Assembly: GCA_029559475.1 (NCBI GenBank) | Contig: JAKQBN010000063.1 | Coordinates: 1-32,621 of the forward strand | Length of the DNA stretch: 32,621 bases | Direction of reading: 5' to 3' | From: a bacterium | GTDB taxonomy: Bacteria; UBA4055 | Part shown: positions 1 through 32,621 of the stretch, piece by piece | Numbering within the stretch: position 1 is the stretch's first letter | Layout of the letters: every line of letters starts with the position of its first letter | The notes under the pieces: model-generated | What the model was told of the DNA's origin: nothing | Seen by the model: only the letters and a program-made list of their open reading frames with translations | The model's database searches: none | Program-made: the position numbers and the translations under genes

Positions 1-521
1 ACGAAAAGCAGGGAGAATATATTTTCCGCTTTTGTAAAATGGCTTATGAAAAATATCTGGAACGCGAAAGAAAATCCGCAGCCTAAGGTAAAAAGATCTC
101 CTTTATTGAATGAAAGCGAACTGAAGTCGCTCACCGAAAGCAGAAATACTCCTACGAACGCGATAATAACACTCAAATATACTTTCGCGGTGATCTTTTT
201 CTTCCAAAGAGCCATCTCTATGAAAGGCAGGAAAAGAATATATGTCGCCGTCAGAAAGCCCGAATTCGATGCGGTAGTATATTGAAGTCCGATCACCTGT
301 AATAACATCGAAAAACCATTGATGCCGCCGATCACGCCGCCCTTATAAAGCATCTCCTTATTAATGCTGATCTTTTTTCTGAAAATTATGCCGAAAATTA
401 TGCCTGCGAGGAGAAATCTGAACGATATCAAAAAACTGACTGAAAAGACCTCAAGAAGTATCTTGCCGAAAATGAACGTTGAAGCCCAGAGAAGGTTTAT
501 TATTATAAGTATGAATATCAT
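1..521 (-). CDS. EamA/DMT-family transporter, partial (C-terminus outside window)
   Basis: Reading the minus strand from ATG 521-519 gives 173 uninterrupted codons running off the left edge. The product starts MIFILIIINLLWASTFIFGK and is a string of hydrophobic helices separated by short basic turns (RKK, WKKKI). Visible marks of an EamA half are the N-terminal NLLWASTFIFGK segment, an early SFRFLLAG helix and a later LQYTTASNSGFLTATYILFLP stretch, which is the usual position of the conserved A-x-x-A-x-F-L region. About five of the expected ten membrane helices are present. EamA proteins export metabolites or amino acids across the inner membrane; the substrate cannot be read here. A GGAG ribosome site (530-527) lies 5 bases before the ATG and a good promoter lies at 588-558. 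It is divergent from dnaB. Confidence 0.85.
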   Translation of the reverse strand, partial: MIFILIIINLLWASTFIFGKILLEVFSVSFLISFRFLLAGIIFGIIFRKKISINKEMLYKGGVIGGINGFSMLLQVIGLQYTTASNSGFLTATYILFLPFIEMALWKKKITAKVYLSVIIAFVGVFLLSVSDFSSLSFNKGDLFTLGCGFSFAFQIFFISHFTKAENIFSLLF

Positions 522-557
522 TTTCGCTCCGGGTTATATGCAATTTCAAACAGCGGT

Positions 558-588
558 CAAATTTATGTTATTTCGGGATTTATAGCAA
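558..588 (-). promoter_or_regulatory. Promoter of the EamA transporter gene
   Basis: On the minus strand, TTGCTA (588-583) is followed after exactly 17 bases by TAAATTTG (565-558). The -10 box matches the Bacteroidetes-type TAnnTTTG motif. A start point near 551 would give a leader of about 30 bases before the ATG at 521. Confidence 0.6.
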
Positions 589-701
589 GAATTTTATGAA
601 TTATAAACGAAATTCACAGCGGCTGTTTTTGAAATTTCGCCCGGATATTCAGGCACGGGCCGGAATTTGTTCACAGAATCGAAATTAATTCGAGTTTTTA
701 A

Positions 702-732
702 TTGAATTGAATGGAGTTTAGACTTATCTTTC
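702..732 (+). promoter_or_regulatory. Promoter of dnaB
   Basis: TTGAAT (702-707), a 17-base spacer and TATCTTTC (725-732). The start point near 737 lies downstream of an upstream in-frame ATG at 711, so the longer reading of dnaB would not be in the message. This supports the ATG at 771. Confidence 0.55.
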
Positions 733-770
733 CTGTCCATTTCACAAATAAATTACAAAACGGAGATGCC

Positions 771-2138
771 ATGAGTGATGATCTTAAAAAAATACCGCCT
801 CACGATATAGAAATTGAAAAAGCCCTCCTATGCTGCATAATGATGGATGAGGACTGGAATGAAAAGCTGAAGGAGATATATCTTAAGGATGAATACTTTT
901 ATTTAAAGCAGCACAGGTATATTTTCGAGGCGGCAAAACAGCTTATTAACGAGAATAACAAGGCGGACCTTTTAAGCCTGAAAGATCAGCTTCACAAGAA
1001 CGGAAAGCTTACGGAAGCGGGCGGAGCGGCATATTTAGGCGAAGTACTTGACGCAGTGCCTACTAGCGCGAACATCAGGCATTATGCCGCGATCGTGGAA
1101 AACAAGTTCCTTCTGAGGTCTTTAATAAATGTGAGTACGGACTCAATTACGGCCGCGTTCAGAGAAGAAAAAAATGCGACAGAGCTTCTGGATAAGCTCT
1201 CCGGGGATATATTCAGCCTCGCGGAACAGAAGAACAGAAGCGTTCCGCAGCTTATAGACAAAGTCGTAATGGAAACTTTTAACCAGATAGAAAAATGGGC
1301 TGAAAAAAAGGGAGACATTTCAGGTGTGACTTCGGGTTATCACGAGCTTGACGAATACACCGCGGGATGGCAGAAAAGCAACCTGATAGTACTTGCGGCG
1401 AGACCGAGTATGGGTAAAACCCAGCTTGCTCTAAATTTTGCGATAAACGCGGCAAAATCAGCGGATAAGGTTCCCGTAGCGATTTTCAGTATCGAGATGG
1501 GCAGAAAAGAGCTTGCAATGAGGCTGATGTCCATGGTGTCAAACGTTAGTTTAAAAAAGCTGAGGACAGGGAATCTCGCTGAGAACGAATGGACTGCTCT
1601 CGGGCTCGGTATGGGCGAACTTGGTCAACTGCCTATCTATATTGACGACTCATCATCTTTAAATGTTCTCGAATTAAGAACAAAAGCAAGAAGGCTGAAG
1701 CAGGACAAGAATATCGGGTTTATTGTAGTCGATTACATCGGTCTGATGGAGACCGATTCGGATGTCGAAAGGCACGAAGGTATATCAAGGATATCCAGAT
1801 CATTAAAAGGGTTGTCGAAAGAGCTCGACATTCCGATACTAGTTCTTTCACAGCTTAACAGGGAGGTCGATAAACGCCAGGATAAAAAACCGATCCTGTC
1901 TGACTTAAGGGAGTCCGGCGCTATCGAGCAGGATGCCGATCTTGTACTTTTCATTCTCCGTCCTGAATTTTACGGGATAAAAGGACCTGACGGTAAAGAT
2001 CAGGAAGGGCTGGCAGAAATTATTATCGGAAAACAGAGATCGGGTCCTACAGGATCGGTTTTCCTTCATTTCGATAAAAAATTTCTCAAGTTCGAAGACA
2101 ATATCGACAGGTTCGCCGGCGGCAAATACGACCTGTAG
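771..2138 (+). CDS. dnaB: Replicative DNA helicase DnaB
   Basis: 455 aa, normal length for DnaB, the hexameric ATP-driven helicase that unwinds the replication fork. The N-terminal domain (about 8-150) opens with the typical PPHDIEIEKALL, where the first acylatable-looking helix recruits primase in other species. The RecA-like C-terminal domain has Walker A ARPSMGKT (210-217), Walker B FIVVDYIGLM, the LSQLNREVDKR segment and the SDLRESGAIEQDAD region. The ATG at 771 was chosen because a GGAG site lies 5 bases upstream and the promoter at 702-732 starts transcription after the earlier in-frame ATG at 711. No intein or insertion is visible. It is transcribed away from the EamA gene and is separated from the next gene by 85 bases holding another promoter. 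Confidence 0.96.
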   Translation: MSDDLKKIPPHDIEIEKALLCCIMMDEDWNEKLKEIYLKDEYFYLKQHRYIFEAAKQLINENNKADLLSLKDQLHKNGKLTEAGGAAYLGEVLDAVPTSANIRHYAAIVENKFLLRSLINVSTDSITAAFREEKNATELLDKLSGDIFSLAEQKNRSVPQLIDKVVMETFNQIEKWAEKKGDISGVTSGYHELDEYTAGWQKSNLIVLAARPSMGKTQLALNFAINAAKSADKVPVAIFSIEMGRKELAMRLMSMVSNVSLKKLRTGNLAENEWTALGLGMGELGQLPIYIDDSSSLNVLELRTKARRLKQDKNIGFIVVDYIGLMETDSDVERHEGISRISRSLKGLSKELDIPILVLSQLNREVDKRQDKKPILSDLRESGAIEQDADLVLFILRPEFYGIKGPDGKDQEGLAEIIIGKQRSGPTGSVFLHFDKKFLKFEDNIDRFAGGKYDL

Positions 2139-2158
2139 GTCAGACGGGAATAATTTTC

Positions 2159-2189
2159 TTGACTTATCGGCGTATCTTTATCAAATTTA
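2159..2189 (+). promoter_or_regulatory. Probable promoter of the YihY/metallo-hydrolase pair
   Basis: TTGACT (2159-2164), 17 bases, then CAAATTTA (2182-2189). The -10 box differs from TAnnTTTG in its first T and last G. A leader of about 30 bases would precede the ATG at 2224. This is weaker than the other promoters listed. Confidence 0.4.
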
Positions 2190-2223
2190 TATGATATAAA
2201 ATCAATAATTAAGAGAATTTGCG

Positions 2224-3537
2224 ATGGATATAAAGACAAAAATTAAAAAAGCACAGGATTTTATAAAGAAGGACCTGTGGTTTCTGGATATCGAGCATCA
2301 TGTTTCAGGAGTAAGCAAATTCTTTATAAACGAACTGAGGATGGCAATACTTGTCGTAAAACTTTCTGATAAAAATTTTATTCTTAGCAGAGCTTCCGCA
2401 CTTGCATTTACAACCCTTTTGTCTCTTATTCCTGTCCTTGCCATACTCTTCATGTTCTTTAAGGCTTTCGGCGGAAACCTGGTCGAAACGAAGATAAAAC
2501 CGATGATCTATGAATATCTGACGGCAGGCATGGGCGACAGCATAAGCGGGTATATCGATTCGTTCCTCGGTTCAGCCACTGTCGACACTCTCGGAAGCAT
2601 CGGTTTTATATTCCTACTCGGAGCGGTTTATTCTATCCTTTCATCCATAGAATCATCCTTCAACGCAATATTCCAGGTCAGGAAGAACAGAAATCCGGTC
2701 GAGATGCTGAAAACATATCTGACGATAATATTCGTAGCGCCTGTACTTATGATAATGTCGCTCTGGCTTACTTCAAGGCTTGAGTATTACATCAGATCGA
2801 GCGAGATCTTAGGCGGACTATTCTCTTTTATGATGTTTTATCTTACTCCTTATATCCTCATGATCCTGATGTTCCTTTTTCTGATAGTAATTATTCCGAA
2901 CACGAAAGTTAAATTTTTAAATGCGCTTGTCGGAGCAGTGGCAGGAGCGGTCAGTATGATCCTCTTAAAAGCGCTTTTTATTCATTACACGAAACTTGCC
3001 GTCAGCTACAACGTTATCTACGGTTCGATAGCTGCGGTCCCGTTCTTTATGCTCTGGCTTTATTTTTCATGGATAGTGGTTCTTGTCAGCGTTCAGATCA
3101 CGTATGTGCGTCAGAATGTTCATAACCTTACCCATATCGAGCAGAACCTTTTATCGAACAGGGTCGACAGAACAAGGATCGCTCTCATGGTCATTATCAA
3201 GATCGCGAAGAATTTTATAGCAGGAAAAGAGCAGTCATCCAAGCTTGAGATCAGCAGAGAGCTGGATATTCCTGTGTTGGAAATTACGGAATGCCTTCAT
3301 CATCTGGAGCAGAGCGGCCTTATCGTCGAGATCGCTAAAAAGCACGAATCCTACACTCTCAACCTTCCTCTGGAGAGCCTTACTATAGGCAGGATCACCG
3401 ATACCGTCGATCTAATGTTCATTGAGAACAAGAATTTTAAGAGCGAGAAAAATTTTAAGGAGATATCGAAAATTATTTCCGACAACCGGATAATCGCCGA
3501 CAAAGATGCTCCATTAACGTCATTTTTTGAAAAATGA
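2224..3537 (+). CDS. YihY/BrkB-family inner membrane protein with C-terminal winged helix
   Basis: 437 aa. Residues about 35-310 form the YihY/BrkB membrane domain with six hydrophobic segments; SRASALAFTTLLSLIPVLA, the family's first-helix signature, and the late segment NVIYGSIAAVPFFMLWLYFSW are both clear. The family was once called ribonuclease BN in error, and its function is still uncertain. The rest, about 315-437, is soluble and looks like a winged helix (KLEISRELDIPVLEITECLHHLEQSGLI, then a short wing), which makes the protein about 140 residues longer than E. coli YihY. Longer versions with this tail occur in other phyla. The last codons overlap the start of the metallo-hydrolase gene by 4 bases (ATGA), so the two are probably translated together. 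The ribosome site is weak (AAGAGAA). Confidence 0.88.
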   Translation: MDIKTKIKKAQDFIKKDLWFLDIEHHVSGVSKFFINELRMAILVVKLSDKNFILSRASALAFTTLLSLIPVLAILFMFFKAFGGNLVETKIKPMIYEYLTAGMGDSISGYIDSFLGSATVDTLGSIGFIFLLGAVYSILSSIESSFNAIFQVRKNRNPVEMLKTYLTIIFVAPVLMIMSLWLTSRLEYYIRSSEILGGLFSFMMFYLTPYILMILMFLFLIVIIPNTKVKFLNALVGAVAGAVSMILLKALFIHYTKLAVSYNVIYGSIAAVPFFMLWLYFSWIVVLVSVQITYVRQNVHNLTHIEQNLLSNRVDRTRIALMVIIKIAKNFIAGKEQSSKLEISRELDIPVLEITECLHHLEQSGLIVEIAKKHESYTLNLPLESLTIGRITDTVDLMFIENKNFKSEKNFKEISKIISDNRIIADKDAPLTSFFEK

Positions 3538-4595
3538 AGTATTTAAAATATTTTATTTTCTTATTCTTTTATCTGTTCATTTCCTGCGAGGACAGGATAT
3601 TTGTCGAAAAAAAGCCCGATATTGTTCTAAACTCGGGTAAGTATAATTTCGATGCGGCAGGCTATGATTTCGATAGAGTGATCTTTTCGAAAGACAGCTC
3701 TGTAATTGAACTTGTGAGATGTAAAGAATCAGAGGCTGATCTTTATATTCTGGACAATGAGGATCCCGGAATTTATGATATGTTCGTGATATCCGGCACA
3801 GATACTGTTTGTTCCCGTGAAGTTTTTATCGGCACAACGGACCACGAAGCTTTAAATATCTCTGTTCTTGACGTTAAACAGGGCGACAGTTTTATTATTA
3901 CGCCACCTGACGGCCTATCTTCCGTTATGGACGGCGGTTACGGAACTCTTGGTATTGAATCATGGCAGGGATCCGGATCGAAGATATTATTGAATGAACT
4001 TATTTCGCGGAATATCAGCGAATTAAAATACGTTGTCGAGACCCATCACGATAAAGATCATTACGGCGGACTTTATGACTTATATGACAGCGGGATAATC
4101 AGTTATTCTGATTCATTGAGTTACAGGGATTCTCTGCCCGCGTTCGGCGATACTCTGTATTTTTCTGAAACTGTGAAGGGAGTGATCCTTCATTACGGAG
4201 ATCTTCCGAGCGATCCGTCCACTTCTGAAAATGACAGGTCGTTATCTTTAAAAATGATATTTCATGATTTTGAGATGATCTTTACTGGTGATATCGAAGA
4301 AGATGCGGAAGATGTAATTCTTACCCGCGGATTGCTCGATCCTCTTGAGGATTACGAGATATTAAAAGTCGCTCATCATGGAAGTTCATCCAGTTCGACA
4401 CAGCCTTTCCTCGATGCTGTAATGCCGTTATATTCCATAATATCGGTCGGATACGGTAATGATTACGGCCATCCGACAGCAAATGTACTTGACCGTCTGA
4501 TTTCTAAAGGTTCAAATGTTTTGCGTACCGACCTGAACGGAACTGTCGAGATCTATTCCGACGGCAGTTTTTTTCAGGTGTCATGTAGAAAATAA
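3534..4595 (+). CDS. ComEC/Rec2-like metallo-beta-lactamase-fold lipoprotein
   Basis: 353 aa. The N-terminus is a lipoprotein signal peptide with lipobox LFISC and lipidated Cys18, so the protein should be anchored on the outer face of a membrane. Residues about 105-350 form a metallo-hydrolase domain of the ComEC C-terminal type: LDVKQGDSF, a metal site HHDKDH (171-176, H-x-D-x-D-H as in ComEC rather than H-x-H-x-D-H), FTGDIEEDAE, VAHHGSSSSS and GHPTANV. There are no competence membrane helices, so this is the soluble domain alone. In ComEC this domain is thought to degrade one DNA strand during uptake; secreted stand-alone homologues are mostly uncharacterised. The gene starts inside the stop of the YihY gene (ATGA). 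Nothing like a T-run terminator follows; the repeat module at 4602 begins 7 bases after the stop. Confidence 0.85.
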   Translation: MKYLKYFIFLFFYLFISCEDRIFVEKKPDIVLNSGKYNFDAAGYDFDRVIFSKDSSVIELVRCKESEADLYILDNEDPGIYDMFVISGTDTVCSREVFIGTTDHEALNISVLDVKQGDSFIITPPDGLSSVMDGGYGTLGIESWQGSGSKILLNELISRNISELKYVVETHHDKDHYGGLYDLYDSGIISYSDSLSYRDSLPAFGDTLYFSETVKGVILHYGDLPSDPSTSENDRSLSLKMIFHDFEMIFTGDIEEDAEDVILTRGLLDPLEDYEILKVAHHGSSSSSTQPFLDAVMPLYSIISVGYGNDYGHPTANVLDRLISKGSNVLRTDLNGTVEIYSDGSFFQVSCRK

Positions 4596-4601
4596 TAATT
4601 A

Positions 4602-4729
4602 GCTCGACATAAATTCATCTCCAAACGGACCCTTTCTCATCAGTCCGATTACTACTTTAAAGCATTTTCCGTACCGGCAGGTAAAGAGGGGTAAACGGGA
4701 TCCGTTTGGTTATGAATTATGTCTCGCCG
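4602..4729 (+). repeat. Dispersed repeat, module 1, copy A (inverted relative to copy B)
   Basis: 128 bases. The reverse complement of 11364-11491 is also 128 bases and matches without gaps except for about 15 substitutions (about 88% identity by hand alignment). The module is itself a large imperfect palindrome: GACATAAATTCATCTCCAAA near its left end is repeated in inverted form near its right end with one indel and a few changes, and a smaller TACC-GGCA-GGTA hairpin sits inside. It holds no reading frame. It fills most of the 471-base gap between the lipoprotein gene and the RapZ-like gene, together with module 2 and a terminator; 4878-5033 shows nothing else that I can support. Confidence 0.85.
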
Positions 4730-4752
4730 TATGACCGGTGGAGGTTGTAATG

Positions 4753-4877
4753 ACCCGATATAATTCGTTACGGATCGACATCCGTTACGTATTTGATCCC
4801 GCTGGTACGTGTTGATTGCATAGAAGTTATTGAGAGGATGGCTGCAGGATGAGATCCGGAATGAAGTTATACCGGGT
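4753..4877 (+). repeat. Dispersed repeat, module 2, copy A
   Basis: 125 bases, matched by the reverse complement of 11164-11288 (also 125 bases) with about 20 substitutions (about 84% identity). The ends are inverted repeats: ACCCGATATAATTC on the left, GAAGTTATACCGGGT on the right. In copy B the same ends read ACCTT and AAGGT, so both arms changed together. It follows module 1 after 23 bases; in copy B the gap is 75 bases, with recognisable similarity at its module 1 edge, which suggests a deletion here. Confidence 0.85.
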
Positions 4878-5033
4878 CTGCTATAAATGCTGAGATTTTC
4901 TATTTTGATAAAACTAAGGCTGAATAAACAAATGTATAAAAAATTGGAACTTTATTAAAATGCCGGTTGTATAAGAGTGGTAATAAGCTTTGGCGAACAC
5001 TTCACATAACATACCTCCTACTCTCACTCAACA

Positions 5034-5058
5034 AAGCCCCGGTCCGAAAACGGGGCTT
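5034..5058 (-). terminator. Hairpin after the RapZ-like gene, probable terminator
   Basis: A perfect 8-base-pair stem, AAGCCCCG (5034-5041) and CGGGGCTT (5051-5058), with a 9-base loop, 9 bases beyond the stop codon of the minus-strand RapZ-like gene. The trailing T-run is short on both strands (CTTTG on minus, CTTCTCCTTTT on plus), so it could stop transcription from either side with modest strength. Confidence 0.6.
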
Positions 5059-5066
5059 CTCCTTTT

Positions 5067-5468
5067 CTATAACTCGGTATGTTCGACGCTAACGCTAAAC
5101 CCTTTCGAAGACATCATCTTAACGAACTCCTCGGCGCAGAAAACAGAACGGTGACGGCCGCCCGTACATCCGAAAGAAACCTGAATGTTGGAAAAACCAC
5201 GCTCGAGATACGATTCGGCTGCCTTTTCGACCATTCTTGCGCAATCCTCGACAAAACTTTTCACTGAACGGTATTCAGAGAAAAATGAAATGATCTGTTT
5301 ATCTAGTCCAGTATATTCTCTGAGCGTAAGATCATGGAACGGATTCGGTAAAAATCTGCAGTCGAAAACAAAACCGCCTCCGTCTCCGAACTCATTCTCG
5401 GGAATACCGCTCTTCTGATAACCGAAAGAATAAACAGATATTTTTAAGTTCTGATGATTGGTTTTCAT
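5067..5468 (-). CDS. Stand-alone RapZ C-terminal domain protein
   Basis: 133 aa. The whole protein corresponds to the C-terminal domain of the RNase adapter RapZ (YvcJ family): SFGYQKSGIP, GFVFDCRFLPNP (32-43), the TGLD turn (53-56) and GCTGGRHRSV (100-109) are in order and spaced as in RapZ. The N-terminal P-loop kinase-like domain of full RapZ is missing, and the ATG at 5468 is preceded by a promoter only 28 bases upstream, so this is not a truncation. In E. coli this domain binds small RNAs and the LPS/peptidoglycan precursor sensor sugar GlcN6P. Stand-alone copies are known in FCB bacteria, sometimes near nucleotidyl- or phosphotransferases; none is adjacent here. The exact role is not known. 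Confidence 0.88.
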   Translation of the reverse strand: MKTNHQNLKISVYSFGYQKSGIPENEFGDGGGFVFDCRFLPNPFHDLTLREYTGLDKQIISFFSEYRSVKSFVEDCARMVEKAAESYLERGFSNIQVSFGCTGGRHRSVFCAEEFVKMMSSKGFSVSVEHTEL

Positions 5469-5495
5469 AATAATCCCGGATTTTCTTTAACATAT

Positions 5496-5526
5496 CAAAT
5501 GTAATAAATTTATTTCAATAATCCAA
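5496..5526 (-). promoter_or_regulatory. Promoter of the RapZ-like gene
   Basis: Minus strand: TTGGAT (5526-5521), 17-base spacer, TACATTTG (5503-5496), a full TAnnTTTG box. The predicted leader is about 20 bases. The -35 box lies 7 bases from the -35 box of the divergent promoter at 5534, so the two polymerases share one site. Confidence 0.55.
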
Positions 5527-5533
5527 CACGCAA

Positions 5534-5564
5534 TTGACATTTGAATTACTTTCACTTAACTTTA
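5534..5564 (+). promoter_or_regulatory. Promoter of the exported protein/nadE run
   Basis: TTGACA (5534-5539), 17-base spacer, TAACTTTA (5557-5564). The start point falls near 5569. This lies after an upstream in-frame ATG at 5534, supporting translation from the ATG at 5615. Confidence 0.55.
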
Positions 5565-5614
5565 TTATAGTATTTAAGTATAAAGAGTTATCATTAACCA
5601 AAACGGAGAAAAAA

Positions 5615-6181
5615 ATGAAAAAATTATTATTCACTGCGTTAACAGCGGTTTTTCTGACTGCGAACGCGATCGATCTGGATGCGATAAAACCAAAGACGGG
5701 CGATGCGGAATTCGACACCCATCTCAACGAAATGAACGTGATGGAAAAGGCTAGGCTGGAGCTTTTTAAAGCCGAGACCGCAAAAGAGTATAAAGTCGAA
5801 AAAAGCCTTATCGACAAAGCGCTTGATCTTAAGAAAATGCAACCGGCTGATGTTTATATGACGATGGAACTCGCAAAAGTTTCAAAGAAAAATCCCGAAG
5901 AAGTGATGAAAATTTACGGCGAGAACAAGGAAAAAGGCTGGGGCGAGATCGCAAAAAAACTGGGAATAAAGCCCGGATCAAAAGAGTTTAAAAGGCTCAA
6001 AGCTAAGACAAAGTTCAAAAAAGAAAGAGGCAAACGCGAAAGGCTGAAAAAAGAAGATGCTGACGCAAAAAAAGCATATGATGAAAAAGCTAAAGAATTA
6101 AAACCTGAAGATGCAAAACCGCAAAAGATAGATAAAAGCGCGATTAAGCCGGTAAAGGAATCTAAACAGGGTAAAAGATAA
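5615..6181 (+). CDS. Exported lysine-rich helical protein, function unknown
   Basis: 188 aa from the ATG at 5615, which has a GGAG site 7 bases upstream and begins a clear signal peptide (MKKLLFTALTAVFLTANA, cleavage before IDLDA). The mature protein is very rich in Lys and Glu and predicted almost entirely helical. A stretch near 113-129, EKGWGEIAKKLGIKPGS, resembles a motif found in several poorly studied exported proteins of diderm bacteria. The last 60 residues are low-complexity, alternating K, E, D and A, with no fold signature. A periplasmic location is expected. It is the first gene of the plus-strand run into nadE (24 bases downstream) and has its own promoter. I do not recognise a family with a known function. 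Confidence 0.75.
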   Translation: MKKLLFTALTAVFLTANAIDLDAIKPKTGDAEFDTHLNEMNVMEKARLELFKAETAKEYKVEKSLIDKALDLKKMQPADVYMTMELAKVSKKNPEEVMKIYGENKEKGWGEIAKKLGIKPGSKEFKRLKAKTKFKKERGKRERLKKEDADAKKAYDEKAKELKPEDAKPQKIDKSAIKPVKESKQGKR

Positions 6182-6205
6182 TAAACCATACTGGAGGGGA
6201 AGCCG

Positions 6206-6979
6206 ATGCTTTCCATAAATGAAGAAAGAACGGTCGAGAGAATTGAAGAATGGATGCAGAAGATATTCAGGAAGGCCAATTTTACAAAAGCCGTCCTCGG
6301 ATTGTCGGGAGGTATAGATTCAGCGGTAGTAGCGTATCTGGCCGTCAGAGCGCTCGGGAAAGATAATGTTTACTGCGTAAAAATGCCTTACCGGACAAGT
6401 AATCCGCAGTCCGTTAAAGACGCCGACAGAATGATAGAACTTTTAGGTGTAAGATCAATGACGGTAGATATCTCCCCGGCCGTCGATGCATTTTCCGAAT
6501 CGCTTAATGACGTATCACCTGCAAGGCTCGGTAACATTATGGCCAGATGCAGGATGATAACGCTTTTCGATCTGTCAGCGGGACTGGAAGCTCTTGTGCT
6601 CGGAACGAGTAATAAGACAGAAAGGCTTCTCGGGTACGGAACGCTTCACGGAGACCTCGCTTCAAGCGTAAATCCTCTGGGCGACCTGTATAAAACGCAG
6701 GTCTGGGCGCTGGCAAAATATCTCGGGATACCTCAGGATATAATAGACAAAAAACCTTCAGCCGACCTTGTTGAAGGGCAGACGGACGAGAAAGATTTCG
6801 GGTTCACGTACAGGCAGGCGGACGACGTTCTTGACGCGATCCTTGACGAAAAACACAGTAAGCTTGATACGATAAACCTCGGCTATACTATGGATCAGAT
6901 CGACGAGGTTCTGAACAGGGTCGAGCACAACAAATATAAAGCGGAAATCCCGTATATTTTTCAGCTGCGGGTAGTTTGA
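6206..6979 (+). CDS. nadE: NH3-dependent NAD+ synthetase
   Basis: 257 aa, the size of the ammonia-dependent class; there is no N-terminal glutaminase domain, so it should use free ammonia to turn nicotinic acid adenine dinucleotide into NAD+ with ATP. The PP-loop SGGIDS lies at 34-39. GTSNKTERLLGYGTLHGD, the segment that holds the dinucleotide and ATP, follows in the middle, then the SADLVEGQTDE loop. A strong GGAGGGG site lies 8 bases before the ATG. The TGA stop overlaps the ATG of gmhB by one base (TGATG), indicating coupled translation. Confidence 0.93.
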   Translation: MLSINEERTVERIEEWMQKIFRKANFTKAVLGLSGGIDSAVVAYLAVRALGKDNVYCVKMPYRTSNPQSVKDADRMIELLGVRSMTVDISPAVDAFSESLNDVSPARLGNIMARCRMITLFDLSAGLEALVLGTSNKTERLLGYGTLHGDLASSVNPLGDLYKTQVWALAKYLGIPQDIIDKKPSADLVEGQTDEKDFGFTYRQADDVLDAILDEKHSKLDTINLGYTMDQIDEVLNRVEHNKYKAEIPYIFQLRVV

Positions 6980-7521
6980 TGCACAAAGCGGTTTTTCTGG
7001 ACAGGGACGGAACGGTCAATGTTGACAAAAATTATCTTATCAGGATAGAGGATTTTGAATTCGAGGCAGGCGTTCCTGCTGCATTGAAATACCTGTATGA
7101 CAAGGGATACAAGCTTATCATAATCTCAAATCAATCAGGCATCGCAAGGGGATATTTTTCGGTCAATGATGTTGAAAAACTTCACGAACGTATCCGTAAT
7201 GAAGCTGAAAAACGCGGATTTTCGTTCGCGGGTATATATTACTGCCCCCATTATGCTGAAGGATCTGTCCCTGAATATTCGATCGATTGCGAATGCAGAA
7301 AACCCGGAACTGCTCTTATCGAAAAAGCAATGGTGGAGCACGATATCGACAGAAATGAATCCTATATGATAGGTGATAAAAAGGCTGATATAACAGCGGG
7401 GAAAAATGCCGGTCTTACGACGATACTTGTAGGCACGGGATACGGTAAACAAACGGCTGAAACTTTCAGGGAATATGATTTTTACATCGAATATTTATCG
7501 GAAATAAAAAAAATAATCTGA
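6979..7521 (+). CDS. gmhB: D-glycero-D-manno-heptose 1,7-bisphosphate 7-phosphatase (HAD family)
   Basis: 180 aa from ATG 6979. HAD motif I is FLDRDGTVN with nucleophile Asp8 and acid Asp10; motif II is ISNQSG; motif IV is MIGDKKADI. The zinc loop typical of GmhB is present, CPH in the YYCPHYAE segment and CEC in DCECRKPG. The enzyme removes the 7-phosphate of heptose bisphosphate during LPS core heptose synthesis in the cytosol. Histidinol phosphatases share the fold, but the order of motifs and the lone domain favour GmhB. No other heptose gene is in the window, but lptD and lpxB support an LPS context. It overlaps nadE by one base and is followed after 13 bases by the next gene, so all are probably one transcript. 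Confidence 0.88.
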   Translation: MHKAVFLDRDGTVNVDKNYLIRIEDFEFEAGVPAALKYLYDKGYKLIIISNQSGIARGYFSVNDVEKLHERIRNEAEKRGFSFAGIYYCPHYAEGSVPEYSIDCECRKPGTALIEKAMVEHDIDRNESYMIGDKKADITAGKNAGLTTILVGTGYGKQTAETFREYDFYIEYLSEIKKII

Positions 7522-7534
7522 TCGGGAGGCAAAA

Positions 7535-8518
7535 ATGGCGGAACTTGTGCGAAATTCAAAGGAAAACACCATTGAGATCTATCAGGGTTTTCACAGAAGC
7601 AAATTCTATGACGACATGAAGCACGAGAAAGTAAAGGATTCGGATATTACTCTATTGACCGGCAGAAAGAAGATCGAAGGAATCAAAATATCGAGTTTCT
7701 TCGAGACTACGGAGATAGCATCATTTATCGCAGAGAACGACCTGAGAAAGATATTCGAAAGAAAACAGTACAAATGTGTTTATACCGGAAATTTCATTCA
7801 GATGAGCGACAGATCTCCGGATTTTTACCTGAACATAGGCAAAACAAGGCCGGATTTTCTTGTAAAAGTCCCCAACATCGGCATGATCTTTATTGATGTA
7901 AAATGCCGCAAGCTTTACGAGATCGGAGGAGACTATAAAGCTGAATATTTCAATCTGAACAAGGAAGAGGTAAATGAACTTTTAACAGTTCAGAACGAAA
8001 TGGACATTCCGGTATGGATAGCAGTCAAGGATTTCGGAAAATTCAGCGCGTCAAAAAAAGCTTTTTCCGATCATGATTTTTATTTCATATCGCTAACGGT
8101 TCTAAACGCCTTCATAAAAAAGATGAATTCGAAAAACGGTTCGAAGTCAGGTCTGTTCTATTCGTATAAAGTGCCTGTCGGGCTTTTCAGGAAGGACAAT
8201 AAGCTGATCACATTTTCATTCGATGATAAGTTCGATAAGGAAACTGTCGATATGTATTCCGACATGATGCTCAATTCTGTGGATGAGATAAAAGAGGCGA
8301 TAATCAAAGCTGTCGGAAGCGAGGAATTCTATAAAACTTACCTTCCTTACGTATTAAGCGGATACTATCCTTCAGGAAAAACGAGATCGAAATTTAACGG
8401 GATGCTTTCTCATCTCACGCCTCAGGATATCAATTCCGTTCTCTGGAAAATGATAGATGACGGGCAGATAGTTCACGCGAAAGGCAAACCGCTGTCTGTA
8501 AAACAGAAAAAGAAATAG
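7535..8518 (+). CDS. Uncharacterised protein with a PD-(D/E)XK nuclease-like core
   Basis: 327 aa, with a GGGAGG site 6 bases before the ATG. I do not recognise a named family. Residues about 55-170 have the layout of a PD-(D/E)XK nuclease: a helix with acidic residues (TTEIASFIAEND, Glu60/Glu67), a strand RPDFLV with Asp107, a hairpin, FIDVKC with Asp121 and Lys123, then a helix and the strand VWIAVKD. Fourteen residues separate Asp107 from Asp121, a usual spacing. The C-terminal 70 residues look like a winged helix (LSHLTPQDINSVLWKMIDDGQIV). It sits between gmhB and lptD with gaps of 13 and 8 bases, so it is co-transcribed with envelope genes, yet the fold suggests nucleic acid. There is no methylase or helicase partner, so a restriction system is not indicated. 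Confidence 0.6.
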   Translation: MAELVRNSKENTIEIYQGFHRSKFYDDMKHEKVKDSDITLLTGRKKIEGIKISSFFETTEIASFIAENDLRKIFERKQYKCVYTGNFIQMSDRSPDFYLNIGKTRPDFLVKVPNIGMIFIDVKCRKLYEIGGDYKAEYFNLNKEEVNELLTVQNEMDIPVWIAVKDFGKFSASKKAFSDHDFYFISLTVLNAFIKKMNSKNGSKSGLFYSYKVPVGLFRKDNKLITFSFDDKFDKETVDMYSDMMLNSVDEIKEAIIKAVGSEEFYKTYLPYVLSGYYPSGKTRSKFNGMLSHLTPQDINSVLWKMIDDGQIVHAKGKPLSVKQKKK

Positions 8519-8526
8519 AAGGCTGA

Positions 8527-11109
8527 ATGCGCGGTTTTTTTATCATACCGGTGCTGGCATTGATCTTCTCATTATATGCTCAGACAGAAAAAGAGACCGC
8601 ACAGCCGGATACGGCAATTTTTTATTTCGCGGACAGAATTGATTACAACGCGGCTGAAGAAAAGATCTTTCTTTCAGGCAATTCAAGGCTCAGATACAAG
8701 GCAATGACTTTTACTGCCCACAGCATAGTTCTTGATATGAAGAACAATACTGTTTCGGCTTCGCAGAAGGAGGATACTCTTTTTTCAAAAACATCTCCAG
8801 GCAAGATAGACAGCATTATCGTTACCGGCGTCCCTACAATTTCCGAAGGGAACGAATCCGTCACCGGCGATAAAATGTCGTACGATCTTGATACGAAGCA
8901 GGGAAAAGTATCGTCAGCAAAAACTGTTCTGAAGAGTTCAAGGCAGGAGGACGACACATACTTCCGGTCTGGCGACATGCTCAAATTAGAGAATAACGAC
9001 ATTCACGGGATAAACGCACAGATCTCAAGCTGCGACCTGCCTCATCAGCATTATCATTTCAGGGCGGACAGCATTATCGTAACTCAGAACAACTGGGTCT
9101 TCGCAAAGCCGATCAGCCTTTATTTCGACGAGGTTCCGGTCGCATGGTTCCCTTTCATTCTGTACAAGAACAACAAAGGCAGGAATTCGGGATTCATTCT
9201 GCCGTCGTATTACTACAGCAGCACGAAAGGCAATTCGTTCAAGCATCTCGGATTTTTCTGGGATATGACGGATTATACTGACTATACTGTAATGATGGAT
9301 TATTACGACAGATACGGCTACCTTTTAAAACAGAATTTCAGATATAAAAAGAAATATTCTCTGGACGGTTTTATATCGGCCGATTTTACTAACGACCACG
9401 AAACCCACGACTGGAGGTTCAGGGGAGTACACAATCATAAGATAAGTCCATCAATGTCGTTAAATGCAAGCGCGGATTACGTGACGAAGAGAAGCCTTGT
9501 GCGGGATCTGGGCGAAACGAGCGCAGACAGAATGACGAACAAGCTTTATTCCAGCGGGATCTTCACCAAACGGTGGTATAATTCAGGCGATAATTTTAGA
9601 ACGATGTCATCAGTTACGCAGTATGTCGATACGGCCATCGTTAAATACACATTCCCGAACGTCAGCTACAGTCTGAGCGGCAGAAGGCCTTTTGCCGATT
9701 CAGATCTTCCTTCGGTTTTTAAAAAATTCCAGTACAGCGGATCGTTCAATTCAGTGCGTAATGTGAATGTTTATGAAGATGAGAATATATTCGACGAGAA
9801 TACTTCATCCGGGCTAAATCTGAGCGAAAGAACGGAATACGGGAATCTGAGGGTCGGAAGCAGCCAGAATTTAAAAATTGCGGACCATAAAAGCAAATAT
9901 TATGTGTCAGACACGACCGAAGAAGAATATGAGAATTACAACAAAGACTCGACTCTGACGAATTACGGGATCAATACGGCTTCGTATCTTCAGTTCAGCC
10001 ATAAGGTTTTAAGGTATTTCAATCTTAAGGAAAGCTTCAATTACAAGCATGACGTCGCTTTCAGATACATTGATGAAGATTTGAATATAGTTAAGGGATC
10101 GAAAACAAGGAGCACTTACGACCTGTCCGCTAATCTCGATACTAAGATCTACGGTATATTTCAGCCGGAGATCGGGGCTTTCCGTAAACTCAGGCATACA
10201 ATAGCTCCGTCAATGGGATTCATTTATTATCCTGATTTTTCAAAAAGCAGTTACGGATATTTTGTTAAGGATTCGCTCGGGAACAAGAAAGATATTTTTT
10301 CGCCGTCGCTGATCGGATCAACGCCTTCATCTGAGACTATGAAGCTGACTTATTCGCTGAATAATATTTTCGACGCAAAGATCAGATACGGAGAGAACGA
10401 GAGCTCGCGTACACTTTTCAACCTGAACTTTTCCGGATTTTATAATTTTGCCGCCGACAGCAATAAAATGTCTGTGATCAACGCGAGAGCTAATTCCAAT
10501 ATCTATAACGGGCAGATCATAGGCGATTATATCAGGCTTTCCGTCAACGGTAATGCTAATTCGGTAATTACTCCCTATACTGCGGACGGCGGAAAGGGCG
10601 ATTATATTAACTCGAGTTTTACCTTCTGGGACAAAAATCCGTTCAGGATGGAAAGCTGGGATGTGAATTATTCGGTCGAGCTTCCTTTTACATTCAAAGG
10701 CACGCTCGGGAAAAAGGCCGATCCTTCTAAAACCGGATATTCAGATACCGGGCTGGTCAATATTTCAAGGGGTAACTATACGAGCATTCCTTTCGATATC
10801 AACGGTCGCGTCATGTTCTCAGAACGTTATGATTCGAATGATAATTATACGAAGAATTTTAACGGTAATATAGGCGCGAGGATATCACTTACTGAGAGCT
10901 GGTCGGTCGAATATTCCGCCACTCTTAATTTTCTGATGCCCAAGGAAATTACTTCAACAGTGATCAAGGTCGCGCGCGATATGCACTGCTGGCAGGGCGA
11001 GTTCGAATGGGATCTTTTCAACAAGGGATTCAAGCTTCTTATAAATACTAAATCAAGCATTTTCTCCGACCTCAAGTTCGACAAGGACACCAGGCAGAGG
11101 AAGTGGTAG
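8527..11109 (+). CDS. lptD: LPS-assembly protein LptD-like outer membrane protein
   Basis: 860 aa with a signal peptide (MRGFFIIPVLALIFSLYAQ). Residues about 30-165 are an OstA/LptA-like beta-jellyroll (repeated strands such as IDYNAAEEKIFLSGN and MSYDLDTKQGKVSS). About 170-860 is the LptD barrel: the conserved SSCDLPHQHYHFRAD, then PISLYFDEVPVAWFPFILY, FILPSYYYSS and many alternating strands, ending in the ARDMHCWQGEFEWDL segment near the C-terminus. With LptE it inserts LPS into the outer leaflet. Only two cysteines exist, Cys169 and Cys821, placed like the pair that ties the N-terminal domain to the barrel in E. coli. It starts 8 bases after the previous stop with a weak AAGG site, so coupling is likely. 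Repeat copy B begins 54 bases after the stop. Confidence 0.88.
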   Translation: MRGFFIIPVLALIFSLYAQTEKETAQPDTAIFYFADRIDYNAAEEKIFLSGNSRLRYKAMTFTAHSIVLDMKNNTVSASQKEDTLFSKTSPGKIDSIIVTGVPTISEGNESVTGDKMSYDLDTKQGKVSSAKTVLKSSRQEDDTYFRSGDMLKLENNDIHGINAQISSCDLPHQHYHFRADSIIVTQNNWVFAKPISLYFDEVPVAWFPFILYKNNKGRNSGFILPSYYYSSTKGNSFKHLGFFWDMTDYTDYTVMMDYYDRYGYLLKQNFRYKKKYSLDGFISADFTNDHETHDWRFRGVHNHKISPSMSLNASADYVTKRSLVRDLGETSADRMTNKLYSSGIFTKRWYNSGDNFRTMSSVTQYVDTAIVKYTFPNVSYSLSGRRPFADSDLPSVFKKFQYSGSFNSVRNVNVYEDENIFDENTSSGLNLSERTEYGNLRVGSSQNLKIADHKSKYYVSDTTEEEYENYNKDSTLTNYGINTASYLQFSHKVLRYFNLKESFNYKHDVAFRYIDEDLNIVKGSKTRSTYDLSANLDTKIYGIFQPEIGAFRKLRHTIAPSMGFIYYPDFSKSSYGYFVKDSLGNKKDIFSPSLIGSTPSSETMKLTYSLNNIFDAKIRYGENESSRTLFNLNFSGFYNFAADSNKMSVINARANSNIYNGQIIGDYIRLSVNGNANSVITPYTADGGKGDYINSSFTFWDKNPFRMESWDVNYSVELPFTFKGTLGKKADPSKTGYSDTGLVNISRGNYTSIPFDINGRVMFSERYDSNDNYTKNFNGNIGARISLTESWSVEYSATLNFLMPKEITSTVIKVARDMHCWQGEFEWDLFNKGFKLLINTKSSIFSDLKFDKDTRQRKW

Positions 11110-11163
11110 TTTTTATTCGGTAACCTGTGTGTTATAAATTGCGAGACATAACTTCTTGTAGAT

Positions 11164-11288
11164 ACCTTATATAACTTCATTCTGGATCTCATCCTGCAGC
11201 CATCTGTTCAATTGCTTGTTTGAGAGCAACACGTACCGGCGGGATCAAATACGTAACGGATGTCGATCCTTCATGAATTATATAAGGT
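11164..11288 (-). repeat. Dispersed repeat, module 2, copy B
   Basis: 125 bases, reverse complement partner of 4753-4877. Its ends are ACCTTATATAAC and its inverse, TTATATAAGGT, a better inverted repeat than in copy A. Just outside, 11141-11155 carries GCGAGACATAACTTC, which resembles the terminal arm of module 1 and may be a third, truncated arm. The 457-base gap between lptD and selB holds these modules, the 75-base spacer 11289-11363 and a weak selB promoter candidate (TTTTAA 11510-11515, 17 bases, TATATTTT 11533-11540). Confidence 0.85.
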
Positions 11289-11363
11289 ATTATTTGACGA
11301 TTTATTAATAAACTCCCGTTTCTCAAAATATATGGCTCGACTTTTTAACCTACCCAGGTCACG

Positions 11364-11491
11364 CGGCGAGACATAATTCATATACAAACGGAACCCGTTT
11401 ACACCTCTTTACCTGCCGGTACGGTAAATGTTATAAAGTAGCGATCGGCCGGATGAGGCAGGGTCCGTTTTGAGATGAATTTATGCCGAGC
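11364..11491 (-). repeat. Dispersed repeat, module 1, copy B
   Basis: 128 bases, partner of 4602-4729 in opposite orientation. It keeps the imperfect long palindrome (CATAATTCATATACAAACGG on the left and its inverse on the right) and the TACC-GGCA-GGTA core hairpin. No reading frame is conserved with copy A. Confidence 0.85.
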
Positions 11492-11566
11492 ATTTAATTT
11501 AAAATTCGCTTTTAAATAAGAATATCTCTATGTATATTTTTGTAAAGTACATAATAAGGAACACTC

Positions 11567-13459
11567 ATGTCGCACTTCATTCTCGGTACAGCAGGCCATA
11601 TAGACCACGGAAAAACATCGCTGGTAAAAGCGCTAACAGGCATGGACACCGATGTTTTAAAAGAGGAAAAAGAAAGGAATATCACGATCGATATAGGGTT
11701 CGCCTTTCTCGGATCGGATATCACGATAATCGATGTGCCCGGGCATGAAAGGTTTATAAAGAACATGCTCGCCGGAGTGTCGACGATAGATTTCACACTT
11801 TTCGTCATAGCCGCAGATGACGGCATAATGCCTCAGACGAGAGAGCATCTCGACATACTTAACCTTCTGCAGGTAAAAGATGGCGTGATAGTGCTTACAA
11901 AGGCAGATATGGTCGAACCGGACTGGCTGGAGCTTGTTCAGGAGGAGATCAAAGAAGGCGTTAAAGGGACTTTTCTCGAAGGGAAACCGATCTATGTGGT
12001 AGATTCTCTTTCAGGCAGAGGGATAGAGGAATTGAAGAACATGATACTTGAGAAAAAAGAGAATCATCCCCCGCGTCTTGACAAGGGTATTTTCAAGCTG
12101 CCTGTCGACAGGGTCTTCACAATGAAAGGCTTCGGTACTATAATAACCGGCACTATTCTCTCAGGAAAAGTAAAGGAAGGGGACAGACTGTCTCTTCAGC
12201 CGAAAAACGTCGAAGTGAGGGTAAAAGGCCTTCAGTCACACGGCGTGAACAGGCAGGAGCTGACAGCAGGTGACAGGGCTGCGATCAATCTTCACGGTGT
12301 GTCGGTCGAAGAAGTTGAAAGAGGTAATGTTCTTGTTTCGACAGGCTATCTTGAGCCTTCATATATATTTACCGGGAAGTTCTATCTGCTGCAGTCGTCT
12401 AAAGAGCTGGAGAATCGGGTGAGGGTGAGGGTTCACGCAGGAACGAACGAGGTTCTGGGCAGGATCGTTCTTTTAGACAGGGACGTTATAAAGCCGGGCG
12501 AAAGCTGCTTTGCGGAATTCAGGCTCGAAGAGCAGATGAATATATCTCCCGAGGAAAGATTCGTCATCAGGTCATACTCCCCGCAGATAACGATAGGCGG
12601 AGGGCAGATACTTACGATCAACGCGAAAAAATCCAAACGCTTCGACAATGAGCTTTTTGAAGTTCTAACTGTCATCGAAAAAGGCGATCAGAACAGGCTT
12701 GTCGAAGAGACCGTATTCATGTCGCTGTTCAGACCTTTGAGCCTGTCCGAAATATCTAAAAAGGTCGCGTGGGCGGAAACAGAAACTTTGAAGGCGATAG
12801 AAAAACTGCAGGCTGAAAAAAAGATCGTCAGGATCGGAAAAGAGATTAAAAAGGAATATTACCATAAATCAAATTACGAAGAACTTCAGCAGAAAGCTTC
12901 GGACATACTCGAAAAATTCCATAAGGAATTCACGCACAAGGACGGTATGTCTAAAGAGGAACTGAAAGTAAAAATATCTCCCGTGATAGATGCTGAGCTG
13001 TTCGATGCTGTGTTAAGCATAATGTCGCAGAACAGGATAGATATCGCGAACAATCTTGTCAGTCTGAAAAAATTTTCGGTTCAGATAGACGCGAAAATGC
13101 AGAAATCGATTGATTCTGTGATGGAATGCTACAAAGAAGACGCATTTACACCCAAGACGGTCAAGGAATTGAGCGAAGATCTCAGGCTGCCTTTAAAAGA
13201 GATCAGGCAGTACGCCGGAATGCTGGCTTCAAAAGGTTCATTAGTAAAGATCGACGAGGATTTTTACATAGCTAAAGAAATTCTGGATAAAGGGAAAGAG
13301 CTGATCAAATCCGAGATCATCAAAACCGGGCCGGTCAAAGTAGGCAGAGTATCCGAACTGTTCGGCAGTTCAAGAAAATATGTTGTTCCTATCATGGAAT
13401 ATCTCGATAAAACAGGATTTACAAAGCGTAACGGAGACTTAAGAGAGCTGGGGGGATAG
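11567..13459 (+). CDS. selB: Selenocysteine-specific elongation factor SelB
   Basis: 630 aa, usual SelB length. The GTPase domain shows GHIDHGKT (10-17), the [10 protein letters not shown] switch segment, DVPGH (56-60) and TKAD (111-114). The EF-Tu-like domains II and III follow ([21 protein letters not shown] is typical of SelB), then the C-terminal half made of winged helices that reads the SECIS hairpin in the mRNA. SelB delivers selenocysteyl-tRNA to UGA codons, so the organism probably makes selenoproteins. selA, selC and selD are not in the window, and I found no gene interrupted by an in-frame UGA. An AAGGA site lies 6 bases before the ATG. The TAG stop is followed at once by the ATG of the phosphatase gene. 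Confidence 0.93.
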
Positions 13460-13963
13460 ATGACTTACGAGATCAACTGGATAGATAAAGAACATATTGA
13501 TATCAAGGGAAGGATCGGACTCGGAAGAGCACCCGGATACGGTTCGGTCAGATTCGATGATTACCGCTCGATGAAAGAGCAGGGAATATCGAAGATATAC
13601 TGTCTTCAGGAAGAGGAAGAGCTTGATTATCTTTCAGGCGAGACTGTAAAACAGAGAGAGCAAAGTTTAAAGGAATTCGAGATAGAGTTAATTCATTCGC
13701 CTATAGGGGATTTCAGAGTTCCAACACCCGAACAGGCGGTTATGCTGGCTGAGATGATCCTCAATGATGTAAGCGAAGGAAAAAGCATACTAATCCACTG
13801 CATGGGCGGACTAGGCAGATCTGGTACGGTTGCGGCATGTACGCTCGTCAAATTCGGGCTTAAGGCGGATGAAGCAATAAATCTCGTCAGAAAGATAAGG
13901 CCCGGTACACTCGAGACGGATGAACAGGTCGGGTTCGTAATGGAGTATAGAGCTTCAATTTAA
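13460..13963 (+). CDS. Dual-specificity/CDKN3-like protein phosphatase
   Basis: 167 aa. The cysteine phosphatase loop HCMGGLGRSGT gives nucleophile Cys114 and phosphate-binding Arg120; Asp84 in PIGDFRVPTP is the likely general acid. The early GRIGLGRAPG and the AAC-TLVKFGL helix after the loop resemble the small CDKN3-like or tyrosine/dual-specificity phosphatases found in many bacteria. The substrate cannot be told; candidates are phosphotyrosine or phosphoserine proteins or phosphoinositide-like compounds. It begins directly after the selB stop (TAGATG) and a GGGGG stretch inside the end of selB serves as its ribosome site, so the two are translated together. No functional link to selenocysteine insertion is known to me. 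Confidence 0.85.
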   Translation: MTYEINWIDKEHIDIKGRIGLGRAPGYGSVRFDDYRSMKEQGISKIYCLQEEEELDYLSGETVKQREQSLKEFEIELIHSPIGDFRVPTPEQAVMLAEMILNDVSEGKSILIHCMGGLGRSGTVAACTLVKFGLKADEAINLVRKIRPGTLETDEQVGFVMEYRASI

Positions 13964-13970
13964 GAATAAA

Positions 13971-13996
13971 AAAGGCAGAATTATTTAACTGCCTTT
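13971..13996 (-). terminator. Terminator of the MltD-like gene, shared with the phosphatase gene
   Basis: AAAGGCAG (13971-13978) pairs with CTGCCTTT (13989-13996) across a 10-base loop. On the minus strand the stem is followed by TTTTTTATTC, a proper U-tract, so it mainly ends the MltD-like gene, whose stop is 24 bases upstream. On plus it lies 7 bases after the phosphatase stop but has only a short T-run. Confidence 0.8.
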
Positions 13997-14020
13997 GAGT
14001 ATGAAAAATATGGATCAAAA

Positions 14021-15691
14021 CTACATTACGATCTTCAGCTTTTGACCGATGAGCAGGTCGTTCGATGTAAGATTATTATCAGCTTTGATCTTTTTTATTG
14101 TCGTGTCGAATTTATCGGCGATCTTTTTCAGGCTTTCGCCCTTTCTTACCTTATAAGTAAAGCTGGTTATTTTAACTAAAAGTCTCTGGTCAGCCATAAT
14201 ATTGTCGCTTTTCAGATTGTTGGCTGCTTTGAGCATATCGATATTCAGATTGAACATATCTGCGATCTTTCTGAGCGTATCGCCGGATTTTACGATGTAA
14301 TAGTTACTGTCGCTGATCACTGAACCGTTCCCGTTTTCAGAGTTAGACTTTGAAGAATCAGCAACCGCTGCTGATTTTCTTTCCTCTTTTTCCTCAAGCT
14401 CCTGAGCATATTTTTTCGAGATTACAAGCTTCTGCCTCGGAATAATATTATCACCGTCAAGCCTATTCAGATCTTTCAGCTCCCTTATTGTCATACCGAA
14501 TCTTTTCGCGATCTTTCCAAGGCTGTCGCCCCTTTTAACTATGTAGTAATCCAAAGGCGATGTTGTCTGCTTCATCAGCTTTTCACTGACTTTTACGATC
14601 AGACTGTCCACGGGAGCGCATTCCTTAGGGATAAGCACGTTAAAATTTCCCGGCGGCAGGATTATTTTATTGATCGGAGTATATTTCGACCTCTTCTGTT
14701 TACTAATTTTTATCCAGGGATTGTTCTGATAGATGTCAGCTACAGTAGTACCCTGAGCCTTCGCCCAGTCCTTGATCTCGTGATACCCCTTCATTGCGAG
14801 AGGGACTTCTTTATATTTTTCCTCAAGCGGTTTTTCAAGCGCGAAATTTTCTCCGAAGAGCTCCTTCTGATACTGTGTGATCATTTTTATAGCTATCGCC
14901 CTGTAAACATAAAAATCTGTTTCTTCAACCCTCATTATCAGCTGAAAAAAATTCTTTGCGCCCTGCTCTCTGATATCCTTAAGCACATTGCCCATTCCCG
15001 CATTATATGCGCACATAGCAAGAAGCCAGTCATCAACACCTTCATTCATAAGGTCATTGTAGTTATCCCTCAAAAGTCTGGCGGCAGCATCTGTAGCTTT
15101 AAATACGTCCCTTCTCTCATCAATATAATTGTTCTGCTTAAGTCCGTAAAGTTTTCCTGTTTTAGGCATGAACTGCCATATTCCGGCGGCTTTTGCTGAT
15201 GATGTGGCGTCAGGATTAAGGTAGCTTTCCGCGACTGCGAGATATTTCAGATCTTCAGGAATCCCGTACGATTTTAAAACTTTATCGAAATACTGAAAAT
15301 ACTCTCCGGTTCTCGGTATATATCTGTGCGCATATCTGAGTTCCGCTTTGAATATCTTCTCGAATTTCTGAAGAACCCTGCTGTTAGTAAGGTCGATCTC
15401 GTACCCGGCGAAAGTGTAGGATTTCGGTATCTGAAAATTCTTATCGGCGAATGGGAGAGTGTTGTAGTAATCCAGCTCAGTTTTTAAAGAATCAACCTTA
15501 TCGAGCAGAAACGCGTTCGTGACAGAAAGACTGTCGACAAGGGTATACAGCGAATCAAGTTCTGAAATAAAAACTACGCTGTCCTGTGAACAATTATCAT
15601 TTACCGGTTCTTCTTTTATGGCTGTAGTGCTGCACCCTGCCATTATTATAACAGCAGAAATAATCGTAATTAACTTAATTTTTATGTGCAT
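14021..15691 (-). CDS. mltD: MltD-like membrane-bound lytic transglycosylase with three LysM repeats
   Basis: 556 aa from the ATG at 15691, which has an AAGGAGAG site 7 bases upstream and begins a lipoprotein signal (lipobox IMAGC, Cys20). A short coiled segment (about 40-75) precedes the SLT domain (about 140-270), with catalytic Glu155 in LAVAESYLNP and the AAGIWQFMPKTGKLYGL and CAYNAGMGNV segments. Three LysM modules fill the C-terminus (about 410-452, 480-524, 525-556 at rough positions; each starts YIVKRGDSL-, YIVKSGDTL- or YKVRKGESL-). The enzyme cleaves peptidoglycan glycan strands at the outer membrane, helping growth and turnover. A longer in-frame start exists at 15796 but has no ribosome site and lies upstream of the predicted transcription start. 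It is divergent from the transposase-like gene. Confidence 0.9.
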   Translation of the reverse strand: MHIKIKLITIISAVIIMAGCSTTAIKEEPVNDNCSQDSVVFISELDSLYTLVDSLSVTNAFLLDKVDSLKTELDYYNTLPFADKNFQIPKSYTFAGYEIDLTNSRVLQKFEKIFKAELRYAHRYIPRTGEYFQYFDKVLKSYGIPEDLKYLAVAESYLNPDATSSAKAAGIWQFMPKTGKLYGLKQNNYIDERRDVFKATDAAARLLRDNYNDLMNEGVDDWLLAMCAYNAGMGNVLKDIREQGAKNFFQLIMRVEETDFYVYRAIAIKMITQYQKELFGENFALEKPLEEKYKEVPLAMKGYHEIKDWAKAQGTTVADIYQNNPWIKISKQKRSKYTPINKIILPPGNFNVLIPKECAPVDSLIVKVSEKLMKQTTSPLDYYIVKRGDSLGKIAKRFGMTIRELKDLNRLDGDNIIPRQKLVISKKYAQELEEKEERKSAAVADSSKSNSENGNGSVISDSNYYIVKSGDTLRKIADMFNLNIDMLKAANNLKSDNIMADQRLLVKITSFTYKVRKGESLKKIADKFDTTIKKIKADNNLTSNDLLIGQKLKIVM

Positions 15692-15730
15692 TGCAGACTC
15701 TCCTTTACGTAACTTCTTTACACGCCGTGA

Positions 15731-15758
15731 AATATAATATTCTATATTAAAGATACAA
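15731..15758 (-). promoter_or_regulatory. Probable promoter of the MltD-like gene
   Basis: Minus strand TTGTAT (15758-15753), 16-base spacer, TATATT (15736-15731) continuing TC. The start point near 15725 gives a leader of about 34 bases to the ATG at 15691. Confidence 0.45.
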
Positions 15759-15797
15759 TAAAAAAATTCCTTAAATTCCAAATTTAAATAAAACATA

Positions 15798-15828
15798 TTG
15801 ACACAAGCATAGAATAGTTATAAATTGT
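15798..15828 (+). promoter_or_regulatory. Promoter of the transposase-like/TPR genes
   Basis: TTGACA (15798-15803), 17-base spacer, TAAATTGT (15821-15828). The start point near 15834 gives a leader of about 70 bases. No promoter is evident between the two genes, so they are probably one message. Confidence 0.6.
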
Positions 15829-15902
15829 ATGAAGTTGAAAGGAATTAACCTTTTAACGACTTTTTTCGATGAAAATCAGACATATCAAGATTGAGGAAAT
15901 TA

Positions 15903-16604
15903 ATGCGTAAAACCATTAATGAAAAATTACAGATAATAAAAGAAGCGACAACTAAAAAGAAAATAAAGATGCTTTCTCTGAAGCACGGAGTATCTGTTAA
16001 AACGATCAGAACATGGTTAAAACAATCTAAACCGGAAGTTTGTATTAGCGGAAAGGATAGTATTAATAAAGGAGACATTAAAGAATCTCCGGTACTAAAC
16101 TCGAGACCATTCTCCTGCATAGTCCTTAAAATATCGGGCATTACTGTTCCGGCTAAGATCAACGGCGGGGTTAAAATTTTCAGATATCTGATCAAAGATC
16201 GTAATTACGGTTTTGTTTTCGCAGCGTATTCATTAGAAAATAACAGAAGTAGAATAGACACCTTTGCAGAAACAGTTGTACGGGAACTCAAAAAGACAGG
16301 TTATTCTGTAGAAAAAATTCTGACCGATAAAACGGTTCAGTTGTGCGATCTCAAGAACGTAGAACATTGTGTTCGGAGCTATAGCGAACTTAAAAGACAC
16401 TTTATTTTCTCGAGGAAAAAAAATAACTACATAAAAGACAGACAGAAATACGAATCTTGGAGTGATTTTATATTTGATTCTCTATCTACCGTGTGTAAAA
16501 TCAATGAACAAAACTCGTGTCTCAATTCGGTTTCAGGCAAAAAGATCATAACAGTTTTGAAGAGCCTTAATTTCAAATTACATAATGATTCTATGTGCAT
16601 GTAA
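15903..16604 (+). CDS. HTH plus degenerate integrase-like (RNase H fold) protein
   Basis: 233 aa. A TGAGGA site lies 5 bases before the ATG at 15903. Residues about 5-45 are a helix-turn-helix of the kind that starts IS3/IS481-type transposases (SLKHGVSVKTIRTWLKQSK). About 70-220 follow the order of an rve/DDE core: strands, then YGFVFAAYSLENNR (102-115), helix DTFAETVVRELKKTGY and KILTDKTVQL (138-147), then a tail like the yN-x-n-RPH-L-G-PlevL end of IS481 transposases (KINEQNSCLNSVSGKKIITVLK). The first catalytic Asp is not seen (VLKISG in its place), the second is Asp142, and the position of the final Glu holds DRQK. So it is probably catalytically dead and kept, if functional, as a DNA-binding protein. 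It has no inverted ends around it. The following TPR gene is in the same reading frame after a single TAA. Confidence 0.6.
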   Translation: MRKTINEKLQIIKEATTKKKIKMLSLKHGVSVKTIRTWLKQSKPEVCISGKDSINKGDIKESPVLNSRPFSCIVLKISGITVPAKINGGVKIFRYLIKDRNYGFVFAAYSLENNRSRIDTFAETVVRELKKTGYSVEKILTDKTVQLCDLKNVEHCVRSYSELKRHFIFSRKKNNYIKDRQKYESWSDFIFDSLSTVCKINEQNSCLNSVSGKKIITVLKSLNFKLHNDSMCM

Positions 16605-16640
16605 AGGAATATACTATGTGATCGGTCGCTGGAAAAAATA

Positions 16641-18050
16641 TTGTTCAAAAAATATGATGATGCCTGCGCATATCTTACAGCTTTCGATACTGACAATTCA
16701 ATGCAGATCCTGGATCAGATCGGTCATATACTCAAAGGTTCGGACATGGAAACCGGCCTGTATTTAAATGTGCTTTTGAAAAAAGCCACAGCATTCGGAA
16801 TGGAGGGCAGTAATTCTGAAGCTAAACATTTAGTTACATACTCTCTTAATCTGCTGACAAAAACTAAAACAGAGAATGAAAATGAGATCCGGAGAAATTT
16901 CTATACTCTTCTTGCGGATATTTACAGATACGAGATGAACAAAAACCGCGCACTTCACTATATGAAAACTGCTTTAGAATACGCCCGAAAAACCCATGAT
17001 AATAAAGCTGTCGCTATGAATCAAATTTATCTGGGAGCGGTTTATCTTTACTTTGAAATGCCTGATCAGGCAGCGACACATTTCAATACGTCACAGAAAA
17101 CAGCTGAAGAACACGGACTGTCTGACATTCTGGAAGCTCTGAAAGGATACAGGGCGACAATGTATAAATATACAGGAAATTTTACCGATGCTATTTCTTA
17201 TTTCAAAAAGAAAATACTAGATCATTCTGCGGGTGCTACTACTTCCCAAAAAGCGTTTTTGTTTGGTAAATATGCCGATTTAATGCTTTACACAGGCGAA
17301 CTGGGCGAAAGTCTTGATTATTTTAACAGATCTATCGATCTTATGAAAAAGCATCCAGAGATAGTTACTTTAAAAAGGATTCATCTTTTAACCTCGACGA
17401 AAAAAGCTCTGGTTCTGATAAAACTGAACGATTACAGAGAAGCTTTGAACCTCTGCGAAGAAAACTTAATAACAGCCAAAAAGCTCGGAGATAAAAATCT
17501 TTTAACGACCAATTTATCCTATATTCAGATAATGCATGCGGCTTCAGGAAATGTTTCTGAATCTGAAAAGCATCTGAACGATATTATGGTTCTTTTAAAA
17601 AACAATCATAAGCCGGATCTTGAATATAAGTATTTATTAGGTAAAGGTCTGATTCATAAAGCTCTTGGTGAATTTAAAAAAGCCGAAGAATATCTGATCC
17701 GGGCAGTAAATACTGCGGAGAAAATTTCGCGCGGCGGGATAGAATATTTTGCGTCAGCAATATCTCTTTCAGACCTTTACTGTATGATGCAGAAGAGCGA
17801 AGAAGCCCATAAACATGCGGATCAAATAATTTACAGAGCTTCTGCTGCTAACCTTCATTCCCAGTCGTTCAAAGCAGAAATGCTTAAAATTAAATCCGAT
17901 TATTTCCTTTATGCGGATCATAAAGGCTATCTGAAGTATCTGAAAGGACTGGATAAAACCGGACTTAATGATGAAATAAAATACTATATTGAGAGCCAGA
18001 TTTTAAGTGTATCGAGGATCGCCCGCAGAGCTTCAGATTCGTTTTTATAG
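16641..18050 (+). CDS. TPR-repeat protein, probably coupled or once fused to the upstream gene
   Basis: 469 aa from a TTG at 16641 (GGAA 7 bases upstream). Almost the whole length is tetratricopeptide repeats of about 34-40 residues; clear ones begin at AMNQIYLGAVYLYFEMPDQA, LKGYRATMYKYTGNFTDAIS, GKYADLMLYTGELGESLDYF, KKALVLIKLNDYREALNLCE and LGKGLIHKALGEFKKAEEYL. There is no signal peptide, membrane helix or enzymatic domain, so it is a cytosolic scaffold for protein binding. The start is uncertain: the frame is open back to the TAA (16602-16604) of the upstream gene, and codons 16629-16640 still read like a TPR helix (LEKI). An ATG after a good AAAGGA site, at 16616, is in another frame and is followed at once by TGA. 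A split HTH-integrase-TPR protein is therefore a real alternative. Confidence 0.75.
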   Translation: MFKKYDDACAYLTAFDTDNSMQILDQIGHILKGSDMETGLYLNVLLKKATAFGMEGSNSEAKHLVTYSLNLLTKTKTENENEIRRNFYTLLADIYRYEMNKNRALHYMKTALEYARKTHDNKAVAMNQIYLGAVYLYFEMPDQAATHFNTSQKTAEEHGLSDILEALKGYRATMYKYTGNFTDAISYFKKKILDHSAGATTSQKAFLFGKYADLMLYTGELGESLDYFNRSIDLMKKHPEIVTLKRIHLLTSTKKALVLIKLNDYREALNLCEENLITAKKLGDKNLLTTNLSYIQIMHAASGNVSESEKHLNDIMVLLKNNHKPDLEYKYLLGKGLIHKALGEFKKAEEYLIRAVNTAEKISRGGIEYFASAISLSDLYCMMQKSEEAHKHADQIIYRASAANLHSQSFKAEMLKIKSDYFLYADHKGYLKYLKGLDKTGLNDEIKYYIESQILSVSRIARRASDSFL

Positions 18051-18092
18051 CTAAAATGGGAAGAAAAATAAAAAAAAAGGTTTGAAGTTGTT

Positions 18093-18121
18093 TTGCGAAT
18101 TGTAAATAGTTATTATACAAT
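18093..18121 (+). promoter_or_regulatory. Candidate promoter of a small RNA
   Basis: TTGCGA (18093-18098), 17 bases, TACAAT (18116-18121). The start point would fall at about 18128, at the foot of the first C-loop hairpin. An overlapping alternative is TTGTTT (18088-18093), 17 bases, TATTAT (18111-18116). The -10 box does not follow the TAnnTT form of the other promoters here. Confidence 0.35.
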
Positions 18122-18127
18122 CACGAA

Positions 18128-18191
18128 AGCATCCCCGAATGCTACTCTCACTCCCCTAGTGAAAAAAAGACAGAGAAATCTGTCTTTTTTT
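18128..18191 (+). ncRNA. Candidate small RNA with two C-rich loops and a terminator
   Basis: Three hairpins lie end to end. First, AGCAT (18128-18132) and ATGCT (18139-18143) enclose CCCCGA. Second, CACT (18149-18152) and AGTG (18158-18161) enclose CCCCT. Third is the terminator. Exposed CCCC loops are typical of small RNAs that pair with G-rich ribosome sites. The sequence lies between the TPR gene and rpsO and has no coding frame. If the promoter is not real, this is only a decorated 3' end of the TPR message. Confidence 0.4.
18162..18191 (+). terminator. Strong intrinsic terminator upstream of rpsO
   Basis: A perfect 13-base-pair stem, 18162-18174 with 18179-18191 (core AGACAGA/TCTGTCT), closed by a GAAA tetraloop; its 3' arm is a run of T. 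It ends the TPR transcript or the candidate small RNA and insulates rpsO. Confidence 0.85.
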
Positions 18192-18211
18192 ATTACCGGA
18201 AGAATCGTTTC

Positions 18212-18242
18212 TTGACATTTCAAAAACAAATTCGTAAATTTG
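18212..18242 (+). promoter_or_regulatory. Promoter of rpsO
   Basis: TTGACA (18212-18217), 17-base spacer, TAAATTTG (18235-18242): a consensus -35 box joined to a perfect TAnnTTTG box. The start point near 18248 places the whole three-way junction at 18259-18291 inside the leader. Confidence 0.7.
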
Positions 18243-18258
18243 CCGGTCTAAAATGATT

Positions 18259-18291
18259 CCGGCTCGGGTGAGATGGTATAATCCATGCTGG
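18259..18291 (+). promoter_or_regulatory. rpsO leader, predicted S15-binding three-way junction
   Basis: Contiguous pairing blocks form a three-way junction: outer helix CCGG (18259-18262) with CTGG (18288-18291, one G-U pair), hairpin CTC-GGGT-GAG (18263-18272), hairpin ATGG-TATAAT-CCAT (18273-18286), one unpaired G. S15 binds a three-way junction in 16S rRNA, and in several bacteria its mRNA leader imitates that site to repress translation when free S15 accumulates. The ribosome site AAAGGAG lies 16 bases downstream. The fold is my hand reading. Confidence 0.5.
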
Positions 18292-18319
18292 GCGGCAATT
18301 GAAAACAAAGGAGATACAA

Positions 18320-18592
18320 ATGATCAGTAAAGAAGTAAAAGCGGAGATAATGAAAAAGTACGGAAGTACTCCGACTGATTCAGGCAGACCTGAAGTTCAG
18401 ATCGTCATTATTTCTACAAGAGTTAAAGAACTTACAAATCACCTGATGGCGAACAAAAAAGACAATCATTCAAGAAGAGGTTTAAGACTGATGCTGGGTC
18501 AAAGAGGTAAACTGTTGAAATATCTTAAGGCATTGGATATTGCAAGATACAGAGCCTTGATCAAGGATCTGGAACTGAAAGACAGATACTAA
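18320..18592 (+). CDS. rpsO: 30S ribosomal protein S15
   Basis: 90 aa, the usual size. MISKEVKAEIMKKYGSTPTDSGRPEVQ is the standard S15 start; LTNHLMANKKDNHSRRGL and the KLLKYL...RYRALIKDL helices complete the four-helix protein. S15 binds 16S rRNA early in small-subunit assembly. The ATG at 18320 has an AAAGGAG site 5 bases upstream; an in-frame TTG at 18299 would precede that site and is not used. It is a single-gene transcript with its own promoter, a likely autoregulatory leader, and a terminator 20 bases after the stop. Its TAA shares bases with the stop of mrdA on the other strand (4-base convergent overlap). pnp, the usual neighbour, is absent. Confidence 0.97.
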   Translation: MISKEVKAEIMKKYGSTPTDSGRPEVQIVIISTRVKELTNHLMANKKDNHSRRGLRLMLGQRGKLLKYLKALDIARYRALIKDLELKDRY

Positions 18593-20361
18593 GGTTTATC
18601 AGATTTAACAGGCCCCTCTTCTGCAGGGGCTTTTTTATTTTTCGAATTGTACCAGAACTCGAAAATATCTTTCGCGATCAGAGCGGCCCCGCTTCCGTGC
18701 TGGCCGAATTCTTCGAATACAGTGACGGTTATCTCAGGATCATCGTATGGTCCGTAAGATGTGAACCACGCGTGATCATCACCGTGAGGATTCTGGGCAG
18801 TGCCTGTTTTGCCGGCGAAGCTGATAATGCTGCTTTTCGATCTTATTGCCGTACCGCCCCAAGTGTTTACAACGAGATACATTCCTTTTCTGACCACCGA
18901 AAGTATCTTAGGATCTAAATCTATGGTATCCGATGCTGTTGAATCAAAATACGCGAACTCTCCGTCATTTCCGTATTTATGAAGAAGGTGCGGCGTGAAT
19001 TTTATCCCGCCGTTCGCGATAATAGATGTGTAATTCGCTATTTGGAGAGGAGTGACTAAAAGCTCACCCTGCCCTATCATGAGGTTGGCGCTTCTTCCGT
19101 CAAGGTCGCCGGTTATTCTTTTTTTATAGTATTTAATATCAGGCACCAGTCCGCTTCTTTCGAATCTGAGATCTATTCCTGTCTTTTTCCCGAAGCCGAG
19201 CCTGTTTAAAGTGTTTTTCCATTTATCAAGATTTATTCTTATCGCGATATCATAAAAATATGTATCGCAGGACTGATATAACGCCGAGAGCATATCCACA
19301 TTACCGTGACCTCCCTGCCTGTTCCAGCATTTAATAAATCGGTTTCCGATCTGCATTCCCCCGGGGCAGTTAACCTTATCAGAAGGAGATTTGAGCTTCT
19401 GTTCAGTTGCGGCAAGAATAGTAGCCATTTTTATAACAGATCCCGGCGGATAAAGGCCCATGATAGTTTTATTATATAGTGGTTCAGCAGGATCTTCCGA
19501 CCATTTTTTCCATTCCTCTTTAGACAGTTTTTTATTAAACAGATCGACAGGATAATCAGGTTTACTTACCATCGCAAGGATCTCGCCGTTCTTACAGTTC
19601 TGCACGACAACCGAACCTGATTTTCCGCTCAATAATCTTTCTATGTACTGCTGAAGGGTCAGATCGAGGCTAAGATAAATATCTTTTCCCCTCTTTGCCT
19701 CCTTCCATTCCTCTTTTTTATATTCCGAGATCTTATTTCCCTTAACGTCTTTGATCTCCATCATCATTCCCTTCTCTCCCCTGAGTAGAGAATCGTAAAC
19801 GAATTCGATACCTTTTTTACCTACGAGATCCCCATAAGAAATGTCAGTTTTAAGCTCTTCTGCCTCTTTCGCCTCTCCGAGATAACCGAGAAGATGCGGC
19901 GCGGAATTTATTATGAATTTTCGGGACCATTCTTTTTTTATATAGATCCCTCTGAGTTCTTTTCTGTTCTCTGTGAATGATGAATATACAGAAAAATCAA
20001 TATCGCGCATAATTCTGAAAAATCTGTCAGCGTGAACTTCGGGAGCTGTCAGCATAGATAAAAGAGTGTCTTTTTCGATGCCGAGATTTTCAGTAACAAA
20101 AGAGAAAGAGCTTTCGTTCTTTAAAAACTGTTCGGGGATCGCATAAAGGTTATATGCGTACTGATTATCGATCAGAAGAGTGCCGTTCCTGTCGAATATC
20201 CGCCCTCTTGAAGGTTCGACGACAATAGTCCGGACACGGTTCAATTCCGATCTTTCTTTCAGATCTTCATCGAAGTGCTGAAGATATATGATCCTCGCCA
20301 GTATAATAACGAAGGCCGCAAGTGTAAGATAAAAAAATACTTTTACTCTTGAATGATCCAT
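18589..20361 (-). CDS. mrdA: Penicillin-binding protein 2 (elongation transpeptidase)
   Basis: 590 aa. One N-terminal membrane helix (about 9-27), a dimerisation/pedestal region beginning RTIVVEPSRGRIFDRNG, and a transpeptidase domain with all three motifs: S308-V-I-K311 in YPPGSVIKMA, S364-C-D366 in LYQSCDTYFYD, and K518-T-G520 in GKTGTAQN. It cross-links peptidoglycan during side-wall growth with RodA and the Mre proteins. It is the last gene of the minus-strand block, one base after mreD; rodA is not adjacent. Its final codons (APAEEGP region) carry the inverted repeat that serves as the rpsO terminator on the other strand. Confidence 0.95.
   Translation of the reverse strand: MDHSRVKVFFYLTLAAFVIILARIIYLQHFDEDLKERSELNRVRTIVVEPSRGRIFDRNGTLLIDNQYAYNLYAIPEQFLKNESSFSFVTENLGIEKDTLLSMLTAPEVHADRFFRIMRDIDFSVYSSFTENRKELRGIYIKKEWSRKFIINSAPHLLGYLGEAKEAEELKTDISYGDLVGKKGIEFVYDSLLRGEKGMMMEIKDVKGNKISEYKKEEWKEAKRGKDIYLSLDLTLQQYIERLLSGKSGSVVVQNCKNGEILAMVSKPDYPVDLFNKKLSKEEWKKWSEDPAEPLYNKTIMGLYPPGSVIKMATILAATEQKLKSPSDKVNCPGGMQIGNRFIKCWNRQGGHGNVDMLSALYQSCDTYFYDIAIRINLDKWKNTLNRLGFGKKTGIDLRFERSGLVPDIKYYKKRITGDLDGRSANLMIGQGELLVTPLQIANYTSIIANGGIKFTPHLLHKYGNDGEFAYFDSTASDTIDLDPKILSVVRKGMYLVVNTWGGTAIRSKSSIISFAGKTGTAQNPHGDDHAWFTSYGPYDDPEITVTVFEEFGQHGSGAALIAKDIFEFWYNSKNKKAPAEEGPVKSDKP
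18612..18636 (+). terminator. rpsO terminator, inside the mrdA coding end
   Basis: GCCCCT (18612-18617) pairs with AGGGGC (18625-18630) over a 7-base loop and is followed by six T (18631-18636), then ATTTTT. It is 20 bases past the rpsO stop and lies wholly inside the 3' end of mrdA, read on the opposite strand. Confidence 0.85.
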
Positions 20362-20362
20362 A

Positions 20363-20830
20363 TTATTTTGTCGGTTTTAATGAATGCAGTATTACGGCGA
20401 TGACCAGAGTATATGCAGTTGAAGGTATAACGACAGTAAGCATATTTCTGAAAAAGCCGAGGCCGGATAGTGTGACCAATGAGATGAGAAAAGACGAAAA
20501 CAAGATCATAATAAGATATACAAGCGTTCTTTTATATCCGGGAAGATAAGAAATAGTTCTTTTGTAAAATGAAGTAAAAAAGCAAACTATACAATAAGAA
20601 AGTGAAGATATCCCTATGACGTCGCCGATCACAAGATCGAGCGCGAGGCCGGCGGAAAATCCCCATATAACGTTTTTACCGGGTTCAGGATCGCTAAAAG
20701 ATCTCCTAAGCAGAAAAACTATAAGAATGTCAGGCCTAACATTATATACAGAATACAGCCATGAAAATTTCAGGCTGATGAAGATTATCAGGAATAAAAG
20801 CAGGGCGTATTTGATGTGTTCTCTTATCAT
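20363..20830 (-). CDS. mreD: Rod shape-determining protein MreD
   Basis: 155 aa and almost entirely hydrophobic, with five or six membrane helices. The opening YALLLFLIIFISLKFSWLYSVYNVRPDILIVFLL and the GFSAGLALDLVIGDVIGISSLSY segment are typical of MreD. It is an inner-membrane part of the elongasome, linking MreC to PBP2/RodA. Sequence conservation in this family is low, so the call leans on topology and on its place between mreC and mrdA. Its ATG overlaps the mreC stop by 4 bases. Confidence 0.88.
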   Translation of the reverse strand: MIREHIKYALLLFLIIFISLKFSWLYSVYNVRPDILIVFLLRRSFSDPEPGKNVIWGFSAGLALDLVIGDVIGISSLSYCIVCFFTSFYKRTISYLPGYKRTLVYLIMILFSSFLISLVTLSGLGFFRNMLTVVIPSTAYTLVIAVILHSLKPTK

Positions 20831-21618
20831 TTTCCGGCTTTCTTTTTTAATACGAACACGTCGTCAAGCTGATCGAATTTCTGCGAAAATCTTACTTTGA
20901 TCTTTTTGTTGATAGTTGCAGATGAATCGGAAACTGTAACAACTTCCCCTACTAAAAGTCCCGGCGGGTAGATCGTACTGAAATCCGCTGTGAAAATGCT
21001 TTCTTTTACGGCTACTTCCGTAGTAATAGTGATCTCTTCGACAGATGCGTAATCCTGATCAACTGGGATAAGTATTCCATTTGCGCGGTTCATCTGCGTC
21101 CGGACGGCGATCCTGTTGGAAGGGTTGGATATGAGCTTTACTTTCGATATCCTGTCACCTGAATTGATTATTATACCCACTACGCCGTTCATTGATATAA
21201 CGACATCGTTCTCATTCACGTTCTTTTCTTTTCCCGCATTGATCAGAATTGTCCGTCCGTAGCTGTTGGGATCAATTCCGGATAAACGGGCATAGATATA
21301 TTCGAACGAATCAGGTATATCTATGGAAAGAAGTTCTTTCAGCCTTAAATTCTCATCAAAAGCTTCTGCGAATTTTATTCTCTCGTTCTCGGATTTTATC
21401 AGACGGGTCTTAAGATCAGTGATCTCATTTTCGAGCTCTCTTTTTTCTCTGAAAGAAAAATAATCGTAATTAATAAGGCTGAACGCGTCCATTCCGTAAG
21501 AAGACAGCGTGTCGTTAAAGGATGATTCGTTGAACAATATGAAAAAAACAGATATCAGTGTCGTCGAGATCAGATATATCCAATCCCTGTACAGCTTATG
21601 TCTGGGAGTAATTTTCAT
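20827..21618 (-). CDS. mreC: Rod shape-determining protein MreC
   Basis: 263 aa. One membrane helix near the N-terminus (about 12-28), a coiled coil (about 55-95, rich in E, K and L) and a periplasmic double beta-barrel with the family's ARLSGIDPNSYGRTILINAGKEKNV and GVVGIIINSGDRISKVKLISNPSNRIAV segments. MreC scaffolds the elongasome and activates PBP2. It follows mreB by 26 bases and overlaps mreD by 4 bases. Confidence 0.93.
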   Translation of the reverse strand: MKITPRHKLYRDWIYLISTTLISVFFILFNESSFNDTLSSYGMDAFSLINYDYFSFREKRELENEITDLKTRLIKSENERIKFAEAFDENLRLKELLSIDIPDSFEYIYARLSGIDPNSYGRTILINAGKEKNVNENDVVISMNGVVGIIINSGDRISKVKLISNPSNRIAVRTQMNRANGILIPVDQDYASVEEITITTEVAVKESIFTADFSTIYPPGLLVGEVVTVSDSSATINKKIKVRFSQKFDQLDDVFVLKKKAGK

Positions 21619-21644
21619 CAGTGCATTTCCAAGAGAGGGAAGAT

Positions 21645-22682
<1,038 letters not shown>

Positions 22683-22692
22683 TTATTGTTTA

Positions 22693-24384
22693 TTAATGTC
22701 TGAAATGTCTGTTGCCGGCGAAGATCATAGCTATTCCGAGCTCGTCGCAGGCTTTTATCGAATCCTGATCGTTCTGCGATCCTCCAGGCTGAATTATATA
22801 TTTAATTCCGTAGGACGCCGCCGTTCTTACGGTATCGTCGAAAGGGAAGAAAGCATCGCTGGCAAGAACGGTCTGTTCCGATATAACTTTTCTGAAATAT
22901 TCCTCGAAGGGTATTTTTATGCCGAGCGAACGGTGTTCGTATTCAAGATTTTCACTAGCTTTCGTCATTGCGAGCTTTCTCAAAGAATCCACCCTGTTGG
23001 GCTGTCCGGCACCCATTCCGAGTACGGAAAAACCGTTTTCAGTTTTTCTGCAGAGAACGATCGCGTTAGATTTTGTATGTTTGCAGCATTTGTAAGAAAA
23101 TTCGGACAGCCTAAGCATTTCGTCCGAAAATCCGGCCTTCGTAACGGTATCGAGCTTTGAATATAGCTGATCGTCAACCGTCTGATACAAATAGCCGCCG
23201 TCGATCCTTTTAAAATTAAAGTCTTTGGCTTTTTTTGATGCTTCAAGATCTATTTTGAGAACTCTGACATTCTCGAAATTCTTTTTTGTAGTAATATATT
23301 CTAAGGCTTCTTTTGAATATGACGGCGCTATTATCACCTCAATGAATTTCCTTTTAATTTCTGATGGAACGAGTTTATCGTTCTCTACTGTAAATGAAAG
23401 GTGCTTTACTTCATCTCCTCTGAAAAACCTTAACGCGTCCATATCGAATTCCCTGTTGAACGCTATGACCGATCCCATAGCTGAAATAGGGTCTGAGAAC
23501 CAGGCTGTTTCTATTGCTTCTCTGATATTTTTTCCCGTCGCAGCACCGCACGGGTTCATGTGCTTGATCACGACAGCTGCCGGCTCGCTAAACTCAAGAA
23601 CTGTGTCCAGTGCCGCCTGTGCGTCCATATAATTGTTGTAGGACATTTCTTTTCCGTTTATCATGATCGCGCCGGCAAGCGTTCCCGAGGAATTCTCATC
23701 AGTGAACAGAACTCCTTTCTGATGAGAGTTTTCTCCATACCTGAGAACCTGGCCGCCGTTCAGAAAGACGGTTTTCTTCAAATTGTTTTTCAGCTTCTTT
23801 TCCAGATATTCAGAGATCATTGAATCATAACGGGATGTTTTCGCGAAGACCTTCAGCGCGAGTTCTTCTCTGAATTCCATGGTCGTTCCGCCATTTTCTT
23901 CGTATTCGGCGATAAAGCGCTCATAATCAGACGGATCCGTGATAACTGTCACGTATTTATAATTCTTCGAGCCGCTTCTAAGCATAGCCGGCCCGCCGAT
24001 ATCAATGTTCTCGATCGCTTCTTCAAGTGAAACATCAGGTTTTGCGACCGTCTGTTCGAACGGATAAAGGTTCACGACAAGCAGATCGATCATTCCCACG
24101 CCGTTAGAAGAGGCCTGCTCCATGTGCGCCGGATTATCCCTTACGCACAGTAAACCTCCGTGAACTTTCGGATTCAGTGTCTTTATTCTGCCGTCCATCA
24201 TTTCCGGAAAGTTTGTAAGTTCAGTAATTTCCTTAACTTTTATCCCGTTCTGATCAAGCAGTTTAAATGTTCCGCCTGTTGAAAATATTTCGATCCCCTT
24301 TTTATCGAGATATCGTGCGAATTCAATCGCGCCGGTCTTGTCCGATAAAGATATTATGGCTCTTTTTATTTCTCTAATATCCAT
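22693..24384 (-). CDS. purH: Bifunctional AICAR formyltransferase/IMP cyclohydrolase
   Basis: 563 aa, a little longer than the common 510-535. The N-terminal MGS-like IMP cyclohydrolase domain has SDKTG (14-18), STGGTFKLL and DGRIKTLNPKVHGG (64-77). The formyltransferase domain has YGENSHQ (216-222), KHMNPCG (274-280) with the catalytic Lys-His pair, SDAFFPFDD and QPGGSQND. It carries out the last two steps of IMP synthesis. The usual RYGENPHQ has Ser in place of Pro here. Its ATG overlaps the purN stop by one base (TAATG), so the two purine genes are coupled. Confidence 0.95.
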   Translation of the reverse strand: MDIREIKRAIISLSDKTGAIEFARYLDKKGIEIFSTGGTFKLLDQNGIKVKEITELTNFPEMMDGRIKTLNPKVHGGLLCVRDNPAHMEQASSNGVGMIDLLVVNLYPFEQTVAKPDVSLEEAIENIDIGGPAMLRSGSKNYKYVTVITDPSDYERFIAEYEENGGTTMEFREELALKVFAKTSRYDSMISEYLEKKLKNNLKKTVFLNGGQVLRYGENSHQKGVLFTDENSSGTLAGAIMINGKEMSYNNYMDAQAALDTVLEFSEPAAVVIKHMNPCGAATGKNIREAIETAWFSDPISAMGSVIAFNREFDMDALRFFRGDEVKHLSFTVENDKLVPSEIKRKFIEVIIAPSYSKEALEYITTKKNFENVRVLKIDLEASKKAKDFNFKRIDGGYLYQTVDDQLYSKLDTVTKAGFSDEMLRLSEFSYKCCKHTKSNAIVLCRKTENGFSVLGMGAGQPNRVDSLRKLAMTKASENLEYEHRSLGIKIPFEEYFRKVISEQTVLASDAFFPFDDTVRTAASYGIKYIIQPGGSQNDQDSIKACDELGIAMIFAGNRHFRH

Positions 24385-24971
24385 TATTCTTCCCTGTCCT
24401 CAAGTATTTTTATCGCTTCGGAGTATATTCTGTGTTCGATCTCAAGAACACGTTTCTGAAGATTTTCAGGCGTCTCGTCAGGACCGATCTCTATCTTCTG
24501 TTGAAGAAGTATCCGTCCGTTATCATAGATCTCATCGACGAAATGAACTGTAGGACCTGAAAATATTTCTCCGCTTTCGATCACCGCCCGGTGCACATTC
24601 ATACCATGCATGCCCTTTCCTCCGAACTTCGGCAGAAGAGCGGGATGAATGTTAAGTATCCTGTTATTGAATTTTCTTACGATCTCCGGCGGTAGTTTTT
24701 TTAGATATCCTGCCAGAATTATAAGATTGATCTTATGCCTGTTCAGAAGATCAAGCTGGGCATCTAAGAATTCGTCTCTTGATAAATTATCCCGAGATAT
24801 CACGGCAGTATCTATTCCCAGCGATCTGGGATAATCCAGACCTGATACATCTCTGTTAGCTATAACTAGCCTGACTTTTGAAGAAATATTACCATTTAGA
24901 CTGCTGTCAATTATACTTTTAAGGTTGCTTCCCGAACCTGATATGTATGCTGCAATGTTATAGCTTTTCAT
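24384..24971 (-). CDS. purN: Phosphoribosylglycinamide formyltransferase
   Basis: 195 aa. ISGSGSNLKSI (10-20) binds the substrate phosphate, and the catalytic triad is Asn107 and His109 in ILNIHPALLP with Asp146 in VHFVDEIYDNGRILLQ. It transfers formyl from 10-formyl-THF to GAR in purine synthesis. It overlaps the acyl-CoA dehydrogenase stop by one base (TGATG) and purH by one base, an unusual placement of purine genes behind flavoprotein genes. Confidence 0.94.
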   Translation of the reverse strand: MKSYNIAAYISGSGSNLKSIIDSSLNGNISSKVRLVIANRDVSGLDYPRSLGIDTAVISRDNLSRDEFLDAQLDLLNRHKINLIILAGYLKKLPPEIVRKFNNRILNIHPALLPKFGGKGMHGMNVHRAVIESGEIFSGPTVHFVDEIYDNGRILLQQKIEIGPDETPENLQKRVLEIEHRIYSEAIKILEDREE

Positions 24972-26719
24972 CAGGAAAGTTTAGTCAGCTCCTTGTAATT
25001 GTTTATAAAGGCGTTATCGATGTCGTTTATAACAAGAGCTTTATCTGTATTTTCCGCCCTTGCTTTTTTAATGAACACTTCAGCAGTCAGCTTGAATCTT
25101 GGGTCTCTTGCCGCGTCCAGAACAAGCAGATGACCCATTATAAGATTTCCGGCCATTTCCACAAGTCTTCTTGCATGGAAATCTAGAAATTCCTGATCAT
25201 TGTGCCTTTCCACTTTTTCGATAGTGTTCACGTATATTTTCCGCATAACGTTAAGTTCTTTTCTTAAAAATTCAAGCTCGTAAGGTATCTTTCTTGAAGT
25301 ATATTCGTCTATCATTTCGGTGAAAAGTCTGCTCGTGACCCCCTTTATGGAAGCGACAACCTGAAGCTGTGTAGTTCCTTCGTAAATGGAAGTTATCCTA
25401 GCATCCCTGTAAAGCCTTTCGACCGGGAAGTCCTTTGTAAACCCGGTTCCGCCGTGGATCTGGATAGCATCGTATGTTATGCTGTTGCAGGCTTCAGATG
25501 AAAGCCCTTTTACGAGAGGAGTGTAGAAATCAGCTCTCTTTTTGTATTTTTTCAGATCGTTCTTTTCTTCTGCCGTCAGATCTCTTTCATGTTCGATCTC
25601 TTCGAGAGATTTATACACATCGACGAATCTTGATGTCTCATAATAAAGAGTTCTGAGAGCTGCGATCTTAACCTTCATGTCCGTCAGAATTTCATATACC
25701 GGTGCGAACTGGTTGATCTTTTTGCCGAACTGAGCCCTTTCCTGTGCGTATTTGAGCGCTTCTCTATAGGCCGCTTCTGATATTCCTATCGCCTGGCCGC
25801 TTACTCCGAGTCTCGCACCGTTCATAAGAGACATTACGTACTTTATAAGTCCGAACTTTCTTTTTCCGATAAGTATAGCAGGCGAATTTTTAAAGACCAT
25901 TTCGCAGGTGGGCGATCCGTGTATACCCATTTTATTCTCTATTCTTCTTATCTGAACGGTATCGTCCCTTTCATAAAGGAGCATTGAAAGCCCCCTACCG
26001 TCTTTCGTGCCTTCTTCGGTTCTTGCAAGCACCAGGGAAAGTTCCGCATTACCGTTGGTAATGAATCTTTTTACGCCGTTCAGTCTCCACAGACCTGTGC
26101 TTTCTTCAAAATGAGCTTTGAGCTGAACAGCCTGAAGATCTGATCCCGCGTCAGGCTCCGTCAATATCATCGCTCCTGTAGCCTCTCCGGAAGCAAACAT
26201 TGGAATGTATTTGGCTTTGATATCCTCGTCGGCGAATTCTTTAACCGTTTCTCCGATATCCTGCAGCCCGAAAAGGTTCATAAGGCTGGCATCACCTCTG
26301 GAGACCATTTCTATCATCATGCTGTATACGGTAGTCGGAAAATTCAGTCCGCCGTATTTACGCGGCTGTGTAACGCCTGTAAGCCTAGCCTGTTTTAAAG
26401 CTTTCAAATTCTCGACAGTACCTTTTGCATAATGAACACGGTTATCCTTCAGGACAGGTCCTTCTGCGTCGACGCTTTCAGCATTAGGCGCGATCACGTC
26501 TCCTGCGATCTCTCCGGTTATTTCAAGTGTGGAATCATAATTGTTCAGAGCATCCTCAAAACTGGCCGGTTTGTATTCATCAGGTTTGATCCTGTCTTTA
26601 CCGTAATATTTATTTTCGGTGATCTTATAGTATCTTTCCTTGAGTTCCGCGACCCTTTTCATAAAAGGATTATTCAGATGGAACTTCAGATCTTCATTAT
26701 CTCTGTAGAAATTCGTCAT
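24971..26719 (-). CDS. Acyl-CoA dehydrogenase with C-terminal extension
   Basis: 582 aa, longer than the 380-residue minimal family. About 60 extra residues precede the N-terminal helical domain. The beta domain has ATGAMILTEPDAGSDLQAVQ (FAD/substrate) and WRLNGVKRFITNG; the C-terminal helical domain has IQIHGGTGFTKDFPVERLYRDAR and IYEGTTQLQ with the catalytic-position Glu. A further 120-residue helical extension follows, as in long acyl-CoA dehydrogenases of FCB and other anaerobes. It oxidises an acyl-CoA and passes electrons to ETF, whose two genes lie directly upstream (ATGA overlap with etfA). Chain length or branching preference cannot be read. Confidence 0.92.
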   Translation of the reverse strand: MTNFYRDNEDLKFHLNNPFMKRVAELKERYYKITENKYYGKDRIKPDEYKPASFEDALNNYDSTLEITGEIAGDVIAPNAESVDAEGPVLKDNRVHYAKGTVENLKALKQARLTGVTQPRKYGGLNFPTTVYSMMIEMVSRGDASLMNLFGLQDIGETVKEFADEDIKAKYIPMFASGEATGAMILTEPDAGSDLQAVQLKAHFEESTGLWRLNGVKRFITNGNAELSLVLARTEEGTKDGRGLSMLLYERDDTVQIRRIENKMGIHGSPTCEMVFKNSPAILIGKRKFGLIKYVMSLMNGARLGVSGQAIGISEAAYREALKYAQERAQFGKKINQFAPVYEILTDMKVKIAALRTLYYETSRFVDVYKSLEEIEHERDLTAEEKNDLKKYKKRADFYTPLVKGLSSEACNSITYDAIQIHGGTGFTKDFPVERLYRDARITSIYEGTTQLQVVASIKGVTSRLFTEMIDEYTSRKIPYELEFLRKELNVMRKIYVNTIEKVERHNDQEFLDFHARRLVEMAGNLIMGHLLVLDAARDPRFKLTAEVFIKKARAENTDKALVINDIDNAFINNYKELTKLS

Positions 26720-27735
26720 TTGGACTGCTCCTTGTAAAACTTGATCATTTTCGGGATCACTGAATGAAGGTCTCCGACGAGAGTAACGTCGGCTATCGAA
26801 TTGATCGGAGCTTCGGGATCCGTATTAATTGAAATTATCTGAGCGGACGAGTCCATTCCCGCCCTGTGCTGAATAGCTCCAGAAATACCGCAGGCGATGT
26901 ATAATTTCGGCCTTACTGTCACGCCTGTCTGGCCGATCTGCCTTGAATGATCAGCGTATCCCGCATCTACCGCAGCTCTTGAAGCGCCAACTTCACCGCC
27001 GACTATTTTTGCCAGATCGTTGAGAAGATCAAAACCCTCTTTTGAACCGACGCCGAATCCTCCCGCGACGATTATCTGAGCAGCGCCGAGATTTACTTTT
27101 CTAGGCTCAATATGTCTTTCAATTATCTTAACTGCAAAATTGACATTGTCTAGAATTTTCATAGTATCAATTTTTTCGATTTTAGTCTTATGCTGTTTCG
27201 CGGTCTTTTCCTTTTTCATGACTCCTTCACGTACGGTAGCCATCTGAGGTCTTGTTTCGGGATTTACTATAGTGGCTATTATGTTTCCGCCGAAAGCGGG
27301 TCTGATCTGATAAAGAAGGTTTTTGTATTCGCGTCCGGATTTGGGGTCTGAATAATCGCCTATTACAAGATCAGTACAGTCAGCTGTAAGTCCGCATCTC
27401 AATTCTGAAGCGATCCTAGGAGCGAGGTCCCTTCCGACGGAAGTGGCTCCGACCAGAACGATCTGCGGTTTTTTTCTGTTTATAATATCCGTCAGCACAG
27501 CAGCATGCGGCAGTGTCGTGTACGGATGAAGCCTTTTATCGTCAGCGATATGGATTGTATCCGCTCCGTATGGAGTTATCTGTTCGGCTATTTTCTCAGT
27601 TCCTGAACTTATTACGACAGCTTCGACTTCACAATTCAGTTCTGAAGCGAGTTTTGACGCCTTGGAAACTAGTTCCAGGCTCACGTCGGCTACAACGCCG
27701 TCCTCTATTTCGCAGTAAACACAAATGTTATTCAA
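26716..27735 (-). CDS. etfA: Electron transfer flavoprotein subunit alpha
   Basis: 339 aa. The FAD-binding C-terminal half contains VAGGFGVGSKEGFDLLNDLA, GGEVGASRAAVDAGY and the family signature GQTGVTVRPKLYIACGISGA followed by QHRAGM. With EtfB it carries electrons from acyl-CoA dehydrogenase to the quinone pool. The start is TTG at 27735: the frame is closed just upstream by TAA, and a GGGG site overlaps the last codon of etfB. It ends in a 4-base overlap with the dehydrogenase gene. Confidence 0.95.
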   Translation of the reverse strand: MNNICVYCEIEDGVVADVSLELVSKASKLASELNCEVEAVVISSGTEKIAEQITPYGADTIHIADDKRLHPYTTLPHAAVLTDIINRKKPQIVLVGATSVGRDLAPRIASELRCGLTADCTDLVIGDYSDPKSGREYKNLLYQIRPAFGGNIIATIVNPETRPQMATVREGVMKKEKTAKQHKTKIEKIDTMKILDNVNFAVKIIERHIEPRKVNLGAAQIIVAGGFGVGSKEGFDLLNDLAKIVGGEVGASRAAVDAGYADHSRQIGQTGVTVRPKLYIACGISGAIQHRAGMDSSAQIISINTDPEAPINSIADVTLVGDLHSVIPKMIKFYKEQSK

Positions 27736-27739
27736 TTTA

Positions 27740-28615
27740 TTACCCCAGAGTATGATTTGTTATTAGATCCTGCATTAGCTGCCTGATCTCAGTATCGTTA
27801 TCGCGTATCACCTTAGAGTCTTTGCTCTGAAGTACGACATTGTCGATCTTTTTTACCTTTGTCGGTGAACCTGCCAGCCCTATTTTCTGAATATCGCATT
27901 TAAGGTCGTCAACGCTTAGCTCTTCGATCTGAAGATAATCTTTGTTCCTGACCGACTGGTTCAGGTAATCATCGGCGATCGTCTGAAGTTCTGTAGGTGT
28001 TTTCGCATGTTTGTATTTCATATAAAGTTTTGCGTTTTTCGGTCTGCATTTTTCTGCGGAACTGTGTACTGTAATAAGAGCCGGAAGGGAAGACTCTACG
28101 ACTTCCACACCTCTTTCAAGCCTTCTTTTAACCGTTACTTTGTCTTTTTTTATGTCAATGATTTCTTCCGCATAAGTTATCTGAGGAAGCTTCAGCTTTT
28201 CAGCCGTCTGAGGTCCGACCTGCGCCGTATCGCCGTCTATTGCCTGTCTTCCGGATAGTATCAGATCGTAATTGCCTATCTTTTCAACCGCTTTTGAGAT
28301 GACATATGAAGTAGCGAGAGTATCAGCTCCTGCGAATCTTTTGTCCGTGACCAGATATCCGCTGTCCGCATCTCTGAACATACTTTCCCTGATAATGTCG
28401 GCGGCACGCGGCGGACCCATAGTAAGTATAATGATCTCCGTGTCCGCATATTTATCCTTGATCAGAAGTGCCTGTTCCAAAGCGTTCAGATCTTCCGGAT
28501 TATAGATCGCGGGAAGAGCCGCCCTGTTTACCGTGCCGTCGGATGTCATAGCGTCTTCGCCGACATTCCTCGTATCAGGCACCTGTTTGGCAAGTACAAT
28601 GATCCTGAAAGCCAT
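27740..28615 (-). CDS. etfB: Electron transfer flavoprotein subunit beta
   Basis: 291 aa from the second of two adjacent ATGs; the first (28618) directly abuts the GGAGG site, while the second has proper spacing. IVLAKQVPDTRNV (6-18), AIYNPEDLNALEQAL, the ADTLATSYVISKAVEKIG helix and GRQAIDGDTAQVGPQTAEKL are standard EtfB. It binds AMP, or FAD in bifurcating forms, and partners EtfA. The length is somewhat above the 250-residue classical form. It is the first gene of the long minus-strand block, behind its own promoter. Confidence 0.95.
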   Translation of the reverse strand: MAFRIIVLAKQVPDTRNVGEDAMTSDGTVNRAALPAIYNPEDLNALEQALLIKDKYADTEIIILTMGPPRAADIIRESMFRDADSGYLVTDKRFAGADTLATSYVISKAVEKIGNYDLILSGRQAIDGDTAQVGPQTAEKLKLPQITYAEEIIDIKKDKVTVKRRLERGVEVVESSLPALITVHSSAEKCRPKNAKLYMKYKHAKTPTELQTIADDYLNQSVRNKDYLQIEELSVDDLKCDIQKIGLAGSPTKVKKIDNVVLQSKDSKVIRDNDTEIRQLMQDLITNHTLG

Positions 28616-28680
28616 CATTCCTCCATGTGTAAATTCATTTATTTCAAATTATTCATTACATCCATTCTAAAAATTTAGAG

Positions 28681-28709
28681 AATATATTAAAACGCGCGAA
28701 ATATTGCAA
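28681..28709 (-). promoter_or_regulatory. Promoter of the etfB-to-mrdA block
   Basis: Minus strand TTGCAA (28709-28704), 17-base spacer, TATATT (28686-28681) continuing C. The start point near 28674 leaves a leader of about 60 bases. This is the only convincing promoter I see for the nine genes that follow. Confidence 0.5.
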
Positions 28710-28740
28710 CTTAAAACTATTTTTTTAAAAATAAAGTCAT

Positions 28741-28771
28741 TTGACAAAACAACACGCTTTTTATATCTTGC
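28741..28771 (+). promoter_or_regulatory. Promoter of the phosphomutase-to-lpxB run
   Basis: TTGACA (28741-28746), 17-base spacer, TATCTTGC (28764-28771). The start point near 28777 gives a 27-base leader. It is back to back with the etfB promoter. Confidence 0.6.
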
Positions 28772-28803
28772 TGTTCTAATTTTAAAGTTTCAGCGGAGAT
28801 TTT

Positions 28804-30153
28804 ATGTCGAAATTGATGGTGAGCGTCGCGGGGATCAGAGGTGTTGTAGGGGATTCTTTAACCCCCGAGGTAATATTAAGATATGTAAGCTCATATTCAA
28901 GACTTCTGGGACCCGGGCCTGTCGTTGTAGGAAGAGATACGCGTCCGTCCGGAAAAGCTATATCGGGACTCGTAAGTTCGGTTCTGAATATGTGCGGAAG
29001 GGATGTAGTTGATATTGATATCGCAACTACACCTACAGTAGCGATGGCGGTAGAATTATACAAAGCTGCCGGCGGAATAGCGATAACTGCAAGTCACAAT
29101 CCTTCGGAGTGGAACGCTTTAAAGTTTATGGACGAAAAAACGCTGTTTCTGAACGAGAATCAAGGCGAAAAACTTCACTACATACTTACCGAGAACAGAT
29201 ACATTTACGAAAAATTCGATAAACTCGGATCTACCAGATTTGAAAGGGAAGAATCAAGAAAATATCATATAAAGAAAATATTAGATATTCCGTACATCAA
29301 CAAAAGTCTAATCAGAAAAAGAAAGTTCAAAGTAGCCATCGACTGCGTTAACGGAGCGGGCAGCGTTATTCTGCCTGAACTTCTACACGATCTTGGATGC
29401 ACTGTCACAAAAATAAACTGCGAGCCGAATGGCATATTTCCGCACGGGGCAGAACCTTTACCAGAAAATCTTAGTGAAATTTGCGGTGTAATAAAAAAAG
29501 GAAATTTCGACATCGGAATGGTCGTCGATCCTGATTCTGACAGGCTTGCTCTTATAAGCGAGAACGGAGTTCCTTTGGGCGAAGAGTACACTCTTGCCAT
29601 GGTAGTTGATCTGATACTGTCAAAGAAAAAATCTGACATAGCTGTCAATGTTTCTACATCTAGAGCAACTGAAGATACCGCCGCAAAATACGGATGCAGA
29701 ACTTACCGCGCGAAGGTCGGAGAGATCAATGTTTCATCTGTCATGCTTGAAAAAGGGCTGATAATAGGTGGCGAGGGGAACGGCGGAGTTATCATGCCTG
29801 AAGTACATCCGGGAAGGGACGCTCTTGTCGGGGCGGCGTTGATCCTTCAGTATCTGACAGTGAAAGGAAAATTCGTTTCCGAAATTTTTGATGAACTGCC
29901 CTCTTATCATATTGTCAAAGACAAAGTGTCGGTTGAAGGTATAGATTTCGAATCGAAAGCCAGAACGATGATGGAAAATACGCCGAAAAAACTTCTTGAT
30001 CTTACTGACGGAATAAAAATAAACGGTGAAAATGACTGGGTTCAGCTCAGGAAGTCAAATACAGAACCGATTGTTAGAATTTTTGCTGAAGCGAAAACAA
30101 GATCAGCTGCCGAAGAGCTTGTTAAAAAATATAAGGAAATCATAATTGGCTAA
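28804..30153 (+). CDS. glmM: Phosphoglucosamine/phosphohexose mutase, GlmM-like
   Basis: 449 aa, alpha-D-phosphohexomutase family. The phosphoserine loop TASHNP has Ser97; the metal loop is DPDSDR (242-247); the sugar loop is GGEGNGG; the phosphate-binding end is RKSNTEPIVRIF. The GEGNGG form is that of the archaeal-type and FCB GlmM-like group, rather than the GEQSGH of E. coli GlmM. That favours glucosamine-phosphate mutase, feeding UDP-GlcNAc for peptidoglycan and lipid A, but a phosphomannomutase or phosphoglucomutase role is not excluded. A CGGAG site lies 6 bases before the ATG. The end overlaps the next gene by 8 bases. lpxB lies downstream in the same run. Confidence 0.85.
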   Translation: MSKLMVSVAGIRGVVGDSLTPEVILRYVSSYSRLLGPGPVVVGRDTRPSGKAISGLVSSVLNMCGRDVVDIDIATTPTVAMAVELYKAAGGIAITASHNPSEWNALKFMDEKTLFLNENQGEKLHYILTENRYIYEKFDKLGSTRFEREESRKYHIKKILDIPYINKSLIRKRKFKVAIDCVNGAGSVILPELLHDLGCTVTKINCEPNGIFPHGAEPLPENLSEICGVIKKGNFDIGMVVDPDSDRLALISENGVPLGEEYTLAMVVDLILSKKKSDIAVNVSTSRATEDTAAKYGCRTYRAKVGEINVSSVMLEKGLIIGGEGNGGVIMPEVHPGRDALVGAALILQYLTVKGKFVSEIFDELPSYHIVKDKVSVEGIDFESKARTMMENTPKKLLDLTDGIKINGENDWVQLRKSNTEPIVRIFAEAKTRSAAEELVKKYKEIIIG

Positions 30154-31402
30154 AATTATGTCTTCAGTTCTTCTGTTAACCGCAATTATTATGCCGCTCT
30201 TTTCGGTGAGCGGCGACGGTCAGATCTTTGATGAGAACGGAATTAAAGGCCTGCCTGTATTCAGATATAATATTTTCAGATCGCTTACGGAAGAGGAAGA
30301 TAAGTATATACTTAATATTCATGCCGATATAGCAAACGACAGGCTTCAGTTCTTAAAAAAAGATTCGATCTATGATGCTTCTTATTCTATAGCGGCAGCC
30401 GTTTATTCGGGAACAGAAACGGATGTGATACCTCAATATCAGAAATCAACAATAAACAGAGTTGTCACAAAAGAGTATAAAGAAACCCAGTCGCCCCGTT
30501 CAAAAGAAAGTCACAGTCTTAAATTCGGAATTACGAACGGTGTTTATACGGCCGTGATCACTCTCAAAGATCTCAATACTCAAAAAAAACATACAGTGCG
30601 AAGGGTCCTTGAGTTTCATGATAGAGCGGGATTGAAAATATCGGATCTCCGGATGGTTTACTGGACAGACGACAGCGATTTTGAAAAAAGCTATGAACCG
30701 CTGATCAATAATGTTGTTGATAAGCAGAACAACTATACCGGAGCGATGTTCGAGATTTTCACAGGCGGAAATGAAGGAGTTAAAGATTTCAGCATAAGGT
30801 ATAAAATTATCGGCAGTAGCGGAAATACTGTATATGACGACTTGTTCAAAGGAACAATAAAAGACAAACTTCAGCTTCAGGTGCTGAAGATCCCACTTGA
30901 AAATATCGGCGCAGGAAATTACAGGATCGAAATGGAAATCGATATCGGAGGATCGAAAATTCAGAGAAGCGCGATATTTTACCTCAGATGGAAGGATCTG
31001 TCCCTTAATGTCGCCGATATAAGTGTCGCAGTCGAACAGATGCTCTATATAACCGAATTCGATTCAGTTAGTCATGTATTCAAGATGACTGACGAAGAAA
31101 AAAAAGCATGGTTCAAAGAATACTGGAACAGGCTTGAAATGTCTCTGGGGCTTAAATCGAATTCTCTGATGGATGAATATTTCAGAAGAATAGCTTACGC
31201 TAACATGCATTTCTCAGTTCCAAAGAAAGCCGGCTGGAAAACGGATATGGGGAAAGTGCTGTGCGTTTACGGAGATCCGGACGAAGTACAGAGTTACCCG
31301 TTTACAAAAAACACGAAGCCTTACGAAGTCTGGATATATTATGAGTCGGAGCAGCAGTTCATTTTTGATTATACCGGAGGCGAGTACAGGCTCAGGAAAT
31401 AA
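30146..31402 (+). CDS. GWxTD domain-containing exported protein
   Basis: 418 aa from TTG 30146. An AAGGA site lies 9 bases before that TTG and gives a signal peptide with a Lys in its n-region (MAKIMSSVLLLTAIIMPLFSVSG); the later ATG at 30158 has no site and would lack the charge. The middle is beta-rich. The C-terminal domain, about 330-418, carries GWKTDMGKVLCVYGDPDEV (from 363), the GWxTD signature, and ends in a tyrosine- and aromatic-rich stretch. This domain is widespread in FCB bacteria and has no established function. An extracytoplasmic location is expected. It overlaps glmM by 8 bases and is followed after one base by the metallo-hydrolase gene. Confidence 0.85.
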   Translation: MAKIMSSVLLLTAIIMPLFSVSGDGQIFDENGIKGLPVFRYNIFRSLTEEEDKYILNIHADIANDRLQFLKKDSIYDASYSIAAAVYSGTETDVIPQYQKSTINRVVTKEYKETQSPRSKESHSLKFGITNGVYTAVITLKDLNTQKKHTVRRVLEFHDRAGLKISDLRMVYWTDDSDFEKSYEPLINNVVDKQNNYTGAMFEIFTGGNEGVKDFSIRYKIIGSSGNTVYDDLFKGTIKDKLQLQVLKIPLENIGAGNYRIEMEIDIGGSKIQRSAIFYLRWKDLSLNVADISVAVEQMLYITEFDSVSHVFKMTDEEKKAWFKEYWNRLEMSLGLKSNSLMDEYFRRIAYANMHFSVPKKAGWKTDMGKVLCVYGDPDEVQSYPFTKNTKPYEVWIYYESEQQFIFDYTGGEYRLRK

Positions 31403-31403
31403 G

Positions 31404-32165
31404 ATGAAACTTTCAGTTCTTTCAAGCGGAAGCGGCGGAAATTCCACAATAATACAGTCATCAGCAGGCAGCATACTGATAGATGCGGGGATAACAGGAA
31501 AAAGGCTCATAGAGCGGCTGGAATCTATTTCTGCAGATATAAACAGCATTATGGGCGTGATAATAACGCACGATCACCATGATCATATCGACGGGGCAGG
31601 CGTTATAGCAAGAAAATTAAAGATCCCTGTTTACCTTCATAAGCCTAACTATGAATCTTCAAAAGAAAAACTCGAAAAATGCGAGATAAGGTTAATAGAA
31701 GGTGATTTTAATATCGGCGATTTTAAAATAATACCTTTTCCAATATCTCATGACGGTACGGCCAACTATGCTTACAATATTATAAAAGACGGCAGGAAGA
31801 TAAGCCACGTTACTGACATCGGGGTTGTGACAGAGACCGTAAAATTCAGGATCAGAGACTGCGATCTTCTTGTAATCGAGTCGAACCACGATCTGAAAAT
31901 GCTGCATGACGGGCCGTATCCCTGGTATTTAAAGCAGAGAATTGCAGGAAACACCGGGCATCTGTCTAATGTTTCCGCAGGAGATCTGGTGAGAGGATCA
32001 GCGGGATCTACACTAAAGAACGTAATACTTGCTCACATGAGCAAAGAGAACAACGATCCTGCTCTTGCATTCGAGAACATGACTGCTGTCAGAGAAGAGA
32101 ACGATTTCGCTTTTCGCCTTCATCTGGCGTTTCAGGATAAAGCAACGGAATTTATTGAGATATGA
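31404..32165 (+). CDS. YycJ/WalJ-like metallo-beta-lactamase-fold hydrolase
   Basis: 253 aa from the ATG at 31404, which follows the previous stop by one base; an AGGAAA site is inside the end of the GWxTD gene. The metal motif is HDHHDH (56-61, H-x-H-x-D-H), preceded by LSSGSGGNST and DAGITGKRL, both typical of the YycJ/VicX group. SHVTDIGVVTE and ESNHDLKML, then NTGHLSN and ILAHMSKENN, give the other metal ligands. Members are cytosolic hydrolases with suspected exonuclease or phosphodiesterase activity; in Firmicutes they sit beside the WalRK two-component genes, absent here. Overlaps lpxB by 4 bases (ATGA). Confidence 0.88.
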   Translation: MKLSVLSSGSGGNSTIIQSSAGSILIDAGITGKRLIERLESISADINSIMGVIITHDHHDHIDGAGVIARKLKIPVYLHKPNYESSKEKLEKCEIRLIEGDFNIGDFKIIPFPISHDGTANYAYNIIKDGRKISHVTDIGVVTETVKFRIRDCDLLVIESNHDLKMLHDGPYPWYLKQRIAGNTGHLSNVSAGDLVRGSAGSTLKNVILAHMSKENNDPALAFENMTAVREENDFAFRLHLAFQDKATEFIEI

Positions 32166-32621
32166 CAGGCAATAATATAATATATGTTACAGCGGGTGAA
32201 GAATCCGGCGATATGCTGGGAAGCGAAGTCATAAAAGAGATCAGAAAAGTAAATCCTGATATAATAATTAAAGGGATAGGCGGAAAGAAAATGGTTTCTG
32301 AAGGGCTCATCCCTGTGTTCAGAACAGAAAAACTGGGATTTATGGGATTTATTGAGCTTTTCAAACACGTTATCGTAATAAAAAGAGCTTTTAAATCCGT
32401 ACTTAAGAGTATTATTACCGATAAGCCTTCAGTTGTACTCATGATAGACTTTTCGGAATTCCATATAAAGCTGGCAAAAAGAATAAAGTCGGAAATGCCC
32501 GAGACGAAAATCATTAAGTACGTGAGTCCGCAGATCTGGGCTTCAAGAGCATCTAGAATTAACGACATAGTCAAATATTACGACTGTCTATGCTGTATTC
32601 TGCCTTTCGAAAAGAAAATTT
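32162..32621 (+). CDS. lpxB: Lipid-A-disaccharide synthase, partial (C-terminus outside window)
   Basis: 153 codons are visible before the right edge. The start NIIYVTAGEESGDMLGSEVI is the LpxB signature, followed by GIGGKKMVSEG, GFMGFIELFKH, SVVLMIDFSEFHIKLAKRIK and YVSPQIWASRASRI, all in order. The enzyme joins UDP-diacylglucosamine and lipid X into the lipid A disaccharide at the inner membrane, so this organism makes lipid A. It begins inside the stop of the metallo-hydrolase gene (ATGA), so both are translated together in the run that starts with glmM. Confidence 0.94.
   Translation, partial: MTGNNIIYVTAGEESGDMLGSEVIKEIRKVNPDIIIKGIGGKKMVSEGLIPVFRTEKLGFMGFIELFKHVIVIKRAFKSVLKSIITDKPSVVLMIDFSEFHIKLAKRIKSEMPETKIIKYVSPQIWASRASRINDIVKYYDCLCCILPFEKKI

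Follow-up and report, generated by a model that had tools for sequence, protein, structure and literature searches.

The window analyzed here comprises 32,621 nucleotides of contig JAKQBN010000063.1 (assembly GCA_029559475.1), belonging to a genome of the little-studied phylum Candidatus Delongbacteria. On its forward strand, which also carries the promoter, leader element and terminator of the gene, lies rpsO (18320..18592), encoding the 90-residue ribosomal protein S15 (Pfam PF00312, E = 3.4e-29), the proposed effector and target of the leader element that is the subject of this analysis. The comparison set consists of 13 Delongbacteria species, some of them closely related, and rpsO is found in all 13. 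Upstream of the gene, a promoter composed of TTGACA and TAAATT separated by 17 bp (18212..18240) is followed by the GC-rich discriminator TGCCGGTC (18241..18248) and a Shine-Dalgarno sequence (AAGGAG, 18308..18313), while an intrinsic terminator at 18610..18632 closes the monocistronic unit. The original prediction had placed a regulatory element between a strong promoter and the ribosome site, and both signals as well as rpsO itself were located around it. A TTGACA/TTGACT-N17-(TATATT-like) −35/−10 pair occupies the same, fixed position in all 13 leaders, and the position following the −10 in the window suggests a transcription start at approximately 18246-18248. Two further observations concern the upstream region. 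At 18168-18195, 5' of the rpsO promoter, GACAGAGAAATCTGTC followed by a T run resembles a terminator belonging to the TPR-protein gene that comes before and is missing from the site scan, and a 237-residue ORF at 15891-16604 beside the TPR-repeat gene matches HTH_Tnp_1, a transposase-type helix-turn-helix, below the cut-off (E = 6e-4).

The rpsO leader contains a conserved irregular hairpin at 18254..18301 (covariance model match 18249-18302, 58.3 bits), which represents the putative S15-binding element. Its basal helix P1a pairs UGAUU (18254..18258) with AAUUG (18297..18301), with the aligned pair columns showing A-U in 7, G-C in 4 and G-U in 1 case. A single-nucleotide 3' bulge at 18296 (alignment column 50), C in the window and usually G in relatives, leads to P1b, the most covarying helix, formed by CCG (18259..18261) and CGG (18293..18295); the position of the bulge is conserved and the best pairing around it differs by species. 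On the 5' side, a bulged G at 18262 corresponds to 1-2 nucleotides in relatives and is absent in L007. The near-invariant helix P2 consists of CUCGG (18263..18267) and CUGGG (18288..18292), with mismatches occurring in L003, L006 and L007. At its upper end, the two G residues at 18266..18267 form the pairs G18266-U18289 and G18267-C18288, a GU/GC step that corresponds to the S15 recognition motif and is invariant in 13 of 13 species even as the S15 protein drops to ca. 50% identity. P2 is joined through GUG/CAU pairing with bulges at A18271 and G18287 to the terminal hairpin P3 (GAU-GGUAUA-AUC, 18272..18283), which is of the GGAU/AUCC type in most relatives. The stem ends 6 nucleotides 5' of the Shine-Dalgarno sequence in the window, and 3-9 nucleotides 5' of the Shine-Dalgarno sequence, a conserved spacing, and 15-21 nucleotides 5' of the start codon across species. 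Folding from the predicted transcription start yields P2 in all 13 species and places the GU/GC pairs inside the hairpin by pairing probability in 12 of them (only 0.63-0.66 for the window sequence) and by minimum free energy (MFE) in L005. The Shine-Dalgarno sequence is free in most of these folds, including that of the window.

The hairpin is supported by comparison of the 13 species. In alignment A2, 89% of cells are paired and 7 pairs contain double changes, amounting to 20 cells, and none of 500 shuffles matches the hairpin in paired cells, double-change cells or covariation score. Slid versions of the hairpin, used as a control, reach only 35-55% pairing, and RNAalifold returns the same helices with no structure supplied. 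P1b occurs as CCG/CGG, UCC/GGA and UUG/CAA in three groups, P1a shifts from A-U to G-C and P3 from G-C to A-U among relatives. With a hand-placed gap in P1b, the energy z-score against column shuffles is −6.0 (default) or −8.4 (RIBOSUM), and none of 2000 shuffles exceeds the observed covariation; the automatic covariance-model alignment gives an energy z-score of only −1.5, with covariation exceeded in about 2 of 1000, so that the strong energy signal depends on the hand-shifted gap. Parsimony on the rpsO tree assigns ca. 1-2 coincident steps to each covarying pair, meaning that independent changes are few. Phylogeny also correlates column pairs outside the structure; 5 of the 20 best pairs fall within it compared with about 0.3 expected (17/1326).

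A covariance model of the element has exactly one match per genome in all 13 Delongbacteria, always at rpsO. Across 373 genomes of other families, the model yields 15 weak hits, none of them at rpsO, and no match is found near 96 other rpsO loci. The best hit outside the phylum (L125, G036 contig C98:53731-53808; E = 1.7e-4, 29.9 bits) is well separated from the rpsO of that genome and, like the other hits outside the phylum, was treated as a chance match. No Rfam family reaches its gathering score for the leader, and only weak hits below the cut-off are returned. The element displays features expected of an S15 ribosomal leader: an RNA structure that is conserved in the rpsO 5' UTR and found at rpsO only, compensatory changes in support of that structure, stemming from a limited number of independent events, and mimicry of one rRNA determinant, the GU/GC step, with the junction unsupported.

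A stem at the 5' end of an mRNA can stabilize the transcript, and the hairpin could accordingly be kept for a purpose other than S15 binding, either 5'-end protection of the mRNA or recognition by another protein. We regard this as improbable. A pure stability stem needs neither an invariant GU/GC step nor a near-invariant P2 next to a freely changing P1b, and the element occurs only at rpsO in a single copy per genome.

Alternative folds of the leader were also considered. The single-sequence MFE structure of 18240-18319 is a larger junction in which TTGCCG/CGGCAA closes GTC/GAT and CCGGC/GCTGG. It is very unlikely to be the functional structure, as it needs 18240-18245, which are located just past the −10 and upstream of the predicted start, the corresponding bases are part of the promoter in L025 and L111, and folding from that start gives the hairpin as the MFE family. 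The hairpin core begins 0-9 nucleotides past the −10 across species, which puts the expected transcription start at the 5' edge of P1a or immediately upstream and would make the conserved TTGSCG stretch mostly promoter discriminator; this removes the alternative fold using TTGCCG. In most species this discriminator (18241-18246 and equivalents) reads TGCCG or TGGCG after the −10, resembling stringent-control promoters, and it is absent in L025 and L111. Separately, a 5' hairpin that includes the discriminator is possible in several species (18240-18262 and L003, L010 and L011, e.g. GGCAUU/AAUGUU) and would compete with P1; it likewise requires bases 5' of the predicted start. Pairing of the 5' end (UUCU/GUCU) with the Shine-Dalgarno region (AGAA/AGAU), seen by eye in several species, was rejected: it fails in L009-L011, comprises only about 3 bp in L006 and L008 and has a 5' partner that is promoter discriminator in L025 and L111.

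The original prediction envisaged a smaller structure, a compact three-way junction of CCGG/CTGG, CTC/GAG and ATGG/CCAT mimicking the S15 site of 16S rRNA. The window does contain the complementary segments (CCGG at 18259-62, CTC at 18263-65, GAG at 18270-72, ATGG at 18273-76, CCAT at 18283-86 and CTGG at 18288-91), and junction mimicry occurs in the S15 leaders of Thermus and Geobacillus (PMC4684408), but the fold itself did not hold up, and we give it even less credence than the larger junction. The covariation check in relatives revealed no compensating changes in the junction helices: in alignment A2, 74.5% of cells are paired with 2 double-change cells across the 13 relatives, which is no better than shuffles, of which 426 of 500 equal the junction helices on pairing and 290 of 500 on covariation. 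The CTC/GAG helix is mostly broken in relatives, its last pair being unpaired in 9 of 13. Energetically, the best fold disrupts the junction, which is matched by neither single-sequence MFE structure: it reaches −6.4 kcal/mol versus −10.5 kcal/mol for the MFE of the 33 nucleotides, and −7.9 versus −15.1 kcal/mol for the leader from the predicted start, a deficit of ca. 7 kcal/mol relative to the best fold. RNAalifold also picks the hairpin. Single-sequence folding energy is unremarkable (z of −0.9 to −1.3); the evidence for an element comes from the relatives, which support the different and larger structure at 18254-18301. The least probable explanation, conservation of promoter or initial-transcribed sequence at the DNA level and not of RNA, could appeal to a promoter and GC-rich discriminator likewise conserved at fixed spacing, but promoter function explains neither the compensatory changes in P1b and P1a nor a conservation that reaches about 55 bp past the predicted start.

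Within 16S rRNA, the GU/GC step of helix 22 is a secondary S15 site approximately one turn from the junction (PMC4684408), and the organism's own 16S rRNA contains the step as GGGGACAG/CUGUCUGG. Leader and helix 22 share the 5'-GG-3'/5'-CU-3' step as well as the GG that comes next on the 3' strand (CUGG). The h20/h21/h22 junction lies about one turn away from the step in helix 22; at that place, the leader instead possesses bulges and the stem base. The best reading of the sequence is that the leader mimics the GU/GC site, the helix 22 half of the S15 site, and not the junction. The leaders of E. coli and Rhizobium have this step as their common determinant, and a Geobacillus leader in which it is mutated no longer binds 3 out of 4 S15 proteins in vitro (PMC4684408).

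Published S15 leaders come from Gammaproteobacteria, Firmicutes, Thermus, Alphaproteobacteria, Actinobacteria, tentatively Chlamydia and Flavobacteria, and archaea. The alphaproteobacterial leader, exemplified by the Rra-RNA of Rhizobium radiobacter, similarly lies 5' of rpsO and contains a conserved stem-loop, H1, with a GU/GC required by S15 (PMC4137082, PMC4684408). In contrast to the single Delongbacteria hairpin with its Shine-Dalgarno sequence predicted to be unpaired, Rra-RNA depends on an additional hairpin, H2, the 3' strand of which covers the ribosome site. The lack of a second hairpin, the mostly unpaired Shine-Dalgarno sequence and the lack of any match of covariance model R1 at rpsO in alphaproteobacterial loci set the element apart from this type. 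The E. coli leader (RF00114) likewise offers a GU/GC motif to S15 and acts at initiation, but it forms a double-hairpin/pseudoknot extending into the coding region, and the window scores 12.8 bits against the RF00114 cut-off of 39.5. The Geobacillus and Thermus leaders are rpsO leaders bound by S15, as is proposed for Delongbacteria, and the Geobacillus leader places GU/GC about one turn from its junction (PMC4684408). Both are built on multi-stem junctions, in contrast to the Delongbacteria leader, where no conserved three-helix junction is found and a single hairpin is favored. Candidates from Flavobacteria and archaea are also rpsO leaders predicted by comparative genomics (Eckert and Weinberg, 2020; PMC7247131). 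They are from other lineages, with the archaeal ones resembling the junction (PMC7247131) and the flavobacterial ones set apart by lineage. Neither the E. coli type nor the three-way-junction or alphaproteobacterial type accommodates the leader, and we place it outside of all three, among the GU/GC-based leaders.

The S15 protein is consistent with recognition of this step. Residues H41, D48 and S51, which are credited with reading GU/GC (PMC4684408, PMC8470358), are invariant in the Delongbacteria proteins, as are G22 and Q27. In the two most divergent proteins (L025:1501-1806 and L111:1501-1806; G004 and G006), S15 contains a 12-residue insertion before the last helix, e.g. RRERSNPESGALEG, that is absent in the other species; the GU/GC hairpin is retained in both leaders. 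From the sequence evidence we consider it likely that the hairpin is a cis-acting site for free S15 through which the protein represses its own translation. The rpsO mRNA would begin with an irregular 5'-terminal hairpin bound by free S15, with loop-2 residues reading the invariant G-U/G-C step in P2 as they do in 16S helix 22. A second contact probably lies some one helical turn further down, close to the bulges and the base of P1; the P1a base is located ca. 10-11 pairs below the step, with an orientation that would match that of the 16S junction with respect to helix 22. Bound S15 would stabilize the hairpin, the base of which is positioned just upstream of the Shine-Dalgarno sequence, and thereby block initiation by the 30S subunit or trap it on the mRNA, so that excess S15 may shut off its own translation. 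For selected RNAs in reporters, binding of S15 close to the Shine-Dalgarno sequence suffices for regulation (PMC5100602).

Counting against an S15 switch is that a second structural determinant, a junction or pseudoknot of the kind that known S15 leaders usually carry, was not identified in the Delongbacteria leader; the GU/GC pairing probability in the window, the P2 mismatches in three relatives and a comparison set of only 13 sequences weigh against it as well. Overall, the S15 autoregulatory element of the original prediction very probably stands as a leader, while its junction mimicry does not. The prediction also concerned a phylum in which no S15 leader may have been described, and none appears in the titles and opening parts of the abstracts of the listed Delongbacteria papers. 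The hairpin is thus probably an undescribed switch for S15 self-regulation in this phylum.

S15 leaders are a classic example of how unrelated RNAs have converged on the same protein. On balance, we lean toward the view that the Delongbacteria leader constitutes a phylum-wide and structurally new class, a single 5'-terminal hairpin with GU/GC and flanking bulges that possesses neither junction nor pseudoknot and would be the simplest natural S15 switch to date. The minimal RNA of about 55 nucleotides could be tested in the S15 reporter systems already available in E. coli. A further natural solution, found in an uncultured phylum, would independently inform the question of whether the GU/GC step or the junction of the rRNA site suffices for such regulation.
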